Source of the DNA: Thermoleophilaceae bacterium
GTDB taxonomy: Bacteria > Actinomycetota > Thermoleophilia > Solirubrobacterales > Thermoleophilaceae
Direction: 5' to 3'
DNA: 64,000 nucleotides
Assembly: GCA_030448005.1 (NCBI GenBank)
Contig: JAUJNT010000001.1
Location: 221,884-285,883 of the forward strand
How positions within the stretch are numbered: the stretch's first letter is position 1; each line of letters starts with the position of its first letter. Positions 1 to 64,000 of this stretch are shown piece by piece. The notes below the pieces were generated by a model that had not been told where the DNA came from, made no database searches, and saw only the letters and a list, made by a program, of their open reading frames with translations. Both the position numbers and the translations under genes were made by a program.

Positions 1-170
1 GCCCGCGTGAAGGGACCGGGCAGGATGCCGGCCCCCATCATCATCCCGACCTCGATGTCCTTGGCGGCGGCCTCGCCCTCCTCGAGGACGAGGCATGCCT
101 CGACCATCGCCTTCAGCGAGAAGCGCTTGAGGAGCGTCTCCTTCGCTCCCTGCCCATCAGCCGTGCTCAT
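1..170 (-). CDS. 3-hydroxyacyl-CoA dehydrogenase C-terminal-domain protein (partial, runs off window)
   Basis: Only the first 56 codons are in the window. Reading from an ATG at 168-170 on the minus strand, the peptide contains FSLKAMVEACLVLEEG followed by a Met-rich GMMMGAGILPGPF stretch, which resembles the helical 3HCDH C-terminal domain that forms the dimer and substrate side of 3-hydroxyacyl-CoA dehydrogenases. Its start overlaps the end of the neighbouring full dehydrogenase by 14 bp, so the two are probably translated together. A stand-alone C-domain partner is inferred; the rest of the gene lies outside the window and it could also be a longer protein. Confidence 0.6.
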   Translation of the reverse strand, partial: MSTADGQGAKETLLKRFSLKAMVEACLVLEEGEAAAKDIEVGMMMGAGILPGPFTR

Positions 171-1029
171 AGAAGCCCCTTCCGGTCTTCTGCCCGAGGT
201 TCCCCGCGTCGACCAGCTCCTCCATCGCGGGGGACACGAAGAAGCGCTCGCCGTAGCTCTCCTGAAGGTGCTCGGCCACGTGCAGCACCGTGTCGAGCCC
301 GAGCAGGTCCGTCAGGTAGAAGGGACCAACGGGCGCCATCTTCGACTCCTGGATCAGCCTGTCGACGTCCTTTTCGTCGAGATCCTCCTCGTGGGTCACG
401 CGCCATACCTCCGAGATCGCGGACAGCAGGATGCGGTTGACCACGAAGCCCGGGCCCTCGCCGCAGCGGATCGGGGTCTTCCGGATCTGCTGCGCGAACG
501 TGGTGGCCGCCTGCAGCGTCTCCTCCGAGGTGTCCTCGCCCTCGACCACCTCGACCAGTCGCATGATCGAGGCGGGGTAGAAGAAGTGGAAGCCGACGAC
601 CCGGTCGGGACGCGATGTTGCGTCCGCCATCGCCGTGACGGCGAGGGAGGAGGTGTTGGAGGCAAGTATCGCGTGGCCCGGCGTGACCCCGTCGAGCTCC
701 GAGAAGACGGCCTGCTTGATCGGCATCCGCTCGGGCACCGCCTCGATCACGAAGTCCACGTCGCCGAAGCCCTCGTACTCGGTCGTGCCGGTGATGCGCC
801 CGGTTATCTCGCCGAGCTGCGCGTCGGCCTGCTCCTGGGTGATCTTCTCCTTTGAGACCAGCCTCCCGAGCATGCCCCGGGTGACCTCTTCGGCCTTGCC
901 GAGGCCGGTCTCGACGAACTCCCCCTTCACGTCCTTGAGCACGACCGGAATGCCCGCGGCGGCTATGACCTGGGCTATCTCCCCACCCATCGTGCCTGCG
1001 CCGACCACTGCAGCCTTGAACACGTACAT
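157..1029 (-). CDS. 3-hydroxyacyl-CoA (3-hydroxybutyryl-CoA) dehydrogenase
   Basis: This 290-residue protein oxidises 3-hydroxyacyl-CoA to 3-ketoacyl-CoA with NAD+ in the cytoplasm (beta-oxidation, or the reverse reaction in butyrate/PHB metabolism). The N-terminus has the Rossmann motif GAGTMGGEIAQ (residues about 9-19), then IEAVPE, SNTSSLAV and the catalytic-His region GFHFFYP, followed by a 3HCDH domain beginning GPGFVVNR. Length is normal for the family. The ATG at 1027-1029 was chosen because it is preceded by GGAGGA and places the dinucleotide fold at the N-terminus; a longer frame upstream gives only low-complexity sequence. Chain-length preference cannot be read from the sequence. 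Confidence 0.9.
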   Translation of the reverse strand: MYVFKAAVVGAGTMGGEIAQVIAAAGIPVVLKDVKGEFVETGLGKAEEVTRGMLGRLVSKEKITQEQADAQLGEITGRITGTTEYEGFGDVDFVIEAVPERMPIKQAVFSELDGVTPGHAILASNTSSLAVTAMADATSRPDRVVGFHFFYPASIMRLVEVVEGEDTSEETLQAATTFAQQIRKTPIRCGEGPGFVVNRILLSAISEVWRVTHEEDLDEKDVDRLIQESKMAPVGPFYLTDLLGLDTVLHVAEHLQESYGERFFVSPAMEELVDAGNLGQKTGRGFYEHG

Positions 1030-1110
1030 TCGTCCTCCACATTCCGTTGGGCGGCGGCCCGGGAGGCTACCTGAGCCAAGGCGCCGGCAGTGAGCGCCCG
1101 GAGGTCCGTG

Positions 1111-1170
1111 CCGGCTCGAGCGCAACCCGGTGGGCCGCGGCCGGCTCGGGCGCAACCCGGTGGGCCGCGG
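1111..1170. repeat. 30-bp tandem direct repeat (two copies)
   Basis: Two adjacent 30-bp units, 1111-1140 and 1141-1170, each containing CGCAACCCGGTGGGCCGCGG, differ at one position (A/G at unit position 9). They lie between the dehydrogenase start and the 3' end of the PadR gene, where no gene is apparent. Confidence 0.85.
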
Positions 1171-1188
1171 CTGTCACGGCGCCCGGCA

Positions 1189-1656
1189 TCAGCCGTACAA
1201 CTCCCGCACGATGTCGTCGATCGACCGGGCCACCGAGTCGAGGAACGGACGGACCTCCTCCATGAGGCGCCCGTACTCCTCCCGTCCGTCGGGCGTTATC
1301 GAGTAGAACCGGCGCGTGCGGCGTTCCGGGTGCTCCCACTGGCCGGCGATCAGGCCCCGCTGCTCGAGGCGGCGCAACAAGGGGTACATGGTGTTCGGGT
1401 TGACCGATAGGACACCCTCGGTCATCCCGGCGATGCGCTCCATGAGCTGGTTTCCGTACGTCGGCCCTTCGGCGATCAGGTGCAGGACCAGCAGCGGCAG
1501 GACCTCCCGGCGCCGCAACTCGCCGCTGAACGGGTCCGATCCACGCCCGCGAGCAGCCGGTTCGGCGGCGGCTCCCGGGATCGCCCCGGCGTGAGCCACC
1601 GCCTCGCGAGCGGCTTCGCGGCTGCGGTCGCCCTTGGTGTCGCGGGCGCGAGCCAT
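1189..1656 (-). CDS. PadR family transcriptional regulator
   Basis: This 155-residue winged-helix regulator has the PadR core at about residues 52-130 (LPLLVLHLIAEGPTYGNQL, NPNTMYPLLRRLEQRGLI, RRTRRFYSITPDG) and a short C-terminal helix, as in PadR-s1 proteins. The first 50 residues are Ala/Gly/Arg-rich and probably disordered. It sits between two fatty-acid oxidation genes on the same strand; regulation of them is possible but not shown. PadR proteins usually repress neighbouring or own promoters in response to small ligands; no ligand can be inferred. Confidence 0.88.
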   Translation of the reverse strand: MARARDTKGDRSREAAREAVAHAGAIPGAAAEPAARGRGSDPFSGELRRREVLPLLVLHLIAEGPTYGNQLMERIAGMTEGVLSVNPNTMYPLLRRLEQRGLIAGQWEHPERRTRRFYSITPDGREEYGRLMEEVRPFLDSVARSIDDIVRELYG

Positions 1657-1699
1657 GAACGACGGATCCTGACACGCGCGGAGCCGCGGACCGCTCGCA

Positions 1700-1731
1700 G
1701 CCGGGGGTCCGCCTCACGGCGGCCCCCCGGC
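1700..1731 (-). terminator. GC-rich hairpin after acyl-CoA dehydrogenase
   Basis: GCCGGGGG-t-CCGC (1700-1712) pairs with GCGG-c-CCCCCGGC (1719-1731) around a 6-nt loop, 25 bp beyond the stop codon of the acyl-CoA dehydrogenase. There is no U tract, so it may be an actinobacterial-type terminator or an RNA 3' end stabiliser. Confidence 0.5.
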
Positions 1732-1755
1732 GAATGCGTCCTGCCCGTGCCGCTC

Positions 1756-2937
1756 CTACGCCGCGGCGCCTGCCTTGACGGGCTCCTCCGCGGGCCGCGG
1801 CATCAGGACCTCGCGTGCGATCACGAGGCGCTGGATCTGCGAGGTGCCCTCGTAGAGCTGCATGATCTTCGCGTCGCGGAACAGCTTCTCCACCGGGTAC
1901 TCCTTGATGAAGCCGTACCCGCCGTAGACCTGCACGGCGTCCACGCTGACCTCCATCGCGCTGTCGGCGGCAAAGCGCTTGGCGTGCGAGGAGGCGAGCG
2001 TGTTGCGCTTGCCCTGATCGAGCAGCACGGCAGACTTGTGCACGAGCAGCCGGGCGGCCTCGATCTTGGTGGCCATGTCGGCGATCATGAACTGGATCGC
2101 CTGGTGCATCGCGATCGGCACGCCGAACTGCACGCGCTCCTTCGAGTAGTCCGACGCGAACTCGAACGCCGCCTGCGCGATGCCCACCGCCATGGCGGAT
2201 ACCCCCGGCCGCGTGCGGTCGAGGGTCATCATGGCGAGCTTGAAGCCCTTGTTCTCCTCTCCGAGGAGGTTCTCGGCGGGGATCTCGACGTCGTTGAAGG
2301 AGATCGTGGCCGTGTTGGAGGCACGCTGTCCGAGCTTGTCCTCCTTCTTGTCCACCGACACGCCGTCCAGGTTGCGATCCACCACGAAGGCGGAGATCCC
2401 GCGGTGGCCGGCCTCCTTGTCGGTCTTGGCGTACACCGTGTAGTAGTCGGCGTGCGAGCCGTTGGTGATGAAGCACTTGGAGCCGTTGATGACGTACTTG
2501 TCACCCTTCTTGACGGCGTTGGTCTTCATGCCCGACACGTCGGAGCCTGCGTCCGGCTCGGTGAGGCAGAAGGAGGCGAGCTTCGGCTCCTCGGTGAGCA
2601 TGCCCAGGTACTTCTTCTTGATCTCCTCCGAGCCGCCGAGCTGGATCGGGGCGGTGGCGAGCCCGTTGCACATCACCGAGGTGCCGATGCCCGAGCAGCC
2701 CCAGCCGAGCTCCTCCTCGATCAGGCAGCCGGTGAGGTAATCGAGCCCCGGTCCGCCGTACTCCTCGGGGATGTGGTTGTTCATGAGGCCGACTTCCCAG
2801 GCCTTCTCGATGACCTCCTGGGGCCACGTCGAGTCCTTGTCGAACTCCCACGCGACCGGCCGCATCTCCTTCATGGCGAAGTCGTGGGCGAGCTCCTTTA
2901 TGTCCTTCTGCTCGTCTGAAAGCGTGAAATCGACCAT
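1756..2937 (-). CDS. Acyl-CoA dehydrogenase
   Basis: This 393-residue flavoenzyme catalyses the first, FAD-dependent desaturation step of acyl-CoA degradation. The N-terminal helical domain begins FTLSDEQKDIKELAHDFA, the middle FAD-binding domain has CLTEPDAGSDVSGMKT and KCFITNGSHADYYTVYAK, and the C-terminal domain carries the catalytic Glu in QLYEGTSQIQRLVIAREV. The length matches short/medium-chain members. It lies upstream of padR and the hydroxyacyl-CoA dehydrogenase on the same strand. A TetR-type palindrome and a TTGACT hexamer lie 37-55 bp before the start, suggesting fatty-acid-responsive control. Substrate chain length is undetermined. Confidence 0.93.
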   Translation of the reverse strand: MVDFTLSDEQKDIKELAHDFAMKEMRPVAWEFDKDSTWPQEVIEKAWEVGLMNNHIPEEYGGPGLDYLTGCLIEEELGWGCSGIGTSVMCNGLATAPIQLGGSEEIKKKYLGMLTEEPKLASFCLTEPDAGSDVSGMKTNAVKKGDKYVINGSKCFITNGSHADYYTVYAKTDKEAGHRGISAFVVDRNLDGVSVDKKEDKLGQRASNTATISFNDVEIPAENLLGEENKGFKLAMMTLDRTRPGVSAMAVGIAQAAFEFASDYSKERVQFGVPIAMHQAIQFMIADMATKIEAARLLVHKSAVLLDQGKRNTLASSHAKRFAADSAMEVSVDAVQVYGGYGFIKEYPVEKLFRDAKIMQLYEGTSQIQRLVIAREVLMPRPAEEPVKAGAAA

Positions 2938-2973
2938 CCGTGCTCCTTGCGGTCTGGGGGCGCCTGCAACGCC

Positions 2974-2991
2974 TGATTGATTCGTCAGTCA
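2974..2991 (-). promoter_or_regulatory. FadR/TetR-like operator overlapping the acyl-CoA dehydrogenase promoter
   Basis: TGATTGA (2974-2980), a 4-nt spacer TTCG, and TCAGTCA (2985-2991) form a near-perfect inverted repeat of the type TGAyTGA-N4-TCArTCA. It resembles the TGAATGA-N4-TCATTCA operator of Bacillus FadR, a TetR-family fatty-acid repressor. On the minus strand its right edge is part of TTGACT, a plausible -35 hexamer, so repressor binding would block RNA polymerase. No TetR gene is in the window. Confidence 0.55.
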
Positions 2992-3070
2992 ATACCCGGT
3001 CCACCTGAGGGTACCGGAACCGCCGGAGAGCGCCAACCGAGGCGCCGGATGGCGTCACACTCTTAGGCCG

Positions 3071-3496
3071 ATGGAGACGTTCGGAACCGTGCTGATCGCC
3101 TGCGTGCTCGTCGCGATCGTCGTCTCCTGCCTCAGCTACATCGGAAGCGGGGGCATCTACCGGGGCCTTGGCAGGACCGGGATGTCCCTCGACGAGCCCG
3201 ACAGCCGCGCCGGCCCGGCCCCGGGCAGCGCTGCCGCACGCGCCGAGGCTCAGGAGGAGATCCGTCAGATGCTCGAAGCGAAGTCCGCCCGCAGGGAGGA
3301 GCGCGGCGAGGCGCCGCTGGACATACCCGCGGAGATGGCGGCCCTATCCGGCCCGCCTGCGGCCGGCGACGCAGCGCTGCGTGAGGAGGTCCGCCAGCTG
3401 GTGGTGGCCCGCAACGAGCGCCGGATGCGCCGCGGCGAGGAGCCGCTCGACGTGGAGGGCGAAGTCGATCGCCAGCTCGAGGAATTCGGCGCTTAG
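3071..3496 (+). CDS. Membrane-anchored protein with duplicated E/R-rich segment
   Basis: I do not recognise this 141-residue protein. Residues about 5-25 form one transmembrane segment (FGTVLIACVLVAIVVSCL), followed by a cytoplasmic-looking charged region. That region contains two copies of a 30-residue motif: EEIRQMLEAKSARREERGE then APLDIPAEM, and EEVRQLVVARNERRMRRGE then EPLDVEGEV, at about residues 63-95 and 104-136. The repeats resemble short charged helices followed by a P-L-D turn. It is divergent from the acyl-CoA dehydrogenase gene. Confidence 0.75.
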   Translation: METFGTVLIACVLVAIVVSCLSYIGSGGIYRGLGRTGMSLDEPDSRAGPAPGSAAARAEAQEEIRQMLEAKSARREERGEAPLDIPAEMAALSGPPAAGDAALREEVRQLVVARNERRMRRGEEPLDVEGEVDRQLEEFGA

Positions 3497-3524
3497 CCTC
3501 CGCCCATCGGGTATAGATACGCGC

Positions 3525-3863
3525 ATGGCCGACGACCGCCGCTATGACCTCGAGGAGCTGCTCGTGCGCCCCGGCACCTACTTCAATCCCCAGACCGAGG
3601 TGCTCGTGGTGGTGGACGACTCCTCGGCGATGGACAACGAGATCTTCAACCTCGAGGAGTTCGAGGGCGCGGACTGGGTGCTCATATCCGACGAGTCGCC
3701 GGTCGACGAGCCAAAGCGCGACGAGCTGCTCGAGAACTTCCAGGCCACCTACCACGGCGGCGACGGGCGCCAGACGCGCGCGATGCAGGATCCCGACACC
3801 GCCGATGACGACGTGGACGAGTCGCCCGACGAGGACGAAGACGAGGTAGAAGCCGACGTCTAG
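3525..3863 (+). CDS. Small acidic protein of unknown function
   Basis: This 112-residue protein begins MADDRRYDLEELLVRPGTYF and contains TEVLVVVDDSSAMDNEIF and an aspartate/glutamate-rich C-terminal tail. No enzyme motif is visible. The ATG at 3525 is preceded by TATAGA (3512-3517) with a 7-nt gap and no ribosome binding site, fitting a leaderless transcript. It lies between the membrane-anchored repeat protein and the Ca2+/H+ antiporter; no functional link can be shown. Confidence 0.7.
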   Translation: MADDRRYDLEELLVRPGTYFNPQTEVLVVVDDSSAMDNEIFNLEEFEGADWVLISDESPVDEPKRDELLENFQATYHGGDGRQTRAMQDPDTADDDVDESPDEDEDEVEADV

Positions 3864-3891
3864 CCCACGGCGCACGTAGTCTCCGCCGCGC

Positions 3892-4989
3892 GTGCGGCCC
3901 GTCCACTACCTCGGAGTCTTCATCCCGATAGCCATCGGGCTCGAGCTGGCGCACGCATCGCCGGTGCTCATCTTCTCCGCGGCCGCCCTCGGCGTCATCC
4001 CGACCGCCGCCGTGATGGGCGAGGCAACCGAGCACCTGGCCGCCCAGACGGGCCCCGGCATCGGCGGCTTCCTCAATGTGACCTTCGGCAACGCGCCCGA
4101 GCTCATCATCGCGTTCTTCGCGCTGAAGGAGGGACTCCAGGAGGTCGTGAAGGCCTCGATCGTCGGCTCGATCATCGGGAACATCCTGCTCGTGCTGGGC
4201 GCGGCGATGCTGGTGGGCGGCTGGAAGAGGGAGAGGCAGACGTTCAACCAGACCGCCGCCAACGCGCAGTCCTCGATGCTGCTGCTTGCGCTGACCGCGC
4301 TCATCCTGCCGGCGGTCTTCCAGCTCGTCCACGGCGGCGGCCTGCCGGGGGTCGGAGAGGAGCGGGTGGACTTCGGGTCCGAGCTCGAGAAGCTCTCGCT
4401 CGGGGTCGCGATCGTGCTCATGATCACCTACGCCGCCGGCCTCTACTTCTCGCTCAAGACGCACCGCAAGGTCTTCAACCCCTTCGAGGGCGGCGAGGTG
4501 AAGGAGGCGGAGGCGGAGGGCCACACTCACTGGTCGGTCAAGCGCTCGATGATCTCGCTCGGCGTCGCCGCGCTGCTGGTGGGCGTCATGAGCGAGGTGC
4601 TGGTGGGCTCGATCAGCGAGGCCTCGGCGGAGATCGGCCTGTCGGAGTTCTTCGTGGGCGTGTTCGTGGTGGCGATCGTCGGAAACGCCGCCGAGCACTG
4701 GGTGGCGGTGCTAGTGGCCGCCAAGGACAAGATGGACCTGGCGGTGAGCATCGCCGTGGGCTCGAGCGCGCAGATCGCACTGTTCGTAGCCCCGGTTCTC
4801 GTGCTCCTCTCCTTCGTGATCGGACCCGATCCGATGGCGCTCGTGTTCAACGGGTACGAGCTGGGAGGGCTGATCTTCGCGGTCCTGATCGCCAACTTCA
4901 TCACCCAGGACGGCGAGTCGAACTGGTTCGAGGGAGCGCAGCTGTTGGGCGTCTATGCCGTGCTCGGACTGGTCTTCTACTTTGCGTGA
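3892..4989 (+). CDS. Calcium/proton exchanger (CaCA/Cax family)
   Basis: This 365-residue integral membrane antiporter exports Ca2+ in exchange for H+. Two homologous halves each carry the conserved cation-binding motif of the family: GNAPELIIAFFAL near residue 64 and GNAAEHWVAVLVAA near residue 264, whose acidic residues coordinate the ion. About ten to eleven hydrophobic helices are apparent, and the length matches prokaryotic Cax proteins. The GTG at 3892 is preceded by TAGTCT and no Shine-Dalgarno. The M48 protease gene follows after 9 bp, so the two may be co-transcribed. Confidence 0.92.
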   Translation: MRPVHYLGVFIPIAIGLELAHASPVLIFSAAALGVIPTAAVMGEATEHLAAQTGPGIGGFLNVTFGNAPELIIAFFALKEGLQEVVKASIVGSIIGNILLVLGAAMLVGGWKRERQTFNQTAANAQSSMLLLALTALILPAVFQLVHGGGLPGVGEERVDFGSELEKLSLGVAIVLMITYAAGLYFSLKTHRKVFNPFEGGEVKEAEAEGHTHWSVKRSMISLGVAALLVGVMSEVLVGSISEASAEIGLSEFFVGVFVVAIVGNAAEHWVAVLVAAKDKMDLAVSIAVGSSAQIALFVAPVLVLLSFVIGPDPMALVFNGYELGGLIFAVLIANFITQDGESNWFEGAQLLGVYAVLGLVFYFA

Positions 4990-4998
4990 GCCTGAGCG

Positions 4999-6018
4999 AT
5001 GAGCTCCCTGCCTGAGTCTCTGAAGCTCGAGGCGATCTCCCCGCGAGCGTTCGAGCATCCCGCCGATCGCGCGGCCACGGCGGCGCTGCGCTCGATCCCG
5101 ATGCTCGACACCGTGGTCCGCAAGCTGGTGGACCTCCAGTACGAGCGCGCGCTCAGGCAGGAGCTGCTGGCGGGCGCGGTGAAGCTCGGGCCGGATCAGC
5201 TGCCTGGGATCTGGGCGGAGTACCTCCGGGGCCTCACGGTGCTCGACATGCCCGAGGTCTACGACCTCTACGTGACCGAGAACCCGGTGGCCAACGCGTT
5301 CACGATCGGGGCGAACGCCCCGACGGTCCTGTTCACCTCGGGCCTCGAGAAGGTGCTCGAGGCGGACGAGGCGCGCACCGTGCTCGCTCACGAGATCGGG
5401 CATGTGCTCTCAGACCACGTGCTCTATCGCACGGCCCTCGAGATCCTCATGCGGATCGGGACCTCCGTGCGGGTGCCGGTGCTCTCGGGCCTTCCGCTGA
5501 TGGCGGTGCGGGCTGCCCTGCTCGAGTGGTTTCGAGCGGCCGAGCTGTCGTGCGACCGTGCGGCCACGCTCGTGAACCGAGATCCCCTCGTGACATGCCG
5601 GACCCTCATGGTGGTCGCGGGGGGCCTCCCGTCGGAGCGGCTCAATCTCGATGCGTTCATCAAGCAGGCAAACGAGTACAAGGAGTGGGATTCGAGCCTC
5701 GACCGGATCCGGCGCTTCTTCGCCGAGGCAAACCTCACCCACTCCTATCCCGTGCGGCGGGTGTCCGAGGTGATCGCCTGGGTCCAGTCGGGCGAGTACG
5801 ACCGGATCCTGGCGGGCGAATACCCGCGGCGGGGCGATGAGCAGCCCGACGCCCGCGCCGAGGCAGGCGACGCCGTGGACTTCTACGTGGAGCGCTTCCG
5901 CACCATCTTCGGCGAGGCCAGCCAGACCGTCGCGTCCGCCGGAGACCAGGTCGCGGGCGCCGGCGGCCGGCTGGCCGAGTGGCTCCGCGGTGCGGGGGCC
6001 AGGGGCGAGGGCGGGTAG
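4999..6018 (+). CDS. M48 family zinc metalloprotease
   Basis: This 339-residue protein has the gluzincin motif HEIGH in VLAHEIGHVLSDHVL (around residue 131) and, about 50 residues later, the third-ligand region RAAELSCDRAA, as in M48 peptidases. The segment before it (NAFTIGANAPTVLFTSGLE) is the typical M48 beta-hairpin. A hydrophobic stretch after the active site (VPVLSGLPLMAVRAALL) could contact the membrane, but there is no clear multi-pass HtpX topology. The C-terminal 80 residues are a variable, partly helical tail. It follows the Ca2+/H+ antiporter by 9 bp. The substrate is unknown. Confidence 0.88.
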   Translation: MSSLPESLKLEAISPRAFEHPADRAATAALRSIPMLDTVVRKLVDLQYERALRQELLAGAVKLGPDQLPGIWAEYLRGLTVLDMPEVYDLYVTENPVANAFTIGANAPTVLFTSGLEKVLEADEARTVLAHEIGHVLSDHVLYRTALEILMRIGTSVRVPVLSGLPLMAVRAALLEWFRAAELSCDRAATLVNRDPLVTCRTLMVVAGGLPSERLNLDAFIKQANEYKEWDSSLDRIRRFFAEANLTHSYPVRRVSEVIAWVQSGEYDRILAGEYPRRGDEQPDARAEAGDAVDFYVERFRTIFGEASQTVASAGDQVAGAGGRLAEWLRGAGARGEGG

Positions 6019-6030
6019 CCGCGGCCTGAC

Positions 6031-7041
6031 CTAGCCGGTCGTGCCGGCAGGCTCCGGCTCGTCCGGTGATTCCTCGTCATCCTGCCCCGTGCGCTTCGAG
6101 CGCTCCTCCTGCTTGCGCTCGGAGTTGGGATCGCGGCTGTCGGCCACGAGCGAGGCGGCGATGCCGATCGCGAACAGCACCGCGATGATCGCCAGGCTTA
6201 GCACCGGCCCGATCTTCACCACGTCCTCGATCAGGAGCTTTACCCCCACCACTCCGAGCACCACCGCGATCGTCTCGTCGAGGTAGCGGAAGCGGGCTAT
6301 GAGTCCCTCCACCAGCACGAACAGGGCACGGAGGCCCAGCAGCGCGAACACGTTTCCCATCCAGATCAGGAACGGGTCCCTGGTGATCGCGAAGGCGGCC
6401 GGGATGGAGTCGATCGCAAAGGCGATATCGGCGAAGACGATCGCCGCCAGGCAGAGGAACAGGGGCGTGACGAACCGGCGGCCCTCTTCCTTCACGAACC
6501 AGTGCCTGCCGCGGAACTCGCCCGTCACCGGGTAGAACCGCCGGACGAGACGCACCATCAGGTTGCGGTCGGGATCGACGCCCTCGTCCACGCCCCGGAA
6601 GATGCGATAGGCCAGCACGAGGAGCGCCACGCCGAGCAGATACACCACGACGTGGAACTGCTCGATCAGCGTGATGCCGGCGAGGATGAAGACGCCCCGA
6701 AGCAGGAGAGCCGCCACGATGCCCCAGAACAACAGTCGCGGGCGGTACTCCATGGGCACGCCGAAGTAGGCGAACAGCAGCAGGAAGACGAACAGGTTGT
6801 CGAGCGAGAGCGAGCGCTCGATGAGGTAGACGGTGGTGTAGAGGACCGCGTCCTCGCCGTTGCGCGTGGCCAGCACAAGCAGCCCCACGAGCAGGCTGAG
6901 CACGAGCCAGCCGATCGACCAGACGGCCGCCTCGCGGAAGTCCGGCTCTCGCCCGCGGGCGAAGAACTTGATGTCCACCAACAGCAGGCCCACGAGCGAG
7001 ACGGCAAGCAACGCCCAAGGGGCAATTTCATTCAGGGCCAT
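6031..7041 (-). CDS. TerC/Alx family integral membrane protein
   Basis: This 336-residue protein has the TerC fold with about seven to nine transmembrane helices and the conserved acidic signature residues: SLSDNLFVFLLLFAYFGVP-like SLSLDNLFVFLL near residue 70 and ADIAFAIDSIPAAFAITRD near residue 215. TerC/Alx proteins are implicated in Mn2+ export and tellurite resistance. The ATG at 7039-7041 starts MALNEIAPWALL; upstream sequence in frame is low-complexity. The C-terminus is a charged cytoplasmic tail ending EPAGTTG. It is convergent with the M48 protease gene, separated by 12 bp. Confidence 0.9.
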   Translation of the reverse strand: MALNEIAPWALLAVSLVGLLLVDIKFFARGREPDFREAAVWSIGWLVLSLLVGLLVLATRNGEDAVLYTTVYLIERSLSLDNLFVFLLLFAYFGVPMEYRPRLLFWGIVAALLLRGVFILAGITLIEQFHVVVYLLGVALLVLAYRIFRGVDEGVDPDRNLMVRLVRRFYPVTGEFRGRHWFVKEEGRRFVTPLFLCLAAIVFADIAFAIDSIPAAFAITRDPFLIWMGNVFALLGLRALFVLVEGLIARFRYLDETIAVVLGVVGVKLLIEDVVKIGPVLSLAIIAVLFAIGIAASLVADSRDPNSERKQEERSKRTGQDDEESPDEPEPAGTTG

Positions 7042-7093
7042 GAGTGGGGACGCTACTCGGCGCGCGGCGCGGGCAGCGCGACGCCGCCGTTGG

Positions 7094-8248
7094 CTAGCGC
7101 AAGAGCTCGGCGCAGCGCGAGAGCACCTTCGTGTCTTGGGGGTCGGCCTTGTCGAGGCAGTCGGAGTAGCGCCGGACCGCCTCAGCGCCGGCGTCACCGT
7201 CCGTGCCGCCGACTGAGGATCCCGAACCGGCTCCGGTCGACGCGCCGCCGCGTGCCCCTGGGCCCCCCTTCCGCCCACGGGCCTTCCCGGGCCCGCCTCC
7301 CAGCGCACCCTCGAGCGCGCCGAGGCCGCCGAGCTGGGTCGTGAGGTCGGCGATCGGCCGCGCGCTCGCGGGCGCCTCGACCCGCTGGTCCCCGCCGAGG
7401 TCGCTGAGCTCCACCGAGAAGCGCAGGCTGCCACCCGCGATCCCCCCCAGCCGCTCTCTGTCCCGCTCGGGCACGCGGACCTCGAACCGGGCGGAGAGCC
7501 GGCGGATCACGTCGTCGGTCTTGCCCACGTAGACGTCGAAGCCGGGGCTGCGCACGATCTCCGCCAGCTCGTCGATCTGGCGGCTGGTGAGCGGCTCCGG
7601 CACGTCGGCCGGGGCGCCTCCGATCGCGCCCGCGGAGCGCTCCACCAGCTCGTTGAGGTCGCGGAAGAGGCTGCGCGTGTCGAGCCTGCCCGAGACGTGG
7701 TCGGTTTCCGCGCCTGCCACCTTCTCGTCGCCCTCGTCCCTGGCCGCCACGATCCAGGTGCGCGGGTTGAGGCCGAGGTCGCGCAGCGAGGCGTTCGGGC
7801 CCACGCGGCCCTTGCCCAGCTGCCGGTTGGCGCGCTCGACCTGACGGCGGGGCTGCTCGTAGAACTGGCCACCGAACTTCACGAAGGCGCGGTCGCCCGT
7901 GCGCAGCAGCCCGAACTGGACCGTCTGGCCCGCCCCCTGCACTCCGACCTTCAGATCGATGTCGAGCTTCGGCAGTGCGCGCCCGCCGTCGATGTAGGGC
8001 CCCGCGGCCTGAAGGCGCACGGGCCGGTCGAAGCCCTCGAGCCCGTCGATGGTCAGTTGCGCTTCCACCTTCAGATCCGCGCTGGCGATCGACTGGCGAA
8101 AGGCCCGGTCGAGCAGGCCCTCCACGTCCTCCTCGCTCTCCCCTCCGCCGCATGCGCCCAGCGACCAGGCGCATATGGGAAGGACGGCGGCGAGGAGGAT
8201 GGCCGCCGCGAGCCGTCGAGGAGAGGTTCGCGGGGGAAGCGGTTCCAT
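7094..8248 (-). CDS. Secreted lipoprotein of unknown function
   Basis: This 384-residue protein begins with a basic n-region, a hydrophobic h-region (AAAILLAAVLPICAW) and a lipobox LGAC with Cys at about residue 35, so it is probably lipid-anchored outside the membrane. The body resembles the LppX/LolA-like half-barrel lipoproteins of Actinobacteria (phrases such as KLDIDLKVGVQGAGQ and RAFVKFGGQFYEQP), which bind lipids, but that assignment is inference. A Gly/Arg/Ser-rich linker near residues 330-360 precedes a C-terminal segment with two Cys (YSDCLDK, SRCAELL). The ATG at 8248 gives a proper signal peptide. Confidence 0.75.
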   Translation of the reverse strand: MEPLPPRTSPRRLAAAILLAAVLPICAWSLGACGGGESEEDVEGLLDRAFRQSIASADLKVEAQLTIDGLEGFDRPVRLQAAGPYIDGGRALPKLDIDLKVGVQGAGQTVQFGLLRTGDRAFVKFGGQFYEQPRRQVERANRQLGKGRVGPNASLRDLGLNPRTWIVAARDEGDEKVAGAETDHVSGRLDTRSLFRDLNELVERSAGAIGGAPADVPEPLTSRQIDELAEIVRSPGFDVYVGKTDDVIRRLSARFEVRVPERDRERLGGIAGGSLRFSVELSDLGGDQRVEAPASARPIADLTTQLGGLGALEGALGGGPGKARGRKGGPGARGGASTGAGSGSSVGGTDGDAGAEAVRRYSDCLDKADPQDTKVLSRCAELLR

Positions 8249-8343
8249 ATCGAGGCGGAGCGGGAGTGGACAGTAGCGGGAGGTGGGAAGCCGGGAGGAC
8301 CCGCCGACCGAGCAGCTTCGCGCGCTCCGCATACCATGGCCCG

Positions 8344-9546
8344 GTGGCGCCCCGGACGATCCTATACACGGGCAAGGGCGGGGTCGGCAAGACCAGCGTA
8401 GCCGCCGCCACGGCGCGCAGGTGCGCCGCAGCCGGCCTGCGCACCCTCGTGATGTCCACCGACCCGGCGCACAGCCTGTCCGACTCGATGGGCACCGAGC
8501 TGTCGGGCGCCCCCACACCGCTCGGCGCCAAGCTCGCCGGTCAGGAGGTGCACGCCCAGGAGGAGATGGAGCGCCACTGGCAGGCTGTGTCCGGATGGCT
8601 CGGCGAGCTGCTGGCGGAGCAGGGCGTGGACCCGATCTCCGTCGAGGAGCTCACGGTGCCGCCCGGCATGAACGAGCTCTTCTCGCTCCTGCAGATCAAG
8701 CAGCACCACGAGTCGGGCGAGTTCGACGTGGTGGTGGTGGACTGCGCGCCCACCGGCGAGACGCTGCGATTGCTGTCCTTCCCCGAGGTGTGCACGTGGT
8801 GGCTCGAGAAGGTCTTTCCCTGGCAGAGCAGGTGGCTGGCCGCCGCGCGGCCCTTCGCCAGGAACGTGCTGGACGTGCCCCTCCCCGAGGACGGCGTGCT
8901 CGAGGACGTGGAGCGCCTGGTGCACAACCTCGTGGCGATGAACGCCATCCTGCGAGACCCGGCCCTCACGTCGGTCAGGCTGGTGATGACTCCCGACCGG
9001 ATGGTGGTGCGGGAGGCGATGCGCACCTTCACCTACCTCAACCTCTACGGCTATCTGACCGATGCCGTGGTGGTCAACCGGATCTTTCCCGAGGCGATGG
9101 GAGACCCCTACTTCTGCGAATGGCGGGAGGCCCAGCGCGACCAGATGGAGTCCGTGCGCTCGGCCTTTGCACCCGTGCCGATCCTGACCGCTCCCTACCT
9201 CCCGCGGGAGGTCATGGGCGAGGAGATGCTGGACACCCTCGGGGATGCCGTATTCGGCGATCTGGCGGCCGACGCCCTGCTCCACTCCGGGCTGACCCAG
9301 GAGCTCTCGGTCACCGACGGGCGGGCCACCCTCCGGCTCCTTCTGCCGTTTGCCGAGCGGGGGGACGTCGAGCTGAAGAAGGTCGGGCTGGAGGTGATCG
9401 TGAAGGTGGCGGGGCACAAGCGCACTATCATCCTCCCGCCCGCGATGGCAGCCTACGAGACGAGCGGTGCCCGCTTCAAGGACGGGGCGCTCGAGGTGTC
9501 CTTCGTGCGCGCGAGCGATGGAGCCACAGCCGAGCACACCCCCTGA
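8344..9546 (+). CDS. ArsA/GET3-family ATPase
   Basis: This 400-residue cytoplasmic ATPase has the deviant Walker A motif GKGGVGKTS at residues about 8-16, the switch region STDPAHSLSDS, and the Walker B-like DCAPTGETLRLL. The C-terminal about 80 residues form an HSP20-like beta domain (VELKKVGLEVIVKVAGHKR) found in ArsA-like proteins of Actinobacteria and plants. There is a single ATPase half, so it would dimerise. No arsenite Cys triad is evident, and a role in protein targeting or arsenite efflux is not established. The GTG start has TACCAT 6 nt upstream, a leaderless arrangement. It overlaps the next gene by 29 bp. Confidence 0.87.
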   Translation: MAPRTILYTGKGGVGKTSVAAATARRCAAAGLRTLVMSTDPAHSLSDSMGTELSGAPTPLGAKLAGQEVHAQEEMERHWQAVSGWLGELLAEQGVDPISVEELTVPPGMNELFSLLQIKQHHESGEFDVVVVDCAPTGETLRLLSFPEVCTWWLEKVFPWQSRWLAAARPFARNVLDVPLPEDGVLEDVERLVHNLVAMNAILRDPALTSVRLVMTPDRMVVREAMRTFTYLNLYGYLTDAVVVNRIFPEAMGDPYFCEWREAQRDQMESVRSAFAPVPILTAPYLPREVMGEEMLDTLGDAVFGDLAADALLHSGLTQELSVTDGRATLRLLLPFAERGDVELKKVGLEVIVKVAGHKRTIILPPAMAAYETSGARFKDGALEVSFVRASDGATAEHTP

Positions 9547-9892
9547 CGGATCCGAGCGCGGCGCCCCGTGGGGGCGGCGGCCGGGCGCCGAGCGCGAGCA
9601 GGATCTGTACGCGGGCTCGCGCGCCGAGGAGCGGGGCGGCGTCCACGAGGACTGGAGCACCCGCTACGGCGCGCCCCCACCGCCTCCGCCCGGCTCCGGG
9701 GGCCCCGACCTCTCAGCACTCTTCATCCTCCTCGATGGCCTGCGCCGGGCGGCGCCGGCCGAGCTGCAGGGGCGGCTCACGTCGCTCATCCGCGAGGGCC
9801 TTCTTACCCTGCGCTCGCTGATCGACTGGTATCTGGAGCGCCTGGATCGCAGGCCCCGCGAGCCGGAGGTCGAGGACATTCCGATCGACTAG
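9518..9892 (+). CDS. Small protein linked to the ArsA-type ATPase
   Basis: This 124-residue protein has a disordered Pro/Gly-rich N-terminal half (with a PPPPPPGSGG run) and a helical C-terminal half (SALFILLDGLRRAAPAELQ, LIREGLLTLRSLIDWYLERL). I do not recognise a family. Its ATG lies inside the ATPase gene, 29 bp before that gene's stop, so translation is probably coupled and it may act with the ATPase; this is inference from gene order only. Confidence 0.7.
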   Translation: MEPQPSTPPDGSERGAPWGRRPGAEREQDLYAGSRAEERGGVHEDWSTRYGAPPPPPPGSGGPDLSALFILLDGLRRAAPAELQGRLTSLIREGLLTLRSLIDWYLERLDRRPREPEVEDIPID

Positions 9893-9934
9893 CGCGCGCG
9901 GACCGCATCGCGCCGCGCCGTTACCCTTCTGCGG

Positions 9935-10408
9935 GTGGGAGGCAAATCCAAGACCTGGGTGCTCACTGGTTCGCTCGAGAACTTCCGGGCCACCCGCGAG
10001 CGGGAGTTCCGGCTGATAGGCGCCAAGGAGAAGCGGCGCCGCATCGCCGAGCAGATCGCTCCGGGCGACGACGTCGTGTTCTACGTGACCGGCGTGCAGG
10101 GCTTCGGTGGCGTGGTGAGGGTTTCCTCCGAGATGTACGAAGACCGCGAGAAGGTGTGGCCGGGGAAGCCCGGCAAGTCCGACCCCTATCCCTGGCGCTT
10201 CGAGACCGAGCCGATCGTGGTGCTCGAGGAGGAGCGCTTCGTGCCCGCGGTCGAGCTGGCCCGCGAGCTCGAGCACGTCCGGAAGTGGCCGGCCGAGCAC
10301 TGGCATCTGGCGTTCCAGGGCCAGCTGCGCTGCGTGTCCGAGGGCGACGCCCGCGTGCTCGAGGACCGGATACGCGCTGCAGCGCAAGAGGCCGCCGCAA
10401 CGGCGTGA
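9935..10408 (+). CDS. EVE domain-containing protein
   Basis: This 157-residue protein is an EVE (PUA-like) domain: it starts KTWVLTGSLENFRATRE, has AEQIAPGDDVVFYVTG near residue 45, then VQGFGGVVRVSSE and WPFR-like YPWRFETEPIVVLEEERF. EVE domains bind modified bases in DNA or RNA and are common beside defence or restriction systems, but no such system is present here. The GTG start is preceded by TACCCT (9922-9927) and a 7-nt gap. A DUF2203 gene follows after 47 bp. Confidence 0.85.
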   Translation: MGGKSKTWVLTGSLENFRATREREFRLIGAKEKRRRIAEQIAPGDDVVFYVTGVQGFGGVVRVSSEMYEDREKVWPGKPGKSDPYPWRFETEPIVVLEEERFVPAVELARELEHVRKWPAEHWHLAFQGQLRCVSEGDARVLEDRIRAAAQEAAATA

Positions 10409-10455
10409 GCGCGCTCGCCACTCCCGCGGTGCAGCGATCCGGGAGGAGCTGAGCC

Positions 10456-10842
10456 GTGCAGCACGCACGGCACTACACGCTTGAGCAGGCGGCCGCGGCG
10501 ATCCCCTGGGTGATCGAGCGAATCGAGACGCTACGTCTGGCGCGTGATGGGTTGAACGACGAGGACGCGCGCGCGGCGCTGGCGGAGGCGGGGCCCGGCA
10601 ACGGTGGCGGGGGCGCGGGACGAGTGGTCTCGGACGCGTTCATGTCGATGCGCACGGCGCTGTCCGAGCTGCGCCAGATGGACGTGGTCGTGCGCGACCT
10701 GGACCGCGGGCTCGTGGACTTCCCCACATTCAGGGAGGGCCGCGAGGTCTACCTCTGCTGGCTCGAGGGTGAGGATGCGATCCGCTTCTGGCACGAGCTC
10801 GAGACAGGATTCGACGGCCGGCAGCCTCTCGAGGATGGCTGA
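10456..10842 (+). CDS. DUF2203 family protein
   Basis: This 128-residue protein matches the DUF2203 family: N-terminal YTLEQAAAAIPWVIERIETL, a helical middle, then the conserved RDLDRGLVDFPTFREGREV and VYLCWLEGEDAIRFWHELE with invariant Trp, Glu and His. The family has no assigned biochemical role; the WHE motif near the C-terminus looks like a catalytic or metal site but this is unproven. A Gly-rich insertion is present near residue 52. The stop overlaps the next gene's start by 8 bp. Confidence 0.88.
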   Translation: MQHARHYTLEQAAAAIPWVIERIETLRLARDGLNDEDARAALAEAGPGNGGGGAGRVVSDAFMSMRTALSELRQMDVVVRDLDRGLVDFPTFREGREVYLCWLEGEDAIRFWHELETGFDGRQPLEDG

Positions 10843-11443
10843 GGCCGGGCGCGCGGCAGGGTCGCGGCGCGCGGCCGCCGACACGGCGGGCGGCCTGCTT
10901 CAGACGTGGCGGCGGCTGGGCTTCGAGCAGCGGGTGGCCACCGTGGCCTCGCTGCTTCTGATCGCGAGCACCTTCGGGCCGTTCTCCTTCGTGGAGGCTG
11001 CGATCGTGCTGACGGCGGTGGGCGTGCTCGCGCTCCTCAAGCAGCGCGCCGATCGCAAGCGGTTTCACCTTCCCTTCGGCGACGGCACGGTGATCCTCGC
11101 GGCCGGTATCTGGTCGGCGTTGCTGATCGCGGTGCGCCTCTTCGATCGCCCGCTCGGGCAGAGCGTCCTGGCGCTCGCCTGCGCGGCGATCCTCGCGGGC
11201 GCCGGCGCCCGTGAGCGAGCCAAGCGCCCCGCCGACGACCTGCCCCCGCCCGCAGAACCGCGGGAAGGGCCCCCAGCAGAGCCGCCGGGGCGGCCTTCGG
11301 GTCCCGCGCGCGCCACCACGGCCCGCCTCTCACCGGGGGATGAGCCCCCGGACGAGCGCCGGGCTACTCGCCGTCCGGTCAGGGCACCCCCGCCGGAGAA
11401 CGAGGGCCGCGATGCTCCGCCGCATCGTGGGGAACGCCCGTGA
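10835..11443 (+). CDS. Small integral membrane protein with disordered C-terminal tail
   Basis: This 202-residue protein has three to four hydrophobic helices between residues about 35 and 130 (VASLLLIASTFGPFSFVEA, AAIVLTAVGVLALLKQ, VILAAGIWSALLIAVRLF, SVLALACAAILAGAG) and a Pro/Arg-rich tail of about 70 residues. I do not recognise the family. It overlaps the DUF2203 gene by 8 bp and, at its 3' end, the oppositely oriented MFS gene by 65 bp; the tail overlap makes the true C-terminus uncertain. Confidence 0.6.
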   Translation: MAEAGRAAGSRRAAADTAGGLLQTWRRLGFEQRVATVASLLLIASTFGPFSFVEAAIVLTAVGVLALLKQRADRKRFHLPFGDGTVILAAGIWSALLIAVRLFDRPLGQSVLALACAAILAGAGARERAKRPADDLPPPAEPREGPPAEPPGRPSGPARATTARLSPGDEPPDERRATRRPVRAPPPENEGRDAPPHRGERP

Positions 11444-12899
11444 GCTGACCGCCGGAGCAGTCGTGGGCCTCCACCCTGCGCTCGGGGTTGCGGATGAAGA
11501 GACCGAGCAGCCCGCCTCCTGCCACCAGCGCGGCCGAGATGATCATCGCCATGTGGAAGGCGCCCTCGGAGGAGTCCGCCGAGTCGCCGTAGCGGGCCGC
11601 CACGATCGCGCCCACGATGGCGATGCCGAGCAGGCCCGCGAGCCTGGCGATGGCGTTGTTGACGCCACTGGCGATGCCCGCATTGCGCTCGTCTGCTCCC
11701 GAGAGCACCGTGGCGGTCAGCGGTGCCACCGTGATCGCGAGCCCCAGCCCGAAGACGAGCAGCGGCGGCAGGAGCTCCTTGGTGTAGCTCAAATCCTTGC
11801 CGAGGCGGGCCATCAGCGCCATTCCCGCCGCCGCCACGAACGGACCGGCGCTCATGAACAGGCGCGGCCCGTACCTGTCGGCGAGCGCCCCGAAACGGGT
11901 CGAGAGCAGAAAGAGGACCAGCGTGACCGGCAGGATGGCAGTGCCGGCCGCCACCGCGCTGTAGCCCGCCGCCCGCTGCAGGAACAGCACGAGGAAGAAG
12001 GACACGAGCGACAGCCCCGCGTACATCGACAGCGTCTCCACGTTTCCCACCGCAAAGTTGTGGCGGCGAAAGAGCCCGAGCGGCAGCATCGGGTGAGGGA
12101 TGCGAGCCTCGTAGGCCAGGAAGGCTCCGAACAGGACGATCCCGCCGCCGAGCGGCCCGAGCACGGTGGGGTCGCCAAAGCCCGCCTGCGGCTGGCGGAT
12201 CAGACCGAAGGTGGCCGCGGCCAGCCCGAGAGCGCAGAGCGCACCGCCCACCACGTCCACCCGGGCGCCATCCCCGTGGGCCTGCGCGCCGGCAGGCACC
12301 ACCCGCCGGACGAGCAGCAGCGTGATGAGGGCGAGCGGCAGGTTGATGGCGAATATCCACCGCCACGAGGCGGTGTCCACCAGTTGCCCGCCGATCAGCG
12401 GGCCGAGCACGAAGCCGATCGCCCCCCAGGCGGTCCATGCCCCCACCGCCTGTCCGCGCTCGTCCTCCGAGAAGCTGGTCACGATGATCGCGAGGGCCGC
12501 GGGCGTGAGCAGCGCGCCGGATACCCCCTGCAGGGCGCGAGCCAGGACGAGGGTCTCGATCGTGGGGGCAAGCGCGCACAGCAGCGAGGTCGCCCCGAAG
12601 ACCGCCACCCCGAGCGAGAAGACCCGCCGGGCACCAAGGGTGTCCCCGAGCGAGCCGCCCACGAGGATCAGCGAGGCGAGCGTCACGAGGTAGGCGTTCA
12701 CGGTCCACTGCTGTCCCGCAAAGCCGCCTCCGAGGTCCCCCCTGATCGCGGGAAGGGCCACGTTCACCACCGTCGAGTCCACGGTGACCAGGGTCGAGCC
12801 CAGAATGCACGCAGCGAGGATGATCCGCTTGCGCGGGGCCGTGATCGGTGCGGGGCCAGGCCCGGTCATCACCGGAGTATGCACCGGGGGCTCAAGCAT
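11379..12899 (-). CDS. MFS drug-exporter, DHA2 (EmrB/QacA) family
   Basis: This 506-residue protein has 14 predicted transmembrane helices, the DHA2 pattern. Helix 1 carries VTVDSTVVNVALPAIRGDL (motif D1 of 14-TM drug antiporters), followed by QWTVNAYLVTLASLIL, and the A-motif GGSLGDTLGARRVF between helices 2 and 3. The antiporter motif C appears as GALLTPAALAIIVTSF. It probably exports amphipathic drugs by proton antiport; the substrate is unknown. No TetR or MarR repressor is adjacent. Confidence 0.88.
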   Translation of the reverse strand: MLEPPVHTPVMTGPGPAPITAPRKRIILAACILGSTLVTVDSTVVNVALPAIRGDLGGGFAGQQWTVNAYLVTLASLILVGGSLGDTLGARRVFSLGVAVFGATSLLCALAPTIETLVLARALQGVSGALLTPAALAIIVTSFSEDERGQAVGAWTAWGAIGFVLGPLIGGQLVDTASWRWIFAINLPLALITLLLVRRVVPAGAQAHGDGARVDVVGGALCALGLAAATFGLIRQPQAGFGDPTVLGPLGGGIVLFGAFLAYEARIPHPMLPLGLFRRHNFAVGNVETLSMYAGLSLVSFFLVLFLQRAAGYSAVAAGTAILPVTLVLFLLSTRFGALADRYGPRLFMSAGPFVAAAGMALMARLGKDLSYTKELLPPLLVFGLGLAITVAPLTATVLSGADERNAGIASGVNNAIARLAGLLGIAIVGAIVAARYGDSADSSEGAFHMAMIISAALVAGGGLLGLFIRNPERRVEAHDCSGGQLTGVPHDAAEHRGPRSPAGVP

Positions 12900-12999
12900 T
12901 CCTCCTCGCTGCCGATAGGTCCTCTAGAGCGGCCCACGGACGGGCCCTTCACGCACAGGACGTGCGGCTCGCACATACCCCTCCCCTGTAGCGCAGCGC

Positions 13000-13029
13000 A
13001 ACGGCCATCCTCTCCCCGGGGTGGCCGTT
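13000..13029 (-). terminator. Hairpin downstream of citrate synthase
   Basis: AACGGCCA (13000-13007) and TGGCCGTT (13022-13029) form a perfect 8-bp stem with a 14-nt loop, 22 bp beyond the citrate synthase stop. No U tract follows, so termination is only suggested. Confidence 0.4.
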
Positions 13030-13050
13030 GACACTTGGGGCGCTTCAGAC

Positions 13051-14199
13051 CTAGGAGACCTCTTCGATCGAGCGCGGCGACGGGCCGACGTACCTCGCGC
13101 TGGGGCGGATCAGCCTGCCCTCGCTCTTCTGCTCCATGATGTGAGCTGCCCACCCGCCGACGCGTGCGCACGAGAAGAGCGGCGTAAAGAGCTCCGGCGG
13201 CACCGCTGCGAAGTCGAGCACCACCGCCGACCAGAACTCGACGTTCGTGGCGAGCACGCGGTCGGGCTTGCGCGCCCGCAGCTCGGCCAGGGCCGCCTGC
13301 TCGAGCGCCTCCGCCGCCTCGAGGCGCGGGGCGCGCAGCTCACGGGCGGTGCGCCGCAGCACGCGCGCCCGGGGATCCTCGGCTCGGTAGACACGGTGCC
13401 CGAAGCCCATCAGCCGCTCGCCGCTGTCGAGCCACTCCTTGACCCACGCCTCGGCATCGCCGCGCTCCTCGACCGCGTCGAGCATCGTCAGCACGCGCGA
13501 GGGCGCGCCACCGTGCAGGGGGCCCGAGAGCGCACCGACGGCGGCCGACAGGGCGGCGGCCACGTCCGCTCCGGTGGATGTGACCACGCGGGCCGTGAAG
13601 GTGGAGGCGTTCATGCCGTGCTCGGCCGCCGCGGTCCAGTAGGCGTCTATCGCCCGCACGTGGCGGGGATCTGCCTCTCCCCTCCAGCGGACCAGGAAGC
13701 GCTCCGGGATCGAGACCGCCTTGTCTATCTCTTCCTGGGGCACCGGCGCCTGGCCCACCCCCCGCGCCGACTGGGCCACGAAAGACAGCGCCATCACCGA
13801 CACCCGCGCGAGCTCCAGGCGCGCCTCCTCGTAGGAGGTGTCGATCACGGGCTTGAGCCCCCACTCCGAGGCGAGCATGGCGAGCGCCGCCTGCAGGTCC
13901 ACGCGCGGATCGCTGGTCCGCACGCTGAGCGCATGCGGGACGGCCGGCGGCAGGCCCGGCTCGAAGGTCCCGTCGACCAGGAGGCCCCACACCTTCTCGA
14001 AGCTCACGCGGCCGACGAGATCCTCGATGTCCACGCCGCGGTAGCGCAGCGCACCGCCCTCCCGGTCGGGCTCGGCGATCTCCGTCGCGAATGCGACCAC
14101 CCCCTCGAGACCCGACTGAACCTCTGCTACCTCGGGCAATGCGGCCTCCTCGGCGACTGGGGACCCAAACGAGCCGGGAGGATAGTTGAGCCGGGGCAT
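13051..14199 (-). CDS. Citrate synthase / 2-methylcitrate synthase
   Basis: This 382-residue enzyme condenses acetyl-CoA (or propionyl-CoA) with oxaloacetate. The catalytic signatures are present: LRYRGVDIEDLV near residue 50, the first catalytic His region AAEHGMNAST, the second SGPLHGGAPSRVLTML, and GFGHRVYRAEDPRAR, plus the Asp-containing NVEFWSAVVLDF. The size fits the small type II/methylcitrate class, so either activity is possible. The ATG at 14199 begins MPRLNYPPGS; the gene is divergent from the GNAT gene with only 30 bp between starts. Confidence 0.92.
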   Translation of the reverse strand: MPRLNYPPGSFGSPVAEEAALPEVAEVQSGLEGVVAFATEIAEPDREGGALRYRGVDIEDLVGRVSFEKVWGLLVDGTFEPGLPPAVPHALSVRTSDPRVDLQAALAMLASEWGLKPVIDTSYEEARLELARVSVMALSFVAQSARGVGQAPVPQEEIDKAVSIPERFLVRWRGEADPRHVRAIDAYWTAAAEHGMNASTFTARVVTSTGADVAAALSAAVGALSGPLHGGAPSRVLTMLDAVEERGDAEAWVKEWLDSGERLMGFGHRVYRAEDPRARVLRRTARELRAPRLEAAEALEQAALAELRARKPDRVLATNVEFWSAVVLDFAAVPPELFTPLFSCARVGGWAAHIMEQKSEGRLIRPSARYVGPSPRSIEEVS

Positions 14200-14229
14200 G
14201 GCGCCGCTGCTCAGTAGGGTCCGGGGCAG

Positions 14230-14697
14230 ATGACGCGTGTATGGCGTGCGGGCGCCGAGGAGGCGGTCGTGGTGGCCGGGCTCCTCGCCGAGTTCAGGGA
14301 CTGGCTGGGCCGCAGCCACCCGACGGCGGAGAGCTTGGCCCTAAGCGTCACGCGCCTGGTGGACGATCCCGGCACCGAGTACCTGCTGGGTACCGCGGAC
14401 GGCGAGCGGGATGCCGCGGGCGTGTGTCAGCTGCGCTTTCGCTTCGGCGTCTGGCACGCCGCCATGGACTGCTGGATCGAGGATCTCTTCGTGCGCGAGG
14501 ACTCCCGCTCCTCGGGCCTTGGCTCCGGCCTCGTCCAGGCGGCGCTCGCGCGCGCCCGCGAGCGCGGATGCGCTCGCGTGGAGCTCGACGTTAACGAGGC
14601 TAACACCGCGGCTCTGGCGCTCTACGAGCGGTTCGGCTTCAGTGCGAGCTCGAAGGCCCCCGGCGGGCGCGATCTGCTGATGCGCCTCCCCCTGTGA
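14230..14697 (+). CDS. GNAT family N-acetyltransferase
   Basis: This 155-residue protein has the complete GNAT fold: beta4 CWIEDLFVREDSRSSGLG with the acetyl-CoA pyrophosphate loop (R/Q-x-x-G-x-G/A as SRSSGLGSGL), then ELDVNEANTAALALYERFGF. The substrate is unknown. TAGGGT lies 10 nt before the ATG. It is divergent from citrate synthase and convergent with a small membrane protein gene. Confidence 0.88.
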   Translation: MTRVWRAGAEEAVVVAGLLAEFRDWLGRSHPTAESLALSVTRLVDDPGTEYLLGTADGERDAAGVCQLRFRFGVWHAAMDCWIEDLFVREDSRSSGLGSGLVQAALARARERGCARVELDVNEANTAALALYERFGFSASSKAPGGRDLLMRLPL

Positions 14698-14724
14698 GCA
14701 CGCGGGTCTTAACCACAAGGCGAG

Positions 14725-14946
14725 TTAGCCGCTCGAGCCCACCGCCACCATGAACGCGGCGGTGCCGAGCAGGACCATCGCGATGCCGGCCGCCTGGAGT
14801 GCCCGCGACTGCGTGATGTGGCCGAGGACGGCCACGAGGAACCCGAGCCCGAAGAGCACGTAGAAGGCCCGCAGGAGCCGGCGCAGGTCCTCGGGTCCCT
14901 CTCGGCCGAGACTGGGGAGGTCGATCTGGGCCAGCAGGGCTCGCAC
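14725..14946 (-). CDS. Small two-helix membrane protein
   Basis: This 73-residue protein has an amphipathic N-terminus and two hydrophobic segments (AFYVLFGLGFLVAVLGHI and AAGIAMVLLGTAAFMVAV). The family is not recognised. It starts with a GTG at 14944-14946, directly facing the MoxR gene, so the two share a very short divergent promoter region. Confidence 0.6.
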   Translation of the reverse strand: MRALLAQIDLPSLGREGPEDLRRLLRAFYVLFGLGFLVAVLGHITQSRALQAAGIAMVLLGTAAFMVAVGSSG

Positions 14947-14970
14947 ATGGTCGAAAGTATCCTTTCCCCG

Positions 14971-15870
14971 GTGAGCGTGGACTTCGTGTCGATCGAGGAG
15001 ACGCAGACCGCGCTGACCGGCGCCGGCTACCTCGCGGGCGGCTCGACGGCCCTGGTCTGCTACCTCGCGCAGCGCCTCGGCAAGCCGGTTCTGGTTGAGG
15101 GCCCAGCGGGGGTGGGCAAGACAGAGCTTGCAAAGGCGCTGTCGCGCGCCACCGGGCGCTCCCTCATCCGGCTGCAGTGCTACGAGGGCCTCGACGAGGC
15201 CAAGGCGCTCTACGAGTGGAACTACCGCAAGCAGCTTCTGCGCATCCAGGTGGAGGCCTCGGACGCGGGATGGCAGGAGGTGAAGGACGACATCTTCGGC
15301 GAGGAGTTCCTGCTCGCGCGCCCGTTGCTCACGGCCATCTCCGAGGAGCGGCCGGTGGTCCTCCTGATCGACGAGATCGACAAGACCGACCAGGAGTTCG
15401 AGGCGATGCTGCTCGAGGTGCTCTCGGACTTCCAGATCTCGATCCCCGAGCTGGGGGTCGTGCAGGCGCGCTCGCAGCCGCTCGTGCTGCTCACCTCGAA
15501 CAACTCACGCGAGCTGACGGAAGCCCTCAAGCGCCGCTGTCTCTACCTCTGGCTCGACTACCCCGACGTCGAGCGGGAGCTCGAGATCGTTCACCTGCAC
15601 GCCCCCGACCTGGAGGAGAGCGTGGCGCGCAAGCTCGTCGAGGTCGTGCAGATGGTGCGCGACCTCGACCTGAAGAAGCCGCCGTCGATCGCGGAGTCGA
15701 TCGACTGGGCGCGGGCGCTCCTGCTCCTCGGAGCGGAGAACGTGGACGAGGAGGTGCTGCGGCGCACGATGAGCATCATCGTCAAGCACCGCACCGACCT
15801 GGACATGGTGGCCGAGCGGGTCGGCGTGAAGCTCACGGATGGACTGATCGGGAGTCGGCCGGCGGGCTGA
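14971..15870 (+). CDS. MoxR-family AAA+ ATPase
   Basis: This 299-residue AAA+ protein has Walker A GPAGVGKTELAK (near residue 46), Walker B VVLLIDEIDKTD (near 135), a sensor 1 region LVLLTSNNSREL and arginine-finger/sensor 2 segments (ALKRRCLYLWLDYP). MoxR proteins act as chaperones that insert cofactors or assemble complexes with VWA-domain partners, and such a VWA gene follows. The GTG at 14971 was chosen because TATCCT (14958-14963) lies 7 nt before it, a leaderless layout; an in-frame ATG at 14947 would add 8 residues. Confidence 0.88.
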   Translation: MSVDFVSIEETQTALTGAGYLAGGSTALVCYLAQRLGKPVLVEGPAGVGKTELAKALSRATGRSLIRLQCYEGLDEAKALYEWNYRKQLLRIQVEASDAGWQEVKDDIFGEEFLLARPLLTAISEERPVVLLIDEIDKTDQEFEAMLLEVLSDFQISIPELGVVQARSQPLVLLTSNNSRELTEALKRRCLYLWLDYPDVERELEIVHLHAPDLEESVARKLVEVVQMVRDLDLKKPPSIAESIDWARALLLLGAENVDEEVLRRTMSIIVKHRTDLDMVAERVGVKLTDGLIGSRPAG

Positions 15871-15900
15871 AGGGAACCAGCCCCGCGGGGTGAGGGCGGG

Positions 15901-16511
15901 TCCCTGAGCCAGGGGATTCGCGCCCACGGCGCCCGGATCGAGGCGACCGATCGCGCGAGCGTCAGCGGAATCCCGTGCACGAGCGTCGCTCGCACGCTGC
16001 TCGCCTCGGGGAGACCGTTGACACGCGGGGCGTGCAGCGCGCGGTTGACGAGACGGAGGTGCGCCGCGTCTTCGACGGGCGTGCCGTGGAAGAGGTCCTG
16101 CGCCGGGGCGGACTGGCGGCGCGGCCGGGGCGTACTGCGACGGGTGCTCGCGGACCTGAAAGAGCCAGGCCCACAGAGAGCGAGCTGGAGGAGCGCCTTC
16201 TGGCGCTGTGCCGGGAGGCGACATTGCCGCGACCGGCGGTCAACGCCTGGATCGCCCTCGCCGACGGTCCGGTCAGGGCCGACTTCCTCTGGCGGTCCGA
16301 GCGACTCGTGGTCGAGACCGACGGGCGCGCGTTCCACCGGAGCCGCCGGTCCTTCGAGCGCGACCGCGCCCGCGACCGGCGCCTCCTCCTCGCAGGCTTC
16401 CGAGTGGTGCGCTGCACGTGGCGACAAGTCACTCGCGACCCCGCTCGCCTCGCCGACACGATCGGCGCGCTGCTCGCCCGACCGCGCCCGGCTCTACGCT
16501 CTGACGGGTGA
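15901..16511 (+). pseudogene. Decayed DUF559-type endonuclease-domain gene
   Basis: Parts of one protein are spread over two frames. Frame 1 (from about 15904) encodes ASVSGIPCTSVARTLLAS; the next frame from about 16010 encodes GVQRAVDETEVRRVFDGRA; frame 1 again gives GVLRRVLADLKEPGP at about 16130-16170; and the second frame continues TESELEERLLALCREA, VRADFLWRSERLVVETDGR and RDRRLLLAGFRVVRCTWRQV to the stop at 16511. This order matches actinobacterial proteins with an AbiEi-like N-terminus and a VSR-type DUF559 nuclease domain. The N-terminal third is missing and three frame changes occur. An ATG-initiated 178-residue C-terminal product (15975-16511) could still be made. Confidence 0.7.
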
Positions 16512-17884
16512 CCCCCGCCTCCGACGGCAACACCCACCGGCCGACCGGCATGGCGCCCCGGCTCCTGGAGCTCGCCGACGAGCTGCGGCGGGAGGGCATG
16601 GCGGTGGGCACCTCGGAGCTGCTCGACGCCTTCGAGGCCCTGAGGGCGGTGAGCTGGGCAGACCAGGCCGAGTTTCGGGAGGCGATCGCCGCCACCCTGG
16701 CCAAGTCCCAGGAGGACCTTCGCCTGCTCGAGCTCGTGTTCGACCGCTTCTTCTTCCGGGCCGTGGAACGCGAGGCGGTCGGGCGCGGGCTGAAGGAGGG
16801 CGCCAAGCGGAAGGGCGTCGAGCGCATGGACCTCGACGAGCTCCGCGACCGAATCCGCGATGCGCTGCGGGACGGCTCCGACGGCGAGCTGCGCGACCTG
16901 GCGCGCCTGGCCATCGCCGCCTTCGGCCGCCAGGGAGAGGGCTCGGGCGTGATCGGTGTGGACGTCCAGCGGATCCGTCGCACCCTCGCGCTGAAGGGCG
17001 AGAGCCGGAGAGCCGAGCCCCAAGATCGCGAGAGCGTCCCCCGCGAGCGCCTGCGCCAGTTCGAGGGTCATGTCCGCCGTGAGCTCGAGCGAGAGCTGAT
17101 CGAGCGGACCGAGTCGCTTGCGCCTGCCCGGCCCCTGCGCGACCTGGACCGTGCGCTGCCCACCGGCCCCGCCCAGGACCTGGCCGCGGTGCACCGGGTC
17201 GTGGCGGGGCTGCGCCGGCGCCTGGCCACGCACGGCCGCGAGCATCGGGGGCGCAGCCGCTCGTCGGTGGTGGACGTGCGCCGGACGATGCGCCATTCGC
17301 TTCAGACCGGCGGCGTCCCCCTGGATCTGCGCTATCGCCCCAGGCGCCCGCGGCGCCCCGAGCTCTACGTGCTGTGCGACGTGTCCACGAGCGTCACGAG
17401 CGCCAGCGTCTTCTTCCTCTCGGTCCTGCATGCGCTGCACGACTCGTTTCGCAGGCTGCGCTCCTTCGTGTTCGTGGAGCGGATCTCCGAGGTGAGCGAC
17501 GTGTTCGAGCGAGAGCGCTCCTTTGCCGCGGTGTCGCGCGCGATCGCCGGGGACGCCGGCGTGGCGGACGTCTCGGGCTACACCGACTACGGCCGCGTAT
17601 GGCTCGAGTTCCTCGACGGCGTGGTGGACGACCTCGATCACCGCTCCACGGTGATCGTGCTCGGAGACGCCAGGACCAACGGCCGTGAGCCGCACGCCAG
17701 GGTCTTCTCCAAGGTGGCCGCCCGGGCCGGGCGCACGTTCTGGATGAACCCCGAGCCGCGGCTCTACTGGAACTACGGCGACTCCGTTATGGCGGCATAC
17801 GAGCCTTACTGCACCGGGGTGTTCGAGTGCTGGACCACGAAGCACCTCGAGGCCTTCGTGAACGCCCTGACGGCACAGAGGTGA
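16508..17884 (+). CDS. CoxE-like von Willebrand factor A domain protein
   Basis: This 458-residue protein has a helical N-terminal region (residues about 1-240) and a C-terminal VWA domain with the MIDAS metal site: ELYVLCDVSTSVTSASVF (DxSxS) near residue 285, the Thr/Asp region YTDYGRVWLEFLD and the closing STVIVLGDARTNG. It belongs to the VWA-containing CoxE family, whose members work with MoxR ATPases to mature metalloenzymes or other complexes. The GTG start at 16508 is preceded by TACGCT with a 7-nt gap and overlaps the end of the relic gene. Partner enzyme genes (for example CO dehydrogenase) are not in the window. Confidence 0.88.
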   Translation: MTPASDGNTHRPTGMAPRLLELADELRREGMAVGTSELLDAFEALRAVSWADQAEFREAIAATLAKSQEDLRLLELVFDRFFFRAVEREAVGRGLKEGAKRKGVERMDLDELRDRIRDALRDGSDGELRDLARLAIAAFGRQGEGSGVIGVDVQRIRRTLALKGESRRAEPQDRESVPRERLRQFEGHVRRELERELIERTESLAPARPLRDLDRALPTGPAQDLAAVHRVVAGLRRRLATHGREHRGRSRSSVVDVRRTMRHSLQTGGVPLDLRYRPRRPRRPELYVLCDVSTSVTSASVFFLSVLHALHDSFRRLRSFVFVERISEVSDVFERERSFAAVSRAIAGDAGVADVSGYTDYGRVWLEFLDGVVDDLDHRSTVIVLGDARTNGREPHARVFSKVAARAGRTFWMNPEPRLYWNYGDSVMAAYEPYCTGVFECWTTKHLEAFVNALTAQR

Positions 17885-17969
17885 GCCGAGCCCTCCGCGC
17901 GAGCGCGGGGGGGGACGCCTAGGGCAGGGGCGGTCGGGGCTCCGGGGGGCCAAGCCCCCGTCGTGACCT

Positions 17970-18193
17970 CGAGTGAACGCTTGACCGCGCCGGAGGCCCA
18001 CGAAGGGTTCACTCGGGCGTCGGCTCGGCGGCAGGGCGCTGTCTGCCGATCGCTCGAGTGAACGGTTGGCGGGGCCCGGGACCACTCAAGGGTCCACTGG
18101 GTACGGCACCGCTGGACACGCCCGAGGAGTCCGATCCGCGCATCGCTTGACTGAAGGGTTGCTGGCGCCAGGACCCCCTGAAGGGTTCACTCA
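17970..18193. repeat. Three 46-bp inverted-repeat units with constant 20-nt centre
   Basis: Each unit is a 13-nt arm, exactly 20 nt of variable centre, and a complementary 13-nt arm. Unit 1: CGAGTGAACGCTT (17970-17982) and AAGGGTTCACTCG (18003-18015). Unit 2: CGAGTGAACGGTT (18055-18067) and AAGGGTCCACTGG (18088-18100). Unit 3: TGACTGAAGGGTT (18148-18160) and AAGGGTTCACTCA (18181-18193). The arms are conserved between units while the centres differ, though units 2 and 3 have palindromic cores (GGGCCC, CTGGCGCCAG). A single left arm-like sequence recurs at 18238-18250. Unit spacing is 85 and 93 bp, so they are not a coding repeat. Confidence 0.8.
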
Positions 18194-18439
18194 GCCGCCG
18201 CAGCGTGGGGCGGGCCGATCCACCCCCCGCGGGAGGTCGAGTAAACACGGGACCCGCGCGACGGGCCACGTCACAGCTCATTCTAGGCTGGGAGGCCCCG
18301 GCGGCCGGGCGACCCCGCCCCGAAGGGCTGGAGGTCCCAGCGGCCCCCTCCCCAGCCACCTGGACCGCCAGAGGTCGCCCGAGCCTGAGCGCGGGAGCCC
18401 GCAACGGGAGGCCGTAGGGCAAGAGCCGCCTCGGGGGCT

Positions 18440-18571
18440 CCCGGGGGCGCGAGCCCCCGGGAACCTCGGGCCGCCCAGGGTTCCGGGGGCACGAGCCGCC
18501 TCGGGGCTCCGGGGGGCACGAGCCCTCGGAAACCTCGGGCCTCCCGGGCTCCGGGGGGCACGAGCCCCCGG
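18440..18571. repeat. Cluster of GC hairpins with NCGA tetraloops
   Basis: Four hairpins of similar sequence occur: CCCGGGGGC-gcga-GCCCCCGGG (18440-18461, perfect), CCGGGGGC-acga-GCC (from 18483), CCGGGGGGC-acga-GCCCTCGG (18509-18529) and CCGGGGGGC-acga-GCCCCCGG (18551-18571). A related one with a CAA loop is at 17943-17960. Between them AACCTCGGGCC recurs at about 18462 and 18531, indicating a duplication of about 69 bp. They could be repeated intergenic RNA elements or tandem terminators before the riboswitch. Confidence 0.7.
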
Positions 18572-18594
18572 TCGTTACACTCCTGCCCGAGAGA

Positions 18595-18697
18595 CAACCG
18601 GGGGGGCTCGCGGGAAGGCGGGCTGAGAGGGTGCCCACGATTCCGATCGCCTGGCGCCGACCCTTCGAACCTGTGGGGTAATGCCCGCGGAGGGAGC
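18595..18697 (+). promoter_or_regulatory. TPP (THI element) riboswitch
   Basis: The conserved THI core is present: GGGGGGGCTC at the 5' side, GGGCTGAGAGGG (18620-18631), ACCCTTCGAACCTG (18660-18673), GGGTAATGCCCGCG (18676-18689) and AGGGAG. The 3' conserved GGAGGGA is only 5 nt from the ATG at 18700 and doubles as the Shine-Dalgarno, so thiamine pyrophosphate binding should hide the ribosome binding site. It controls the ABC importer genes immediately downstream. Confidence 0.93.
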
Positions 18698-18699
18698 GT

Positions 18700-19509
18700 A
18701 TGCAGACGAAGGTGGTGGCTGCGGCTGTGGAGCCGCCCTCCGAGACGGAGACGAGCGTCGCGGTCAGAGGCGTGAAGCGCGGGTTTCGCGGGGCCCGCCG
18801 CGAGCCGCTGTTGGCGCTGGCCGGCGTGGACCTGCACGTGGGCGCAAACGAGGTACTCGGCGTGGTGGGGCCCTCTGGCTGCGGAAAGTCGACGCTCCTC
18901 GAGCTCGTGGCCGGCCTGCAGGAGCCGGATGGCGGGAGCGTCGAGGTGGCCGGGAGGAGCACTGCAAAGGCCCGCCGCGAGCTCTGCGCGTTCATGCCCC
19001 AGCGTGACCTGCTGCTGCCCTGGCGCGATGCGCTCGGCAACGCCGCGCTTGCCCTCGAATGCCAGGGCGTGCCGCGCGAGGAGGCCCGCTCCCGCGCGGC
19101 ACCGCTGCTCGAGCGCTTCGGCCTGAGGGGATTTGAGGGGGCCCGGCCGGCACAGCTCTCGGGCGGGATGCGACAGCGGGTGGCCTTCATGCGCACCCTG
19201 CTGCCGGGACGTCCGGTGCTGCTCCTCGACGAGCCGTTTGCCTCGCTCGATTCCATCACGCGGGCATCGATGCAGGCCTGGCTGGCCGACGCCCTGGCCG
19301 GCGAGCCGCGCACCGTCCTGTTGGTGACCCATGACGTGGAGGAGGCGCTCTTCCTCTCCGATCGCGTGGCCGTGCTCTCCGCCCGCCCGGGTCGGGTGAT
19401 GCAGGAGCTCGAGGTGCCGCTGCCCCGCCCGCGCGACCGCCGCGCCGCGGTGACCGACCCCGAGCTGGCCCGGCTGCGCGAGCGCGCGCTCGAGGTACTC
19501 GGGTCGTGA
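18700..19509 (+). CDS. thiZ: HMP/thiamine-precursor ABC transporter, ATP-binding protein (ThiZ-like)
   Basis: This 269-residue ATPase energises import of a thiamine precursor. Walker A is VGPSGCGKSTLLEL (near residue 54), the Q loop is FMPQRDLLLPWRDALGN, the ABC signature is LSGGMRQRVAF, Walker B is VLLLDEPFASLD and the H loop is LLVTHDVEEALFLSD. It is the nitrate/sulfonate/taurine-type ATPase subfamily typical of ThiXYZ. The assignment rests on the TPP riboswitch directly upstream and the following permease and NMT1-type binding protein. Its stop overlaps the permease start by 4 bp. Confidence 0.88.
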   Translation: MQTKVVAAAVEPPSETETSVAVRGVKRGFRGARREPLLALAGVDLHVGANEVLGVVGPSGCGKSTLLELVAGLQEPDGGSVEVAGRSTAKARRELCAFMPQRDLLLPWRDALGNAALALECQGVPREEARSRAAPLLERFGLRGFEGARPAQLSGGMRQRVAFMRTLLPGRPVLLLDEPFASLDSITRASMQAWLADALAGEPRTVLLVTHDVEEALFLSDRVAVLSARPGRVMQELEVPLPRPRDRRAAVTDPELARLRERALEVLGS

Positions 19510-20258
19510 GACGGTGGCTGCCCGCATCGGCACTGCTCCTCGCGTTCGTGGGCGCCTGGGCCTGGTTGGCCTCGCTCCCCTCCGTGGACGACCTCACGCT
19601 TGCCTCACCCGCGGAGGTGTGGGGGGCCTTCGGCGACGACCGGGACCTGCTGCTCGACAACGCCCGCGTCACGCTCGTGGAGGTGCTGCTGGGGCTCGTG
19701 GTCTCGATCGTGGCCGGCGTCACCTTCGCGGTGGCCATGCACCTGAGTCGCACCCTCCGTGATGCGACCTACCCCCTGCTCGTTGCCTCGCAGGCCGTCC
19801 CGATCGTGGTGCTCGCGCCGATCTTCGTGCTCGCGTTCGACTACGGGATCGGACCGAAGCTCGCCATCGTCGCCCTGATCTGCTTCTTCCCGATCACCGT
19901 GAACGTGCTCGACGGCCTGCGCTCGGTCGAGCAGGACCACCTGAAGCTGATGCGCTCCTTCGGCGCCTCGCGGCTGAGAACCCTGCGCAGCGTGGAGGTC
20001 CCGGCCGCCCTGCCGTCCTTCTTCAGCGGCCTCAGGGTGGCCGCCACCGTGTCGGTCATCGGCGCGGTCTTCGGAGAGTGGGCCGGCGCCGACGAGGGGC
20101 TCGGGCGCCTCGTCCTGCTCGGCAACAACCAGCTGCAGACGCCGCGGGTCTACGCCGGAGTCGTGCTGCTGACCCTGATGGCCGTGGCGCTGTTCACGCT
20201 CGTGACCCTGCTCGAGCGCCTCACCTGCCCCTGGAACCGATCCGAGAGGACCGCATGA
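19506..20258 (+). CDS. thiX: HMP/thiamine-precursor ABC transporter, permease (ThiX-like)
   Basis: This 250-residue permease has about six transmembrane helices and the EAA loop that contacts the ATPase, SFGASRLRTLRSVEVPAALP (residues about 154-173). It belongs to the BPD_transp_1 SsuC/TauC-like subfamily. It overlaps the ATPase gene before it and the binding protein after it by 4 bp each (ATGA-type junction), so the three are translated as one operon under the TPP riboswitch. Confidence 0.88.
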   Translation: MRRWLPASALLLAFVGAWAWLASLPSVDDLTLASPAEVWGAFGDDRDLLLDNARVTLVEVLLGLVVSIVAGVTFAVAMHLSRTLRDATYPLLVASQAVPIVVLAPIFVLAFDYGIGPKLAIVALICFFPITVNVLDGLRSVEQDHLKLMRSFGASRLRTLRSVEVPAALPSFFSGLRVAATVSVIGAVFGEWAGADEGLGRLVLLGNNQLQTPRVYAGVVLLTLMAVALFTLVTLLERLTCPWNRSERTA

Positions 20259-21268
20259 AGCGAACCCCGTGCCTGCTGATCTCAGCGCTCCTGCTCGCCA
20301 TGGCCGTCCTCGCGGCGGGTTGTGGCGAGAAGAAGGACACCATCGCCGCCGGCGAGAAGCGGAAGATGAGCCTGCTGCTCGACTACTTCCCGAACGCCGA
20401 CCACGCCGGCATCTACGCGGCACAGGCGGGCGGGCACTTCAAGGACGCCGGCCTCGAGGTGGCGATCCGCCAGCCCACCGACCCCGCCGCGCCCATCAAG
20501 CAGGTGGTGGCCGGGCGCGTGGACCTGGCGGTCTCCTACGAGCCGGAGGTGCTCCGCGCGCGCGACAAGGGACTCAAGGTGGTGGCGGTGGCGGCGCTCG
20601 TGCGCGAGCCTCTGACCTCGATCGTCTCCCTGCCCGGCGCCGGGATCCGCTCACCGAAGGACCTCGCGGGCAAGACGGTCGGCACCGCCGGGATCGACTA
20701 CCAGTCCGCCTACCTGCGCACGATCCTGCAGGACGCGGGCGTCGATCCGGGGCAGGTCAAGGAGCGCAACGTGGGGTTCAACCTGACTCCCGCCCTGCTC
20801 ACCGGGAAGGTGGACGCCGTGCTGGGGGCGTTCTGGAACTACGAGGGCACGGAGCTGCGGCAGAAGGGCCGCAACCCGCGCATCATCAGGGTGAACGATG
20901 CCGGGGTCCCCACCTACGACGAGCTGGTGCTCGTGGCAAACGAGGATGCCCTCGAGCGCGACGGGGACAAGATCCGAGCGTTCGTCGGGGCCCTGGCGCG
21001 CGGGACGAAGGAGCTGAAGGCAGACCCCGACAAGGGAATCCAGGGGCTGCTCGAGGCAAACCGCGACCTCGACCCGCGCCTGCAGCGGGAGGTGGTGAGG
21101 GTCACGCTTCCCCTGTTCCTGCCGGAGAAGGGCAAGCCCTTCGGGTACCAGGATCCCCGAGAGTGGCAGGAGTTCACCCGGTGGGCACGCCAGAACGAGA
21201 TCGTGCGGGAGCTCCCCGACGCGTCTGGTGCCTTCACCAACGACTTTCTGCCAGGCTCTGGTCTATGA
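20255..21268 (+). CDS. thiY: HMP/thiamine-precursor ABC transporter, substrate-binding lipoprotein (ThiY-like)
   Basis: This 337-residue NMT1/THI5-like protein has a signal peptide (LLISALLLAMAVLAAGC) with lipobox Cys at about residue 23. The mature part carries LLLDYFPNADHAGIYAAQAG, GLEVAIRQPTDPAAPIKQV and VDLAVSYEPEVLRARD, the pattern of pyrimidine-precursor binding proteins (ThiY, THI5). It is expected to bind formylaminopyrimidine or HMP outside the membrane and pass it to the permease. Its end abuts an IS630 relic on the opposite strand. Confidence 0.9.
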   Translation: MKRTPCLLISALLLAMAVLAAGCGEKKDTIAAGEKRKMSLLLDYFPNADHAGIYAAQAGGHFKDAGLEVAIRQPTDPAAPIKQVVAGRVDLAVSYEPEVLRARDKGLKVVAVAALVREPLTSIVSLPGAGIRSPKDLAGKTVGTAGIDYQSAYLRTILQDAGVDPGQVKERNVGFNLTPALLTGKVDAVLGAFWNYEGTELRQKGRNPRIIRVNDAGVPTYDELVLVANEDALERDGDKIRAFVGALARGTKELKADPDKGIQGLLEANRDLDPRLQREVVRVTLPLFLPEKGKPFGYQDPREWQEFTRWARQNEIVRELPDASGAFTNDFLPGSGL

Positions 21269-21690
21269 GCGAATACCTCGCCCGCGTGCACTCGCAGCGC
21301 CGCGAACAGGTTCTGGGTGCGGTTGCGCACGTACTCGTTGTCGCGCCGCGCCGGCCGGGGGCGGTCGCGGTGTCGGGGCGGGCCAGGCCCTTGGCCTGCA
21401 CGCCCGACTTCTCGTCGATCGAGACGACGATCGCGTTCCCGGGCGGGTCGAGGTAGAGCCCGCAGACCGCGGCCGCTTGAGCGTCGAAGTCCGGGCCGAG
21501 CTCGGACATCACCCAGTACTCGGTGAGGTGCGGGCGGACCTCGAGCGCGCGCAGGATCGCGTGCGCGCGCAGGATCGCGTGCGCGCGCGAGCGCGAGATG
21601 CCGACCTCGGCGCCCAGCTCGGCGTAGGTCCAGCGCTCTCGGCCCTCCGCAGGCAACTCGAGCGGCAAGGGCAGGGATCGGGCCGCGTGC
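21269..21690 (-). pseudogene. IS630-family transposase fragment
   Basis: Minus-strand reading gives ERWTYAELGAEVGISRSRAH, EVRPHLTEYWVMSELGPDF, GLYLDPPGNAIVVSIDEKSG (with the first catalytic Asp), then after a frame change EYVRNRTQNLFAALRVHAGEVFAH, all typical of IS630 transposases. The 5' helix-turn-helix part and the rest of the DDE domain are missing, and at least one frameshift separates the two blocks near 21340. It abuts the 3' end of thiY. Confidence 0.75.
21546..21581. repeat. 18-bp tandem duplication inside the IS630 relic
   Basis: CGCGCGCAGGATCGCGTG occurs twice in direct succession (21546-21563 and 21564-21581). In the transposase frame it duplicates six residues (RAHAIL twice), an insertion not expected in a working enzyme. 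Confidence 0.85.
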
Positions 21691-21985
21691 CCGAGCCGAC
21701 CAACGCGGATCTGAAGGAGATCGAGGGTGCGATCGAGGGCGCCGACGTGGAGCTGGCCGTCGATGAGAACGACGTCCTTCGCCGTTTCATGAACGGACAT
21801 CCGGTTCGACGTGCCCCGCGACGGTGGCGACGAGGACGTGAAGGGCAAGCTCAGGCTCACGTACGTGCTGCGCAAGGTGGGCACCGGTCGGGTCATCCGC
21901 GCTCCCTCGAACCCGCGGCCCCCTCAGCGAGCTGCTCGGCGGGTTCGGGCTCGGCGGGCTCGGAAGCGGACCGGGGAGCCCCCGC
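21690..21985 (+). pseudogene. Unrecognised coding remnant
   Basis: Plus-strand frames give EPTNADLKEIEGAIEGADVE and DENDVLRRFMNGHPV to about 21800, then in the next frame FDVPRDGGDEDVKGKLRLTY and VLRKVGTGRVIRA to about 21900. The composition looks like real protein but a frame change and the lack of a start make it a relic. I cannot name the family. It may be the gene into which the IS630 element once inserted. Confidence 0.4.
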
Positions 21986-21993
21986 GACTAGCC

Positions 21994-22383
21994 CTACTCC
22001 GAGCCGGGCTCCAGGTCGAGGGCGAGCGAGTTGATGCAGTAGCGCTGCCCGGTGGGGCCGGGGCCGTCGTCGAAGACGTGACCCAGGTGAGAATCGCACT
22101 GGGCGCACTTGACCTCGGTGCGCCGCATGAAGAGGCTGTTGTCGGGCTCGAGGGTCACGTTCTGGGCCACCGCCGGCTCGGTGAAGCTCGGCCAGCCGGT
22201 GCCCGAGTCGAACTTGGCGTCCGCCCTGAAGAGCTCCGCGCCGCATGCGCCGCAGCGGTACATGCCGCTCTCCTTTGAGTGGGTGTACGCGCCGGTGAAG
22301 GGAGGCTCGGTGCCCTTCTCGCGCAGGATCTTGTATCGGTCGGGCGACAGCTCGCTGCGCCACTGGTCTTCTGTCTTTTCCAT
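21994..22383 (-). CDS. msrB: Peptide-methionine (R)-S-oxide reductase MsrB
   Basis: This 129-residue enzyme reduces the R epimer of methionine sulfoxide in proteins. It has the full MsrB fold: [20 protein letters not shown], the zinc-binding pairs CGAC (MYRCGACG) and CAQC ([14 protein letters not shown]), GTGWPSF, and the catalytic RYCINSLAL. Length is typical. The ATG at 22381-22383 was chosen; longer frames are alanine-rich noise. It is transcribed on the minus strand after the AlkA-like gene, 23 bp away, suggesting a shared repair role. Confidence 0.95.
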
Positions 22384-22406
22384 GCTCGTATCGTAGGCGT
22401 GGTCGC

Positions 22407-23285
22407 TTACAGGGCCCTGAACGCGCCGCCTGCCGCCGCGGAAGCCAGGTGCGTGCCGGCCAGCCCGGCAAAGGGCGCGTAGGGCTCGAAGAAGGACCTG
22501 ACCTCCTCCTCTGTCGCCCGCCGGCCAAGGCGCGCGAGCCGACCCACGAGCTTCAGGTAGGCAAGATCCCCCGCCGGAAGCTGGTCGTCGCGGCCCTGGC
22601 CGTGCAGCGCAAGGAACTCGACCGTCCACGGGCCGACCCCCGGGATCCTCCGCAACCGCTGCCAGGCGGGCTCGTGGCGCTCGAGGTCCGCCCTGCCGCT
22701 GGCGACTTCCCGGGCCGCCCTCACCATCGTGATGGCCCGGCGGGGAGAGAGGCCGCAGGCCTCTGCCTCTGCCGGGGCCAGACGGGCCAGCTGGTCCGCG
22801 GAGGGAACGTCGCGCAGGGCGCCCCAGCTGCTGCGGCGCCCATGGCGGTGCACCAGGCGGCGCTCGATCGCCACGGCACGCTCTCCCTCGATCAGCTGCT
22901 CGCAAATCGCCCAAGCAAGCGCCTCGAAGGGGACGGGGCGCCGGCGAGGGCGCAGCCACGGCCGGCGCCGGATGAGCGGTCCGAGCAGCGGGTCGCGCTT
23001 GAACGCCTGCACGAAGGGTGTGATGTCGTGATCCACCCCGAGGCAGAAGCGCATGCGCTCGATCGCCGCCCCGGCCGCCTCCCGCGAGCCCGCCTCCGCC
23101 CGGATGCGAACGCAGCCGGCCGCCGGCCAGGCCCGCACCACCGCCGGCTCGTCAGCCACGTGGAGGAGCCGCTCGAGCGCTGCCTCGCGGCGGCGCATCA
23201 CCCGGTCGCGCCCGCAGCCCGGCATGCGGAAGGGGCCGACCGGCACCACGTCGACCTCCACGCTCTTGGCGCTCGCGATCGGCAC
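22407..23285 (-). CDS. DNA-3-methyladenine glycosylase II (AlkA-like)
   Basis: This 292-residue protein has an N-terminal AlkA-type beta domain and a C-terminal HhH-GPD domain. The helix-hairpin-helix is [19 protein letters not shown], followed by [15 protein letters not shown] in which the Asp of PAGD is the catalytic residue. [12 protein letters not shown]-like [14 protein letters not shown] occupies the substrate helix. It removes alkylated bases from DNA in base-excision repair. It begins with GTG at 23285 and has msrB downstream. Confidence 0.88.
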
Positions 23286-23293
23286 GCGGGCGC

Positions 23294-23629
23294 TCAGCGC
23301 TTGAGCACGTGCACGTCGACCAGGAACGAGCGCGTTTCAACCACGTCCGTCCCACGGCCCCCGGCGAGCAGCTTGCGGCGCCTGCGCGTGAGCGAGCGCG
23401 CCGCCGCCGGGCGCCGCAGCAGCTTCATGAGCATGAAGGCCGCCACGCCGAGCACGAATCCACCCGTGGCCGCTGCCACCGTGGCGGACAGGCCGGCAGG
23501 CGGCAGGTTCCCGAGCTGCGACGACCGGGCGTCCACGGGGGCGGGCAGGGGGCGGGCCTCGGGGACGAGCTCGGCGTCCAGCTCGGTCGGCTCATCCGGT
23601 TCCGGCGGGCTGTCTGCATGCTCGGACAC
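23294..23629 (-). CDS. Single-pass membrane protein, unknown
   Basis: This 111-residue protein has an acidic, Pro-rich N-terminus, one transmembrane segment (ATVAAATGGFVLGVAAFML) and a strongly basic tail (RRPAAARSLTRRRRKLL) that should stay in the cytoplasm. The C-terminus TRSFLVDVHVLKR lies 8 bp before the glycosylase start. The family is not recognised. Confidence 0.6.
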   Translation of the reverse strand: MSEHADSPPEPDEPTELDAELVPEARPLPAPVDARSSQLGNLPPAGLSATVAAATGGFVLGVAAFMLMKLLRRPAAARSLTRRRRKLLAGGRGTDVVETRSFLVDVHVLKR

Positions 23630-23668
23630 CTGCCCGGCGAGTCTACCCCCGGTCAGGACGGCATGGCG

Positions 23669-24802
23669 TCAGGGAGCGAGGATGCGCTCGTAGACGCGGT
23701 ACTTCTTCACGATGCGGCCGCCCATCCCCTCCATGCCGCGGTTCATGGCATCGTTGGTCTCGAGGATCCAGCCCATCTCGCCCCACTTCTGGGGCCGGAT
23801 CGCGGCCATGTCGAAGTGCTCGATGTAGAAGGCCGCCGCGACGCCCGTGTGCTGGTACTCCCTTTTCACGCCGAGGAAGCCGACCCGAACGCGATCCATG
23901 ATCTCCGCGCGGCGCAGGAAGTGCCACCAACCGAAGGGCAGCAGCCGCCCGTTCATCCGCTTCAGCACCTGGTTGATGTCGGGCACGGTGATCGCCACCC
24001 CCACGCTCTCACCCGTGTCGATTCGCTCGGCCACCATGAACCAGTGCTCGTCGAAGACCAGCTGCAGCTCGAGGGCGTAGTGGTCGAGGGTCTCCTTGGT
24101 GTAGGGCACGAAGCCCCAGTTGTCCTTCCAGGCCTCGTTGTAGGTCTCCCCGAAGAGATCGAGCTCCTTGCGCAACCGGCGGCGTGACATCTTGCGAATC
24201 CGGATCCCGTGCTCGGGCTCGAGCCTCTCAGCCATCTCCACGATGCCCGGCACGATCCTCTCGCGGTCCTCGATGTAGAGCTCCCACATCCACAGGTCCA
24301 TGGCCTTCTCCAGCCCGGCCGCCTCGCACAGGCGCCGGTAGTAGGGCGGGTGCCAGGGCTGCTTGATGAAGGGCTCACGGTCGAAGCCCTCGACCAGCAC
24401 GCCCGACTCGTCGTTGATCGTGAAGTCCATCGGCCCGACCATCCGGTCCCTGCCCCGCTCGCGCAGCCAGCCGGCGGCGGAGTCGAGCAGGGCGGGAAGG
24501 ACCTCCTCGTCGTCATCTGACTCGAGGAAGCCGAACATCCCCCAGCGGTTGCCGTGGTAGCGGTTGAAGGCGTGGTCGATCTGGGCGCTGATCCGCCCCA
24601 CCACCCGACCGTCCCGACGGGCCAGGAAGAGCTGCGCGTCGCCGTCCTTGAAGAAGGCGTTGAAGCGGCGGCTGAGGAACAGCCGCCGCTCGATGCGCAG
24701 CGGTGGAATCCACTCCTCCCGGGTAGAGTGAAGCCGGAAGGGCAGTTCGATGAACTCCCGTAGGTCGCCCCGCGCACCCACCGGTCTCACCTCGACGGAC
24801 AC
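23669..24802 (-). CDS. GNAT/YghO-like acyltransferase
   Basis: This 377-residue protein resembles YghO-type GNAT-superfamily proteins: N-terminal REFIELPFRLHSTREEWIPP, LFLARRDGRVVGRISAQIDH, WGMFGFLESDDDEEVL, MVGPMDFTINDESGVLVEGF, PPYYRRLCEAAGLEKAMDLW and a C-terminal VGFLGVKREYQHTGVAAAFY. Members of this group include the bacterial ceramide synthase that N-acylates the sphingoid precursor. The neighbour is an alpha-oxoamine synthase starting 20 bp away on the other strand, so ceramide-type lipid synthesis is a possible joint role. GTG 24802 follows TAGGGT by 8 nt; an ATG at 24829 would overlap the neighbour's start. Confidence 0.75.
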   Translation of the reverse strand: MSVEVRPVGARGDLREFIELPFRLHSTREEWIPPLRIERRLFLSRRFNAFFKDGDAQLFLARRDGRVVGRISAQIDHAFNRYHGNRWGMFGFLESDDDEEVLPALLDSAAGWLRERGRDRMVGPMDFTINDESGVLVEGFDREPFIKQPWHPPYYRRLCEAAGLEKAMDLWMWELYIEDRERIVPGIVEMAERLEPEHGIRIRKMSRRRLRKELDLFGETYNEAWKDNWGFVPYTKETLDHYALELQLVFDEHWFMVAERIDTGESVGVAITVPDINQVLKRMNGRLLPFGWWHFLRRAEIMDRVRVGFLGVKREYQHTGVAAAFYIEHFDMAAIRPQKWGEMGWILETNDAMNRGMEGMGGRIVKKYRVYERILAP

Positions 24803-24821
24803 GGCCGAAGACCCTAGTTCA

Positions 24822-26090
24822 ATGCCCATCCAGACCGACCTCTTCGAGAAGGCCCGCGCCCACGAGCGCCTCGAGCAGCTGAGCGCGGCCCGCGAGCACG
24901 ACCTCCTGCCCTACTTCAGGGAGGTCCAGGGCGAGCCCGGGCCGGTGGTGGCGATGGAGGGGCGCGAGCGGATCACGCTCGGCTCGAACAACTACCTCGG
25001 CCTGACCACCCATCCGGCCGTCAAGGCGGCCGCCCGCGACGCGCTCGATGCCTATGGCACAGGGTTGACCGGCTCCCGCTTCATGAACGGCACCACGCCG
25101 CTGCACCTGGAGCTCGAGCGGGAGATCGCCGAGTGGGTGGGCACCGAGGACGCGCTCGTCTTCACCACCGGCTACCAGGCAAACGTGGGGTGCATCGCGA
25201 CGCTGCTCGACGTGGGCGACACCGTGATCTGCGACTCCGGCGACCACGCCTCGATCCTCGACGCCGTCATGATGTCCCGCGCCCGCATCCGCCCGTTTCG
25301 CCACAACCGGCTCGACAAGCTGGCCAAGATGCTCGAGCGGGCGGCAGACGACGGTGGCGGCGTGCTGGTGGTGGTGGACGGCGTCTTCTCGATGGAGGGC
25401 GACCTCTCACCGCTGCCCGACGTGGTCGCGCTCTGCCGCGAGCACGGCGCGCGGCTCATGGTGGACGAGGCACACGGGGTCGGGGTGCTCGGCCGCGAGG
25501 GCACCGGCGCATGCGAGGCCTACGGGGTGGCCCGGGAGGTCGACCTGCGGATGGGGACCTTCTCGAAGTCGCTCGCATCCTGTGGCGGCTTCATCGCCGG
25601 CCCCGCCGAGGTGATCGACTTCCTGCGCGTGCAGGCACGGGCGTTCATGTTCACCGCCTCCGCCGTGCCCGCGGCCGTCGGGGCCGCGCTGGGCGCGCTC
25701 AGGGTCATCCGCTCCGAGGAGGGCCGCGCGCTCATTGCGAGGGTGCTCGAGAACGCCCGCTACCTGCAGCGCGGGCTGGCGGAGCTCGGCTTCGAGGTGG
25801 TGCAGCCCACGAGCATGCCGGACGGATCGGATCTGCTCACTCCCATCGTGCCGGTGCTGATCGGCGACGACTGGAGGGCGGTCCTCTTCTGGAAGGGCCT
25901 GTACGACGAGGGGGTCTACGCCAACGTGGCGCTCTACCCTGCGGTGCAGCCCGGCGCGGCGCTGCTGCGCACCAGCGTGATGGCCACCCACGAGCGCCAC
26001 CATCTGGACCGCGCGCTCGCCGCCTTCGAGCGCGCGCGAGACCGGCTGCCCGAGGATCCCGCAGCCGTGACCCCCGCCGCCTCGCGCTGA
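24822..26090 (+). CDS. Alpha-oxoamine synthase, serine palmitoyltransferase-like
   Basis: This 422-residue PLP enzyme condenses an amino acid with an acyl-CoA. It has the family pattern TLGSNNYLGLTTHPAVKAA, GTGLTGSRFMNGTTPLHLEL, VFTTGYQANVGCIATLL, MVDEAHGVGVLGREGTGACE, and the PLP-lysine motif GTFSKSLASCGGF, ending YDEGVYANVALYPAVQPG. TGYQAN and the C-terminal GVYANVALYPAV are closer to serine palmitoyltransferases than to BioF or Kbl as I recall those families. No biotin genes are nearby. The divergent YghO-like acyltransferase supports a sphingolipid role, but 8-amino-7-oxononanoate or 2-amino-3-ketobutyrate synthesis cannot be excluded. Confidence 0.82.
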   Translation: MPIQTDLFEKARAHERLEQLSAAREHDLLPYFREVQGEPGPVVAMEGRERITLGSNNYLGLTTHPAVKAAARDALDAYGTGLTGSRFMNGTTPLHLELEREIAEWVGTEDALVFTTGYQANVGCIATLLDVGDTVICDSGDHASILDAVMMSRARIRPFRHNRLDKLAKMLERAADDGGGVLVVVDGVFSMEGDLSPLPDVVALCREHGARLMVDEAHGVGVLGREGTGACEAYGVAREVDLRMGTFSKSLASCGGFIAGPAEVIDFLRVQARAFMFTASAVPAAVGAALGALRVIRSEEGRALIARVLENARYLQRGLAELGFEVVQPTSMPDGSDLLTPIVPVLIGDDWRAVLFWKGLYDEGVYANVALYPAVQPGAALLRTSVMATHERHHLDRALAAFERARDRLPEDPAAVTPAASR

Positions 26091-26124
26091 GGAGCGGCTG
26101 CCACCTGCCGGTTGATGAGGCTGG

Positions 26125-26361
26125 TCATCCGGCGGTGGCCTGATGGGCTCGCAGGTCGAGCAGGTCGATCACGTCGGACGTTCGCATGAAGGGATCCGCC
26201 ACCGTGTCTCCGTACCTGAGCGACCGCGCCACCGCGAGCTCGCCGTCCACGAACCCGAGCAGGGCAGCCCCGCCCGGAACGTCGCTCTCGTCGAGCGCGG
26301 CCAGCCGCGCGATCGCCCCGGCGTCCTCTTCCCGTGCATCCCGGATCGTGATCTCGCTCAT
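26125..26361 (-). CDS. Short GNAT-like N-terminal domain protein
   Basis: This 78-residue protein begins ITIRDAREEDAGAIARLAAL, the first strand and helix of a GNAT fold, followed by LLGFVDGELAVARSLRYGD and VADPFMRTSDVIDLLDLRAH. It ends before the acetyl-CoA loop, so it is not a working acetyltransferase. Such half-GNAT proteins recur in Thermoleophilia. It is divergent from the CGNR regulator and shares its operator region. Confidence 0.65.
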   Translation of the reverse strand: MSEITIRDAREEDAGAIARLAALDESDVPGGAALLGFVDGELAVARSLRYGDTVADPFMRTSDVIDLLDLRAHQATAG

Positions 26362-26407
26362 GTGCCCTCCCCTGGGGCGGCCGGCCTCTGCTAACCGCCT
26401 TTCGTAG

Positions 26408-26451
26408 TTTGCTGGTTTTCAGGATATCACCCGCAAACTGCATTTGCCAGT
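26408..26451. promoter_or_regulatory. Candidate CGNR-regulator operator
   Basis: Within an unusually AT-rich stretch, ACCCGCAAA (26429-26437) and TTTGCCAGT (26443-26451) form an inverted repeat with a 5-nt spacer (7 of 9 pairs), and a third half-site TTTGCTGGT lies at 26408-26416. It sits between the divergent half-GNAT gene (start 26361) and the CGNR gene (start 26535), the usual position for an autoregulatory operator. Confidence 0.45.
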
Positions 26452-26534
26452 TACGATCAATGATACCCTCCATAAGCGATGCTGTTCTCCGGCCACTTAC
26501 CTTCGCCCGAACTGCGCGGGAACGGGAGGCACGG

Positions 26535-27098
26535 GTGATTCCGGAGGCCGCCCCCGAGAAGCGCGCGCCCGAGCCGCTTCGGGTCGTGCAGCAGTTCGTG
26601 AACAGCGCGGATCTCGAGGAGGGGAAGGACGATCTGGATACACCGGCGGCGCTGGGCGAGTGGCTCTCTGCCCGTGACCTGCTCGAGGCGGGGGCAGAGG
26701 TATCGCCCGTCGACCACCGCCGGGCCCTGGAGGTACGGGAGGGCCTGCGTGGCGTGCTGCTCACCCACAACGGCGGCGCGCCCGACCCCGAGGCGGTGGA
26801 GCGCCTCGAGCGCGCCGCCTCTCACACCTCCCTGCGGCCGAGCTTTCCCGCCGGCGAGCCACCGCGGCTGATACCGGCCTGCCACGGCGTGAGCGGCGTT
26901 CTTGCCCGGCTGCTCGGAGTGGTGGCAGCCTCGGCGGCCGACGGCACCTGGGAGCGCCTGAAGGCCTGCGCGGACGACGAGTGCCGCTGGGCATTCTACG
27001 ACCATTCCAAGAACCGCTCGGGCCGGTGGTGCTCGATGGCCACCTGCGGTAATCAGCAGAAGGCCCGCAGCTACCGCGCCCGTCGCCGCGAGGGTTAG
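26535..27098 (+). CDS. CGNR zinc-finger transcriptional regulator
   Basis: This 187-residue protein has the N-terminal ABATE-type domain (VVQQFVNSADLEEGKDDL, LGEWLSARDLLEAGAEV) and the C-terminal CGNR zinc finger: CADDECRWAFYDHSKNRSG and WCSMATCGNQQKARSYRARR, with four Cys and the CGN-R motif. CGNR proteins bind DNA and stress or metabolite ligands. The GTG at 26535 was chosen because GGGAGG is 5 nt upstream; an in-frame ATG at 26460 would add 25 residues. Confidence 0.88.
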   Translation: MIPEAAPEKRAPEPLRVVQQFVNSADLEEGKDDLDTPAALGEWLSARDLLEAGAEVSPVDHRRALEVREGLRGVLLTHNGGAPDPEAVERLERAASHTSLRPSFPAGEPPRLIPACHGVSGVLARLLGVVAASAADGTWERLKACADDECRWAFYDHSKNRSGRWCSMATCGNQQKARSYRARRREG

Positions 27099-27323
27099 GA
27101 CGTTCGGCCACCAGCTCCGGTTCGCCGAAAGGGGGAACTCGGAGGTCCCGCCGAAAACCGCGCTCTTAGCGGGGGGACCCGCCCGCCGGCGGTTGACGTC
27201 GGGTGGGAGCTCAGCTTTATTTCACCGGGATCCGGTGGACGCGAGGGGGCGCTCTCGAGGCGCCGGAGGCCGGGGGGACTTGGCACTGCTTTCAATACCG
27301 CGCTGGCGCGCGGGGAGGTCTTC

Positions 27324-27842
27324 ATGGGCGAAGTGGTTGGATCTGATGCTGGACAGCAGCGCTCCCGGGCGTTGAACCGCGCCAACCGGGTGCGTCTCGC
27401 GCGAGCGGAGATGAAGCGGCGGATTTGCGCAGGAGCCCTCAGCGCCGCGGACGTGATCCGCGAATGCCCGTGGCAGGCCCAGAACATGTCGGTCAGCGAC
27501 GTGCTGAGGAGCCAGCGACGGTGGGGTGCCGCCCGCTGCCGACGGCTGCTGATGTCGATTGGCATCCCCGAGGACAAGACGGTCGGCACGCTCACCGAGC
27601 GCCAGCGCGCGGCCCTCGTGAGGATGCTGGGCGGCACCCCCGGGGAGGGCGGCACGCCCCGCCAGAGCGGCACGCCCGGCGAGGGCGGCACGCCTCGTGA
27701 GAGCGGCACGTCTGCGCAGGACAGCACGCCCCGCCAGAGCGGCAGGCCTGCCAAGGGCGGCACGCCCGGCGATGGCGCCGCGCGCGACCAGCCAGACTCT
27801 CCTAGACGCGATACCCGCGAACGCGTGCTGTCCCCGGCCTAA
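27324..27842 (+). CDS. Actinobacterial IHF-like H2TH protein with repeat tail
   Basis: Residues about 15-103 match the actinobacterial integration host factor: ALNRANRVRLARAEMKRRI, SAADVIRECPWQAQNMSVSD, LRSQRRWGAARCRRLLMSIG, KTVGTLTERQRAALVRML, an S13-like helix-two-turn-helix DNA-binding fold. Normal mIHF/sIHF ends there at about 105 residues. Here a 69-residue tail follows, made of eight six-residue units of GTPxxx type (27633-27776) and a charged end. GGGGAGG precedes the ATG by 5 nt. It probably bends DNA in the nucleoid; the tail may add nonspecific contacts. Confidence 0.85.
   Translation: MGEVVGSDAGQQRSRALNRANRVRLARAEMKRRICAGALSAADVIRECPWQAQNMSVSDVLRSQRRWGAARCRRLLMSIGIPEDKTVGTLTERQRAALVRMLGGTPGEGGTPRQSGTPGEGGTPRESGTSAQDSTPRQSGRPAKGGTPGDGAARDQPDSPRRDTRERVLSPA
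27633..27776 (+). repeat. Eight tandem 18-bp coding repeats in the IHF-like gene
   Basis: Eight consecutive 18-bp units with consensus GGCACGCCCsGCsAGrGC encode GTPGEG, GTPRQS, GTPGEG, GTPRES, GTSAQD, STPRQS, GRPAKG and GTPGDG. Even and odd units alternate in sequence, suggesting expansion in 36-bp steps. Confidence 0.85.
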
Positions 27843-27847
27843 TCATG

Positions 27848-27878
27848 GCCCTGGCCGGGGCCCGCCCCCGGCCAGGGC
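27848..27878. terminator. Bidirectional terminator hairpin
   Basis: GCCCTGGCCGGGG (27848-27860) and CCCCGGCCAGGGC (27866-27878) form a perfect 13-bp stem with a 5-nt loop exactly between the convergent IHF-like and VOC genes. Confidence 0.75.
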
Positions 27879-28315
27879 TACTCGTCGGGTGTGAGGCCCG
27901 CGGACGCGGTGGCCAGCTCGACGATGTGTCCGTCGGGATCGCGCAGGTAGATCGACTTGGAGAGCTCCCGGTCGAGGACCTCCGTGCAGGCCGCGCCCTG
28001 GGCGCTCAGGTAGTCCCTCCAGGCACGCAGCTCCTCCTCGGTCTCCACCGCCAGGGCGAAGTGGTGGGTCGAACCGGTCCCGACGGTGCCCTTGTCGAGC
28101 TGAGGGTACTCGAGGCACGTGACGAGCGTGCCGGCGTTGCCCTCCTCGTCCCCGAAGATGAGGTGACGGGCCTCGTCGTCGTCGTCGTTGACCGTCTGCT
28201 TGACCATGCGCATGCCGAGCAGGTTGCGGTAGAAGGCCGTCGAGCGTTCGAGGCTCTCGCAGATGAGGGTGATGTGATGGATGCCGGCTATTCGTAGCCG
28301 TCGGGGCTCGTCCAT
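27878..28315 (-). CDS. VOC-family (glyoxalase/dioxygenase fold) protein
   Basis: This 145-residue protein has the vicinal oxygen chelate fold: IAGIHHITLICESLERSTAF with the first metal His pair, NLLGMRMVKQTVNDDDDEA, GTGSTHHFALAVETEEEL with the second His, and SIYLRDPDGHIVELAT with the Glu ligand. The arrangement resembles ring-cleaving dioxygenases and glyoxalase-like proteins; the substrate is unknown. It follows the small membrane-protein operon on the same strand. Confidence 0.88.
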   Translation of the reverse strand: MDEPRRLRIAGIHHITLICESLERSTAFYRNLLGMRMVKQTVNDDDDEARHLIFGDEEGNAGTLVTCLEYPQLDKGTVGTGSTHHFALAVETEEELRAWRDYLSAQGAACTEVLDRELSKSIYLRDPDGHIVELATASAGLTPDE

Positions 28316-28342
28316 GCGTGCAGGGTAGTCGCAGGTATCCCC

Positions 28343-28879
28343 TTACCGGAAGGACAGACCGCCGGACCGGCGCCTGAAGAGCTCGCGCAACCCGAGAAAC
28401 GAGGCGGCGAACGCGAGGGCTCCCGCCAGGAGCAGAGGGCCGAGCGTGCCGAGCCCCGCGCCGAGCCCCAGGAGCACGATCACGACGATCGCGACGGCGC
28501 CGGAGAGGAGCGTCGTGTGGGAGCGAAAGCCCGCCACGTGCTCGCGGACCGCAAGCTCGAGCCCGGCGATCGACGCGATGGCAAGACCCGCGGCGATCTT
28601 GGCGTTGCCATTCCTCCCCCCCTCGGAGAGAAAGCCCCAGACCATGAGCACGATGCCGGCGAAGGTGACCAGCTCCGTGAGCGGGAAGGCGCCCCACAGG
28701 GCTTGTGGGCGCTCCTGCGCCGACGGGCGGCGCGGGTGCGCGGCCCTCGCGGGGGTGGCGTCCTGCCTCGCCAGCCGTGCGCGCTCACGCGGGACGGCGT
28801 CACGCTCGGCGCGGCCGGCGCCCGAGCCACCCTCGCCGCGGTCTCCGCCGTGTGTGCGCTTGCGGCTACGCCGCCCCAT
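28343..28879 (-). CDS. Four-helix membrane protein, conserved in related actinobacteria
   Basis: This 178-residue protein begins MGRRSRKR with a charged, disordered 60-residue N-terminus and then four hydrophobic helices (LVTFAGIVLMVWGFL, IAAGLAIASIAGLELAV, LLSGAVAIVVIVLLGLG, LLAGALAFAASFLGL). Similar short proteins with this N-terminal RRSRKR start are, to my knowledge, common in Solirubrobacterales and have no assigned function. Its ATG overlaps the stop of the upstream gene (ATGA). Confidence 0.65.
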   Translation of the reverse strand: MGRRSRKRTHGGDRGEGGSGAGRAERDAVPRERARLARQDATPARAAHPRRPSAQERPQALWGAFPLTELVTFAGIVLMVWGFLSEGGRNGNAKIAAGLAIASIAGLELAVREHVAGFRSHTTLLSGAVAIVVIVLLGLGAGLGTLGPLLLAGALAFAASFLGLRELFRRRSGGLSFR

Positions 28880-29427
28880 CAGGTCGCCGGTTCCGGGTCA
28901 CCGCGTGCGCGGCGACCCTGGGCTAAGGGGCAACCGGACGAGATCAGTACCCGCCACCAGTTCATGAGCATGCCGAGGAGCCCCCACCGCGGTCTGACGT
29001 GCCAGTGCCTGCAGCCGGGCTCGCCGATGTCCTCATTGCCGATACGGACCCACTTGTGCCTCTCCGGCTCGAGCAGCATCTCCTCGATGCGGCGCCTGTT
29101 TCGCTCCTCGAGGTAGGTGCGGTCGCTCAGGCTACGGCGCGCGTGGTCCACGCGCTCCACGAGGTCGTCACGCAGCCCCTCGAGCTCCTCCAGCGACAGC
29201 AGGCGCGGCCCGCCGCGGCCGGGAACCGAGAGCTCGAGGCCCTTGCGCGGCCAGCTGGACGCGAAGAGGCAGGCGAGCTCTGACTCCAGCCGCTCGACCT
29301 GTCCGAGCAGCGAACGGCGCCCGTGCCGCTCATCAGGCGGCGCTCCCTGGATCGCCGGCCGCGGCTCGAGAGGCGGCCCGAGCGCCTTTCCCGCCACCGC
29401 TGTGCTTTGCTCGAGTACGTCGCGCAC
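28879..29427 (-). CDS. Conserved hypothetical protein with C-terminal W-rich motif
   Basis: This 182-residue soluble protein has a charged coiled-coil-like middle (LEELEGLRDDLVERVDHARR) and a C-terminal segment with Cys, His and Trp residues: GEPGCRHWHVRPRWGLLGML followed by NWWRVLISSGCPLA. The Cys/His/Trp cluster looks like a conserved functional end, but the family is not recognised. It starts at a GTG with AGGAGAGG upstream and is translationally coupled to the membrane protein gene that follows. Confidence 0.65.
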   Translation of the reverse strand: MRDVLEQSTAVAGKALGPPLEPRPAIQGAPPDERHGRRSLLGQVERLESELACLFASSWPRKGLELSVPGRGGPRLLSLEELEGLRDDLVERVDHARRSLSDRTYLEERNRRRIEEMLLEPERHKWVRIGNEDIGEPGCRHWHVRPRWGLLGMLMNWWRVLISSGCPLAQGRRARGDPEPAT

Positions 29428-29457
29428 GGGGCCTCTCCTAGGTCGACGGGTGTCACT

Positions 29458-30123
29458 CTACCAGCGCTCGGACGGCAGCTCGCCGGGCAAGCCGACGGTG
29501 TCCGCCACCGTCCAGAGCGCCTCCTCGACGCTGATCTGCGTCACCCCCTTGACCTGCACGGCGGCGATCGCGATCCGCCTCGTGCTCGGGCCCACGCACC
29601 GGTCGGCCGCCACCTCGCCGCCCAGCATCGCAAGCGCACGGTGAGCGTCGGAGAGGACGATCTGTCCGCCCGCGAGCGGGCGGCCAGAGCCGCCCAGGGG
29701 CTCGGCGTCGCGGGCGAGCCGCAGCCCGAGCGGGCCCTCGAGCAGATCCCCGTCGAACGCCGTGAGGGCGACGCCGGTCTCGAGCGTGGCGATCGTGATG
29801 GCATCGTCGAGCAGATTCCGGCTCGGGAGGCCTCCCCGGATGAGGCGATCGAGGGCGATCCGCTCGATCGGCGTGCGCACCGTGTCGGGGTCGATGCCCA
29901 CCTGGCGCCAGAACACGCGGTAGGCCGACGGCACCGGGTCCTGTCGCATGTGCACCACATGACCGCCGCTCAGGCGGCCCGCCAGTGCGCCCAGGCGCCG
30001 ACGCACCGGCTCCGGGCTGGGCCCCGGTTGGGCCGAGAGCGCGAGGTACTGGAGCCCGAGGTGCGGGAAGTCCTCGGAGAGCTCCCGTGCGACCCAGCCG
30101 AGCTCGGGGGCCGGGTCGCCCAC
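29458..30123 (-). CDS. B3/B4 (PheT-like) tRNA-editing-domain protein
   Basis: This 221-residue protein matches stand-alone B3/B4 domains related to the editing domain of phenylalanyl-tRNA synthetase beta: AYRVFWRQVGIDPDTVRTP, PIERIALDRLIRGG, NLLDDAITIATLETGVALTA, FDGDLLEGPLGLRLARDAE, and VLSDAHRALAMLG. Such free-standing proteins may hydrolyse mischarged tRNA or bind amino-acid derivatives. It begins with GTG at 30123, 3 bp after the thioredoxin-like gene. Confidence 0.82.
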   Translation of the reverse strand: MGDPAPELGWVARELSEDFPHLGLQYLALSAQPGPSPEPVRRRLGALAGRLSGGHVVHMRQDPVPSAYRVFWRQVGIDPDTVRTPIERIALDRLIRGGLPSRNLLDDAITIATLETGVALTAFDGDLLEGPLGLRLARDAEPLGGSGRPLAGGQIVLSDAHRALAMLGGEVAADRCVGPSTRRIAIAAVQVKGVTQISVEEALWTVADTVGLPGELPSERW

Positions 30124-30126
30124 TTC

Positions 30127-30864
30127 TCAGCGGCGCGCGAGCTCGCGCACGCGCTCGCGCAGCCCGTCCTCGGAGATCGGCCCGAGCACGCTCTCGGTCA
30201 CCCTCCCGCCCTTCGCGGCGAACACCGTGGTCGGGCATCCGCCCACCCCATAGAGGTTCACCACGGCGCCGTCGGAGGTGTGGGCCACAGGCATCGTCCA
30301 CTTCCGGCGTCGCACGATCGCCGCCACCTCGGCGCGCTCCTCGTCGGTGAAGTAGACGACGGCGAAGTTCACCCCCGGAAACTCGCCCTTCATGCGCTCG
30401 ACCCGGTCGACCTGCGGGTTGCAGTCGGCGCCCTTGTCGAAGACGAAGGTGAGCACGAGCGGTCGCCGGCGCGCCTCGCAGACGTTGAAGATCTCCTCGC
30501 TTCGCAGCTCGCAGGCCGGCACCGGGCCGGCCTGCTCGTTGCACTCGCCTGCCTTCTGGCAGACGTTGGCGTCGCCCTCCTTGTCACCGGTGGCAAGCGG
30601 CGCCGCGAAGTCCGGCACGATCTCTCCCCGCTGCACGCCGCGCAGGCCCTCTCCCGTGTTCGGGATCGCGGTGGTCAGCAGGAGGACGCCGACGCCCATC
30701 AGCATCACGATCCCCACCACCCAGGCATAGCGGTTGCCCTGCCGCCTGACCTCCGGGCGCCTTGGCGGGGCGTCCGGCTCGGGGCGGAGAAGGTCCTCCT
30801 CCTCGAGGCGCTCGGCGGCGCTGCGCCGCCCTTCCCCGAGACCCTCGAAGCGATCCTCAGGCAT
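30127..30864 (-). CDS. Membrane-anchored thioredoxin-fold protein
   Basis: This 245-residue protein has one transmembrane anchor (YAWVVGIVMLMGVGVLLLTT, residues about 46-65) and an exported thioredoxin-fold domain. It starts with the redoxin strand GEIVPDFAAPLA; the position of the active site reads FDKGADCNPQVDRVE, a single Cys rather than CxxC, and the cis-Pro loop is VGGCPTTVF with an extra Cys. An insertion with four Cys (VCQKAGECNEQ, PACELRS, FNVCEA) follows the first strand. It therefore may act as a one-Cys or unusual disulfide protein. It overlaps the MMPL gene by 8 bp. Confidence 0.75.
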   Translation of the reverse strand: MPEDRFEGLGEGRRSAAERLEEEDLLRPEPDAPPRRPEVRRQGNRYAWVVGIVMLMGVGVLLLTTAIPNTGEGLRGVQRGEIVPDFAAPLATGDKEGDANVCQKAGECNEQAGPVPACELRSEEIFNVCEARRRPLVLTFVFDKGADCNPQVDRVERMKGEFPGVNFAVVYFTDEERAEVAAIVRRRKWTMPVAHTSDGAVVNLYGVGGCPTTVFAAKGGRVTESVLGPISEDGLRERVRELARR

Positions 30865-33640
30865 CGGCACGAGGTGGGCGCGGGCGCAGCGCACGGAGGG
30901 AGGGCCTGCGCCGGCGAGGGCGGAGCGCCCCGAAGGCGCCCGCCAACTCGCGCAAGAAGGGACGCGGATCGAGGTCGCGGGGACTGAACGCCCCGTGGGC
31001 CTCGGCCCAGACGAGCGCCGCCGGCAGGACGATCATCACCCCGAGCAGCGACACGCCCAGATCCACCACGGTCAGGATGCCGAAGTCGCGCAGCATCTTG
31101 ATGTCAGAGGCGATCAGCACAGCGAACCCGGCGATGGCGGTGGCCCCCGAGGCAAGCACCGCCGCGCCCGTGGAGCCGTAGGTCAGCTCCATCGCCCTGG
31201 CGGGCGGCGCCCCGGCATCGCGCTCCTGGCGGTACCTGGCGCTCAGCAGCACGCTGAACTCGGTGGAGATCGCGATCACGAGCGCCCCTAGGGTGACCGA
31301 CATGGGGTTTAGCTCGACCTTCAACGGCTCGGGCAGCAGCCCGAGCAGGAACAGAAGACCCGCCGACCAGCCGGTGGCAAGCGCGATCGGGATCAACGGC
31401 ACGGCCGCCTCGCGGCGGCTGCGCCTGAACGCCAGCAGCACGAGGAAGACCGCGCCGAGCGCCGCCAGCAGCGTGAGCGCCCGCCGCCAGGGCGAGGAGA
31501 GCTGCCCGTTTGCCTGCGCCGCCAGCACCGGCAGTCCGACCACAGAGGCCGTCACGCCCGGTGGCGGGTCGAGCCGGTCGGTGATCGCGTCGACCACGCG
31601 CTTCTGCTCCTCGAGCGACTGCAACCGGATGCCAAAGGCCAGGTTCGCAACCTTGCGATCGCGCCGGATGACCCCTTGCGAGAAGTACGCCGGCACCGCG
31701 TCGAGGAGGCCGTTGACCTCGGCCTGGTCGCGCGGGTTCACCGTACGCAGGATGGTGGGGAGCGAAAGCGCCGGGCACAGGTCGGGCGGGTCCTTGGCCT
31801 GGGTGCAGCTCGACCCCTCCTTGTAGCCGGCCTCCGCGAGCACCCCCTCCTGGAAGCGCGACAGCCAGCCGATCACCTCCGGCCGCGTGATGTCCTCGGC
31901 GCGGACCGTCACGTCGATCTCGCCCGAGACCCCGGTCTCGCGCTGTAGCTCCTCCACGTCCCTGAGCGCCTGGAGGTCCTGGGGCACGAGCTCGCGGATG
32001 TCCGAGACCACCTTCGTCTGGGTGTCCGCGGCCCAGCCCATGATCGCCACTGCCAGGCCGATCGCCAGCACGCGCCGGGGTCGGTCGATCGACAGGGCCA
32101 GCGCGCGCTCAGCCCGCTCGATCGCGCCGAGCCTTGCCTCCCGGGAGCGGAGCGAGATGCGCTGCCCCGGGCCGGAGGCCCGCAGAGCGTCCCGAGCGAC
32201 CCGGGCCCGCGCGCGCAGGCGCGAGAACGGCGGCGGGACATCCGCCGGGCGGTCACGGGAAACGCCGCCGCCAAGGCGCGCGAGCGACGCGAAGCCCGCC
32301 GTGAGCGCGCACACGAGCGCGATCACGATGCCGAGCACCAGCAGCGCGCCGAAGCCCCGCACCATCGGGACCGGCGAGAGCAGCAGCACGAGGAAGCCCG
32401 CGGCGGTTGCAAGGCCGGCGGTGGCGATCGTGGGGCCGCCCACGGCGGCCGCCTCGGCGGCAGTCTCGGCAGGGGCCGCGCCGCCTCGCCGGCGGATCTC
32501 CTCGTGCCGGGCCTGAAACTGGATCGCGTAGTCCACCGCCAGGCCGATCAGCACCGGGAGCGCCGCGATCGAGGCCATCGTGAGGCCGCCGCCCGCGAGC
32601 GAGAGCGCCCCGAAGGTCATGGCCGCGGCAGCCAGCGCCAGCGTCAGGGGCAGCAGGCGCAGCCGGGTGCGGAACACGAGCGCCAGCGTGCCCGCCATCA
32701 CGAGGATCGCCGCTCCCAGCAGCCACAGGATGCCCTCGCGGACCGCGCCGGCCAGCCCCTCCACCACCACGGGGACGCCCGTGATCACGTACCTCGCACC
32801 GCGCCTCGGGACCAGGCGCCGATCGCGCGTCACCTCCTTGATCAGCGCGATCGTGCGGCTGCGCTCCGAATCGGTCAGGTCCGGCCGCAGGCGCACCTGC
32901 ACGAGGGCGGCGGTCTTGCTGGGGAAGAGGTAGGAGAAGCGCGACTTGGGTACGCCGACCTTCCCTGCACGGCGATCGAAGACGAGCGCCGACACGAACT
33001 CCGGGCTGTCCACCGAGGGCAGGCCCGTGATCCCGTAGCGCAGGGCCAGTTGGAGCGCCTCCCTGGTGAACCGGCCCTCCACCAGCGATCGTGCGCCGGC
33101 GGCGAGCCGGCGCTGCTCGGAGGGTGGGTCGCCACGCCGCGCCGAGGCTCTGCGTGCGGAGGCGGCCGCGCGCCTGGCCTCGCCGGCGGTGGCGTCCCGC
33201 CGGCGCATGAACTCATCGGTGATCTGGCGGGCGGCGGTGTTGATGAACGTGCCCGGCCCGTACACCGCTCGCGCCGGCTTTAGCTCGCTGAGCTCGCGGC
33301 AGCCGGCCGGGAGCTTTCGCAGGCCCTCCTCGGGGGTGTTTCCCGACAGGCACCCCTCGAGGCTGATGAGCCGCCCGAGGTCCTCGGTGAGCACGGTCTT
33401 CTGGAGGTTGCCCTTGACGAGCACCACGACCGCCTCGTCGCCGAAGTCCTCCTTGAAGCGCTCGGTGGCGCGAAAGGTGTCCGATGAGCTGGATACGAGC
33501 GTGTCGGTGGCGGCGCTCGGCTCGAGCCGGAGCGCCAGCGCGGTGCCGCCGAGCGCCAGCACCGCCACCACCACCATCGCCTGCAGCGGACGGCGCGTGA
33601 CGGCGCGCGCAAGCCTGCCAAACGTCTCGCCCTTCAACAC
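30857..33640 (-). CDS. RND/MMPL-family transporter (HAE3-type)
   Basis: This 927-residue protein has the MMPL/RND topology: TM1 at the N-terminus (PLQAMVVVAVLALGGTALAL), a large extracytoplasmic loop, a block of five helices including AALPVLIGLAVDYAIQFQAR (the proton-relay Asp-Tyr motif), then a second half with the same order, including ITALVIAISTEFSVLLSARY-like GALVIAISTEFSVLLSARYR. Single-gene HAE3/MMPL proteins move lipids or hopanoids across the envelope. It lies in the same strand block as a YrbE/Mla-type lipid transporter, supporting a lipid role. GTG start at 33640. Confidence 0.88.
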   Translation of the reverse strand: MLKGETFGRLARAVTRRPLQAMVVVAVLALGGTALALRLEPSAATDTLVSSSSDTFRATERFKEDFGDEAVVVLVKGNLQKTVLTEDLGRLISLEGCLSGNTPEEGLRKLPAGCRELSELKPARAVYGPGTFINTAARQITDEFMRRRDATAGEARRAAASARRASARRGDPPSEQRRLAAGARSLVEGRFTREALQLALRYGITGLPSVDSPEFVSALVFDRRAGKVGVPKSRFSYLFPSKTAALVQVRLRPDLTDSERSRTIALIKEVTRDRRLVPRRGARYVITGVPVVVEGLAGAVREGILWLLGAAILVMAGTLALVFRTRLRLLPLTLALAAAAMTFGALSLAGGGLTMASIAALPVLIGLAVDYAIQFQARHEEIRRRGGAAPAETAAEAAAVGGPTIATAGLATAAGFLVLLLSPVPMVRGFGALLVLGIVIALVCALTAGFASLARLGGGVSRDRPADVPPPFSRLRARARVARDALRASGPGQRISLRSREARLGAIERAERALALSIDRPRRVLAIGLAVAIMGWAADTQTKVVSDIRELVPQDLQALRDVEELQRETGVSGEIDVTVRAEDITRPEVIGWLSRFQEGVLAEAGYKEGSSCTQAKDPPDLCPALSLPTILRTVNPRDQAEVNGLLDAVPAYFSQGVIRRDRKVANLAFGIRLQSLEEQKRVVDAITDRLDPPPGVTASVVGLPVLAAQANGQLSSPWRRALTLLAALGAVFLVLLAFRRSRREAAVPLIPIALATGWSAGLLFLLGLLPEPLKVELNPMSVTLGALVIAISTEFSVLLSARYRQERDAGAPPARAMELTYGSTGAAVLASGATAIAGFAVLIASDIKMLRDFGILTVVDLGVSLLGVMIVLPAALVWAEAHGAFSPRDLDPRPFLRELAGAFGALRPRRRRPSLRALRPRPPRADA

Positions 33641-33700
33641 GAGTTCAGCTTAGGGACAGCCCCCCACGCCGAGGCGCAGAGCGCGGGCGTCCGAGGGCTT

Positions 33701-34018
33701 TCAGCGCGGGCGGCGCTCGACGAGCAGCCGGAGACGCAACTCGGCGTCTGCGCGCAGACGGGAGAGCTCGCCGCGCTCCTGCGCGTCCCCCGTGGCGGCT
33801 ATCAGTGTGCCGAGCCTGGCGACCTCGCGGCGCGCCTCGAGCTCAGGGGGCACGCAGCCGGCGTTGCGCAGCAGCCTCAGCCCCATGCGCAGGTCGCCGG
33901 CCACCCGCGAGAACTCGTCAGGCGGCAGCGGCTTGCCGTGGCCGGGCAGGCCCTCGAACTCCCCGCGCGCCATCGCGGCGCGGATCTTCGACTCGGCGAG
34001 CAGAGCGAATGCATCCAC
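33701..34018 (-). CDS. DUF1992 (DnaJ-C28-like) protein
   Basis: This 105-residue protein has the DUF1992 signature LAESKIRAAMARGEFEGLPG followed by HGKPLPPDE and a helical remainder (LRLLRNAGCVPPELEARREV). The family occurs alone or with J domains; function is unknown. The GTG at 34018 begins 2 bp after the stop of the ATPase gene, whose last codons GGAG supply the ribosome binding site. Confidence 0.85.
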   Translation of the reverse strand: MDAFALLAESKIRAAMARGEFEGLPGHGKPLPPDEFSRVAGDLRMGLRLLRNAGCVPPELEARREVARLGTLIAATGDAQERGELSRLRADAELRLRLLVERRPR

Positions 34019-34020
34019 TC

Positions 34021-34989
34021 CTACTCCATCCCCAGCGGCCCGCGAGCTTCCCCTGAGAGGAACTGCCGGACGAACTGGTTCGGGGAGTCGAACAGCTCGC
34101 TGGCCGGACCGGATTCCACGATCCGGCCCTTCCAGAGCACGGCGATGTAGTCGGCCACCCGCCGGGCGGACATGATGTCGTGGGTGATCACCACGTAGGC
34201 GCCGCCGTTCTCGGCGTGGACCTCCTGGATCAGCTCGCACAGCAGGGCCGTGCGCACGGGGTCGAGGCCCGAGTCCGGCTCGTCGAAGAGCACGATGTCC
34301 GGGTCGAGAACGAGCGCCCGCGCAAAGCCCGCCCGCTTTCGCATGCCGCCCGACAGCTCGTTCGGGAACTTGTCGAGCGCCCCTTGGAGGCCCACCTCGC
34401 GCAGGCGGCGGCGGCAGATCTCGTCGATCTCCTCCTCACCCTTGTCGGTGTGCTGGCGCAGCGGGAAGGCCACGTTGTCGAGCACGTTCATCGATCCGAA
34501 GAGCGCGCCGTCCTGGAACAGGACGCCGAACTTCTTGCGCATCTCGAACAGCTCGTCGTCCACCATGCCCGGCACCGACTGGCCGTGCACGAGGACGTCG
34601 CCGCGATCGGGGTAGAGCAGCCCGACCATGTGCTTGATGCACACCGACTTCCCCGTGCCGGACGGCCCGAGGATCATCGAGATCTGGTTGTCGGGGATGC
34701 CCAGGTTCAGACCGTTGAGGATGGTGTTGCGCCCGAAGGACTTCTCGACGTCGATGAACTCGATGGCATCGGTTGAGCCATGCTCGCGCTTGAGCCCCGA
34801 GTGCCACTGGTAGGGCTCCTCCCCCTCGCGCGTCTGAGCGACGATGTTGGAGGGTACGTCGTCGCCGGGCCGGCCCTGCTCGGCGGTCCGCTGTGCCCCG
34901 CCCGGCGCCTCGACCTCCCGCGCGGGACCCTGCTCCATCGCGCGCGGATCGAGCGGCCTGTCCCCCCGATCGTCCCTCTCCTCAGCCAC
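34021..34989 (-). CDS. Mla/Mkl-type lipid ABC transporter ATPase
   Basis: This 322-residue ATPase belongs to the MlaF/Mkl branch. It has Walker A LGPSGTGKSVCIKHMVGL, the Q loop GVLFQDGALFGSMNVLDNVA, the signature ELSGGMRKRAGFARAL, Walker B DIVLFDEPDSGLDPVR (the PDSGLDP wording is typical of the Mla group) and VITHDIMSARRVAD. A 70-residue charged N-terminal extension is unusual. It follows two YrbE-type permeases, but no Mce substrate-binding genes are in the window. Confidence 0.9.
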   Translation of the reverse strand: MAEERDDRGDRPLDPRAMEQGPAREVEAPGGAQRTAEQGRPGDDVPSNIVAQTREGEEPYQWHSGLKREHGSTDAIEFIDVEKSFGRNTILNGLNLGIPDNQISMILGPSGTGKSVCIKHMVGLLYPDRGDVLVHGQSVPGMVDDELFEMRKKFGVLFQDGALFGSMNVLDNVAFPLRQHTDKGEEEIDEICRRRLREVGLQGALDKFPNELSGGMRKRAGFARALVLDPDIVLFDEPDSGLDPVRTALLCELIQEVHAENGGAYVVITHDIMSARRVADYIAVLWKGRIVESGPASELFDSPNQFVRQFLSGEARGPLGME

Positions 34990-35008
34990 GTGTCCCTCCT
35001 CGCATCTC

Positions 35009-35810
35009 CTAGCCGCCTATCGGTGCCCGGGGATTCGATCCCCAGAAGACCTGGGTCCCGACCATCCCGATCAGATGCACCATCACGGTGTTCAACACCA
35101 TCGACTTGGCGGTTGCGGTTCCCACGCCCACCGGCCCCCGCTGGCGGTATAGCCGTAGTAGCAGCCCACGAGCACGATCACGGTGGCCATCGCCATGCCC
35201 TTGATGAGCGAATAGAGGAGGTCGGGCGGGTTCTGGAACATCCAGAAGATCAGGAAGAAGCCCCTGAGGAGACCTCGCCGATCTGCTGGACCACCGCCAG
35301 ATAGGAGGCAAAGAAGCCGGCGCCGACGGCCGCGATGTACATGAAGGGGAGCACGAGCCAGGCGGCCAGCAGCCGCGTGGAGCAGAGGAAGGTGAGCGAG
35401 CTGATGCCCATCACCTCGAGCGCGTCGATCTCGTCCGAGATGCGCATCGCACCGATCTCGGCCACGAGGCCGGTGCCGACCTTGGCCGACATCATGTAGC
35501 CGAAGGCGTAGGGCATGATCTCGCGGAGGTCACACCATGCGGAGAAGACGCCCGCGTAGGCCGGCGAGCCGACCGACCGGTTGAAGTAGGCGCCCTCGAT
35601 GCCACAGGTCAGCCCGAGGATGAACGCGAGGCCCCAGATCACGATGGCCGAGCCGAGGATCAGGATGCCCGCCTGGCGCAGCGCCTCGCCGAAGAACTTG
35701 AGCACCCGCAGGGCGAATACCTCGCCCACGACCCTGGACGCGAACTTGGCGATGTCCCCCACCGAGGAGACCCACTCCTTGGGGGCGTCGAACCGGCCGC
35801 CTCCCGTCAC
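35009..35810 (-). pseudogene. MlaE/YrbE-family permease, two frameshifts
   Basis: From the GTG at 35808-35810 the frame encodes an MlaE permease (VGEVFALRVLKFFGEALRQA, LTCGIEGAYFNRSVGSPAY, MSAKVGTGLVAEIGAMRISD, EIDALEVMGISSLTFLC) up to VVQQIGEVSSG. There the frame shifts near the C4 run at 35261-35264; the next frame gives FFLIFWMFQNPPDLLYSLIK and GCYYGYTASGG, shifts again at the C5 run 35135-35139, and ends GVGTATAKSMVLNTVMVHLI to the stop at 35009. One base restored at each run yields a full-length 266-residue protein. Both changes are at homopolymers, so sequencing error is possible. Confidence 0.8.
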
Positions 35811-36613
35811 TTGATCACCGAAATCTCGGGATGGGTGGCGAGCAGGGTCTGGGTGAACACATAGTTGAACGCGAACGCGGCGAGGAAGGTGATCACCACG
35901 GCCTGGTTGACCGCTCGTCCGACCCCCTCGGCCCCCCCGGACGCGGTCATGCCCTTGTAGCAGGCGACGATCGCGATGATCGCCCCGAACAGCGTGGTCT
36001 TCACCACCGAGCCCCACAGGTCCGTGGTCGACGCGTTGTTCAGCAGCGTCGAGAAGAAGGGGCCGAGCGGCGCGTTGAAGGTGAGCGTCGCGAGCACCCC
36101 GCCGAAGATGCCGAAGATCAGTGCGTAGACGTTGAACAGGCCCGTGAGGATCATCAGCGCCAGGAAGCGGGGCACGACTAGGTTCTTGATCGGGTCAACG
36201 CCCAGCACCTGCAGCGCGTCGAGCTCTTCGCGTATCTTGCGCGCGCCGAGATCGGCGGTGATGGCGGTACCCCCGACCCCCGCGACGATGATCGCCGTCA
36301 CGAACGGGGCGAACTCGCGGATCGTGGCCAGCACGAAGAAGCCACCGAGGCGGTCGATCGCGCCAAAGAGGACGAGGAAGTTGCCGGCCTGGAGCCCCGG
36401 GGCGCCGTACCCGAAGGCGATCGTGGAGATCGTGAGCGGGAACCAGCACAGGCGCAGCACGAAGAGGAACTGCTGCACGAACTCCGTGCCGTAGGGATAG
36501 GGCGGCCTGAGCGCAGACGTGAGCGTCTTGCCGGTCAGGATCATCATGTCGCCCACCTCTTCGAGGAGGCTCTTGGCGGGTAGGAAGGCTCGGTCGGCTA
36601 CTGCGCGAACCAC
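35807..36613 (-). CDS. MlaE/YrbE-family lipid ABC permease
   Basis: This 268-residue membrane protein has five to six helices and the MlaE signatures: IDRLGGFFVLATIREFAPFV, IVAGVGGTAITADLGARKIR with EELDALQVLGVDPIKNLVVP, and YKGMTASGGAEGVGRAVNQA. It pairs with the adjacent frameshifted permease (stop and start overlap as GTGA) and the MlaF/Mkl ATPase, the YrbEA-YrbEB-Mkl set that moves lipids or sterols with Mce proteins. Starts with GTG at 36613. Confidence 0.9.
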   Translation of the reverse strand: MVRAVADRAFLPAKSLLEEVGDMMILTGKTLTSALRPPYPYGTEFVQQFLFVLRLCWFPLTISTIAFGYGAPGLQAGNFLVLFGAIDRLGGFFVLATIREFAPFVTAIIVAGVGGTAITADLGARKIREELDALQVLGVDPIKNLVVPRFLALMILTGLFNVYALIFGIFGGVLATLTFNAPLGPFFSTLLNNASTTDLWGSVVKTTLFGAIIAIVACYKGMTASGGAEGVGRAVNQAVVITFLAAFAFNYVFTQTLLATHPEISVIK

Positions 36614-36745
36614 TGGTGTCCTATCTGCGCGAACAGTGCGCCGGGAGCTCGCATTCTCGGGCCACGGAGCCTACGCGATGGCCCCGTGGGTCACCAGAGG
36701 CAACCGCGCCGCCGGCCCCCACCGCCGTGCTATGTTCGAGCCGCA

Positions 36746-37363
36746 TTGCGGGCCACGAGGACGCACCTGGCAGCTGCGCTGCTGAGCGCTCTCGCGCTGG
36801 GTTCGTGTGGGGGTGGGGAGCGCCAGGACGCAAACGAGCCCGAGGGCGAGTTCAGGGTCGAGCTCGTGGAGGCGAGCTTTCCCGCCGATCAGCAGCTCGC
36901 GAGGCGATCGAACCTCGAGATCACGGTGCGAAACGCCGAGCGCAGGCGGACCGTGCCCAACATCGCCGTGACCGTAAAGGGCTTCGAGGCGCGCGTGGAC
37001 GACGGCTACGAGGCCGATCCCTCGCGCCCGGTGTTCGTGATCAACGGCCGGCAGAAGGAGATCGGCACCTATCCGGAGTCCAAGGAGGCCGCACCCGGGG
37101 GCGAGACCGCCTACAACGGCACCTGGACGCTCGGTCCCCTCAGGCCCGGCCAGAGAAAGACCTTCAGGTGGAGCGTGACCGCGGTGCGCCCCGGGCCATA
37201 CCGGCTCTCATACGAGGTGGCCGCGGGACTCGACGGCAAGGCGAGGGCGGTGGCCGCCGGTGGTCGACCCCTCAAGGGCCGGTTCTCCGGCGCGGTCGAG
37301 GATGAGCCGCCCGACACCCGCGTCGGCGAGGACGGCCGCACGGTGGTCAAGGGCGTGCGTTAG
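36746..37363 (+). CDS. Lipoprotein, unknown function
   Basis: This 205-residue protein has a signal peptide (THLAAALLSALALGSCGGG) with lipobox LGSC. The mature part contains an Ig-like beta domain that reads FRVELVEASFPADQQLARRS, LEITVRNAERRRTVPNIAV, and RPGQRKTFRWSVTAVRPGPY, resembling CARDB/DUF11-like adhesion folds, and ends GRFSGAVEDEPPD. The TTG at 36746 was chosen because it gives a standard signal peptide and is preceded by TATGTT; an ATG at 36686 would add 20 Arg/Pro-rich residues. Confidence 0.7.
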   Translation: MRATRTHLAAALLSALALGSCGGGERQDANEPEGEFRVELVEASFPADQQLARRSNLEITVRNAERRRTVPNIAVTVKGFEARVDDGYEADPSRPVFVINGRQKEIGTYPESKEAAPGGETAYNGTWTLGPLRPGQRKTFRWSVTAVRPGPYRLSYEVAAGLDGKARAVAAGGRPLKGRFSGAVEDEPPDTRVGEDGRTVVKGVR

Positions 37364-37541
37364 GCGCAGGGCCCTCCCGGCGGTCCACTTCCTCGAAGCC
37401 GGGGCATTCCAGCACCGGCACGCGCGGGTACTTGGGGTAGTGCGGGTCGGTCTTCGAGCGTTCGCACAGCGAGAACCTGCTGCCGCGCGTGTTTGGAACC
37501 ACCCGTTGATGGCGGCAGCGCTCGCACAGGCCGGCGCCCAC
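37347..37541 (-). CDS. Small Cys-rich (zinc-ribbon-like) protein
   Basis: This roughly 64-residue protein has LCERCRHQRVVPNTRGSRFS, LCERSKTDPHYPKYPRVPVL and ECPGFEE, a pattern of small conserved proteins with CxxC, a third Cys and a final Cys that probably bind zinc. It is too small for a confident start; GTG at 37541 is one option. Its 3' end overlaps the lipoprotein's end by 17 bp on the opposite strand. Confidence 0.65.
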   Translation of the reverse strand: MGAGLCERCRHQRVVPNTRGSRFSLCERSKTDPHYPKYPRVPVLECPGFEEVDRREGPAPNARP

Positions 37542-37608
37542 GTGGGCGGCCGCGGGCAACGCGTCCCTCCTCGCCTTGCGTGCCCGTGGAGGCCCGCTCG
37601 GCGAGGCG

Positions 37609-39753
37609 CTACTTGATGAACAGCATCTCGGCGTAGGTCGGCAGGGGCCAGAGGTCGTCGGCCACGATCCGCTCGAGCCGGTCTGCCACCTCGCGGACCC
37701 TGTTCATCGCCGTCAGCTGGTTGTCGCGCGCGTAGATGGCGAGGTCCATGCCCTCGACGTCCTCGGGATAGGTGTTGGCCCGCTCGAGCTCCCTGATCGC
37801 CTCGACGAACTCGTCGACGAGGCCGCGGGTCTCGCTCGCCAGCTCGCCGACGCCCGCCTCCTCCACGAGCGCCAGGTGGCGCAGCGCCGCGGGTAGCAAC
37901 TGCGTGCGCGCCATCGCGGCCGCCGTCTCGGCCTCGATGTTGGCGAGCGTGGCGTACTGCTCGACCCACACCTCGAAGCGCGACTCGAGCTCACGCCGTG
38001 AGAGCACCTCGTACTTCTCGAACGCCGCCACGCTCTGATCGGCGAGCACCTCGGGAAGCGCGTCGGGCGTTGTGTGCAGGTTCTTCAGTCCGCGCCGCTC
38101 TGCCTCGCTGTGCCACTCCTCCGAGTAGTTGTCCCCGCCGAAGCAGATCTGCCGGTTGCCGTCGTAGGCGTCCTTTACCACCGAGGTCACGGCCTCGGCG
38201 AGCGATCCCTCGCCGACCGCGCTCTCGAGCTTGTCGGCCAGCTCGTCGATCGCCTCGGCGACGATCGTGTTCAGCACGCTGTTGGGGAACGCGAGCGACT
38301 GGCTCGACCCGAGCGTGCGGAACTCGAACTTGTTGCCGGTGAACGCGAACGGCGACGTGCGGTTGCGGTCGCCACCGTGCATCGGCAACGGCGGCAGCAC
38401 CGGCGTGCCCAGTCCGAGGAACGACCCCGGCGTGTGCGGATCCCCCTCGCCGGAGGCGATCGCCTCGAAGACCTTCTCGAGCTCACCGCCGAGGAAGATC
38501 GAGATGATCGCCGGCGGCGCCTCGTTGGCGCCGAGCCGGGTGTCCTGGCCCAGGGCGGCGACGGAGGCGCGAAGGAGCCCTTGGTGCTTGTTGACCGCCT
38601 GGATGACTGCCGCGCAGAAGAACAGGAAGTTGATGTTCTCAGCCGGCGTCTCCCCCGGATCGAGCAGGTTAACCCCTGTGTCCGTGCCCATCGACCAGTT
38701 GTTGTGCTTGCCCGAACCGTTGACGCCTGCGTACGGCTTCTCGTGCAGCAGGCAGACCAGGCCGTACCTGCGTGCGATCTTGCGCATCAGCTGCATCGTG
38801 AGCTGCTGATGGTCCGAGCCGACGTTCGAGTTCTCGAAGACCGGCGCGATCTCGTACTGGTTGGGGGCGACCTCGTTGTGGCGGGTCTTGACCGGCACGC
38901 CGAGCTTGGCCAGCTCTCGCTCGGTCTCCATCATGCACGCGAGGATCCGCTCCGGGATCGAGCCGAAGTAGTGGTCGTCGAGCTCATGGCCCTTCGGTGG
39001 CTGGGCACCGAACAGCGTGCGACCGGTGTGGATCAGGTCCAGGCGCTCGAAGTAGTACTGCTCGTCGATCAGGAAGTACTCCTGCTCGGGTCCCACCGTG
39101 GTGAAGACGCGCTCCGATTGATCGTCGCCCAGCAGCCGCAGCGCCCGGATCGCCGATCTCGACAGGGCGTCCATCGAGCGCAACAGCGGGATCTTGGCGT
39201 CGAGCGCCTCCCCGGTCCATGAGGCGAACGCGGTCGGGATGCAGAAAAGCGCGCCGTTCGGGTTCTCGAGGATGAACGCGGGGCTCGTGGGATCCCAGGC
39301 GGTGTAGCCGCGCGCCTCGAAGGTCGCGCGGACCCCACCGGTGGGGAACGATGACGCGTCGGGCTCGCCCTGGATCAGCTCCTTGCCGGAGAACTCGGCA
39401 AGCGCCGTGCCGTCGTCGTCGGGTGAGAAGAACGAGTCGTGCTTCTCCGCCGTCAGGCCGGTGAGCGGCTGGAACATGTGCGTGAAGTGGGTCGCGCCCT
39501 TCTCGAGCGCCCACTCCTTCATGGCGTTCGCCACGGAGTCGGCGAGCGAGGGGTCGATCGCCTCGCCCTGTTCGAGCGTGCGCTGCAGCCGCTTGAAGAC
39601 GTCCTTGGGGAGTCGCTGGCGCTGGGCCGCCAGGGAGAAGACGTTCTTGCCGAATGGGTTGTTGGCGGGCTGCGTGAGGTCGACCGGCCCGGGGGCGTTC
39701 CCGTTCGGACTCCACTGAGCGGCGGTTACGTTCTGCTGGCGAATGCGTGACAT
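37609..39753 (-). CDS. glnN: Type III glutamine synthetase (GlnN)
   Basis: This 714-residue enzyme makes glutamine from glutamate, ammonia and ATP. The length and motifs fit the type III family: N-terminal [53 protein letters not shown] (metal-binding Glu), [20 protein letters not shown], and [18 protein letters not shown] (ATP/ammonium site), [20 protein letters not shown]. It lies upstream of nothing on its strand but next to PucR, PII and Amt genes, forming a nitrogen-assimilation block. Confidence 0.96.
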
Positions 39754-39851
39754 GCGTGCTGTCCATCCTCCGGTTGGTCGGGCGGGGGCACTCTAACCGC
39801 ACACGACGAGTTCTCTTCCATCCGTCTGTCCAAGAAGTGCGCTCGAGCTCT

Positions 39852-40970
39852 CTATCGCGGCAGGCGCGGCTCGATGATGTGGTAGGCCTTCAATCCGAGG
39901 CCCAGCCGTTCGCGGTCCTCGGAGGTGAAGGGGTCGAGACCCGACAGCTCCTTCACCCGCTCTAGCCGGTAGCTCACCGTGTGCCGGTGGGCGTGGATCG
40001 CCTGCGCGGTGGCGTTCATGTTGCAGTTCTCCCCGAGGTAGGCCTCGAGCGTGCCGACCAGGTCGGTGGAGTATTGGGTGTCGTAGCGCACGAGCGGCGC
40101 GAGCGTGTCCTCGTAGAAGCTCCTGACCTCCTCGGGGTGGCTCGCAAGCACGCGGAAGAGCAACCGGTAGGTCCCGCCCCCGATCCTCTCCCCGGGGGGG
40201 CCACCGCCCGCCATGGTCACCCCGAGCACCAGGTCGGCCTCCTCGAGCGCGCGCCGCACGTCGGCGACATCCGAGTAGTGGGAGGAGATGCCCACGAGCG
40301 CGTGCGCCAGGCGGCCGGCCACGCGACGGGCATCCTCGACGCTGCCGGGCAGAAGGGCATACACGCGTCCACCGACCGCCTGGGCCAGCGCTCCGGGGCG
40401 CTCGCCCGAGATGGCGGCGAGCAGACGCCCGGGCGCCCGTTCGCCAGGGTCGGCGCACAGGCCGACCGCGCCGGCGCTCAGGTCACAGCCCAGCCGGGCG
40501 GCACGGCGCAGGATGTCGGCCGGGTCGAGGTCGTCACGGGTCAGCACCTCCTCGAGGAAGGACCCGCGCAGGGTCTGCTCGGTCTCGTCGCGTGCCTCGG
40601 CCACCGCCACCTCGGTGAGCGCCGCCACCGCCGCCACGTGCAGGTACTCCCCGGCGTCCGCGGCGCCCTCGGCGAGCAGCAGGACGGCGCCGAGCTGCTG
40701 CTGGCCGGAGGCGATCGGCACCTCGGCCTGCACGTCGGCCGGCCGCTCCGGCCTGCCGCCCGCGAGCCGCTTGGCCACGTAGCGCTCGTAGGGAGCCCAC
40801 GCCTCGACCGGCGCGGCCAGTCGCGGCACGACCACGGCCACGGGGGCCCCCGCGTGCGCCGCGGCGATCTCGGCCACCCGCTCCAGGCCGTCACCCGCCA
40901 GCACGGCGCCCACCATCTCGAGGTGGGCGCCGCGCGGCGAGGGAAGCGACTCGGGAGCGCTCACTGGCAT
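39852..40970 (-). CDS. PucR-family helix-turn-helix regulator
   Basis: This 372-residue protein has a GAF-like N-terminal part (VVVPRLAAPVEAWAPYERYV, ASGQQQLGAVLLLAEGA), a GGDEF-like middle (CDLSAGAVGLCADPGER), and the PucR C-terminal HTH: LVRYDTQYSTDLVGTLEAYL, NCNMNATAQAIHAHRHTVSY, RLERVKELSGLDPFTSEDR. It probably regulates the glutamine synthetase, PII and Amt genes beside it, by analogy with nitrogen and purine regulators. ATG at 40970 chosen; the longer frame is Arg/Gly-rich. Confidence 0.88.
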   Translation of the reverse strand: MPVSAPESLPSPRGAHLEMVGAVLAGDGLERVAEIAAAHAGAPVAVVVPRLAAPVEAWAPYERYVAKRLAGGRPERPADVQAEVPIASGQQQLGAVLLLAEGAADAGEYLHVAAVAALTEVAVAEARDETEQTLRGSFLEEVLTRDDLDPADILRRAARLGCDLSAGAVGLCADPGERAPGRLLAAISGERPGALAQAVGGRVYALLPGSVEDARRVAGRLAHALVGISSHYSDVADVRRALEEADLVLGVTMAGGGPPGERIGGGTYRLLFRVLASHPEEVRSFYEDTLAPLVRYDTQYSTDLVGTLEAYLGENCNMNATAQAIHAHRHTVSYRLERVKELSGLDPFTSEDRERLGLGLKAYHIIEPRLPR

Positions 40971-40986
40971 GCCCGGCCCGCGAGGG

Positions 40987-41361
40987 CTAGGCCCCCGCCG
41001 GGATCTCCTTCGTCTCATGGGCCTGGAGGACCTCGTGCCCGTCCTCGCCGGTGCGGATGCGGATGGCCTCCTCCACCGGGATCACGAAGATCTTCCCGTC
41101 CCCGACCTGCCCGGTACGGGCGTATCGGAGGATCGTTTCCGTGACAACCGGGAGGTCCTTGTCGTCCACCACGATCTCGAGCTTGAGCTTCGGGCGCAGA
41201 TGGATGGTCAGCTCGGAGCCGCGGTACTGCTCCGTGATGCCCTTCTGCCTGCCCGAGCCCTTGTACTCGGCGATCGAGAGGCTGGGGAACCCCTTGTCGA
41301 GCAGCTCCATGCGGATCGGCTCGAACGCCTCGTGGCGGATGAACGCCTCTACCTTCTTCAT
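40987..41361 (-). CDS. glnB: Nitrogen regulatory protein PII
   Basis: This 124-residue signal protein senses ATP/ADP and 2-oxoglutarate. It starts MKKVEAFIRHEAFEPIRMEL and has the T-loop YKGSGRQKGITEQYRGSEL including the uridylylation-site Tyr, the B-loop TGQVGDGKIFVIPVEEAIRI, and the C-loop RTGEDG. The start overlaps the end of amt (ATGA), the classic amt-glnB arrangement, so it probably gates the ammonium channel. Confidence 0.96.
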   Translation of the reverse strand: MKKVEAFIRHEAFEPIRMELLDKGFPSLSIAEYKGSGRQKGITEQYRGSELTIHLRPKLKLEIVVDDKDLPVVTETILRYARTGQVGDGKIFVIPVEEAIRIRTGEDGHEVLQAHETKEIPAGA

Positions 41362-42911
41362 GCCGGCACCTCCTCCTTGCGTGGTGTCGTACTCGTGCCC
41401 GGGATGGCCGGGTTGGCGATCGGGGAGGCCGCTGGACCGGTCGAGGCGGCCCCGATCTCGGGCAGCGGGATGAACTGCTCGGGATATCCGTACATCCCGT
41501 GCTCGACGATGTCGAGCCCCGCGTCCTCCTGCTCCTCGGAAACGCGCAACCCGATCGTCGCCTTGATGGCCGCGAAGGTGGCGTAGCTGAGGATGAACAC
41601 GAACGAGAACGCGATCGCCACTCCGACCGCCTGCGCGATCAGCTGGTCGAAACCGCCGCCGTAGAGGAGGCCGCCGTCGGGGTTGCCGAACTCGTTGTAG
41701 GAGGCCAGGCGCGGCGCCGTGAAGAAGCCGCACGAGAGCGTGCCCCAGATGCCGGCCAACCCGTGCGCCGAGAGGGCCCCGATCGGGTCGTCGAGCTTCT
41801 TGTCGATCGCGATCACTCCGAAGACCACGATCAGCCCGGCCACGAAGCCGATGATCGGACCGGCCCAGGCCTCCACGTAGCCCGAAGGCGCCGTAATCGC
41901 CACCAGGCCGGCGATCATGCCGTTGCCGATCATGCCGATGTCGACCGTCTTCAGCTTGATCTGCGAGGCCACGAAGGCGCCGATCACTCCGCCGGCCGCG
42001 CCCAGGAGGGTGACCACCGCCACTTCGGCGAGCCGTGCGTCGGTGGCTCCCAGGGTCGATCCCGGGTTGAAGCCGAACCACCCGAAGAACAGGATCATGA
42101 TTCCGAGGCCCACGAGCGGCATGGAGTGCCCGGGGATCACCCGCGGCTTGCCGTCCGCGCCGTACTTGCCCTTGCGCGGGCCGAGCAGCAGGAGCGCGGC
42201 GAGCGCTCCCGTCGCACCGATGAGGTGGACGGCCGTCGAGCCCGCGAAGTCCTGCATGCCGGTGGGCAGCAGGCCGGTGTCGCCGTTCTGGAGCCAGCCG
42301 CCACCGAACACCCAGTGGGAGCCGATCGGATAGATGATCGACGCGAAGACGATCGCGTAGACGACGTAGGCCCCGTACTTGATCCGCTCGAGCGTCGAGC
42401 CCCACACGATCGCCAGCGACACCGCGCAGAAGGCGAACTGGAAGAGGAACTTGGCTTCCACGGTGGCGTTCGAGACCGACATGACCGGCAGACCGAGGTG
42501 ACCCCCGGTCTCCGGGTCGAGGCTCCCGGAGAGCTGGAGGAAGAAGCCGTTGCTGCCCAGGATCGAGCCGCTGCCGAAGACGTCGGCGGAGCCGAAGGCG
42601 AACGCAAAGCCGACCGCCCAGTAGCAGATGGCGGCTATGGAGAGGTTCGTGAGGATCTTCGCGACCCCGGTGCCGGCGTTCTTCCCGCGCGAGAAGCCGA
42701 TCTCGAGCATCGCGAAGCCCGCCTGCATCAGCAGGACGAAGACCGCGGCGATCACCACCCACATGGTGTTGATCGGAACCGTGTCTCCGAGGTTTCCGTC
42801 AACAGCCTGCTTGAGGTCGTCCGCCGTGGCCAGGGCGCTTGCGGGCAGGATCAGAAAGGCTGCCAGCGCGAGCAGCGCCAGCGCTCCGGCCCTCTTCGGA
42901 CTGGGTCTCAT
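41358..42911 (-). CDS. amt: Ammonium transporter Amt
   Basis: This 517-residue channel protein has a signal-like N-terminus (ALALLALAAFLILPASALA) and 11 transmembrane helices. Family signatures: WVVIAAVFVLLMQAGFAMLE, DFAGSTAVHLIGATGALAAL with the pore His-linked DFAGS motif, FFGWFGFNPGS, and GALSAHGLAGIWGTLSCGFF with the second pore His. A roughly 50-residue hydrophilic tail follows the last helix. ATG 42911 was chosen because GGAGGA is about 10 nt upstream; an ATG at 42929 has only a 2-nt gap to GGAG. Confidence 0.95.
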   Translation of the reverse strand: MRPSPKRAGALALLALAAFLILPASALATADDLKQAVDGNLGDTVPINTMWVVIAAVFVLLMQAGFAMLEIGFSRGKNAGTGVAKILTNLSIAAICYWAVGFAFAFGSADVFGSGSILGSNGFFLQLSGSLDPETGGHLGLPVMSVSNATVEAKFLFQFAFCAVSLAIVWGSTLERIKYGAYVVYAIVFASIIYPIGSHWVFGGGWLQNGDTGLLPTGMQDFAGSTAVHLIGATGALAALLLLGPRKGKYGADGKPRVIPGHSMPLVGLGIMILFFGWFGFNPGSTLGATDARLAEVAVVTLLGAAGGVIGAFVASQIKLKTVDIGMIGNGMIAGLVAITAPSGYVEAWAGPIIGFVAGLIVVFGVIAIDKKLDDPIGALSAHGLAGIWGTLSCGFFTAPRLASYNEFGNPDGGLLYGGGFDQLIAQAVGVAIAFSFVFILSYATFAAIKATIGLRVSEEQEDAGLDIVEHGMYGYPEQFIPLPEIGAASTGPAASPIANPAIPGTSTTPRKEEVPA

Positions 42912-43089
42912 GTGTGCGAGGTCCTCCATATCTCCGACGGCTCGGCGGCCGGCGGATCGCGGAATCAGGGAACGTCTCGCAATCTAGGAGCGGTCGCGGG
43001 CCCGGTCTTTAGACGAGTGTCGAAGATTTGAGGGCTCTCACCCCTCCGATCGGTCGAAGGGGGCAGGCCCACTTGTCCGAGCCGGCCTT

Positions 43090-43153
43090 GGAGACTGGAG
43101 GACGATCGACTCATGCAGCAGGGAGACTGGAGGACGATCGACTCATGCAGCAG
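43090..43153. repeat. Perfect 32-bp tandem duplication
   Basis: The 32-bp unit starting GGAGACTGGAGGACGATCGA occurs twice without a gap (43090-43121 and 43122-43153). It contains the palindrome CGATCG and lies between the esterase stop and the amt start, in the amt 5' region. Confidence 0.9.
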
Positions 43154-43164
43154 GGAGGCTGCGG

Positions 43165-43974
43165 CTACTGGCGATCCTGGCCTCGCCGCAACCACTTCAC
43201 TGCCGCACGCGCGACCGGCCCAGGGACGGTGTGGCCGCCCGCGAACTCCCGGTAGTCGACGCGGTAGCCGCCCCGACGCAGGGCGGGCACGAGTCTCCTG
43301 CTGCAACTCTCGATCGGCAGGACCTTGTCCCCGACGCCGTGTGAGACGTAGATCGACGGGCGTCCCCGCTTGGCTGCGGGAGCCATGAAGCCCGGCGAGA
43401 ACGCGATCAGGTGGGTGAAGAGGTCGCCGTTCGAGAGGCCGAGACTGAGCGCATAGGACGCACCGTCCGAGAACCCGCCGAGTGCGATCCGCTCGAGGTC
43501 CACGGCGTAGCGCTTGAAGACCTGTGCTAGTAGGGCGTCGAGGGCCGCCACGTCGGGCCCAAAGCCGTCCAGGATCACGTCCCAGGTCCGCCCCCGCGAC
43601 TTGGGTGCCAGGAGCATCAGCCCGGCGTCGTCGGCCAACTCACGCAGCGCCGCAAGCCCGCCACGTGCGTCAGACCCCGCGCCGTGCAAGACCACGACGA
43701 GCGGGGCCGGGCGAGCGGGCGAGTAGCCGGCGGGGACGTACAGCAGGCCCTCGCCGCCGCTCCCGAGGCTCAGCTCCTGGAGGCCCGCCTTCTCGGCGCT
43801 AGGGCGGCGGTCCGCGGGGCGGGTCTGCAAGCGCCCTTCCCGCGCGCTTCGGTCGACGGTGCCGCCGGTCACGTCCGGGGATCTCGCTGAACCGCCCTCA
43901 TCATCGCCGCAACCGACACCGCCGATGAGGAGCGCCAGGGCGGTCGCGACGGCCGGCCGCAGCACTCGCTTCAC
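43165..43974 (-). CDS. Lipoprotein alpha/beta-hydrolase (esterase)
   Basis: This 269-residue protein has a signal peptide and lipobox (ALALLIGGVGC) and an alpha/beta-hydrolase domain resembling feruloyl-esterase/LpqC and phospholipase families: PAPLVVVLHGAGSDARGGLA (oxyanion region), the nucleophile elbow IALGGFSDGASYALSLGL, the acid region SHGVGDKVLPIESC, and the catalytic His in YREFAGGHTVPG. It should cleave esters at the cell surface; the substrate is unknown. GTG 43974 gives the signal peptide. Confidence 0.85.
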   Translation of the reverse strand: MKRVLRPAVATALALLIGGVGCGDDEGGSARSPDVTGGTVDRSAREGRLQTRPADRRPSAEKAGLQELSLGSGGEGLLYVPAGYSPARPAPLVVVLHGAGSDARGGLAALRELADDAGLMLLAPKSRGRTWDVILDGFGPDVAALDALLAQVFKRYAVDLERIALGGFSDGASYALSLGLSNGDLFTHLIAFSPGFMAPAAKRGRPSIYVSHGVGDKVLPIESCSRRLVPALRRGGYRVDYREFAGGHTVPGPVARAAVKWLRRGQDRQ

Positions 43975-44320
43975 ACCCTGGCCGCACGCCGCCCGCCCCG
44001 CCAGTCCTCGAGCCGGCATCGTCGTGTCGAAGTACCCGTGCCCCCTTCCCGCGAAACCGCGGGCGCGGTGACCGGCGCCTCACTGCTCACCGGCCGGATG
44101 CGCTCTTACCTGGATGACTCGGGTCGGCCCTCGGAAGTGGAACAGCTCGCACCTCCGGCTGCGGGCGCTGTCTCATCTGGCAGCTGGAGATCACCATTTC
44201 TCGCTTTCTGCCCCTACCGTTCGGGGAAGTGGTGCGTATCTCCAGCGCTTTTACCAGCATCGGATCGGCTTCAGCCAACTGTCTGCGGGTCGCGATCCCG
44301 CTCGGCGCAGAGCTGAACGC
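43975..44320. other. Intergenic region with long hairpin upstream of the MerR/B12 gene
   Basis: No gene is apparent. The main feature is an inverted repeat: GCTGGAGATCACCA (44183-44196) pairs with TGGTG (44230-44234), a CGT bulge, and ATCTCCAGC (44238-44246), enclosing a CCCC/GGGG inner pairing. A smaller CCCGCG-AAAC-CGCGGG hairpin is at 44047-44062. The sequence just before 44321 (CAACTGTCTGCGG) may hold the MerR promoter. Confidence 0.55.
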
Positions 44321-45259
44321 GTGAACCAGGCGCCCAAGTTGAGGATCGGCGAGCTCAGCTACCGCGTCAGGGTCCGTCCCGAGCTGCTTCGGGCGTGGGA
44401 GCGGCGCTACGGGCTGCTGCAACCGGCCCGCTCGGAGCGGGGCTTTCGGCTCTACTCCGAGGCCGACGAGCGGCGGGTGCGCCTGATGCAGCATGAGCTT
44501 CAGAGTGGACTGTCGGCAGCCGAGGCGGCACGGGAGGTGGCCCGAATGGAGTGTGAGAGCGATGCGGCGGACCGGGCCCTCGCCACGCCCCTCGAGCTCG
44601 CCAGGGAGCTGCGCGCCGCGCTGGAGGCGTTCGATGAGGCGGGTGCCCACGAGGTGCTCGACCGGCTGTTCGGCATCTACGGGCTGGAGCGAGCGATCCG
44701 TGAGGCCCTGATGCCCTACCTCCGCGGAGTTGGAGAGCGCCGGGAGCGCGGGCAGGGGGGCATCCCACATGAACGCTTCGCCAGCGGCCTTATCGAAGGG
44801 CGTCTGCTCGCCCTCGCCCGCGGGTGGAACAAGGGACCGGGCCGGCGGGCGGTGCTTGCCTGCCCCTCCGGCGAGGAGCACACGATTCCGCTCGTGTGCT
44901 TCGGCCTCGTGCTCCGCAGCCGCGGCTGGCGCAACATCTACCTAGGCGCCGACACGCCGCCGAGCACACTGCACATGGCAGCGGACACGGTCGACGCCGA
45001 CGTGATCGTGCTCTCGGCGGTCTCGAGCGACCGGTTCGAGCCGATCGCCAGGGACCTCAAGGGCCTGGCCCGCAAGCGGCCGCTGGCCCTGGCCGGCGGG
45101 GGCGCCACGCCCGCGCTTGCGGCACGCCTCGATGCCAAGTGCCTGACCGACGACCCCGCCACCGCTGCCGAAGCGTTCTCGAGGAGCTTCGTCTGCGACA
45201 AGAGCAACGGGCGTGCGGGCGTGCGGGGGTACGGGCGCAAGCCTCACCTCGTCGGCTGA
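44321..45259 (+). CDS. MerR-family regulator with cobalamin-binding-like domain
   Basis: This 312-residue protein has an N-terminal MerR HTH (LRIGELSYRVRVRPELLRAW, GFRLYSEADERRVRLMQ) and a C-terminal domain of the CarH/LitR type: helical RFASGLIEGRLLALARGWNK and Rossmann CPSGEEHTIPLVCFGLVLRS with His187 in the E-x-H-x-x-G position, though the Gly is Pro. The photosensory cap residues of CarH (a Trp and an EEH motif) appear as Arg141 and HER, so light sensing is doubtful. It precedes the ACP-AcpS fusion by 72 bp on the same strand. GTG start at 44321. Confidence 0.82.
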   Translation: MNQAPKLRIGELSYRVRVRPELLRAWERRYGLLQPARSERGFRLYSEADERRVRLMQHELQSGLSAAEAAREVARMECESDAADRALATPLELARELRAALEAFDEAGAHEVLDRLFGIYGLERAIREALMPYLRGVGERRERGQGGIPHERFASGLIEGRLLALARGWNKGPGRRAVLACPSGEEHTIPLVCFGLVLRSRGWRNIYLGADTPPSTLHMAADTVDADVIVLSAVSSDRFEPIARDLKGLARKRPLALAGGGATPALAARLDAKCLTDDPATAAEAFSRSFVCDKSNGRAGVRGYGRKPHLVG

Positions 45260-45331
45260 ACGGGCCCCGCACGCCAGCCCCTGAGGCTAGGATCGCAGCC
45301 GACCTCAGCGACTGCGAAGGAGGAGATTCGC

Positions 45332-46081
45332 GTGGCGGACGTGGACAGCGCCGTAAGGGAAGCGGTGGTGGGGGCCCTTGCCCTCGAAGCGGAGGAGGTA
45401 ATTCCGGAGTCGACCTTGATGGACGATCTCGGAGCCGAGTCGCTCGATCTGCTCGACATCCTGTTCAGGATCGAGAAGAGCACCGGCGTGAAGATCGAGG
45501 CATCCGCGCTGGGCGACTACCTCCAGGGGAGGCCCCCACGCGACGAGTTCGGCGCGGGCGCCGTGAGCGCCGATGAGGTGATGGCGCTGCTCACGGTTCA
45601 AAACCTGATCGACCTCGTCGAGGGCCGCGCCGGGGGCGCCCGGCGACCAAGCGGTCGCCCCCGGGTGGCGCTCAAGCTCCGGGTGGGAGTGGACGCCGTA
45701 CGGGTTGCACGCCTCGAGCGAGTCGTGGGGGACGATGAGCGACGCCAGGCACGTCTGTTCACACCGGGCGAGCTTGCCTACTGCCGCGGCAAGCGCCGCC
45801 GCTACGAACGCCTGGCGGCTCGCTTCGCCGCCAAGGAGGCGGTGCTGAAGGCGTTCGGGACCGGCATCAGCCAGCGCATGCGCTGGACCGAGGTGGAGGT
45901 GGTTAACGAGGCCAGCGGGCGTCCCCGCATCGAACTCGATGGTGCCGTGGCCACCTTCGCGCGGCGACACGGGCTCGAGGACCTCGACGTGTCGCTCACC
46001 CACACCGAGGATCTCGCGCTCGCCCACGCGGTGAGCATCTGGGAGCAGCCGGAGAAGGCAGGGCGAACCGGGCTGCGTTAG
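45332..46081 (+). CDS. Acyl carrier protein fused to holo-ACP synthase
   Basis: One frame of 249 residues holds two activities. Residues about 1-98 form an ACP: LMDDLGAESLDLLDILFRIE with Ser37 as the phosphopantetheine site (ESL instead of DSL), plus an insertion (residues about 58-85) typical of atypical ACPs. Residues about 116-240 form an AcpS: RVGVDAVRVARLERVVG (metal Asp121), RLAARFAAKEAVLKAFGTG (Glu169, Lys173), and DVSLTHTEDLALAHAVSIW. The linker is Arg/Pro/Gly-rich. AAGGAGGAG precedes the GTG. FabD follows after 35 bp. The enzyme would load its own carrier; which pathway it serves is unknown. Confidence 0.88.
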   Translation: MADVDSAVREAVVGALALEAEEVIPESTLMDDLGAESLDLLDILFRIEKSTGVKIEASALGDYLQGRPPRDEFGAGAVSADEVMALLTVQNLIDLVEGRAGGARRPSGRPRVALKLRVGVDAVRVARLERVVGDDERRQARLFTPGELAYCRGKRRRYERLAARFAAKEAVLKAFGTGISQRMRWTEVEVVNEASGRPRIELDGAVATFARRHGLEDLDVSLTHTEDLALAHAVSIWEQPEKAGRTGLR

Positions 46082-46116
46082 GTTGCGCGCCGGCTACGAC
46101 GGAAGGAGCGCCGGAC

Positions 46117-47055
46117 ATGGGCAAGATCGCGTTTCTGTTTCCCGGGCAGGGCTCGCAGCGGGTGGGCATGGGCTCCGAGCTGCTCGAATCGAGGCCCGAG
46201 GTCCTCGATCGCTACATGAACGCCGCCGACGAGGCGTCCGGCCTTCCCGTTCGCAAGCTCTCACTGGAGGGGCCGATCGAGGAGCTGACCGCCACCGAGG
46301 TGGCCCAGCCGGCCCTCTTCGCCACCTCGCTGGCCGTGCTCGACCTGGCACGGGAGGCGGGGTTCCAGCCGGCGTTCGTGGCCGGGCACAGCCTGGGCGA
46401 GTACACGGCGGCGGTTGCCTGCGGCGCCCTCCCTGCCGAGGTGGGAATCGAGCTGGTCTCCCTCCGCGGCAGGCTGATGGCGGAGATCCAGTCCGAGCGC
46501 CCGGGCGCGATGGCCGCCGTCATGGGCCTTGCCTCGGAGCGGGTGCAGGAGCTGTGCGGCACGGCTTCCGAGCTCGGCGTGGTGGCTCCCGCCAACTTCA
46601 ACACGCCTACCCAGATCATCGTGTCGGGCGAGGAGGCGGCCGTCCTGAAGGTGATCGAGCTCGCCGAGGAGGCGGGCGCCGACAAGGCGGTCCGCCTTCC
46701 GGTGGGCGCCGCCTTCCACAGTGAGCTGATGGAGCCCGTGCAGCAGCGGCTCGGCGAGACGATGGACGGCCTCGAGTGGAGCGATCCGGAGGTGCCGCTG
46801 GTGGGCAACGCGACGGGCGAGGCGCAGACCTCCGCGGCCGGCGTGCGGGAGGCCCTGCGCGCCCAGATCGCGAGCCCGGTGCTGTGGGCCTCGTGCACCG
46901 AGACGCTCGTCGAGAACGGCTGCGACACGTTCCTCGAGCTAGGCCCGGGACGCGTGCTGAGCGGACTCGTGCGCCAGATCGACTCCGAGGTCGAGACCTT
47001 CGCGGCCGACGGCCTCGCGAAGCTCGCCAAGTTCGCCGAGCGGCAGCGGGGCTAG
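46117..47055 (+). CDS. fabD: Malonyl-CoA-ACP transacylase FabD
   Basis: This 312-residue enzyme transfers malonyl groups from CoA to ACP for fatty-acid or polyketide synthesis. It has IAFLFPGQGSQRVGMG, the nucleophile AGHSLGEYTAAVACG (GHSLGE), GAMAAVMGLAS, AFHSELMEPV (catalytic His), and VPLVGNATGEAQTSA. GGAAGGAG precedes the ATG. It is co-directional with the ACP-AcpS fusion, so the two probably act together; no ketosynthase gene is in the window. Confidence 0.95.
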   Translation: MGKIAFLFPGQGSQRVGMGSELLESRPEVLDRYMNAADEASGLPVRKLSLEGPIEELTATEVAQPALFATSLAVLDLAREAGFQPAFVAGHSLGEYTAAVACGALPAEVGIELVSLRGRLMAEIQSERPGAMAAVMGLASERVQELCGTASELGVVAPANFNTPTQIIVSGEEAAVLKVIELAEEAGADKAVRLPVGAAFHSELMEPVQQRLGETMDGLEWSDPEVPLVGNATGEAQTSAAGVREALRAQIASPVLWASCTETLVENGCDTFLELGPGRVLSGLVRQIDSEVETFAADGLAKLAKFAERQRG

Positions 47056-47071
47056 CTGCGCCGCTCCTCCC

Positions 47072-47509
47072 TCAGCCGCTCCCGCACTCCTTGAGCCCCA
47101 GCCGCTCGGCCTGCGCGTCGCGCTTCTGGTTCTCCGCCGTGGTCTCCTGGAAGACGCGCCGCACCTCGGACCGGTCGTTCTCCTCCGCGGCCTTCTCGAG
47201 CTCGTCGAGCGCGGAGAGCGACTTCTTGGACTCCGAGATGTAGTTCTCGAATCCCTTGCGATCCTCCTTCGGAAGGTCGAGCTTCTCGGCCTCCTCGATC
47301 GAGTCCTCGACCACCACCCGGCTCTCGCGTACGAACTTCGGGATCTGCTCGAGGCTTTGCGGGGGGTCGAGCCTCTGGATCTTCTCCTTCGACTTCTTGC
47401 AGACGGCGTCGAGGTCGGCCATGTACTCCTTCTTCGAGGGTGCGCTCTCGCCGCAGCCGGCGCCGGCCAGCGTGAGCAGGGCAAGGAGCGGGCAGAGGTA
47501 CTTCCGCAT
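47072..47509 (-). CDS. Small lipoprotein, unknown function
   Basis: This 145-residue protein has a signal peptide (LCPLLALLTLAGAGC) with the lipobox LAGAGC, then a helical, charged body (PKEDRKGFENYISESKKSLS) with a conserved Cys near the C-terminus (LKECGSG) and DAVCKKSKEKIQRLDPP. No family recognised. Convergent with fabD, 17 bp apart. Confidence 0.72.
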   Translation of the reverse strand: MRKYLCPLLALLTLAGAGCGESAPSKKEYMADLDAVCKKSKEKIQRLDPPQSLEQIPKFVRESRVVVEDSIEEAEKLDLPKEDRKGFENYISESKKSLSALDELEKAAEENDRSEVRRVFQETTAENQKRDAQAERLGLKECGSG

Positions 47510-47622
47510 CAGGCCTCCTGGATGGGGATCGGGGCGGAGGGTAGAGGTCGGCGAGCCGCACCGCCCGCACCTCCGCCGATCACGTGGTCGCGACGTGACA
47601 CGCGCCAGCCCGACCCCGGCAC

Positions 47623-47748
47623 CTAGGTCGAAGAAGAAGAGTCTCCACTGGTGAGCGCCAGCCCCAGGACAAGTCCGACTCCGACCACCAAGGCGCACAG
47701 CAGCAGCAGGACCACGATCTCTGATATCACCGGATGGCGGCGAATCAC
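47623..47748 (-). CDS. Very small single-pass membrane protein
   Basis: A 41-residue frame from GTG 47748 encodes MIRRHPVISEIVVLLLLCAL, continues VVGVGLVLGLALTSGD and ends in a Ser/Thr tail before TAG at 47623. A basic N-terminus and one 24-residue hydrophobic span are typical of small membrane proteins. No strong ribosome binding site is visible. No known family. Confidence 0.45.
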   Translation of the reverse strand: MIRRHPVISEIVVLLLLCALVVGVGLVLGLALTSGDSSSST

Positions 47749-47862
47749 CTGGTCTCACCCGAACCGAAGTACCTCATGTGTCCTCAATTGGGTCTGTCGA
47801 AGTCCGCTGGGCCGTTCCTTTCCCATACGCCACGCAGCGAGCCACCAACCAGTGGGTGGTCT

Positions 47863-48215
47863 GCCGAGTGGCTCCATTCACGCGTGCGCGAGGAGCTCGG
47901 CATGGTCCCGACCAGGGCCGGCGCTACTCGTGGGGCTATCCCGCCTGCCCGGATCTACCGAGCACACCAAGGTGTGGGAGCTGCTCCGCCTCGGCGAGAT
48001 CAGCTGCACCTCTCAGACGGCTTCGCGGTGATGCCCGAGCAGGCAGGACCCTCGGCCGACTGCACCCCCCAGGCCGTGCGTGAAGAGCTGCTCGGCGAAC
48101 CCGCCGTCGGGCTTGATCTGTGCCGTCAGCTCGGTCACCTCGTCGCCGCCGGTCACTCCCTGGAGTGTCACCACGTCGCGCTCGGCGCCCCCGAGCGGGC
48201 GATCGGGGACGTCGC
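47863..48215. pseudogene. metH C-terminal fragment with an internal inversion
   Basis: Two adjacent pieces match the AdoMet-activation domain of the metH gene at 56-59.7 kb but in opposite orientations. On the plus strand, 47863-48042 encodes AEWLHSRVREELGM, HTKVWELL and SDGFAVMPEQ, matching metH bases 56298-56480. On the minus strand, 48050-48215 encodes ERDVVTLQGVTGGDEVTELT and FAEQLFTHGLG, matching about 56495-56650. Frameshifts are present. This is a decayed copy of metH in which about 180 bp has been flipped. Confidence 0.75.
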
Positions 48216-48274
48216 ATGCACCTGCACCGCGCTGAGATAGCGCGAGTTGGAGCGGGGTCAGCTCATGCCAGCCC

Positions 48275-48595
48275 TCAGACCGGGGCGCCAGTGCCCGAAC
48301 TGGCACCGGTGGCTTCATCGGTCCTCCGCGTGGGCCCACCTCGAACCGCTGAAGGGTTCGAACCCGGTCTCGGATCCGATGGGGGCTCGTGGCCCCGCCC
48401 AAGTTCGCGACGATGACTGCCGGAAGGGCGGCCGACGCGAGACCAAAGCAGCCACGCAATGATGAAAAGCCCTACGCCGAGAAGCCACTTCCCTGGCTCT
48501 ACCGGAGTCATCCCACTAGCGATGAGAGACCAGTATCCGTACCAGAGCGCGACGACGGCAGCAAGGCGCCCTGCGGGCCGGAGCAGTCGCTTCAT
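48275..48595 (-). CDS. Hypothetical two-helix membrane protein
   Basis: This 106-residue frame begins MKRLLRPAGRLAAVVALWYG and contains two hydrophobic segments (LAAVVALWYGYWSLIASGM, WLLGVGLFIIAWLLWSRV), followed by a hydrophilic tail that may be non-native. It lies in the decayed region between the metH relic and a transposase relic, so it could be a truncated gene. The N-terminal half looks genuine. Confidence 0.4.
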   Translation of the reverse strand: MKRLLRPAGRLAAVVALWYGYWSLIASGMTPVEPGKWLLGVGLFIIAWLLWSRVGRPSGSHRRELGRGHEPPSDPRPGSNPSAVRGGPTRRTDEATGASSGTGAPV

Positions 48596-48714
48596 CGCCT
48601 CGATGCCACCGGGCGTTCATCGGACCGCTGACCGTCACACGCCCGAGCGCTCGGCTCCACTCGCCGCGTTTCGCCACAGAACAGAGCCGGAGGTATGGGC
48701 ACTAGCAGCGCTCG

Positions 48715-49863
48715 GGCAGGGGCTACGAGACGCTCGTGCGCGAGGTCTCGGACTCGCTTCATCTGCGCCGCTTCTGTCTGATCGCGATCGACCAGCGGGT
48801 GCCGGACGAGTCGACCGTGCGCAAGCTCTGTCGCCGGCTCGGCGCGCAGGTGGTGGAGGAGATCACGCGGCTGGTGATCGAGAAGGCTCGCCGCGAGACT
48901 CGCTTTCATGGGCGCGCGGCGCGGATCGACTCGACCGTGATCGAGGCGGACATCCGCTACCCCTCGGACGCGATGCTCCTCGCGTTGCAGGGAGCGCGGG
49001 CGCTGGCGAGGGAGGGCCGCAAGCTCGCGCAGCTGGTCACGGGCAAGACGGTGCGGGTCGTCGACCGCTCGAGTTCGGTCGGGCGCACGGTGCGGGCGAT
49101 CTCCCGGACGCTGTCGTGCAGGACCGGCGAGGCGAAGGCGCAGCTGATCGAGCTGAACTCACGCGCCGGGAAGCAGATCGCGCGTTCGGCGCGCGAGGCG
49201 CGCCGCCTCGCCGCGCAGGCGAGGCGGGCGGCCCGCGGCCGCGGCGCACAGGCAAAGCTGCGCGGTGCGGAGGCACTCGAGCAACTCGCCGCCCGCGCCG
49301 AGAAGGTGGCCGAGCAAATCGATCGCCGCGCGCGGCCTCAAGATCTCAGATCGGCTCGTCTCGCTCGCAGACCCAGACGCGCGGCCGATCCGCAAAGGCA
49401 AGCTCGGCAAGCCGACCGAGTTCGGCTACGTCGCACAGATCTGCGAGGTGACCGAGAACACGAGGCCCGGCGCGCGCGGTTTCATCCTGCCGGCCGCCTA
49501 CGCCCCGGGGAATCCGGCCGAGAACCGGCTGCTGGGAGCCACCGCCGGCGAGCTCGAGCGGGCGGGGCTCACGCCACGCGAGATCGTCGCCGACGGTGGG
49601 TTGCTGCCCGGGCCGACGCTGGAGGCATTCCCCGATCTGCGACCCGACCAGGTCCAGGTCTCCGGCCGCCACGAGCCCGGCTCCAGAGGCACCGCAAACG
49701 CAGAGCGCGCTTTCGCACCGGGATCGAGGGGCGCATCAGCCACCTCAAACGCGGCTACGGCCTGCGCCGCTCACGCCTCAAGGGCACTGAAGGCGCGATG
49801 ACCTGGACCGGCTGGACGATTCTCGCCTACAACCTCGACACGCTCGCCATCCGGACCGGCTGA
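48715..49863 (+). pseudogene. Broken IS transposase (IS4/ISNCY-type DDE)
   Basis: A 5'-truncated transposase: GYETLVREVSDSLHLRRFCL and RFHGRAARIDSTVIEADIRY (catalytic Asp) in one frame, then from about 49330 the next frame gives ISDRLVSLADPDARPIRKGK and LGKPTEFGYVAQICEVTENT, and the last 150 bp return to the first frame with FRTGIEGRISHLKRGYGLRR (DDE Glu) and WTGWTILAYNLDTLAIR. At least two frameshifts. It ends just before the hairpin at 49901. Confidence 0.75.
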
Positions 49864-49900
49864 CAGCATTCACGACGCTCGATCAGAGCAAACCCAATTG

Positions 49901-49939
49901 CCCAAACGGCCGCGCCGGATAACGGTGCGGCCGTTTGGG
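49901..49939. terminator. 13-bp inverted repeat between convergent IS relics
   Basis: CCCAAACGGCCGC (49901-49913) and GCGGCCGTTTGGG (49927-49939) form a perfect 13-bp stem with a 13-nt loop between the two convergent transposase relics; probably a bidirectional terminator. Confidence 0.6.
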
Positions 49940-49942
49940 CGC

Positions 49943-50526
49943 TCAGCCGTTTTTCCGGGGCAAGTAGCTGGGTGCTTGCGGGTGCCGAGCGCCATCTGCA
50001 GCGCGTCGATGACGAGCTCGCTCGGCGCGCATGTGGCCGGCGAGCTGCCAGCCGAGGATCATGCGGCTGAACACGTCGAGGCAGAACGCGAAGAACACCA
50101 GTCCCTCCCAACACCGCACGTAGGTGAAGTCGGCGACCACCAGCTCGCCCGGCTGGGAGGCCGTGAAGTCGCCCTCCACCAAGTCGGGGCGCCGATCGGC
50201 CTCGGATCTGGCGTCGTGGTGCGCCACGGCCGTCCGCGCCGCTTCGCCCCCTCGATCCCGTGCTCGCGCATGATCCGCTGTACCTGACAGCGCGGGACGC
50301 GCTCCCGCGGCGACGCAGCTCCTTCCACATCCGCCGGTAGCCGTAGGCCTCGTAGTTCTCCTTGTGGTCCTCCCGGATCAGCGCGAAGCAGCCGCTCGTC
50401 CTCGCGCTCGCGCGCCGAGCGCTCGCCGCTCCGCCGGGCATAGTACGCGGAGTCCGATACCTCCAACGCCCGGCAGATCGGCTCGACCCCGAAGCGATCG
50501 CGGTTCTCCTCGACGAACACGCTCAC
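49943..50526 (-). pseudogene. IS3 orfB transposase remnant
   Basis: Pieces of the IS3 transposase occur in three frames: VSVFVEENRDRFGVEPICRA and LEVSDSAYYARRSGERSARE, then REDHKENYEAYGYRRMWKEL, then VQRIMREHGIEGAKRRGRP, then GELVVADFTYVRCWEGLVFF and CLDVFSRMILGWQLAGHMRA (first two DDE Asp). The final Glu region is missing. It cannot be functional. Confidence 0.75.
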
Positions 50527-50819
50527 CTCGATCGGGTCGGGTCGAGCTCCGTGGCGAAAAACACCGACGCGGCCTTCAGAATCTCGTTCGCCTTGCGCAG
50601 CTCGCGCTCGAGGCTCTTCAACCGCTCGCGGTCGACGCCGGTCAGACGATCGGCGCGCTCGCCACCGTCAGCCTCAGCCTGGCGCACCCACGCACGCAAC
50701 GACTCCGGGCCGATACCGAGACCTCTCGCCACCTGAGCGATCGGCCGGCCCGACTCGAACACGAGCCCCACCGCCCGCTCACGCAACTCCTCCGGATACC
50801 GCTTCTGTGTTGATGACAT
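50523..50819 (-). CDS. IS3-family orfA (HTH) protein
   Basis: This 98-residue protein has the IS3 orfA helix-turn-helix (YPEELRERAVGLVFESGRPI, QVARGLGIGPESLRAWVRQA) and a C-terminal leucine-zipper-like segment (KSLERELRKANEILKAASVF). The frame is intact, but the partner transposase is broken. Start ATG at 50819. Confidence 0.8.
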   Translation of the reverse strand: MSSTQKRYPEELRERAVGLVFESGRPIAQVARGLGIGPESLRAWVRQAEADGGERADRLTGVDRERLKSLERELRKANEILKAASVFFATELDPTRSR

Positions 50820-50892
50820 CGATCGAGCCTCGACTCTCTCCAGGACAGAACCCGGAATCGAGGTCTCCGTCAAACCCGGCCTGGCTCAGTAC

Positions 50893-51327
50893 GTGCCCGT
50901 CGCACCGGTCGAACCAGCGCCAAAGTCAGCGAACCCCTCCGACGAGCCCCGTGAGTCCGACCCGCCGGCGAAGACCCAGCAGAATGAGCGGGTCGCCCCC
51001 TCGGCAAGGACTCCGGTGCCGCGCGAACTGCAGCCGGCGGAGCCGAACGCACCCGTTCAGCCTCCCATTCCCGCGGTTGCGCCACGCGGCACGCCGGACG
51101 CCTCAGCGCCGCCGACGCCTCCGGCGGTCAGCGATGATGCAGATGCGGTTCACGTGGTCAGGAGCGGCGAGACGCTGTGGTCGATCGCCGCCCGCTTGGC
51201 TGGCCCGGGGGCTTCACCAGCCGAGATCGCACGCCAAGTCGAGCGACTCTGGTCGCTGAACGCGTCGTCGATCCGCTCGGGAGATCCCGATGTGATCCTC
51301 GTCGGCGAGCGCCTACGGCTCCGATAG
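50893..51327 (+). CDS. LysM domain protein, possibly 5'-truncated
   Basis: This 144-residue frame has a Pro/Ala-rich N-terminal part and a C-terminal LysM domain: DAVHVVRSGETLWSIAARLA, EIARQVERLWSLNASSIRSG, DPDVILVGERLRLR. LysM binds peptidoglycan. No signal peptide is visible; the frame stays open upstream into the IS3 element end at about 50820, so the original 5' end was probably removed by the insertion. A paralogue lies on the opposite strand at 51539-52362. Confidence 0.65.
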   Translation: MPVAPVEPAPKSANPSDEPRESDPPAKTQQNERVAPSARTPVPRELQPAEPNAPVQPPIPAVAPRGTPDASAPPTPPAVSDDADAVHVVRSGETLWSIAARLAGPGASPAEIARQVERLWSLNASSIRSGDPDVILVGERLRLR

Positions 51328-51518
51328 GGGTTAAGGAACCGGCTCTACCATGGGGCCTCCTCACGACGGCGACATGTCGCAAGGGGACTCGCTTACATCG
51401 CTCCAATCCTGCCAGCGTCAGGGCGAACATTGCCGGAGCGGCACTAGTTTCTGCTGGGTGAGGGCGCGGCGAAGCGCCAACGTGAGGCTGCACTCGCGAG
51501 CCAGTGCCGCGTGCAGAT

Positions 51519-51539
51519 GCGCCGCAACGCATGCGGCGC
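51519..51539 (-). terminator. Hairpin at the end of the LysM gene
   Basis: GCGCCGC (51519-51525) and GCGGCGC (51533-51539) form a 7-bp stem with a 7-nt loop immediately at the stop codon of the minus-strand LysM gene. Confidence 0.4.
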
Positions 51540-52362
51540 TAGCCTGGAAGCCGAAGCACCTGGCCTGGGACGATCAAGTCGGGGTTGCCGGCCCCTATCT
51601 CACCTGAGTTCAGTTCCCAGAGTAGATTGACCATTTCGGCCACCTGTGCATTGGTTGCGTCGCTTCCGAGCACGCCGGAAGCTACTGACCAGAGCGTATC
51701 TCCGGGACGAACGACGTGTACCGTGCGCCGCGCGAATCGCTTGCCGCACGGGGCGAGGGGGCATGCGCCGGGTTGTTGTCGGCCTCATGCGGGGATGACG
51801 GCAGTGCAGCGGGTGCAGCGGGTACCGCCGTGCTCACGCCGGGCGTTTCACGCTCGGGAATGTAGACCCCGGGATTCGGGTCGGGCCGATCGTCGCCCCG
51901 CCTGGGCCGGTGTGCCCGCTGTCTCTTGTGAGTGCGGCCTTTGTTTGTGTCATGCGCGCCGTCCCCGGGCGGGGCGGGCGTTGGGGCAGCCTGAGGCGGC
52001 GGAGTCGGGGACGGGGACGGCGACGGCGACGGCGACGGGGAAGCCTGAGGCGGGGACGGCGTCGGCGCGACCTCAGGCGGGGGCGAAACCGGCGGCGGGG
52101 ACGGCGTCGGCGCGACCTCAGGCAGGGGCTCAACCGGCGGGGACGGCGTTGGCGCGACCTCAGGCGGGGGCGGCGTGGGCTGGGGCTCCGGCGGGGCTGA
52201 GTCCCCTGGAGTCACTGGCTCGAACTCCGGTGGGTCTTGGTCACCATCCGGTGGCCCGATATCGGGCTGCGTATGGGACGCGACCGCGGTACCGGAGGGC
52301 ACGAAGGCCGAAAGTGCGAGCGTCGCGGCGGTCAGAGCGGCTTGGGCTGCGACGGGAACCAT
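51539..52362 (-). pseudogene. Secreted Pro-rich LysM protein, frameshifted
   Basis: The frame from ATG 52362 encodes a signal peptide (ALTAATLALSAFVPSGTAVA) and a long Pro-rich stretch with repeated PEVAPTPSPP units, then runs into SRGARYTSFVPEIRSGQ and a stop at 51682. In the next frame the expected LysM domain continues: RTVHVVRPGDTLWSVASGVL, QVAEMVNLLWELNSGEIG, GNPDLIVPGQVLRLPG to TAG at 51539. A single-base shift near 51730-51770 would join them. The joined protein would be an exported, cell-wall-binding LysM protein of about 273 residues. Confidence 0.72.
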
Positions 52363-52483
52363 CGGACCCTCCGGATAGGTGCCGTGAAGGCGCTGCGCTC
52401 TGCAGGTCGGGCAGTCGGCGCGAAAGGCCAGGCCACCGTGGTCGCCAAGCTCGCTCATGTGCCGGCTCAAGGGCGCCATTCGG

Positions 52484-52927
52484 TCATCCCCTCTGGCGGG
52501 CGCGGCGCTCCACCCGGCAGATCGAGCGCTTGATCGCCTTGGGCACCTCGCCGGGAGCGCGGCAGGTTGAGAGGGACAACACCTCTTTCGTGCGTCCATC
52601 GACGATCTGCCTGCCCTCGATCCCTCGCCCGAGCGGTAGTCCGATCTGCCGGGCGGAGCGCGGCCCCGAGCAGCGTGCATCGCGGGGCAGGCCGAGCGTG
52701 ATCGCGATCCGGCGGCTGCCTTCATCTGGCTCGGCCTCGATCTCCGAGCAACTGCGTCCGAGCCAGTGGACGGTGACCACGGTCGGCTCCGGGCCGGCCT
52801 GCACGGCCCGCAGTGCCACCGGATCGCTCCGCGCCTCCCGGGGCAGCGGCTTCGCTTCGCCGCCGCACGCGCCGAGTCCGAGGGCCAGCGCCGCTCCGGC
52901 GATCTTGAAGGCACTCCGCGGGCTCAC
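52484..52927 (-). CDS. Lipoprotein linked to an ABC export operon
   Basis: This 147-residue protein has a signal peptide and lipobox (AGAALALGLGACGG). The body, TVVTVHWLGRSCSEIEAEP and VLSLSTCRAPGEVPKAIKRS, has three Cys, two of which could pair outside the membrane. No family recognised. Its GTG overlaps the permease stop (GTGA), so it belongs to the operon. Confidence 0.72.
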   Translation of the reverse strand: MSPRSAFKIAGAALALGLGACGGEAKPLPREARSDPVALRAVQAGPEPTVVTVHWLGRSCSEIEAEPDEGSRRIAITLGLPRDARCSGPRSARQIGLPLGRGIEGRQIVDGRTKEVLSLSTCRAPGEVPKAIKRSICRVERRARQRG

Positions 52928-53739
52928 ACGTCGCTCCCTCGCAGCTTCAACGCTCCGATCGCGCCCGCGCAGGCGAGCGCGGCGGTGATCACGAGCGCCG
53001 ATAGCCCCCAGGAAGCCCCTTCGGAGCCCCGGGTCATGAAGTGAACTGCGTAGAGCAAGTGGTAGAAGGGGTCGAGTGAATCGGCATCCCGTAGCGCAAG
53101 GTCCGGCAGAGCGAACGCCTCCACGAGGGTCCACAGGATCGCCGCGCCAGCCGGGATATAGGGCCGCGGGTTCAGCGCCGAGGCGGCGAGGACCAGCGCT
53201 CCCAGCGCCCACAGCGCGACCGCGCTGTACAGCACCACGAAGGCGAAGAAAGCGGGCATGGGCAGGCCATCGAAGCGGGGATAGACCGCATCCTGCGCCG
53301 GCCACGCCACCTGCGCGGCCGCGCTCGGATGGAGCTCGAGTGGTAGCCGTACCGCGCTTACCACCAGCGCGACGCCCAGCCCAAGCGCCGAGAACGCGAG
53401 CGCGAGTACCCCGATCGAGGCCACCCTGGCGAGCCACCACCACGTCCGTGACCGGCTGCGGATGAGCGTGAGCGCGACCGTGCCCCGCGAGCGGTCCTGT
53501 GAGTACCTGTCGCCCACCAGCACCATGAAGCCGAGCGCCAACACCCAGATCACGACCGGGCCGTTAAGCAGCATGCTGAGCGGCCCGTCCCAGAGGTTCA
53601 GGGGCGGCCGGCCGCCATTCCGCAGCGAGCTGACCTCGTCCCAGCAGGCGAGTGCGAACACCACGGGCACGGCCGCCCAGCGCCAGCCGCTCAGGCCGCT
53701 CAGAGCGTCGTAGCGGACGAGTCGCGCGAACTCGCGCAC
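52924..53739 (-). CDS. ABC-2-type permease
   Basis: This 271-residue protein has six hydrophobic helices, including WRWAAVPVVFALACWDE, VVIWVLALGFMVLVGDRYSQ, and MPAFFAFVVLYSAVALWALG, with the polar DRYSQDRSRGTV typical of ABC-2/GldF-like permeases. It follows the ATPase by 2 bp and probably forms the transmembrane part of an export complex with the other permease. Substrate unknown. GTG start at 53739 was chosen over upstream low-complexity frames. Confidence 0.82.
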   Translation of the reverse strand: MREFARLVRYDALSGLSGWRWAAVPVVFALACWDEVSSLRNGGRPPLNLWDGPLSMLLNGPVVIWVLALGFMVLVGDRYSQDRSRGTVALTLIRSRSRTWWWLARVASIGVLALAFSALGLGVALVVSAVRLPLELHPSAAAQVAWPAQDAVYPRFDGLPMPAFFAFVVLYSAVALWALGALVLAASALNPRPYIPAGAAILWTLVEAFALPDLALRDADSLDPFYHLLYAVHFMTRGSEGASWGLSALVITAALACAGAIGALKLRGSDV

Positions 53740-53741
53740 CG

Positions 53742-54664
<923 letters not shown>

Positions 54665-54668
<4 letters not shown>

Positions 54669-55435
54669 TGGAGCTCCCGCCACCTGGCGGCGAGAGCACC
54701 CGCGACGACCGCCGCGAGCGTAAAGCAGACCCAGTAGCTGACCCCACCAACCGGGAGCAGCGAGTCGGGAAGGACGGTCACGTACTCACTGCCCAGGTCG
54801 AGGTAGGTGAAAGGGCTGACGAGGGTGGCCGACCCGCTCAGCAGAAAGAGCAGGGCTATGGTGATCGCGAGCGGAACGGCGGCCGCGAGGTACTCGTTGG
54901 AGACCAGAGCGCCGACCAGCACGCCACTCGTGGCCAATCCGGCCGTCGCCAGCACGAGGAAGCCGATCGCGACGAGGTCATTCAGCAGGGGCTGGGCGGC
55001 GAACAGGCTGGGGATCGGCCCGGGCGGGTGTGGTGCGGCAGTCTCTCCGCCCGGCAGCAGGAGAGCCCCAGCCAGGAGGATCATCAGGCAGGCCACGAGG
55101 GTCGCCGCCCCCGCGGCCAGGGCCATCGCCACTGCCTTGCCGGCCAGGTAGCTCCTCCGGGAAAGCCCCCGGCTCATCAGCAGCGCGGGGAAGCCACGGC
55201 TCCGGTCCTCCGCCAGCGCTCCCGCGGACACCACCCCGGCCACAAGTGGCGCCATCCCCTGGAAAGCCAGCCCGCCGGCCATCGCGAACGACCCCGAGAA
55301 GCGCAGGGAATCCAGGGCCTCCCGGTCAAGCAGGTTGAAGACGCCCAACGCGGCGGTCACTCCCACCATGACCCAGAAGCGACCGCGCACGACGAGCCGT
55401 CGCGTCTCGACCGAGATCAACCTAGCGGTCACCAC
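54665..55435 (-). CDS. ABC-2-type permease
   Basis: This 256-residue membrane protein has six helices (GRFWVMVGVTAALGVFNLL, APLVAGVVSAGALAEDRSRG, VAMALAAGAATLVACLMILL, VAIGFLVLATAGLATSGVLV, LAITIALLFLLSGSATLVS, FTLAAVVAGALAAR). The EDRSRGFPALLMSRGLSR loop is characteristic of ABC-2 permeases. It is the first gene of a four-gene operon with overlapping starts. GTG at 55435 or 55432. Confidence 0.82.
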
Positions 55436-55559
55436 CGGCCCCTCGACGCCGGCGTACCGGCAACGTCAAGAGCGGACACAAGCTTCTTGAATTGGCGCCC
55501 ACCACGAGTGAAGTCCTGCCCGCCGACTCCGCCGAGTGGCGTAAACCCTGAGCCTAGTA

Positions 55560-56034
55560 GGGACCGAAGAGAAAAAGGCCCGTGGCGACCGTCTCCACTA
55601 GCCCTTTGGCGTCTGCCGTGAAGCTGACGATGAGGGCGCAGCCGGTCCGGCGCCAGGGCCGAGAGCGTGCCGAAGTCCGGATTCGCGTCGACGGCGATCG
55701 TGCGCAGACGCAGATGCGAGGCAAGCGGGTTCCCAACGAGAAAGGTGCTCGTGGTCTTGCCGACCCCGCCCTTGGGGCTGATCATCGACACCGTGTTCGC
55801 CCGCGTGATGCCCGGCTGCGAGCGGATCAGCTCCTCGACCTTCGCCTCGTCGCGCTCCCCCTTCGAGACAAGCAGCGACTGCCCGCGCATGCGCAGGCGA
55901 GCAAGCAGCCCCGACGAGATCTCGCGCCCGTCGACCACCGGCTGCGGATAGACCTCCCGGCGCTCGATCTGACGCTCGCCTCGGGAGCTCACGGGAGGCG
56001 GCCGCTCCGCTTCGCGTGACCGGGGGTGGGCCAA
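55560..56034 (-). pseudogene. Truncated ParA/MinD-like ATPase
   Basis: The minus-strand frame has VVDGREISSGLLARLRMRGQ, LLVSKGERDEAKVEELIRSQ, the deviant Walker A SPKGGVGKTTSTFLVG, and AVDANPDFGTLSALAPDRLR. After that the frame changes and only about 30 more residues fit (SFTADAKGLVETVATGLF) before a stop, so at least two thirds of the ATPase domain is missing. No parB or plasmid genes are near. The start is unclear (TTG at 56034). Confidence 0.65.
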
Positions 56035-56096
56035 GGCGTGGAGGTATCCACTGCGGCAGTTTCGCGTAGATCACGCCCCCGGTGGGCGACGTTCGC

Positions 56097-59000
56097 TCAC
56101 ACCGGGATCTCGTCAGCGGCGCGCGCCTCGCCCTCCTGCTCGGAGGCACCCTCCTCGGGGTCCTCGTCGGGTGGCAGCTCGCCGCCGCGCTCTCCGCCGG
56201 CGATCAGCTCGTCCGGCGCCTTCTCCTCGGGGATGAACCCGGACTTCATCCCGAAGTAGACCGCCTGCGGGTGATGGCTCACGATCGCCACCGTGGACTG
56301 CTCGGGCATCACCGCGAAGCCGTCTGAGAGGTACATGCCGACCTCGTCGAGGCCGAGCAGCTCCCACACCTTGGTGTGCTCGGACTGATCCGGGCAGGCG
56401 GGGTAGCCCCACGAGTAGCGCCGGCCCTGGTCGGGCTCGATCCCGAGCTCCTCGCGCACGCGTGAATGGAGCCACTCGGCAAGCCCCTCGGCCGACTGCA
56501 CGCCGAGGCCGTGGGTGAAGAGCTGCTCGGCGAACTCGCCGTCGCGCTCGAGCTGTGCCATCAGCTCGGTCACCTCGTCGCCGACGGTGACCCCCTGAAG
56601 TGCCACCACGTCGCGCTCGCCGCTCTCGAGCGGGCGGTAGAAGTCGCTCAGGCAGATCCGGTCGTGCCTCGGCTGGCGGGGAAAGACCAGCCGGGTGAGC
56701 TCGCGGTCGTGGTCCTCGGGATCGAAGATCACCAGCTCGTTGCCGTCCGCGTTGCAGGGGAAGTAGCCGAGCTTCGCGCGCGGGTGCAGGTAGTCCTGAT
56801 CGCGCCACATGCGCTCGAGCTTCGGCCTGAAGCCCTCATCCTCGCCATCGCCCTCGACGATCCGCTCCCACTCCTCGCCCTTCTTTCCACGGCCGCCCCA
56901 GTGGAGCTTGAAGAGCACGTGGCGGTCGAGGTGCGGGAATACGTCGTCGAGATCGACCTCGATCTCGCGCGCGCCCCAGAACGGCGGCGTGGGCACGGGG
57001 GTGTCCGTGCGCGCGGCCGAGCGCACGCTGGCATCGGTCACCGGCGGGCCGGTGTCCTTCACCACGGGCTTCTCGCGCAGCGTGCGGGCCTCGGAGCGGA
57101 TCTTCTCGACCAGGCCGGCGCGCGTGTCTTCGTCGATGAGCGCGTCCATCGTGTCGAGTCCCTGGAAGGCGTCCTTGCAGTAGAAGACGCCCGGGTCGTA
57201 GATCTCGTCGGACTCCTTGCCCTTCGGGTAGAGCATGCGCCGGCCGAAGTCGCGGTTGATCGCCGCCCCGCCCACCAGCACCGGGAACGCGAGGCCGCGG
57301 TCATTCAGCTCACCCACGCAGATCGGCATCTGCTTGGAGGTGGAGACGAGCAGGGCCGAGAGGCCGATCGCGTCGGCATCGTGCTCCTCGGCCGCGCTGA
57401 TGATGGTGTCCACCGGCACCTGCTTTCCGAGGTCCACCACGGTGTAGCCGTTGTTGGTGAGGATCGTGTTCACGAGCGACTTGCCGATGTCGTGGACGTC
57501 GCCGAACACCGTGGCGATCACCACCGTGCCCTTGGTGTGGCCCTCGAGCTTGTCCAGGTAGTTCTCGAGCCGCGCAACGGCGCGCTTCATCACCTCGGCT
57601 GACTGCAGCACGAAGGGAAGGATGAGCTCGCCCGAGCCGAACTTGTCCCCCACCTCCTTCATCGCGGGCAGTAGCACCTGGTTGAGCGTGGGCACCGCGC
57701 CGATCTTCTCGTTGGAGCGGTCGATCCAGTCCTCGACTCCCTCCTTCTTGCGCCGCAGGATGTGCCAGTGAAGCGCCTCCTCGGGCTCCATCTCGGCCGT
57801 GGGGTCGGCCGCCTCTCCCTCGGCCTCCTCGCCCTTTGACTCGAAGTGCTCGATGAACCTCTCGAGCGCGTCCTCGCTGCGGTTGAAGACGAGGTTGTCG
57901 GTGAGCTCGCGCTCGTTCTCGGGGATCTCCGGATAGGGCGTGACCTCCGCCGGGTGCACCATCGCGAGATCCAGGCCGGCCTGCACGCAGTGGTGCAGGA
58001 ACACGGAGTTGAGCACCCTCCGGGCGTTGGGCGAGATGCCGAAGGACACGTTCGAGACACCCAGTGAGGTCTTCACTCCCGGGATCTCGCTCTTGATCAT
58101 GCGAATGCCCTCGATCGTCTCGACCGCCGACGGACGCCACTCCTCGTCGCCCGTGGTGAGCGTGAACGTCAGCGCGTCGAAGATCAGCAACTCCGGGTCG
58201 AGCCCATGCTCGTCGCATACGAGGTCGCGAATGCGCTTGGCCACCTCGAGCTTGCGCTCGCGCGTCTTTGCCATGCCCACCTCGTCGATCGTCAGGGCGA
58301 TCAGGGCCGCGCCGTGGGCCTTGGCGAGCGGGACGACGGTGTCGAGCTTGTCGCGCCCGGCCTCGAGGTTCACGGAGTTCACGATCGCCCGGCCGGGGAT
58401 CTGCTCGAGCGCACGCTTCATCACCTCGGGCTCGGTGGAGTCCACCTGGATCGGTGCCGGCAGCTCCAGCGAGACGCGCTTTGCGAGCACGCGCATCTGC
58501 TCGTCCTCGTCGGCGCGCTCGGTCAAGGCCACACACAGGTCGAGCACGTGCGCCCCACCTTCGACCTGGCCCGTGGCGATGTTGAGCAGGCCGTCGTAGT
58601 CGTCCTCCAGCAGCAGCTTCTTCGCCCGCCGCGAGCCCTGCGAGTTCACCCGCTCGCCCACGATCGTCGGAGCGGGCTCCTGAGCGAGGGGCGTCGCGCT
58701 CATCATCGAGGAGACCATCGGCGGGCCGGGCGCCGGGCGGGGAGGCGCATCGCGGCCCCCCACGCGGTCCACGATCGCGCGGATGTGATCGGGCGTGGTC
58801 CCACAGCAGCCGCCCACGATCGAGATCCCGTTCTTCTCGACGAACTCCTGGAGCGTGGCGGCCAGCGGGTCGGGCTCGGCCGGGAAGATGGTCTCCCCCT
58901 CGGGACCCTGGATCGGGATGCCCGCGTTGGGGATGCAGTGCACGGGCACCGGCGAGTGCTCGCCCAGGTACCGGATGGCATCGCGCATGTCCTCCGGGCC

Positions 59001-59678
59001 GGTCGAGCAGTTGAGCCCGAGCACGTCGACCTCGAGCGCGGTGAGCGTGGTGAGCACCGCCGCGATGTCCGTGCCCAGCAGCATCTTGCCCCCGTTTGGC
59101 AGCAGCGAGACCGAGGCCTGAATCGGAACGGCCCTCCCCGTCAGGCGAAATGCCTGCCGCGCGCCGAAGATCGAGGCCTTGACCTCGAGGATGTCCTGCG
59201 CGGTCTCGACGATGATGAGGTCGACGCCGCCCTCCAGCAACCCCTGCGCCTGCTCGGTGAAGACCTCGTAGAGCTCCGGGAAGGTGATCTTTCCGAGGGT
59301 CGGATCGTCTGAGGCGGGCAGATGCCCTGTGGGGCCGATCGACCCCGCCACGAACCGGTCCTCGCCCGCAGCCTTGCGCGCGATCTCGGCTGCGCGGCGA
59401 TTGATCTCGAGCGTATGGTCAGCCAGGCCCCACTCGTCGAGCTTGATCCGGCTGGCCTGAAAGGTGTCCGTCTCGAGCACCTCGGCACCGGCCTCGACCA
59501 TCGAGGCGTGCACACCCTCGATCACGTCGGGCCGGTTGAGGACCAGCGCCTCATGGCACTTGCCCTTCAGGCCCCCGTAGTCCTCCGCGGTGAGGTCGAA
59601 CTGCTCGAGCGTGGCCCCCATGCCGCCGTCGAAGACCACCGTGCGCCGCCTGACGGTGTCTATGTACTCGCGCGCCAT
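56097..59678 (-). CDS. metH: Cobalamin-dependent methionine synthase
   Basis: This 1193-residue modular enzyme transfers a methyl group from methyltetrahydrofolate via cobalamin to homocysteine. Modules in order: homocysteine-binding domain with zinc Cys (LNCSTGPEDM, VGGCCGTTPDHIRAI), pterin-binding domain (IVGERVNSQGSRRAKKLLL, DLAMVHPAEVTPYPEI), B12 cap and Rossmann domain with the lower-ligand His in GDVHDIGKSLVNTILTNNGY, and the C-terminal AdoMet-activation domain (RYSWGYPACPDQSEHTKVWE, LSDGFAVMPEQSTVAIVS). ATG at 59678 follows a palindrome-bearing promoter. A decayed C-terminal copy lies at 47.9 kb. Confidence 0.97.
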   Translation of the reverse strand: MAREYIDTVRRRTVVFDGGMGATLEQFDLTAEDYGGLKGKCHEALVLNRPDVIEGVHASMVEAGAEVLETDTFQASRIKLDEWGLADHTLEINRRAAEIARKAAGEDRFVAGSIGPTGHLPASDDPTLGKITFPELYEVFTEQAQGLLEGGVDLIIVETAQDILEVKASIFGARQAFRLTGRAVPIQASVSLLPNGGKMLLGTDIAAVLTTLTALEVDVLGLNCSTGPEDMRDAIRYLGEHSPVPVHCIPNAGIPIQGPEGETIFPAEPDPLAATLQEFVEKNGISIVGGCCGTTPDHIRAIVDRVGGRDAPPRPAPGPPMVSSMMSATPLAQEPAPTIVGERVNSQGSRRAKKLLLEDDYDGLLNIATGQVEGGAHVLDLCVALTERADEDEQMRVLAKRVSLELPAPIQVDSTEPEVMKRALEQIPGRAIVNSVNLEAGRDKLDTVVPLAKAHGAALIALTIDEVGMAKTRERKLEVAKRIRDLVCDEHGLDPELLIFDALTFTLTTGDEEWRPSAVETIEGIRMIKSEIPGVKTSLGVSNVSFGISPNARRVLNSVFLHHCVQAGLDLAMVHPAEVTPYPEIPENERELTDNLVFNRSEDALERFIEHFESKGEEAEGEAADPTAEMEPEEALHWHILRRKKEGVEDWIDRSNEKIGAVPTLNQVLLPAMKEVGDKFGSGELILPFVLQSAEVMKRAVARLENYLDKLEGHTKGTVVIATVFGDVHDIGKSLVNTILTNNGYTVVDLGKQVPVDTIISAAEEHDADAIGLSALLVSTSKQMPICVGELNDRGLAFPVLVGGAAINRDFGRRMLYPKGKESDEIYDPGVFYCKDAFQGLDTMDALIDEDTRAGLVEKIRSEARTLREKPVVKDTGPPVTDASVRSAARTDTPVPTPPFWGAREIEVDLDDVFPHLDRHVLFKLHWGGRGKKGEEWERIVEGDGEDEGFRPKLERMWRDQDYLHPRAKLGYFPCNADGNELVIFDPEDHDRELTRLVFPRQPRHDRICLSDFYRPLESGERDVVALQGVTVGDEVTELMAQLERDGEFAEQLFTHGLGVQSAEGLAEWLHSRVREELGIEPDQGRRYSWGYPACPDQSEHTKVWELLGLDEVGMYLSDGFAVMPEQSTVAIVSHHPQAVYFGMKSGFIPEEKAPDELIAGGERGGELPPDEDPEEGASEQEGEARAADEIPV

Positions 59679-59704
59679 CCAATCCAGGCTATCGAAAGCA
59701 GGCA

Positions 59705-59730
59705 AACCTTGACAAGCTCGTGTCAAGGTT
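59705..59730 (-). promoter_or_regulatory. 26-bp palindrome in the metH promoter
   Basis: AACCTTGACA (59705-59714) and TGTCAAGGTT (59721-59730) are perfectly complementary around a 6-nt centre AGCTCG, 27 bp before the metH start. Both strands read TTGACA, a -35-like hexamer, so a dimeric regulator could compete with or reposition RNA polymerase. The ACCTTGAC...GTCAAGGT form resembles MerR-type operators. Confidence 0.5.
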
Positions 59731-59796
59731 GCCGGTCACACCCGCCGGACCGGCTCGGACCGCCCGGCGGGCGCGCCGGGCGCTACCTGCCCGGAG

Positions 59797-62127
59797 TCAG
59801 GCCTCGGCCTCCGCCGCCCCCTCGCGACTGTGCCGCGAGGCGGCCGCCAACTCGACGGGGGTGGCATGCAGCGCCCGCAGGCGGAGGTCCTTCCACGACA
59901 TGCCCTCGCGCACGAGCGCCGGCATGCCCAGAGCCACGGCGGTTGCGATCTCGACCGCCTGCAGGATGATTCCGTAGGCCAGGGCGTCGGTCTTGCCCAC
60001 GCCGTAGGCCGAGAGCACGACCACGCAGGCGGCCTGGAAGACACCCAGGTTGGAAGGCGTGGCCGGAAGCGCGGCGGTCACGTTGACGGCGAACAGCACC
60101 GCCGCCGCCGCACCTACGCCGGCCCGGTGGTCCAGCCCGAGCGCCACCAGGAGCACGTAGCACGAGAGCCACTGGATCGCCCATGCGGTGAGCTGTGCGG
60201 TCGTGGCCCAGGCCGCGAGCCTGGGCTGGCGAAAGACCCCGAGGCCGCTGCGCACCCGTTCTGTCGCCGAGCGGGCCACGGCAGCGGCGTGCCGGACGCG
60301 GGCAAAGCGCGAGGGCTTTCCCCGCCGCAGCAGGGCCGGAGCGCTCAGAAGCAGGGCTATCACCACCAGCGGGGCGATCGTTGCCACCACCAGGGCGTCC
60401 TCGCCCCCCCTGAAGATCCCCACGGTGGCGAACATGATCGAGCCGAGCACGACGAGTGCGAGGATGTTGAGCAGCGTCTGCGAGACGAGCGTGCCGAGCA
60501 CCACCGGGAACCGGTCGCGCACCCGCCCGAGCCGGCGGGACAGGATGAGCGCGCGCGAGGGCTCGCCGAGGCGGGCCGGAAGGGTGGCCGACATCAGGAC
60601 GCCCACCATCGTCGCCCGGGCGGTGTCGCGGCGGTGAACCGGCGTCCCGGGCAGGGCGGCGCGAACGATCGCGTTCCACGCCTCCGCGCGGACCAGCATC
60701 GAGAGGCACATGAGCCCGAACGCCAGGAGCACCCAGACCGGGGTGGCGGCGACCACCGCATGACCGATCTTCTCGATTCCCAGTTGGTCGACCGCCAGGG
60801 CAGCGAGGCCAATGCCTCCCGCTGCCGCCGCCACCAAGGCCACCCGCCGTGCCACCCGCGCCGCGGCGCGACGGCCTGCCTTCGCAACGGCGGGCTCGAG
60901 CGATGGAAGCCGCCGGGGCCGCACCGCAGCCTCCCCGTCGGCGGGCGCCAGGCCCATTCGGATGGCTGCGCGCGATCCACGGCCCTCGGTCACGGCGGCT
61001 GCCTGGGCATCGCGGTAGGCCTCGATCACCTCGCTCGCGACCTGCGGCCAGGCAACGCGCCGGGCGCGCCGGCGCGCCGCCTCGGACATGCGGGCACGAA
61101 GGTCGCGGTCGAGCGCCAGGGACCGGAGGGCCTCGCCCAGCTGGGCCGGATCGGCGAGGGGCACCAGCAGCCCGTCCTGGCCGTGCCTGACCACATCGCG
61201 GTAGCCCGCGATGTCCGATGCCACGACGGGCGTGCCCGACGCGAATGCCTCCGTCAGGACCATGCCGAAGCTCTCGCCGCCGAGGGACGGAGCGCAGAGC
61301 AGGTCCGCCCGCCCGAGCAGGCGCCACTTCTCCTCCTCGGAGACGCGGCCCGCCACGTGCACCCCCTCCGAGTCGAACAGGATCGGATCGACCTCCTCCC
61401 TGGCGGCGCCTGCCACCGTGAGCCGCGCGTTTACGCCGGCGGTGCGCAGCGCCTCGAAGGCTCGCAGTAGGACCGGCAGCCCCTTGCGCGCCTCGGCGCG
61501 GCCCACGAACAGGATCTCGAGGGCGCCGTCCCCGTGCTCGGCGTGCGCCGGGCGCGCGGCCGACAGGTCGACCCCGTTCGGGACGATGCGGTAGCGCCCG
61601 CCGTAGAAGCGCTCGGCCGTCCAGCGCGCGGCCTCCGACACCGCGATCCGCACGTGGAGCTTGTTGTAGAGGCGGCTGGCACCGGCGGCCGCCCACCATC
61701 GGTTGATCGGGGCGTTGGTGGAGTAGCAGTGAAAGGTGCCCACGAGCGGGACCTTCGCGGCCTCCACGGCGTACCAGCTCACGGCCGGGGCGTTTGGCTC
61801 GTGCACGTGGACCACGTCGTAGCCGCCGCCGCGCAGTTCGCGTCTGAGGAGGCCCACCGCCTCCGGGGATACCGAGAGGTTGGACACCGCGCCGTTGGCC
61901 GGCACGCCGACCGTCCGCCCGAGCGGGACCAGGTAGTCGGGCATGGGGCGTCTGTCCGGCGCCGCGCCGCGATGAGCGATGCGCGCCAGCCGATCGTCGG
62001 GGTCGTACGGAGCAAGCAGCCGGACATCGTGACCCTGGCCCATGAGCTCCTCCGCGAGCGCCTCCACGTGGCGACCGACACCGCCTGGATAGGTGTACGA
62101 GTACGGTGAAACGAGCCCTACGCGCAC
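59797..62127 (-). CDS. Glycosyltransferase family 4 fused to a flippase-like membrane domain
   Basis: This 776-residue fusion has an N-terminal GT4 glycosyltransferase (residues about 1-380): RVGLVSPYSYTYPGGVGRHV, DVVHVHEPNAPAVSW, GRYRIVPNGVDLSAARP, EILFVGRAEARKGLPVLLRA, and the donor site APSLGGESFGMVLTEAFASG. Residues about 450-750 form an LPG-synthetase/UPF0104-like membrane domain with seven or more helices (AEAWNAIVRAALPGTP, LMSATLPARLGEPSRALILS, LFAVNVTAALPATPSNLGVF). The GT part resembles PimA-like mannosyltransferases. It may make and translocate a glycolipid in one polypeptide. TACGAT lies 6 nt before the GTG. Confidence 0.88.
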   Translation of the reverse strand: MRVGLVSPYSYTYPGGVGRHVEALAEELMGQGHDVRLLAPYDPDDRLARIAHRGAAPDRRPMPDYLVPLGRTVGVPANGAVSNLSVSPEAVGLLRRELRGGGYDVVHVHEPNAPAVSWYAVEAAKVPLVGTFHCYSTNAPINRWWAAAGASRLYNKLHVRIAVSEAARWTAERFYGGRYRIVPNGVDLSAARPAHAEHGDGALEILFVGRAEARKGLPVLLRAFEALRTAGVNARLTVAGAAREEVDPILFDSEGVHVAGRVSEEEKWRLLGRADLLCAPSLGGESFGMVLTEAFASGTPVVASDIAGYRDVVRHGQDGLLVPLADPAQLGEALRSLALDRDLRARMSEAARRRARRVAWPQVASEVIEAYRDAQAAAVTEGRGSRAAIRMGLAPADGEAAVRPRRLPSLEPAVAKAGRRAAARVARRVALVAAAAGGIGLAALAVDQLGIEKIGHAVVAATPVWVLLAFGLMCLSMLVRAEAWNAIVRAALPGTPVHRRDTARATMVGVLMSATLPARLGEPSRALILSRRLGRVRDRFPVVLGTLVSQTLLNILALVVLGSIMFATVGIFRGGEDALVVATIAPLVVIALLLSAPALLRRGKPSRFARVRHAAAVARSATERVRSGLGVFRQPRLAAWATTAQLTAWAIQWLSCYVLLVALGLDHRAGVGAAAAVLFAVNVTAALPATPSNLGVFQAACVVVLSAYGVGKTDALAYGIILQAVEIATAVALGMPALVREGMSWKDLRLRALHATPVELAAASRHSREGAAEAEA

Positions 62128-62172
62128 CGCGCCATCGTAGTGGACCTTCCGGAATGCGCCACACTTCTCGCC

Positions 62173-62853
62173 GTGGGCCGCCGAAGCTTTCTCAAGCTCA
62201 CCTTCATCCGCGTCCCGCCGGAGTGGAGGCGACGCGACGCGGCCGAGCGAGCCCGTGACAAGCAGGAGTTCATCGCGGCCTGCCGCAGCTTCTCGGATGA
62301 GCACTTCCTGCGCACCTACTCCCTCGTGGGCACCCGTGGCGACTGCGACCTGATGGTTCGCGCCGTGGCGCCCACGCTCGATCCGATCCACCAGCTGCAC
62401 GTGCTGCTCAACCAGAGCGGGCTCATGCACTGGGCGGAGATCTCGCACTCCTACCTCGCGATGACCAAGGAGTCGGTCTACTCGGATGAGCCGATGCCGC
62501 TCGAGCCCCGTCCGGGCTCGGATGCCAGGTACCTGATCGTCTACCCGATGTGGAAGAAGCGCGAGTGGTACCTACTGGCGCCGGAGGAGAGGATGCGCAT
62601 CATGCGCGGCCACATCGAGACGGGTAAGCGCTACACGGGCATCGAGATCAACACCGCCTACTCCTACGGCCTCGACGACCAGGAGTTCGTGGTCTCCTTC
62701 AACGCCGACGAGCCGGCCGAGTTCCTCGACCTGGTCCAGGAGCTCCGCTCCACGGAGTCGAGCGCCTACACGGAGTCCGAGACCCCCATCTTCACCTGTA
62801 TCAGCGCCACGCCGGAGCGCGCGCTCGACGCGCTCGACGGCGAGGCGGGTTAA
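62173..62853 (+). CDS. hemQ: Coproheme decarboxylase HemQ (chlorite dismutase family)
   Basis: This 226-residue protein matches the HemQ branch: SFLKLTFIRVPPEWRRRDAA, LVGTRGDCDLMVRAVAPTLD, the coproheme-site motif YPMWKKREWYLLAPEERMRI with the catalytic Tyr of the YPxxKxREWY pattern, and MRGHIETGKRYTGIEINTAY with the proximal His, and DDQEFVVSFNADEPAEFLDL. It decarboxylates coproheme III to heme b in the Gram-positive/actinobacterial heme pathway. GTG at 62173 is preceded by CACACT with 7 nt between; a GTG at 62140 would add 11 residues. Confidence 0.9.
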   Translation: MGRRSFLKLTFIRVPPEWRRRDAAERARDKQEFIAACRSFSDEHFLRTYSLVGTRGDCDLMVRAVAPTLDPIHQLHVLLNQSGLMHWAEISHSYLAMTKESVYSDEPMPLEPRPGSDARYLIVYPMWKKREWYLLAPEERMRIMRGHIETGKRYTGIEINTAYSYGLDDQEFVVSFNADEPAEFLDLVQELRSTESSAYTESETPIFTCISATPERALDALDGEAG

Positions 62854-62889
62854 CCCCAGCCTGGCGGCGAGCGAGGCCGGCGGTCTGAG

Positions 62890-64000
62890 CTATCCGGACC
62901 GGCGTCCTGCCGCCTCGATCATCTCCTCGAGGCGCGTGAACTTCACGCGCGGGCGCCCGCGCGGCTCCCCTGCGGCCACCTCGGCGGCGTCGATCAGCTG
63001 CCAGCCGGCGAAGCTAACGAAATCCGGCTTGCGCTCGGCGATCAGCGCCTCGATCGACCGAGGGTCGGCGTCCGCGGGCTCTGGCAGCCGGCCTTCGGCC
63101 ATGTCCTCGAGCAGGTGGTCCACGGTCTCCTGGGCATCGCGCTTGTTGGTCCCGATGACCCCGGACGGGCCACGCTTGATCCAGCCCACGACGTACTCCC
63201 CGGGAATCGCGTGCTGTGCCTTGGGGTCGATGATGCGGCCCTCCTCGTTGGGGATAGCGCCCTTCCAGTCGTCGAAGGGCACCCCCTCGATCGGGACGCC
63301 CCGATACCCGATCGAGCGGAAGACGATGCCCGCCTCCAGCGTCTCGTGATCACCGGTCGCCTTGGCGATGAGAGCGCCTTCCCCGCCGTGGTCGAGCTCA
63401 TTCCTCACAAGCTCCACCGCCTCCACCTTGCCGTCCCCGTGGATCGCGACGGGCGAGCGCAGGAAGCGCAGCACCACCCGCCGGCGCTTGCCGGCCGGCT
63501 CTCGCCGCGAGTAGTCGGTCAGGATCTCCACGTTTCGGCGGGCGGTGATCTCGCCCTCCCCCTCGATCGAGCGGGCGCTGTGGTCATCGAGCTCGACCTC
63601 CTCGGGGTAGACGATCACGTCGGCGTCGGTCAGCTCTCCCAGCTCGCGCAGCTCGGGGTTGGTGAACGCCGCCTGGGCGGGGCCTCGCCGCCCGACGATC
63701 ACGACCTCCTCAATGCCGCTGTCGGCCATCGGGTGGATAGCGTGATCGGCGGTATCGGTGCCCTCGAGCTCCTCCCGGGGAAGGAGCAGCATCCTCGCCA
63801 CGTCCATCGCCACGTTGCCGTTTCCGATCACAACGGCACGCCTGCACGACAGATCGAACTTCAGGTCCCGATAGTCGGGATGGGCGTTGTACCAGGCCAC
63901 GAACTCGGTGGCGGCCCAGCTGCCGGGCAGGTCCTCGCCCTCGATGCCCATGCGGCGGTCGGTCTGGGCGCCCACGGCGTAGATCACCGCGTGATAGTGG
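62890..64000 (-). CDS. Ferredoxin/adrenodoxin-NADP+ reductase (FprA-type), 5' end outside window
   Basis: The visible 369 residues lack the N-terminal FAD motif. They include YHAVIYAVGAQTDRRMGIEG, CRRAVVIGNGNVAMDVARML (the NADP-binding GxGxxA of adrenodoxin-type reductases), EEVVIVGRRGPAQAAFTNPE, FRSIGYRGVPIEGVPFDDW and VVGWIKRGPSGVIGTNKRDA, all diagnostic of FprA-like ferredoxin-NADP+ reductases. The enzyme passes electrons between NADPH and ferredoxin. The frame stays open to the window edge at 64000. Convergent with hemQ. Confidence 0.92.
   Translation of the reverse strand, partial: HYHAVIYAVGAQTDRRMGIEGEDLPGSWAATEFVAWYNAHPDYRDLKFDLSCRRAVVIGNGNVAMDVARMLLLPREELEGTDTADHAIHPMADSGIEEVVIVGRRGPAQAAFTNPELRELGELTDADVIVYPEEVELDDHSARSIEGEGEITARRNVEILTDYSRREPAGKRRRVVLRFLRSPVAIHGDGKVEAVELVRNELDHGGEGALIAKATGDHETLEAGIVFRSIGYRGVPIEGVPFDDWKGAIPNEEGRIIDPKAQHAIPGEYVVGWIKRGPSGVIGTNKRDAQETVDHLLEDMAEGRLPEPADADPRSIEALIAERKPDFVSFAGWQLIDAAEVAAGEPRGRPRVKFTRLEEMIEAAGRRSG

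Follow-up and report, generated by a model that had tools for sequence, protein, structure and literature searches.

The window, i.e., the whole stretch of 64,000 nucleotides that was analysed, contains a single open frame in which an acyl carrier protein (ACP) is followed by a holo-ACP synthase (AcpS), and the gene of malonyl-CoA:ACP transacylase (FabD) adjoins it (Table 1). On rereading, the frame was uninterrupted and PF00550 and PF01648 were found in one protein, which bears out the fusion described in the preliminary description. The ACP half matches the Pfam PP-binding family at residues 7-60, with 30.4 bits against a cut-off of 20.8, and its serine stands in a DSL-type motif at the start of helix II; the alignment has ESL at this motif in the fusion and ESI in the relatives. 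The AcpS half matches Pfam ACPS (PF01648) at residues 117-211 (61.4 bits, cut-off 25) and TIGR00516 (acpS) at residues 116-234 (79.6 bits, curated cut-off 59.8). It contains FAAKEAVLKAFGTG alongside the GVD aspartate, Asp121, and the profile score, this aspartate and the [FW]xxKE[AS]xxK residues together identify it as an AcpS. A GTG is present at codon 112 of the frame and has no recognisable ribosome-binding site. The AlphaFold model of the fusion, made from an alignment of two sequences only, has a pLDDT of 35 and was uninformative.

The ATG of fabD lies 35 bp past the TAG stop of the fusion, as had been noted earlier, and its product exceeds the TIGR00128 cut-off and has the active site GHSLGE within VAGHSLGEYTA. 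Directly upstream of the fusion, window positions 44114-45259 encode a MerR-type regulator with B12-binding domains (Pfam), which may be of the CarH/LitR type and respond to light or B12. Close downstream of fabD, positions 48736-50873 hold two transposase-type insertion sequences, one DDE-type with weak Pfam matches and the other IS3-like as judged by eye. No polyketide synthase (PKS) genes were recognised by Pfam among the tested neighbours, namely the MerR/B12 regulator, an esterase, AmtB and a transposase.

Table 1. Features of the fusion gene and of fabD, in window coordinates
Feature	Position	Strand	Evidence
Ribosome-binding site AAGGAGGAG of fusion gene	45317..45325	+	sequence; 6 bases before GTG
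ACP-AcpS fusion gene	45332..46081	+	GTG start, 249 codons, TAG stop; single open frame; PF00550 and PF01648 in one protein
ACP domain, residues 1-98	45332..45625	+	PF00550, 30.4 bits; core 57-75% identical to type II PKS-like cluster ACPs
Ser37, predicted phosphopantetheine site in LGAESLDLL	45440..45442	+	sequence; conserved across all aligned relatives
Residues 57-75, remnant of helix II-III insert common to cluster ACPs	45500..45556	+	alignments; absent from L035 (second species)
Arg/Pro/Gly-rich linker, residues 99-115 (~17 residues)	45626..45676	+	dN/dS 0.72; equal length in both species
AcpS domain, residues 116-238	45677..46045	+	TIGR00516 over cut-off; PDB AcpS relatives to 8e-17; genome's only PF01648 protein
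GVD Asp121 of AcpS domain	45692-45694	+	sequence
FAAKEAVLK (residues 165-173) of AcpS domain	45824-45850	+	sequence
Ribosome-binding site AAGGAG of fabD	46103..46108	+	sequence
fabD, malonyl-CoA:ACP transacylase	46117..47055	+	TIGR00128, 292.8 bits (cut-off 260.9); genome's only PF00698 protein

Occurrence of the fusion and selection on its parts

Relatives were sampled in 299 genomes of the class and 396 genomes of the phylum, the two samples overlapping. Among the sampled genomes, the ACP-AcpS fusion architecture was found in the genome of the window (G000) and in G301 only, and the earlier view that this two-domain architecture next to FabD is unusual is thus upheld. A scan of genome contigs with the fused protein gave one further record, L035 (Thermoleophilaceae MAG MGR_bin102), and the whole-genome search gave the same contig as G301:C83, from another species of the same genus. 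The fusion of L035 is a single frame of 230 aa, 78% identical to that of the window, with matching start site and linker length; GGAGGAG precedes its ATG at the same place as the ribosome-binding site of the window, and fabD also comes after the fusion. G301 is 68% complete, and the one PF00698 protein found in it is the FabD next to its fusion; this agrees with the window and proves little. The presence of one frame in a second species of the genus confirms that the fusion is real.

Between the two species, dN/dS is about 0.26-0.27 in the ACP half (Fisher p 7e-5), 0.14 in the AcpS half (p 2e-13) and 0.15 in FabD, and the linker evolves nearly freely at 0.72. Both halves of the fusion are under purifying selection. 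In the window, AcpS could on paper be translated by itself from the GTG of codon 112, but L035 lacks such a start. No ATG, GTG or TTG occurs between its residues 77 and 103 and the catalytic GVD comprises residues 100-102, so that an AcpS with its aspartate requires fused translation in that species.

Unfused relatives and probable origin of the pair

The strongest other relatives come from two other actinobacterial MAGs (G251:C191 and G532:C48), in which ACP and AcpS are separate adjacent frames flanked by fabG and by a hotdog-type gene and ketosynthases (KS). Both MAGs keep a second, canonical AcpS, and no other relatives of the G251 ACP were found in 103 genomes of its family. Type II PKS-like clusters are present in these MAGs outside Streptomyces (L131 in G532:C48; L068 and L167/L120 in G251), and they hold a KS-KS didomain protein, further KS genes, hotdog proteins and KAS III in addition to FAD/CrtI-like oxidoreductases and SnoaL-like proteins. 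The unfused pair also occurs near SARP/BTAD-type regulators on plasmids of Streptomyces sp. NBC_01003 (NZ_CP108708) and NBC_01260 (NZ_CP108465). The order there is acyl-CoA carboxylase genes-fabD-ACP-acpS-KS-KS-KS(long)-KAS III-aldo/keto reductase-FAD monooxygenase-ester cyclase, and this plasmid locus is a type II PKS-like cluster.

The core of the fused ACP is 57-75% identical to the cluster ACPs, whereas its identity to the two free ACPs of its own genome is 27-33%; the fused AcpS is about 46-55% identical to the cluster AcpS. In the alignment, the cluster ACPs have an insert of ~45 residues between helices II and III, of which about 18 residues are retained in the window ACP and almost none in G301. 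This ACP does differ from the other ACPs of the genome, but the insertion that had been taken to set it apart is a shortened form of the relatives' insert and no new element. In the AcpS tree, fused and cluster sequences form one clade (support 98/94 without Streptomyces and 99/98 with it), and the canonical AcpS of the window's own family form a separate clade (100/99). An origin of ACP-AcpS in a PKS-type cluster is well supported by these comparisons. In the FabD tree, the window FabD groups with those of G144, G251 and G106, which lie in PKS-like loci, and those of G157, G232 and G282, which lie outside such loci (97/97), and the FabDs of the own family's FAS operons are separate (100/100). 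The Streptomyces FabD joins the window FabD clade with a support of only 87/88. Since stand-alone FabDs (G282, G157 and G232) belong to the window-type clade, the case for a PKS origin is weaker for FabD than for ACP-AcpS, and such an origin seems less certain.

In all unfused relatives read, i.e., G251, G532 and two Streptomyces sequences that are not independent of each other, the reading frame of acpS is +1 to that of the ACP. The open frame of acpS extends back into the 3' end of the ACP gene, and in 3/4 a GTG lies over Arg-Ala codons of the ACP. With a +1 overlap, the loss of one base (or the gain of two) would fuse the genes, and we infer that the fusion may have arisen by a small indel in the ACP/acpS overlap. 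In G251 (L068 5133-5226, G251:C191), the acpS frame joins that of the ACP with a +1 shift at the ACP stop codon (TCC TAG T), and it has no ATG, GTG, TTG or CTG before the catalytic GVD. This junction has three candidate explanations: an indel in the MAG sequence of a gene that is really fused, a start of an unusual kind, and +1 frameshifting. In NZ_CP108465.1 (L169 12305-12395), the annotated acpS begins at a Met just before the catalytic Asp; a start at the GTG at 12305, as annotated in NZ_CP108708, looks likelier.

Gene inventory of the genome and the emptied slots

The genome G000 (3.23 Mb, 9 contigs, 96% complete) was counted for PF01648, PF00698, PF00550 and PF02801. The single PF01648 match is the fusion, and no second phosphopantetheinyl transferase was found at this completeness; the single PF00698 match is the adjoining FabD. 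PF00550 matches three proteins including the fusion, i.e., there are two free-standing ACPs (C1:785240 and C6:17885). The search for other acpP/acpS genes, suggested in the preliminary description, thus gave two further ACPs and no further AcpS. One KAS-II-type ketosynthase (PF02801) is present, in a fabH-fabG-acpP-fabF operon on contig 1. The fusion is not located in a cluster with several ketosynthases, and this lone PF02801 protein is on another contig.

In three genomes of the same genus (G124, G300 and G302), acpS sits between glmS and nnr. In G000, nnr starts about 40 bp after the end of glmS, and the canonical acpS slot is emptied. The gene order is fabD-fabH-fabG-fabF in G124, and fabD is also placed before fabH in G118; in G000 an unrelated minus-strand gene stands in front of fabH, and fabD is absent there. 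Both losses were read inside contigs and are therefore not assembly gaps. The loss of the canonical acpS from its ancestral slot and of fabD from before fabH is shown for G000 alone, as G301 is only 68% complete. The possibility that this is the sole, widespread housekeeping ACP arrangement of the lineage, raised earlier, holds insofar as the fusion carries the only AcpS found in G000. It fails on the other points, as the fused ACP is not the sole ACP and the arrangement is not widespread: in G124, G300 and G302 the searches gave a canonical acpS and no fusion.

Proposed role, alternatives and comparison with known systems

AcpS is a homotrimer that moves 4'-phosphopantetheine from CoA to the ACP serine. 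The residues needed for this transfer occur in the fusion, and as no other phosphopantetheinyl transferase was found in G000, the fusion most probably charges the ACPs of the genome. The sole PF01648 protein, the sole PF00698 protein and the single KAS-II also indicate that AcpS and FabD most probably serve general fatty-acid synthesis, and a housekeeping job is the most likely one for the fusion. As a whole, the findings, which come from MAG and genome sequences, are best explained by a PKS-derived pair that fused, displaced the housekeeping acpS and now serves a general role, and we regard this explanation as likely. An ACP and acpS pair of a PKS cluster would have been joined by a small indel and would have left its cluster together with a FabD. 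The fusion would then have taken over the housekeeping role, and the canonical acpS and fabD would have been lost afterwards. With its AcpS domain assembled as the trimer typical of AcpS, the fusion would use CoA to charge both free-standing ACPs as well as its own Ser37, and FabD would then put malonyl onto the holo-ACPs. Self-loading at Ser37 is plausible, and the ACP domain, charged in cis or in trans, would probably be kept as an extra carrier.

The preliminary description had proposed that, in this organism, the self-loading, specialised ACP and FabD may start a pathway dedicated to a lipid or polyketide. The cluster-type ACP sequence, the adjacent FabD and the location of related pairs in type II PKS-like clusters are in line with this proposal, but no second AcpS or FabD was found in the genome, the only KAS-II belongs to an ordinary fatty-acid operon, and the tested neighbours gave no recognised PKS genes. 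The proposal fits the ancestors only and is improbable for the present organism, although KAS-III, ketoreductases and dehydratases lay outside the genome-wide count, which leaves room for a small dedicated role. It is also rather unlikely that only the AcpS half matters and that the ACP half is vestigial or structural (solubility, trimer stability or self-inhibition) and no acyl carrier. The insert is eroding, being full in the cluster ACPs, partial in the window and almost gone in G301, and the ACP has the higher dN/dS (about 0.27, against 0.14 for the AcpS); on the other hand, the ACP is clearly under purifying selection (p 7e-5), Ser37 and helix II are intact, and this conservation argues for the use of the fused ACP. 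A further reading makes the fused ACP a working housekeeping malonyl/acyl carrier in a partly self-charging fatty-acid synthesis, while some cluster relatives may fuse by +1 ribosomal frameshifting, a possibility that arises because acpS is +1 in every relative read and G251 has no start before the catalytic Asp. This combined reading seems doubtful.

An assembly or sequencing artefact that joined two neighbouring genes could be produced on paper by one missing base, given the +1 position of acpS at the ACP 3' end in the relatives. Two separate MAGs, however, have the same fused frame, start and linker length at 78% identity, and with no internal AcpS start in L035 an artefact is very improbable. 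The fusion is almost certainly not a fragment of a type I fatty acid synthase (FAS) either. Alpha chains of that enzyme hold both domains and resemble the AcpS half at 3e-7 to 4e-14, but the nearest relatives are free-standing type II genes and type II FAS genes are present in the genome. Moreover, the chain lacks the KS, KR and other domains that accompany ACP and phosphopantetheinyl transferase in such a synthase; the two domains are adjacent in a protein of only 249 aa with clean start and stop.

Compared with known systems, the ACP and acpS pairs of the clusters (Streptomyces plasmids, G532 and G251) have the same type of ACP insert as the fusion, and on the Streptomyces plasmids fabD adjoins the ACP as FabD neighbours the fusion. 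Unlike the fusion, these pairs are two genes with several ketosynthases around them. Bacterial AcpS (e.g., PDB 2jbz) shares with the fusion the GVD, the FAAKEA signature and the full domain, but is normally a free protein of about 120-140 residues, whereas in the fusion an ACP precedes it. The type I FAS alpha chain resembles the fusion in having ACP and phosphopantetheinyl transferase on one polypeptide, with similarity of sequence in the AcpS half; that synthase of ~1,880 residues has many further domains, and the fusion consists of those two only. Enediyne-type iterative PKSs (CalE8 family) have their own phosphopantetheinyl transferase domain and a carrier protein on the same chain, but they are large type I PKSs, unlike the stand-alone two-domain fusion. 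AcpXL serves the very-long-chain fatty acid of lipid A. AcpXL/RPA2022 (PDB 2kw2) resembles the fused ACP in the helix II region (1.1e-6) and is likewise longer than an ordinary ACP, but AcpXL itself is unfused. The score for AcpXL (PRK06508/NF005079) was 34.5 bits against a curated equivalog cut-off of 83 bits, and this assignment was rejected.

The fusion exists, it is rare, and it can be accounted for as a variant of known components; no description of a stand-alone ACP-AcpS fusion was found in the literature searched, the coverage of which was partial. The role of AcpS is highly conserved, and the enzyme is usually small and stands on its own. In G000, a near-universal step has apparently been passed to a fused enzyme with its closest relatives in secondary metabolism, and the original gene has disappeared from its slot. 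The change can be read as a housekeeping function being supplied anew by secondary metabolism. The fusion is also a natural two-domain protein for the direct measurement of ACP loading in cis versus in trans. In G282 (L170, G282:C183), a window-type FabD is the only PF00698 match and lies between glucoamylase-like and 6-phosphogluconolactonase-like genes; this is perhaps a second replacement of the canonical fabD, without a fusion.
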